Source of the DNA: Sulfurovum sp.
GTDB taxonomy: Bacteria; Campylobacterota; Campylobacteria; Campylobacterales; Sulfurovaceae
Reading direction: 5' to 3'
NCBI GenBank assembly: GCA_027083995.1
Contig: JALWME010000261.1
Location: forward strand, 1-9,140
DNA length: 9,140 bases
Positions 1-9,140 of this stretch are shown piece after piece (positions within the stretch are counted from its first letter, which is position 1; every line of letters starts with the position of its first letter). The notes beneath the pieces were generated by a model. It did not search any database. It worked only from the letters and a program-made list of their open reading frames with translations, and had not been told where the DNA came from. The position numbers were made by a program, and so were the translations under genes.

Positions 1-492
1 AAAAAATCTGTCAGATACGATGATAGTACGGGATTATCCCATACCCTTGAGGCAACAGTACTCAATGTTATTCCTAAACAAAAAGCAGCATCTATTGTTT
101 TTGATGCAGGACTCAATCAAGGCAATTGGGCTCCAGTCAATCCATTAAGTTATGAGTCAGTTTTGTTTGAAAATATACACATCATCGGTGATTCTCAAGG
201 TACCAAACAGCCAAAAGCTGGTCACATAGGTAACTCAGAAGCTAAAGTATGTGCTGATGCAATTTTAAGAAAGTTAAACAATGTGGCACTTTACAGTGCA
301 CCCAAAACAAATTCAGCGTGCTATAGTCCTACTTCAAGAACTGAAGCATCATGGCTCTCAGCAGTCTACAAGTATGACAATACGACACAGAGCATGGTAT
401 TAGCCAATAAAGGTGCCGGTCCATCAACAACAAAACATTACCAAGATATGTTTTTGTGGTCAGGAAATCTTTTTGCAGATACATTTCATTAA
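1..492 (+). CDS. fccB: Flavocytochrome c sulfide dehydrogenase, flavoprotein subunit (C-terminal 163 residues; 5' end outside window)
   Basis: The frame is open from base 1 to the TAA at 490-492, so this is the 3' part of a gene that begins upstream. FccB (also called SoxF) is a periplasmic FAD protein that oxidises sulfide and passes electrons to cytochrome c. The fragment shows the family's FAD-contacting stretch, IHIIGDSQGTKQPKAGHIGN, followed by SEAKVCADAI. After it comes NSACYSP, which matches the conserved NTCYS segment holding one cysteine of the redox-active disulfide near the flavin. The last ~60 residues (ASWLSAVYKYD, then MFLWSGNLFADTFH at the very end) fit the FCSD flavin-binding/dimerisation domain. 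The N-terminal Rossmann region and partner cysteine are not visible. A related sulfide:quinone reductase is less likely because of this C-terminal domain. Codon use is like the neighbours. No cytochrome subunit gene follows; it could lie upstream. Confidence 0.85.
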   Translation, partial: KKSVRYDDSTGLSHTLEATVLNVIPKQKAASIVFDAGLNQGNWAPVNPLSYESVLFENIHIIGDSQGTKQPKAGHIGNSEAKVCADAILRKLNNVALYSAPKTNSACYSPTSRTEASWLSAVYKYDNTTQSMVLANKGAGPSTTKHYQDMFLWSGNLFADTFH

Positions 493-505
493 GAAATCAA
501 CTTGT

Positions 506-539
506 CCAAGAAAGAGATATTTTCATCTTCCTTTCTTGG
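506..539 (+). terminator. Hairpin after fccB, probable terminator
   Basis: A perfect 9-bp inverted repeat, CCAAGAAAG (506-514) and CTTTCTTGG (531-539), lies 14 nt after the fccB stop. The stem can continue inward with AGAT/ATCT (515-518 with 525-528, two unpaired bases at 529-530), leaving a 6-nt loop. The downstream tract (CTCACTCTCCTTATTG) is pyrimidine-rich but is not a clean run of U, so intrinsic termination may be weak or the hairpin may mainly protect the 3' end. Confidence 0.5.
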
Positions 540-569
540 CTCACTCTCCTTATTGTCCTACTGCACAAA

Positions 570-588
570 TAACACTCCAGTAACACTC
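570..588 (+). promoter_or_regulatory. Direct repeat TAACACTC x2 at 11-bp spacing, candidate OmpR-type response-regulator box
   Basis: TAACACTC occurs at 570-577 and again at 581-588, separated by CAG, so the copies are exactly 11 bp apart. OmpR/PhoB-family regulators usually bind tandem half-sites one helical turn (10-11 bp) apart, often in place of the -35 box. The second copy ends 7 bp before a TACAAT -10 candidate (596-601). The nearest downstream gene encodes an OmpR-family regulator, so an autoregulatory site is a natural inference. No binding data are available. Confidence 0.45.
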
Positions 589-595
589 TTTTAGT

Positions 596-601
596 TACAA
601 T
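596..601 (+). promoter_or_regulatory. Candidate -10 box (TACAAT) for the two-component operon
   Basis: TACAAT is preceded by TTTTAGT. The cysS promoter candidate has the similar context TTTTAGA-TATAAT. No -35 hexamer is evident, as is common for sigma-70 promoters in this group, and the 11-bp direct repeat occupies that position. Transcription from here would give a leader of about 110 nt before the regulator gene. A closer start near the AT-rich stretch at 667-690 is an alternative. Confidence 0.4.
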
Positions 602-632
602 TTTCTATCTTAGTGTGATTGAAGGATAAAAA

Positions 633-698
633 ATGATATTATCATCACATCTTAAAATACAATAGGTATATTGTAATCTTATGCTAAATACTAAGTAT
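633..698 (+). promoter_or_regulatory. Three short palindromes in the regulator gene's upstream region
   Basis: Three perfect palindromes follow one another: ATGATA-T-TATCAT (633-645), TACAATA-GGTA-TATTGTA (658-675) and ATACT-A-AGTAT (688-698). Their centres are about 27 bp apart (639, 666.5, 693). They lie between the -10 candidate and the start codon at 719, so they could be operators or leader RNA hairpins. Short palindromes arise easily in AT-rich DNA, so only the even spacing and the 7-bp arms of the middle one are notable. Confidence 0.3.
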
Positions 699-718
699 GC
701 AAACAAGGCACAATAAAG

Positions 719-1345
719 ATGAAACTCTTATTATTAGAAGATGACCATATACTTTCTGAGACGCTTCAACTCTTTCTCACACGTGAAGGCTACACAGTAG
801 ATGTTGCACTGGACATGGAAGAAGCCGAAGATTTAACTTATGAAAATCACTATGACCTCTACCTTTTTGATATTAACTTACCCTATGGCAGTGGTTTGGA
901 ACTTTTAAAAAATTTACGTCATGCTGATGACCACACCCCCACTATATTTATCACCGCACTTACAGATATACACACTATGTCTCAGGGTTTTGCCTTGGAT
1001 GCCATTGACTACATCAAAAAACCTTTTGATCCCCAAGAACTACTTATACGTCTTAAAGCTAAATTGAAAAATGATACACTTTGTCATGGTAACATTGAGT
1101 TTGATAAGGAAGCACAGGTATTACGCAAAGATGGCAAAATCATTGATTTAGGCAATGTGCAATACAAAATCTTTGTAAAACTCATTGAAAATTGTGGTCG
1201 TGTTGTTACAAAAAATGAACTTTATACATGTCTAGAACATATTTCTGATGCAGCATTACGTGTAGCTATTACCAAAATCAAGCAACGCTTAGATGTAGAC
1301 ATAAAGAATATTCGAGGAAAAGGGTATATCATTGAAAAGATATGA
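719..1345 (+). CDS. OmpR-family two-component response regulator
   Basis: The product is a 208-residue cytoplasmic DNA-binding response regulator with a receiver domain (residues 1-~115) and an OmpR/PhoB winged helix (~125-208). Visible receiver residues are the acidic pocket E7-D8-D9, phospho-acceptor D51 in LFDINLPYGSG, the switch Thr T79, and K101 of the KKPF motif. The C-terminal domain contains the usual layout, with GRVVTKNEL before the recognition helix (ALRVAITKIKQRL) and the wing ending in IRGKGYII. A weak AAGG (705-708) lies 10 nt before the ATG. The gene overlaps the kinase gene by 14 nt and very probably acts with it. The full set of receiver residues suggests ordinary phosphorylation control. 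It cannot be assigned to a named regulator. The 11-bp direct repeat upstream is a candidate binding site for it. Confidence 0.93.
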   Translation: MKLLLLEDDHILSETLQLFLTREGYTVDVALDMEEAEDLTYENHYDLYLFDINLPYGSGLELLKNLRHADDHTPTIFITALTDIHTMSQGFALDAIDYIKKPFDPQELLIRLKAKLKNDTLCHGNIEFDKEAQVLRKDGKIIDLGNVQYKIFVKLIENCGRVVTKNELYTCLEHISDAALRVAITKIKQRLDVDIKNIRGKGYIIEKI

Positions 1346-2387
1346 AAAAGAGTCATTTTTTAAAAACTTTTTAGTATTTTTTACCTTACTTGAGGCACTT
1401 CTAATTTTACTTTTTTTAGAGCTATATACCAAACAACACAGTGAATACAAATATCATATATATAAAACAATGCAAGTGTGTAATTACACTATGAAATGTA
1501 ATCAATTTACTTTTGATTTTGCCCAAAAAGATAAAAATAAACTCAATACACTTTACGATGATGATGGACTCTATAGTTTTTTTGTCATACCTCAATCAGA
1601 AAAGTTTAATATAAAAATTTTATACCCAAAAGAGCAGTATCATAAAGACTTAGTCCAGATTAAGCGTGTAATTTTATTTCAATTTATTTTTGCTACTTTA
1701 CTACTATTTATGATATCACTTATTTTTACCTTTTATAGTTTAAAGCCCATACGAAAAGCTTTACAGCTTAATGATGAATTTATCAAAGACATACTACATG
1801 ATTTTAATACCCCAATCACTTCTATGGTACTTAATATACAAATGTTCAAAAAAGAAAAAGGGGAAGACCGCTACATAAAAAAAGTCTCTCATAGTGTAGA
1901 TACAATTTTACTTTTACAAAATAATCTCAAAAGTTTTTTAGATCATTCACCTTCTCAAAATATACAAATTGATATTGCTTCTTTAGCAAAGAAACGTCTT
2001 GATACCATACAAAATATTTATCCTAAACTCACCTTTGTTTTTACACAATATGACGACTTGATAAAAATCACCAATGAGGATATCATAACCAGAATATTGG
2101 ATAACCTACTCTCTAATGCTGCAAAATATAATAAACCCAAAGGCATCATAGAACTCATAATACAAAATGATATACTATACATAAAAGATACAGGCAAAGG
2201 CATTCAAGATGTAAATAAAATATTTCAACGTCATTACAAAGAACAGGATAGAGGTCTTGGGCTTGGTTTGCATATCGTGCAAAAACTAAGCGATGAACTC
2301 AACATAAAAATAAAAATAAAGTCTGTCATCGGTGTAGGTACTGAATGTATACTTGACTTTAGCTTTTTGGAGAATGGAATAAAATGA
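1332..2387 (+). CDS. Membrane sensor histidine kinase, partner of the upstream regulator (TTG start)
   Basis: This is a 351-residue inner-membrane kinase that should phosphorylate the preceding regulator. TM1 spans ~11-32 and TM2 ~112-135, enclosing a periplasmic loop of ~80 residues that contains C50 and C56 (CNYTMKC). The HisKA motif is LHDFNTPITSM with H156 and the phosphatase-type T160. The HATPase_c motifs are the N box DNLLSNAAKY (N262), G1 DTGKG (286-290), an F-box Phe (F298) and G2 GLGLGL (308-313). Only ~20 residues separate TM2 from H156, so there is no full HAMP domain. The start is TTG at 1332: AGGAAAAGGG (1315-1324) sits just upstream, and no in-frame ATG exists before residue 47, which lies beyond TM1. 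The ATG at 1342 is in another frame and stops quickly. The gene overlaps its regulator by 14 nt and the next gene by 4 nt. The ligand is unknown. Confidence 0.9.
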   Translation: MKRYEKESFFKNFLVFFTLLEALLILLFLELYTKQHSEYKYHIYKTMQVCNYTMKCNQFTFDFAQKDKNKLNTLYDDDGLYSFFVIPQSEKFNIKILYPKEQYHKDLVQIKRVILFQFIFATLLLFMISLIFTFYSLKPIRKALQLNDEFIKDILHDFNTPITSMVLNIQMFKKEKGEDRYIKKVSHSVDTILLLQNNLKSFLDHSPSQNIQIDIASLAKKRLDTIQNIYPKLTFVFTQYDDLIKITNEDIITRILDNLLSNAAKYNKPKGIIELIIQNDILYIKDTGKGIQDVNKIFQRHYKEQDRGLGLGLHIVQKLSDELNIKIKIKSVIGVGTECILDFSFLENGIK

Positions 2388-3235
2388 ATAAAATATTATT
2401 ATTTATCTTTTTAACATTACCTCTTTTTTCCAATATTGATGCACGCATAGAAGCTATACAAAATGCCCCTGTAGCAGAACGCTTTAAACTTATGAATGAC
2501 TTTAAAAGAGAAATGGTCAAGATGAAGGAAAGGGATAGAATACAGGCAATGCATAAAATACAATCTATTACAGTAAGCAAACATGCAAAAAAGGCTTTTC
2601 GGGAATTACGCGGCAAACCCTCAAGAACAAGACTCACAAAAAAAAGAAACCCTTCTAATACCATCTCTAAAAATGGACTAAGCCATGGTAAGCGAAATGA
2701 CAGAAATGATGTTCGAAATATTGTTCGAGACAGTAACAGAAATGACGACAGAAATGATGTTCGAGATGATAGCAGAAATGACAGCCATGATAACAACAGA
2801 GATAACGATAGAAATGACGACATAAACGATGTTCGAGATGATAGCAGAAATGACAGCCATGATAACGACAGGGATAACAACAGAGATAACGATAGAAATG
2901 ACGACAGAAATGATGTTCGAGATGATAGCAGAAATGACAGCCATGATAACGACAGGGATGACGACAGAGACGACGATAGAAATGACGACATAAACGATGT
3001 TCGAGATGATAGCAGAAATGACAGCCATGATAACGACAGGGATGATGAAAGAGATGACGACAGAGACGATGACAGAGACGATGACAGAGATGATGACAGA
3101 GACGATGACCATGACGACGACAGAGACGATGACAGAGACGATGACCATGATGACGACAGAGACGATGACCATGATGACGACAGAGATGATGACAGAGATG
3201 ATGACAAGGATGACGACCATGATGACGATGATTAA
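2384..3235 (+). CDS. Secreted protein with 44 tandem Asp-rich tetrapeptides, function unknown
   Basis: The protein has 283 residues. Residues 1-~18 (MNKILLFIFLTLPLFSNI) form a signal peptide. Residues ~19-75 are charged and helix-prone (ERFKLMNDFKREMVKMKER). Residues ~76-106 are a basic linker rich in Lys, Arg and Ser. Residues 107-282 are exactly 44 tetrapeptides, mostly R/H-D/N-D/N-D/S/N, ending in 15 near-pure RDDD/HDDD-type units. The tail is strongly acidic and should be disordered; binding of divalent cations is plausible but inferred. The start ATG overlaps the kinase stop in an ATGA junction, with GGAGAATGGA upstream, which indicates coupled translation. The gene is therefore in the same operon as the two-component pair. 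The short helical domain followed by a low-complexity tail is only loosely reminiscent of small periplasmic partners of kinases such as CpxP/Spy; no family motif is certain. The reading frame is supported by the signal peptide and the overlap, not by family recognition. Confidence 0.8.
   Translation: MNKILLFIFLTLPLFSNIDARIEAIQNAPVAERFKLMNDFKREMVKMKERDRIQAMHKIQSITVSKHAKKAFRELRGKPSRTRLTKKRNPSNTISKNGLSHGKRNDRNDVRNIVRDSNRNDDRNDVRDDSRNDSHDNNRDNDRNDDINDVRDDSRNDSHDNDRDNNRDNDRNDDRNDVRDDSRNDSHDNDRDDDRDDDRNDDINDVRDDSRNDSHDNDRDDERDDDRDDDRDDDRDDDRDDDHDDDRDDDRDDDHDDDRDDDHDDDRDDDRDDDKDDDHDDDD
2702..3229 (+). repeat. 12-bp tandem repeat array (44 units) with 72/84-bp higher-order repeats
   Basis: The 528 bases consist of 44 x 12 bp. 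In the first part the 12-mers are grouped into longer units: 2738-2809 (72 bp) and 2810-2893, 2894-2977, 2978-3061 (84 bp each). Each contains the 39-bp core that begins GATGTTCGAGATGATAGCAG, at 2756, 2828, 2912 and 2996. Units 2 and 4 share ATA-AAC (Ile-Asn) where units 1 and 3 have AGA-AAT, suggesting a two-unit duplication. From 3062 on it becomes a simple (AGA-GAY-GAY-GAY)n type array with CAT replacing AGA at intervals. Because the period is a multiple of 3, copy-number change would keep the frame. The coding strand is purine-rich. Confidence 0.93.
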
Positions 3236-4046
3236 GAAAGTGTCTATACTGTTTTTTATTGCTGGATGCATAACTTATGCTGCAGATTTTAAAGATGCAG
3301 ATTTTGATGGTGTTCCCGATGCTACAGACGAGTGTCCAGACACACCTTTTCTACATGAAGTGAATGCCAAAGGTTGTACCACACAAATACTTATGCTCAT
3401 TTCTGACACCGTCACAGACAGTCTTGTATTCACATTAAAGTTTGGATATAGTATAAATGAAGATTTCAGAAATAGAAAAACCCAAAAGATAAGTAAAATT
3501 CGTATTGCATACTATAAAGATGATTGGGGTTATAGCTTGGGTACAGGTTACTACATGCATGATAAAAATAATGGACAGCTAGATACAACATTTAAAATAC
3601 GAAAAAGATTTAAACCAACTTCTAAGTTGAGAATAAGAATAGGTGCTTCATTAATATTTCCTACACGTGATTTTGCTGGTAACTATACAGATTTTTCGCT
3701 AACAACTTCTGCCAATTACTACCTATCAAAAAATGTTTCTTTATTTGCAGGGGTAAAACATACATTTAATAGAGATGAACAAATCTTTACTCCTCTTCAA
3801 AATAGAAGCAGTGCCTATGTTGGTGTAGGTTATTTCTTTACAAAAAATCTCTATGCAGATGTCTCCTTTGCTTATGCAGAAAGTAAATTTGTTATCGAAG
3901 ATGCTGCAAAATCCATAGGGGGTATTTTATCCTATGACATCAATGACAAGTGGTATACTACACTATCCTATAACCAGGATATACTGATAGATGATGGAGA
4001 TTCACATTATGCTTTAAATTTTACAATTGGATATAGACTATGGTAA
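3219..4046 (+). CDS. Outer-membrane beta-barrel protein with N-terminal thrombospondin type 3 motif
   Basis: The product is about 275 residues with a signal peptide (KKVSILFFIAGCITYA, then ADFKD). Next comes DADFDGVPDATDECPDTP, a calcium-binding thrombospondin type 3 repeat as found ahead of OmpA/OprF-like barrels, with two cysteines (ECPDTP and KGC) that could form a disulfide. The remaining ~210 residues show alternating beta strands with aromatic girdles (YSLGTGYYMH, YVGVGYFFTKNLYADVSFAYA) and end in YRLW, a terminal aromatic residue as in outer-membrane proteins. No C-terminal OmpA peptidoglycan domain is present. ATGs at 3219, 3222 and 3228 are in frame. 3219 is chosen because AAGGA (3206-3210) lies 8 nt upstream; 3228 (272 residues, MIKKVS) is the main alternative. 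Either start overlaps the end of the repeat gene, so translation is probably coupled. Exact function (porin, adhesin support, cation sensing) cannot be told. Confidence 0.85.
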   Translation: MMTMIKKVSILFFIAGCITYAADFKDADFDGVPDATDECPDTPFLHEVNAKGCTTQILMLISDTVTDSLVFTLKFGYSINEDFRNRKTQKISKIRIAYYKDDWGYSLGTGYYMHDKNNGQLDTTFKIRKRFKPTSKLRIRIGASLIFPTRDFAGNYTDFSLTTSANYYLSKNVSLFAGVKHTFNRDEQIFTPLQNRSSAYVGVGYFFTKNLYADVSFAYAESKFVIEDAAKSIGGILSYDINDKWYTTLSYNQDILIDDGDSHYALNFTIGYRLW

Positions 4047-4058
4047 ATACCAAATTTT

Positions 4059-4122
4059 AAAAAGTTGCATGTTTTACATTTATCAAAGACAAACACATAC
4101 ACTACAGTCTTTGTAACTTTTT
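4059..4122. terminator. Nested inverted repeats between convergent genes, possible bidirectional terminator
   Basis: AAAAAGTT (4059-4066) pairs with AACTTTTT (4115-4122), and inside it CAAAGAC (4084-4090) pairs with GTCTTTG (4107-4113). On the plus strand the right arm ends in a T run, and on the minus strand the left arm would also end in a T run, as a two-way terminator would. The left half has a 17-nt unpaired segment and the inner loop is 16 nt, so the fold is not compact. The right arms lie inside the last codons of ruvA. Confidence 0.35.
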
Positions 4123-4659
4123 CAAACCTTCTTTCACAAGGTTACTTGTATCCCCAGAAGTGCCTGCAAGTGCTTTACGTATAGCATCTTTTTTAAACCC
4201 AAGGCTTTCCAGTGCCATCACTGCATCACCCAATGCCCCTGAATCTTCATTCTGCTTATTGCCATCTACGATAAAGTCTGCAAGTTCTACAAGTATACGG
4301 CTCGCCGCCTTTGGACCTATACCAGGGACACGCTTGAGCATACTTACATCTTTTGAAGCCACTACTTTTGCAAATGTACTTGGTGTAAACGTAGAACAAA
4401 TCGCCAACCCTACTTTAGGGCCTACACCGTTGATTTTAAGTACTGTATCAAACATTTTCTTCTCATTGGTATCCATAAACCCAAAGAGAAGATTGACATC
4501 TTCACGTATCACTTGTGTGATAAAAAGTTTTACTTTCTTTTCTTGTATACTATTGGATGTATTGATAGATACATGCACCTCATAAATAAGCCCATTGACA
4601 TTTATATGTACATATGTTGGATCTTTTCTCTCTACAGTTCCTTCTATACCTACTATCAT
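4102..4659 (-). CDS. ruvA: Holliday junction branch migration complex subunit RuvA
   Basis: The 185-residue protein binds four-way DNA junctions as a tetramer and loads the RuvB motor for branch migration in recombination and repair. It starts [10 protein letters not shown], the typical RuvA opening. Domain I is an OB fold (1-~62) with the acidic-pin pair E53-D54 in [10 protein letters not shown]. Domain II has two helix-hairpin-helix motifs, INGVGPKVG (76-84) and VPGIGPKAA (111-119). Domain III (~140-185) contains [10 protein letters not shown] and would contact RuvB. The length is near that of Campylobacter RuvA and a little shorter than the ~203 residues of E. coli. TGGAG lies 6 nt before the ATG on the minus strand. 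It is transcribed alone, divergent from murJ and convergent with the barrel gene; ruvB and ruvC are not adjacent. Confidence 0.96.
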
Positions 4660-4689
4660 CTATAACTCCATATATACTAAATTTTGAAA

Positions 4690-4695
4690 AGTATA
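4690..4695 (-). promoter_or_regulatory. Candidate extended -10 box (TGA-TATACT) for ruvA
   Basis: On the minus strand CATGATATACTTTTC contains TATACT preceded by TGA, an extended -10 arrangement (TGn-TATACT). It lies about 31 nt before the ruvA ATG and would give a leader of about 24 nt containing the TGGAG ribosome site. Confidence 0.45.
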
Positions 4696-4724
4696 TCATG
4701 CTTTTATAGGAAAATAGAAAAATA

Positions 4725-4740
4725 TGTCATATTGTCATAT
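4725..4740 (+). repeat. Tandem 8-bp repeat TGTCATAT x2 in the ruvA-murJ divergent region
   Basis: TGTCATAT is repeated head to tail at 4725-4732 and 4733-4740, about 30 bp upstream of the ruvA -10 candidate. It could be an operator or just AT-rich coincidence. A related CATAT element recurs at 4791-4795. The rest of the 194-nt intergenic region shows only the two -10 candidates. Confidence 0.3.
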
Positions 4741-4819
4741 TTTTTAGCCCATAGCTAAAGAATATGCAATATCCACACTTGTACAATTGACATATTTTTA
4801 ATTCATATCAACATTAGGG

Positions 4820-4825
4820 TACAAT
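4820..4825 (+). promoter_or_regulatory. Candidate -10 box (TACAAT) for murJ
   Basis: TACAAT in the context TTAGGGTACAATACC lies 28 nt before the murJ ATG, giving a leader of about 20 nt. A TTGACA at 4787-4792 is 27 bp upstream, too far to be its -35. Confidence 0.5.
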
Positions 4826-4853
4826 ACCAACACTTTAAAACACAAAGAGTCTT

Positions 4854-6260
4854 ATGCGATTAAAATCTATCTTTACTAACAGTTTTGGCATTCTCCTGTC
4901 TCGTATTTTTGGATTTTTACGTGATATAGTCATGGCTTCTGCTTTGGGTGCAAGCTACTGGAGTGATATCTTTTTTCTTGCCAACAGATTGCCAAATCTT
5001 TTTAGAAATCTTTTTGCTGAAGGTGCGTTTACACAAGCCTTTATGCCATCATTTGTGGCTTCTTCCAACAAAAGTGTATTTTCCACTGCAATCTTTTTAA
5101 GATTTTCACTTTTTATTATTTTTGGTTCACTTGTAATTACTTTTGCACCAGAATACATTACAAAGCTTCAGGCCCCAGGATGGGACAATACACGCATAGC
5201 AGATACTGCTCCACTGACAGCCATAAACTTCTGGTATCTCTATCTTATTTTTATTGTTACCTTTATTGCCACACTCCTGCAGTATAAAGAACATTTTGTA
5301 ACTACTGCTATGTCTACAGTACTACTCAACCTCTCTATGATAGTAGCACTTCTACTCACTATGAAAAGTGATCCCAAAACCATTGCCTATGCATTAAGTT
5401 ACTCTGTGGTTATAGGCGGTATATTACAAGTTGTGGTACATATTTTTGCTCTGCATAAACTCAATCTTATGCGTCTGATTACTGGTGGGTGGAAATATAG
5501 AAAAAAAAGAGAAACAACGAAAGAAAAAAAGAACTTTACCAAACTATTTATCCCCGCAGTTTGGGGTGGTGCGAGTATGCAAATAAACAGTTTTGTAGGA
5601 ACCATCATTGCTTCTTTTTTAGCAACAGGGGCTGTCTCTTATCTTGCCTATTCTCAACGTATTTTTCAACTACCCTTAGCCCTTTTTGCCATAGCCACAG
5701 CAACCGCACTCTTCCCTGGTATCTCCAAAGCTATTAAAAATAAAAATGAAACACTTGCTTATCAAAATTTAGAAAAAGGATTTTGGCTTTTGTCATTTGG
5801 GTTGGGGTTTGCAACACTTGGCGGCATATTACTTTCAGAACCTATCATATGGCTACTCTTTGAGAGAGGAAAGTTTGATAGTCTACAAACACAAAACACT
5901 GCACATGTACTTAGTATGTTTATGTTGGGGCTTCTTCCTCTGGGACTTGCTAAACTTTTTTCTCTGTTTCTCTATGCCACATACCGTCAAGGCAAAGCAG
6001 CCAAAATAGCCACTATTTCTGTTGTTGTAAATATTGTTGCTTCATTACTGTTAATGAAACCGTTGGGGGCTATGGGACTAGCTTTAGCTGGGAGTATTGG
6101 AGGTTGGGTATTGTTTATATTTACCCTAAAAGAAGTAGGGTTTGAGAAATTTATAGCTATTATAAAGTCTAAAAAATCTCTCTATCTTCTGATATTTTTA
6201 CTCTGTACTACCTTCGCTTTTTTCTTTCTAAATCTTTGGCTTCTAAAATATATTCGTTAA
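4854..6260 (+). CDS. murJ: Lipid II flippase MurJ (MviN)
   Basis: The 468-residue inner-membrane protein is expected to move lipid II to the periplasmic face for peptidoglycan synthesis. The MurJ N-terminal signature is complete: SRIFGFLRD (R17, R23, D24), then SDIFFLANRLPNLFRNLFAEGAFTQAF in the family's order (D38, R45, R51, E56). R269 in SQRIFQLP corresponds in position to the essential central-cavity arginine R270 of E. coli MurJ. Hydrophobic segments run through the whole protein, as expected for a protein with ~14 transmembrane helices. It is somewhat shorter than the ~510 residues of E. coli MurJ, mainly in loops and the C-terminus. A weak AAAGAG precedes the ATG by 4 nt. It is divergent from ruvA, and its last 53 nt overlap the 3' end of the PAS gene on the other strand. 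ruvA-murJ-cysS is the order I recall for Campylobacter, supporting vertical inheritance. Confidence 0.95.
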   Translation: MRLKSIFTNSFGILLSRIFGFLRDIVMASALGASYWSDIFFLANRLPNLFRNLFAEGAFTQAFMPSFVASSNKSVFSTAIFLRFSLFIIFGSLVITFAPEYITKLQAPGWDNTRIADTAPLTAINFWYLYLIFIVTFIATLLQYKEHFVTTAMSTVLLNLSMIVALLLTMKSDPKTIAYALSYSVVIGGILQVVVHIFALHKLNLMRLITGGWKYRKKRETTKEKKNFTKLFIPAVWGGASMQINSFVGTIIASFLATGAVSYLAYSQRIFQLPLALFAIATATALFPGISKAIKNKNETLAYQNLEKGFWLLSFGLGFATLGGILLSEPIIWLLFERGKFDSLQTQNTAHVLSMFMLGLLPLGLAKLFSLFLYATYRQGKAAKIATISVVVNIVASLLLMKPLGAMGLALAGSIGGWVLFIFTLKEVGFEKFIAIIKSKKSLYLLIFLLCTTFAFFFLNLWLLKYIR

Positions 6261-6789
6261 GAAAATCTTTACGAAGTATCTGTGTCTCATAGTAACTCTC
6301 TGATGCCATAAAGTATCTGTCATTTATATCTTTGTCTTTCATTAGCATCTTATATTTCTCCTCAACCTCTTTTCTGGATTGCTCATAGGCAATCTTACCT
6401 GTAGAGAGATATCCCACAACATTTTCATTTTCATCTAACTTTGCCTGTACATATGAGAGTGTCCAAAAGTATGAACCATCTTTACAGAGATGTTTGATAT
6501 ACCCACGCCATATTTTTTTATCTTGAATAATCTTCCACATAGCCCTAAATACACCTCTTGGCATGTCTGGATGACGCACAACCTTATGCGAACATCCGAT
6601 CAACTCCTTTTCTGTAAATCCTGTAAGCCCCAGATAACGTCTGTTGGTATATACAAGTATACCATTCAAATCGGTCTCAGACAGTAGTACACTCCTATCA
6701 AATAACGTAATTTCTTTATTGGTGGGTACAGCCTGAACTATCTGTGCATTTGTTAATGTATTGATAATCACTTTACGTAAATTTGTCAT
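6208..6789 (-). CDS. Stand-alone Aer/CetB-like PAS protein, probable redox or energy-taxis sensor
   Basis: The 193-residue soluble protein has one PAS domain (residues ~30-130) of the Aer type, which binds FAD in E. coli Aer and in the Campylobacter energy-taxis protein CetB. It has LLSETDLNGILVYTNRRY, then HKVVRHPDMPRGVFRAMW (residues 68-85), including the R-H-P-D stretch (72-75) linked to FAD binding in Aer. KIWRGYIKHLCKDGSYFW follows. The last ~55 residues are charged and helical (SRKEVEEKYKMLMKDKD), with no methyl-accepting, kinase or GGDEF domain, so it needs a partner, as CetB needs CetA. The start at 6789 is preferred because AGGA lies 5 nt upstream; an upstream in-frame ATG at 6801 has no ribosome site and would add 4 residues. 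Its 3' end overlaps murJ by 53 nt. No cetA-like gene lies in the window. Confidence 0.85.
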   Translation of the reverse strand: MTNLRKVIINTLTNAQIVQAVPTNKEITLFDRSVLLSETDLNGILVYTNRRYLGLTGFTEKELIGCSHKVVRHPDMPRGVFRAMWKIIQDKKIWRGYIKHLCKDGSYFWTLSYVQAKLDENENVVGYLSTGKIAYEQSRKEVEEKYKMLMKDKDINDRYFMASESYYETQILRKDFLNEYILEAKDLERKKRR

Positions 6790-6814
6790 CCCTGTCCTCA
6801 TGATAAATATTTTT

Positions 6815-6820
6815 ATTGTA
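6815..6820 (-). promoter_or_regulatory. Candidate -10 box (TACAAT, minus strand) for the PAS gene
   Basis: The minus strand reads CAGTACAATAAAAATATTTATC before the gene. Transcription from this box would start about 7 nt upstream of the ATG at 6801 and about 19 nt upstream of the ATG at 6789, which fits the inner start with its AGGA. A TTGACA (6835-6830) is only 9 bp upstream and cannot be its -35. Confidence 0.4.
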
Positions 6821-6871
6821 CTGAATTTCTGTCAAAAAAAGTCAAACCCAATAGCCTAAACCCATTTTAGA

Positions 6872-6877
6872 TATAAT
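6872..6877 (+). promoter_or_regulatory. Candidate -10 box (TATAAT) for cysS
   Basis: A perfect TATAAT in the context TTTTAGATATAATCTT lies 31 nt before the cysS ATG, with AAAGG (6894-6898) as ribosome site. No recognisable -35 hexamer is present at the usual distance. Confidence 0.6.
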
Positions 6878-6908
6878 CTTCATATCATAATTTAAAGGTC
6901 ACTCCAAT

Positions 6909-8309
6909 ATGTATCTCTACGACAGCGTACAAAAAACAAAACTTCTTTTTGAACCTATATACCCTGCAAAAGCAAGCATTTATGTCTGTGGGCCTACCGT
7001 ATATGATGATGCTCATTTAGGACATGCCCGTTCTTCTTTGGCTTTTGATTTACTCTCACGTACACTCAAAGCACAAGGTTTCCAAGTCACTCTGTGCAAA
7101 AACTTCACAGATATCGATGACAAAATCATCAAAAAAGTAGAAGAGACTGGAAAAAGTATGGAGGAGATTACCTCTTTTTACATCCAACGTTATCTTGATG
7201 AGATGGCAGCACTTGGTGTACAATCTGCTGACATAGAACCCAAGGCCACGGAGTCACTTCAAGCTATAGAGGCGATGATACAAAAACTGCTAGACAAAGA
7301 TTTCGCCTATAGTATCTCCTCTGGAGATGTCTATTTTGATACTTCAAAAGACAGTAAATATGGCAATATCTCTCACCAAGTAGCAGAAGATGAAGAGAGC
7401 CAAAGCCGTGTAGTACATACTTCTGAAAAACGAAACCCTAAAGATTTTGCCTTGTGGAAAGCTTGTAAGGGCAATGATGATATATGTTTTGATACTGCTT
7501 TTTCCAAAGGTCGTCCAGGTTGGCATATAGAGTGTTCTGCCATGATAGAAAAACATTTTTCTAGCAATGGTACATACAGCATTGATATTCATGGAGGAGG
7601 AGCTGATCTACTCTTTCCTCATCATGAAAATGAAGCTGCCCAATCTCGCTGTGCTACAGGACATGAACTTGCCAAGTACTGGATGCATAATGGATTTGTA
7701 CAGATAGACGGAGAGAAGATGAGTAAATCGCTCGGTAACAGCTTTTTTCTCAAAGATGCCCTAAAACTTTATGATGGAGAAGTGTTACGTTATTACTTAA
7801 ATTCCGTACACTACAGAAATGATTTCAACTTCTCCGAAGAGGAGTTACAGACAAGTAAAAAAAGATTAGACAAACTCTATAGACTTAAAAAACGCGTCAG
7901 TCCAGGAAAACCCTCTTTAGCGAACCAAAACTTTAGACAAACACTGCTTGATGCTATGGGAGATGACTTAAATATCTCCAAAGCCTTAGCCCTTATAGAT
8001 GAGTTGATAGCCCATACGAATGATGCTTTAGATGCCGAACCCAAAAATAAAGGTTTGAAAAAAGAGACACTTGCCAATATTGAATTTATAGATATGTTAT
8101 TGGGGTTTGGAGGCAAAGAGCCGTTTTCTTACTTTCAGATAGGTGTAGATGAAGCACTTAAAACAAAAATAGAAGTGCTTATAGCCGAACGTATAGAAGC
8201 AAAAAAAAAGAAAGACTTTGCACTTAGCGATGCCATACGTGACCAGATAAACAGACTAGGTATCTCTATCATGGATACAGCTGACGGTACACTGTGGGAA
8301 AAGAGTTAA
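6909..8309 (+). CDS. cysS: Cysteinyl-tRNA synthetase
   Basis: The 466-residue class I synthetase charges tRNA-Cys in the cytoplasm (E. coli enzyme 461 residues). The ATP-binding HIGH motif appears as HLGH (36-39) after CGPTVYDDA. The second motif is KMSKS (270-274) followed by LGNS. The zinc site is complete: C27, C209 in GWHIECSAM, and H238 and E242 in FPHHENE. The C-terminal helical anticodon-recognition region includes the late DFALSDAIRDQINRLGI segment typical of CysRS. AAAGG lies 10 nt before the ATG. It is transcribed from its own promoter between the divergent PAS gene and the small barrel gene, 70 nt from the latter. Nothing is missing or unusual. Confidence 0.98.
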   Translation: MYLYDSVQKTKLLFEPIYPAKASIYVCGPTVYDDAHLGHARSSLAFDLLSRTLKAQGFQVTLCKNFTDIDDKIIKKVEETGKSMEEITSFYIQRYLDEMAALGVQSADIEPKATESLQAIEAMIQKLLDKDFAYSISSGDVYFDTSKDSKYGNISHQVAEDEESQSRVVHTSEKRNPKDFALWKACKGNDDICFDTAFSKGRPGWHIECSAMIEKHFSSNGTYSIDIHGGGADLLFPHHENEAAQSRCATGHELAKYWMHNGFVQIDGEKMSKSLGNSFFLKDALKLYDGEVLRYYLNSVHYRNDFNFSEEELQTSKKRLDKLYRLKKRVSPGKPSLANQNFRQTLLDAMGDDLNISKALALIDELIAHTNDALDAEPKNKGLKKETLANIEFIDMLLGFGGKEPFSYFQIGVDEALKTKIEVLIAERIEAKKKKDFALSDAIRDQINRLGISIMDTADGTLWEKS

Positions 8310-8350
8310 GTCTTCATTTACTAAGAGTGATTTAACACAAATACAGATAT

Positions 8351-8356
8351 TATACT
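8351..8356 (+). promoter_or_regulatory. Candidate -10 box (TATACT) for the small barrel gene
   Basis: TATACT within GATATTATACTATTG lies 24 nt before the ATG at 8380, placing a start site just ahead of the GGAG ribosome site. Read-through from cysS, 70 nt upstream, is also possible because no clear terminator is seen between them. Confidence 0.4.
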
Positions 8357-8379
8357 ATTGAATATTTTATGGAGAAAGC

Positions 8380-8874
8380 ATGTTTAAGATTACACTTATT
8401 TTTTTATTTTTATTGACTTCCCTTTTTTCTCAAGAGACAGAAGAATTTCCTTTTTTGGGGGTCACGATATCAACACAATCCATTGATTTAAAAAACCTCT
8501 CAAATAAAAAAGATACAACCATTGGCATACGCTATGGAAAGCAGACACAAGATTGGCGTACTATGTTTACCTATGAGTACAAAAGCAATGGTTTACAAAG
8601 TTTTTCAATGGAAATCGACAAAATATTAATGGATGAAATTATGGGTATGCCTGAATTCAGACCTTATCTTGGTGCCTCTATTGGTGTACTCAAATATGAT
8701 AATGATGCTCTCAGTGATACCAGTGGTATTTTCTATGGTGCAAACCTAGGGCTTCTTATCTATGTTACTGATAATATCGATGCTGATCTCTCTTATCACT
8801 ACTATAAAGTAGATAAACTTCAAGATATAGATAGCATAGAAGGTGGCACCTTGGGACTGCACTACTTTTATTAG
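8380..8874 (+). CDS. Small outer-membrane beta-barrel protein, function unknown
   Basis: The 164-residue protein begins with a signal peptide (MFKITLIFLFLLTSLFS, then QETEE). The mature ~147 residues alternate polar and hydrophobic residues with turns, as in an eight-stranded barrel: TTIGIRYGKQ, RTMFTYEYKSNG, FRPYLGASIGVLKYD, GIFYGANLGLLIYV, NIDADLSYHYYK, and GGTLGLHYFY ending in a terminal aromatic. This fits the OmpA-like/OmpW-like small barrel class, without a recognisable family motif. GGAG lies 5 nt before the ATG. It sits between cysS and pyrD, where, as I recall, Campylobacter jejuni carries msbA. Its role could be in membrane stability or adhesion, but nothing in the sequence decides this. 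Confidence 0.8.
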   Translation: MFKITLIFLFLLTSLFSQETEEFPFLGVTISTQSIDLKNLSNKKDTTIGIRYGKQTQDWRTMFTYEYKSNGLQSFSMEIDKILMDEIMGMPEFRPYLGASIGVLKYDNDALSDTSGIFYGANLGLLIYVTDNIDADLSYHYYKVDKLQDIDSIEGGTLGLHYFY

Positions 8875-8882
8875 AACTTGGC

Positions 8883-8888
8883 TATAAT
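8883..8888 (+). promoter_or_regulatory. Candidate -10 box (TATAAT) for pyrD
   Basis: A perfect TATAAT in TTGGCTATAATCATG lies 25 nt before the GTG start of pyrD and just after the stop of the barrel gene. Its context resembles the extended -10 promoters of this group. Confidence 0.55.
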
Positions 8889-8913
8889 CATGTAATTTAT
8901 TACGGAGTAGCTA

Positions 8914-9140
8914 GTGTCCCTTTCTATTAAAACTTTCTTTACTTACCAAACCCTCAAAAAAATCCTTTTTAAACTTGACCCAGAGACTGCACATACCATC
9001 ATAGGTTTAGGGCTTAGGGCAGTAGCACACTGCCCTCCACTGCAAAAACTAATCACGAAGCAGTACTTTATCACCAACAAAACCCTAGAACAAAACATCT
9101 TTGGACGCACTTTTAAAAACCCTGTAGGTTTGGGAGCAGG
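8914..9140 (+). CDS. pyrD: Dihydroorotate dehydrogenase (quinone), class 2, N-terminal part; 3' end outside window
   Basis: 75 codons are visible before the window ends. The enzyme oxidises dihydroorotate to orotate in pyrimidine synthesis, passing electrons to quinone at the inner membrane. The N-terminus carries KKILFKLDPETAHTIIGLGL, the class 2 N-terminal helix region (F-x-L-D-P-E-x-A-H) that forms the quinone and membrane contact. After it comes FGRTFKNPVGLGAG, the start of the FMN barrel (FxNPVGLAAG type). The start is GTG at 8914, chosen because GGAG (8904-8907) lies 6 nt upstream and the product then begins MSLSIKTFF. The catalytic serine and FMN residues lie beyond the window. Confidence 0.93.
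   Translation, partial: MSLSIKTFFTYQTLKKILFKLDPETAHTIIGLGLRAVAHCPPLQKLITKQYFITNKTLEQNIFGRTFKNPVGLGA

What the first reader, a model, noticed from the sequence alone, without database searches (positions are those of the whole stretch)
719..4046. Overlapping operon joining a two-component system to an Asp-repeat secreted protein and a calcium-motif barrel
Seen: four genes with every junction overlapping (14, 4 and ~17 nt), the last two with signal peptides and strongly acidic, cation-binding-like sequence (44 Asp-rich tetrapeptides; one thrombospondin type 3 motif). Known: kinase operons often include periplasmic partners that feed back on the sensor (CpxP, ZraP type), and type 3 repeats bind calcium. 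Inference: the set could be an envelope sensing and response module for Ca2+ or another divalent cation, with the repeat protein as buffer or ligand partner. I do not know of a described system with this composition.
Basis: partly seen in the sequence, partly recalled or inferred. Interest (0 to 1): 0.7.

Follow-up and report, generated by a model that had tools for sequence, protein, structure and literature searches.

The report
Conserved sensor operon regulating surface cytochromes
The four overlapping genes are a real sensor-and-regulator unit shared by many Campylobacterota; a DNA signal in front of it suggests that it controls itself and, in relatives, electron-carrying proteins on the cell surface, while the striking aspartate repeat is only one lineage's version of a freely changing tail.

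Summary
Confirmed: response regulator (RR), histidine kinase (HK), secreted protein with Asp-repeat tail (g3) and TSP3-barrel protein (g4) overlap in one unit. It is conserved: 48 of 80 HK-selected loci hold g3 and g4 beside the HK; 103 of 398 Campylobacterales genomes hold g3; 106 of 117 g3 hits examined have g4 within 800 nt. The cation-buffer idea is weakened: g3's constant part is a short helical domain; its tail is mostly acidic in Sulfurovum but Q/N/M-rich, Gly/Met-rich or 9-23 residues long elsewhere. g4's TSP3 loop is its most conserved part; one clade lacks the barrel. New: a box TAACACT-N4-TAACACT, perfect at 570-587, with TACAAT at 596-601. In 32 related loci it occurs 38 times (0-1 mismatch), three control patterns never. 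All 26 boxed non-RR genes there have a lipobox and 21 haem motifs, against 21 and 9 of 265 unboxed. But 11 of the 32 loci lack such a box. Best reading: an autoregulated envelope two-component system with a g3-g4 feedback pair and a surface-cytochrome regulon. Nearest described system in behaviour: C. jejuni DccRS (orthology untested).

The parts
570..587 (+). putative RR box, direct repeat TAACACT-N4-TAACACT (11-bp period)
   Evidence: 0 mismatches, 149 nt upstream of RR; only match in the window at up to 2 mismatches; pattern enriched in 32 related loci against 0 for three control patterns at 0-1 mismatch
596..601 (+). -10-like hexamer TACAAT, 8 nt behind the box
   Evidence: read from the sequence; same placement before RR in L003, L004, L005, L009
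719..1345 (+). response regulator, OmpR/PhoB type
   Evidence: PF00072 89.3 bits and PF00486 27.4 bits, both over cut-off
1332..2387 (+). sensor histidine kinase, two predicted membrane spans and a small periplasmic part (by eye)
   Evidence: PF02518 56.5 and PF00512 29.5 bits, both over cut-off; relatives in Sulfurovum
2384..3235 (+). g3: secreted protein; conserved helical domain (about residues 18-65) plus Asp-repeat tail
   Evidence: no Pfam or NCBIfam match
2736..3228 (+). 12-bp tandem array coding the Asp-rich tail
3228..4046 (+). g4: signal peptide, TSP3-like loop with two Cys, predicted 12-strand outer-membrane barrel (start 3222 also possible)

Best explanation
The four genes are an autoregulated envelope-sensing module. 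The HK senses the periplasm; its RR binds tandem TAACACT repeats that stand where a -35 would be and activates its own operon, hence g3 and g4, and in Sulfurovum also outer-surface c-type cytochrome lipoproteins. g3 (helical domain with a fast-changing disordered tail) and g4 (TSP3 domain on a 12-strand outer-membrane barrel) are products of the response that feed back on the kinase, as CpxP and ZraP do. Shown by computation: conservation, linkage, the box and what lies behind it. Inferred: that this RR is what binds the box, that g3/g4 act on the HK, and that the regulon serves extracellular electron transfer.
For: g3 and g4 beside the HK in 48 of 80 HK-selected loci; 106 of 117 g3 hits with g4 within 800 nt, 91 of 117 with RR or HK near. 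In 11 genomes where g3-g4 lie alone an HK of this family is present elsewhere in 11 of 11. Box: 16 perfect and 22 one-mismatch copies in 32 linked loci against 0 for three controls, perfect half-site pairs at 11-bp spacing 16 times. Box before RR in the window and five of those loci, before g3 in 20 clusters elsewhere. Boxed non-RR genes: 26 of 26 lipobox, 21 of 26 CXXCH, against 21 and 9 of 265 unboxed. Members of the HK family elsewhere adjoin small secreted proteins, once a true LTXXQ protein (46.1 bits).
Against: 11 of 32 linked loci have no box at 0-1 mismatch, and only 5 of their 27 RR-like ORFs are directly boxed; in some the RR follows a boxed gene directly (L001, L008, L015, L023). 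Across whole genomes the pattern is only modestly above its control (37 against 24 hits in 8 genomes; 61 against 34 in 10). Two HK clades lack g3-g4 beside them, and of 15 HK loci chosen for lacking g3, 7 showed a weak g3-like neighbour and 1 a g4 match. The loci are related, so counts are not independent. No binding, expression or phenotype data.
Confidence: 0.55

Rival explanations
1. Ca2+ or divalent-cation module: the Asp tail buffers or presents cations, the TSP3 loop binds Ca2+, and this sets kinase activity.
For: TSP3 loop residues invariant in 30 rows; acidic tails in most Sulfurovum members.
Against: Tails are neutral, basic or 9-23 residues long in other lineages of the same module; the boxed genes are not cation transporters but lipoproteins, mostly with haem motifs.
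Confidence: 0.2
2. g4 is a secretion channel of the FapF kind that exports the disordered tail of g3 to the surface; the TCS only switches this export system on.
Confidence: 0.15
3. g3 and g4 are pure output (effectors of the response) and never touch the kinase; linkage only reflects co-regulation.
For: The same linkage and box data.
Against: Small secreted proteins recur beside this HK family even where g4 is missing, which fits sensor partners but does not prove it.
Confidence: 0.3
4. The box is read by another regulator (for example a paralogous RR); the RR here has other targets.
For: Similar boxes with an AT-rich spacer precede NosL-like and TonB-receptor genes, and paralogous HK loci carry weaker versions before their RR.
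Against: Perfect copies concentrate on the operon's own contigs (16 of 25 in ten genomes) and stand before the RR or g3 themselves.
Confidence: 0.15

Closest known systems
DccRS of Campylobacter jejuni
   Same: [quoted passage not shown] PMC9449129)
   Different: orthology not tested here; no TSP3-barrel partner or cytochrome regulon is told in the passages seen
CpxAR-CpxP, ZraSR-ZraP, BaeSR-Spy of E. coli (recalled)
   Same: small secreted helical protein encoded as part of the regulon of its own TCS and thought to feed back on it
   Different: g3 matches no LTXXQ model, has a variable low-complexity tail and an outer-membrane TSP3 partner
FapF amyloid secretion channel and COG4313 channels
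   Same: predicted 12-strand barrel
   Different: a TSP3 loop stands N-terminally; sequence identity 9-13 %; linked to a TCS; other porins and autotransporters score close behind
TSP3-containing proteins of the OprF/OmpA kind (recalled)
   Same: DxDxDG loop followed by C...GC
   Different: here before a 12-strand barrel or alone in a small lipoprotein, not before an OmpA domain

Membership tests
OmpR/PhoB-type two-component system | receiver plus winged-helix output domain; HisKA plus HATPase kinase | tested here: met
   all four Pfam models over cut-off
LTXXQ (CpxP/Spy/ZraP) family | match to PF07813 or a CpxP-like fold | tested here: not met
   no PF07813 match for g3 or for any of 34 rows among the families listed; Foldseek best E 2.4, none of the rows shown CpxP-like
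LTXXQ (CpxP/Spy/ZraP) family | gene controlled by the cognate RR and product acting on the HK | tested here: inconclusive
   box before RR operon or g3; action on the HK not testable
FapF / COG4313 barrels | 12-strand outer-membrane barrel | tested here: met
   [not shown]
FapF / COG4313 barrels | Pfam match (PF13557 Phenol_MetA_deg for COG4313) | tested here: inconclusive
   window protein not listed; relative P0124 26.2 bits over cut-off 22
FapF | linkage to fap amyloid genes | not tested
   no fap gene recognised in the window by the Pfam scan of eight ORFs; relatives not searched for fap genes
TSP type 3 repeat (PF02412) | Pfam cut-off of 25 bits | tested here: inconclusive
   window 18.1 bits; relative P0126 25 bits; loop residues invariant
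TSP type 3 repeat (PF02412) | Ca2+ binding | not testable with these tools
   needs a binding assay
DccRS | orthology of HK/RR to DccS/DccR | not tested
DUF1104 (PF06518) | profile similarity of g3 | tested here: inconclusive
   hhalign probability 17 %, E 0.0015 over 43 columns

The most novel reading that the evidence does not exclude
g3 and g4 form an outer-to-inner-membrane sensor: g4's TSP3 domain and g3's helical domain report the state of the cell surface (a cation, a mineral or an occupied barrel, with g3's disposable tail as the probe) to the kinase, which then switches the production of surface multihaem cytochromes. This would be a dedicated regulator of extracellular electron transfer in Campylobacterota.
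Probability: 0.18. Interest if true: 0.85.

Novelty: new variant of a known kind. Interest (0 to 1): 0.6.

Why it matters
It gives a conserved Campylobacterota two-component system of unknown signal a defined partner pair, a candidate DNA box and a candidate regulon, so that a role in surface electron transfer becomes directly testable. It also shows a secreted protein whose small domain is kept while its low-complexity tail is replaced wholesale between close relatives, which warns against reading function from such tails.

Tried and rejected
Family membership of g3: no convincing match in Pfam, NCBIfam or PHROGs. Kinship of g3 to DUF1104: hhalign probability 17 %, left open. Solved structures for g3's domain: nothing convincing by sequence (best E 0.051) or fold (best E 2.4). 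Asp repeat as the conserved element: rejected, as the tail is replaced in relatives. Sigma-70 consensus scan: 22 sites against 21.7 expected, uninformative. Rfam: no match at gathering score. DUF1104 in two Sulfurovum genomes: none, but the 14 control genomes rang nowhere either.

Papers. Searches returned nothing; one returned one planctomycete paper; 56, 57, 59, 71, 86 and 87 were seen as listings with abstract starts. None of these listings described this operon; most subscription papers are not held, so this does not show that it is unpublished. Passages only were seen of PMC9449129, PMC3156733, PMC5557850, PMC5447181 and PMC7118207. The DccRS paper itself was not held.

Limits and dropped rows. 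Of the g3 places listed, at least G137:C106, G285:C48, G133:C8, G081:C128, G231:C25 and G296:C160 were not fetched, and G001:C63 was seen only as L006. In one search, 26 of 117 g3 hits count as without RR/HK; for five of them (L103 twice, L106, L122, L156) a locus or contig end or a score threshold is the reason. Of the 11 g3 hits without g4 several lie at contig ends (L118, L145, L158, L191). Outputs were cut in the middle, and tables list the best rows only. The g4 profile also matches other TSP3 proteins (257 of 398 genomes at E 1e-5), so genome counts of g4 were not used. One search ran no control pattern.
Full report
What is there. The window (no whole genome held) carries at 719-4046 an OmpR-type response regulator (RR), a histidine kinase (HK), a secreted protein with an Asp-rich repeat tail (g3) and a protein with a thrombospondin-type-3-like loop followed by a barrel (g4). 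Overlaps are 14, 4 and 8 (or 14) nt. The repeat is a 12-bp array at 2736-3228 with 84-bp higher-order units. Long ORFs in other frames across the array look like by-products of the repeat. The named HK relatives are mostly Sulfurovum.

Is it conserved? An HK profile found 217 relatives in genome contigs, of which the best 80 were kept. Of these 80 loci, 49 carry g3 and 48 carry g3 and g4 beside the HK. Of the other 31, L055 ends inside the HK; in the tree the rest lie in two HK clades, one in Sulfurovum (in most loci shown beside a nagA-like and a PTS-like gene) and one with Nitratiruptor. Independently, a g3 profile hit 103 of 398 Campylobacterales genomes. In 113 loci examined, 106 of 117 g3 hits have g4 within 800 nt on the same strand (53 overlapping, 49 within 0-100 nt, 4 further), and 91 of 117 have RR or HK near; of the 83 with both, 58 read RR-HK-g3-g4, 13 g3-g4-RR-HK and 6 g3-g4-RR. 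On a quick HK tree of 150 rows, linked against unlinked (where there was room to see) needs two changes; many rows were fetched because they hold g3, and the tree has long branches, so this is a lead rather than a proof of ancestry. In 11 Nitratiruptor-type loci g3-g4 lie without this TCS; all 11 genomes have an HK of the family elsewhere. Against universality: 147 of 398 genomes have the HK at E 1e-60, more than have g3, and in 15 HK loci picked because no g3 had been found, 7 show a weak g3-like neighbour (E 7e-8 to 4e-5) and 1 a g4 match.

A DNA box. Regions upstream of the RR showed recurring words such as AACACTC. They belong to a direct repeat TAACACT-N4-TAACACT of 11-bp period, of the kind OmpR/PhoB-type regulators bind (recalled), at some places three or four units long, often followed about 8 nt later by a -10-like hexamer. 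The window has a perfect copy at 570-587, the only match there at up to 2 mismatches, with TACAAT at 596-601. In 32 linked loci (310 kb, both strands) there are 16 perfect, 22 one-mismatch and 17 two-mismatch copies; the reversed pattern gives 0, 0 and 4, two permuted patterns 0, 0 and 3 and 0, 0 and 0. Perfect half-site pairs occur 16 times at 11 bp, once at 21, twice at 22 and at no other spacing from 7 to 23. In 26 loci of HKs without g3-g4 (239 kb) there are 0 perfect and 4 one-mismatch copies; in 17 Sulfurimonas-type loci 6 and 5, against 0 and 4 for the reversed pattern.

What lies behind the boxes. In the 32 loci plus the window, 33 box clusters lie before an RR (6, window included), a lipobox protein (26) or no ORF seen (1). 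Counting genes of the 32 loci, 26 of 26 boxed non-RR genes have a lipobox and 21 of 26 CXXCH, against 21 and 9 of 265 unboxed (Fisher p 1e-24, only indicative because the loci are related). They include proteins with 8 or 9 haem motifs; two of these that were tested match Cytochrome_C7 and C554 models. Against a simple picture, 11 of 32 loci have no box at 0-1 mismatch and only 5 of 27 RR-like ORFs there are directly boxed; in L001, L008, L015 and L023 the RR follows a boxed gene directly. Elsewhere, 48 clusters lie before g3 (20), RR (4), lipobox proteins (6, two with haem), others (13) or no ORF (5); this set was fetched largely around g3, so the g3 count is favoured. The 13 others include five DUF1104-like genes (by eye; one tested, below cut-off), g3-like genes and one LTXXQ gene. 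Genome-wide the pattern is sparse: 37 hits against 24 for the control in 8 genomes, 61 against 34 in 10 genomes, where 16 of 25 perfect hits lie on the operon's own contigs. Some with an AT-rich spacer precede NosL-like and TonB-receptor genes, perhaps for a paralogous regulator (names by eye).

How it most likely works. A signal at the envelope sets the HK; the RR acts on tandem TAACACT repeats and raises its own operon, g3-g4 included, and surface cytochrome lipoproteins. As products of the response, g3 and g4 are placed to report back to the kinase. This last step is inferred from CpxP, ZraP and Spy (recalled) and from the recurrence of small secreted proteins beside this HK family, once a true LTXXQ protein. 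What is sensed is unknown; Ca2+ through the TSP3 loop is possible and untested.

What is known. The closest described system in behaviour is C. [quoted passage not shown] Orthology was not tested. The paper searches listed under Tried and rejected showed no description of this operon. Verdict: a real, conserved variant of the kind 'two-component system with envelope partners', for which I found no description; the cation-buffer reading of the repeat is weakened, and a surface-cytochrome regulon is the new lead.

Noticed in passing
window 2997-3234 (+ frame of g4) and minus-strand ORFs 2359-3207, 2678-3271: The repeat array keeps other frames open, so gene callers can extend g4's start into it (P0122 is 290 aa with a Met/Thr-rich lead) and could call false antisense genes.
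   Followed up: partly
L204:4179-4754, L194:2325-2645, L192:4465-4767: Relatives of this HK adjoin an LTXXQ protein (46.1 bits) or DUF1104-like proteins (26.3 bits in L194, 16.3 in L192, cut-off 25).
   Followed up: partly
L214, L222, L232, L264, L268, L227, L262: TAACACT repeats with an AT-rich spacer, some of them before NosL-like and TonB-receptor-like genes in Sulfurovum-type genomes; perhaps the box of a paralogous regulator.
   Followed up: no
L071:8268-10086, L114:2859-4677, L140:101-1910: A second RR-HK pair sits directly beside the g3-g4 module in some Sulfuricurvum-type loci.
   Followed up: no
L164:6012-7424, L169:5852-7084: In Nitratiruptor-type loci the gene behind g3-g4 codes for a long secreted protein rich in Ser or acidic residues; in L165 a one-mismatch box precedes it.
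   Followed up: no
window 1-492: The upstream gene (cut by the window) resembles the end of a flavocytochrome c sulfide dehydrogenase or sulfide:quinone reductase, below both cut-offs.
   Followed up: no
L013:9824-10738 (minus): Repeated SIAYLCGEGCYN-like units in minus-strand ORFs; probably a repeat array in DNA rather than a protein.
   Followed up: no
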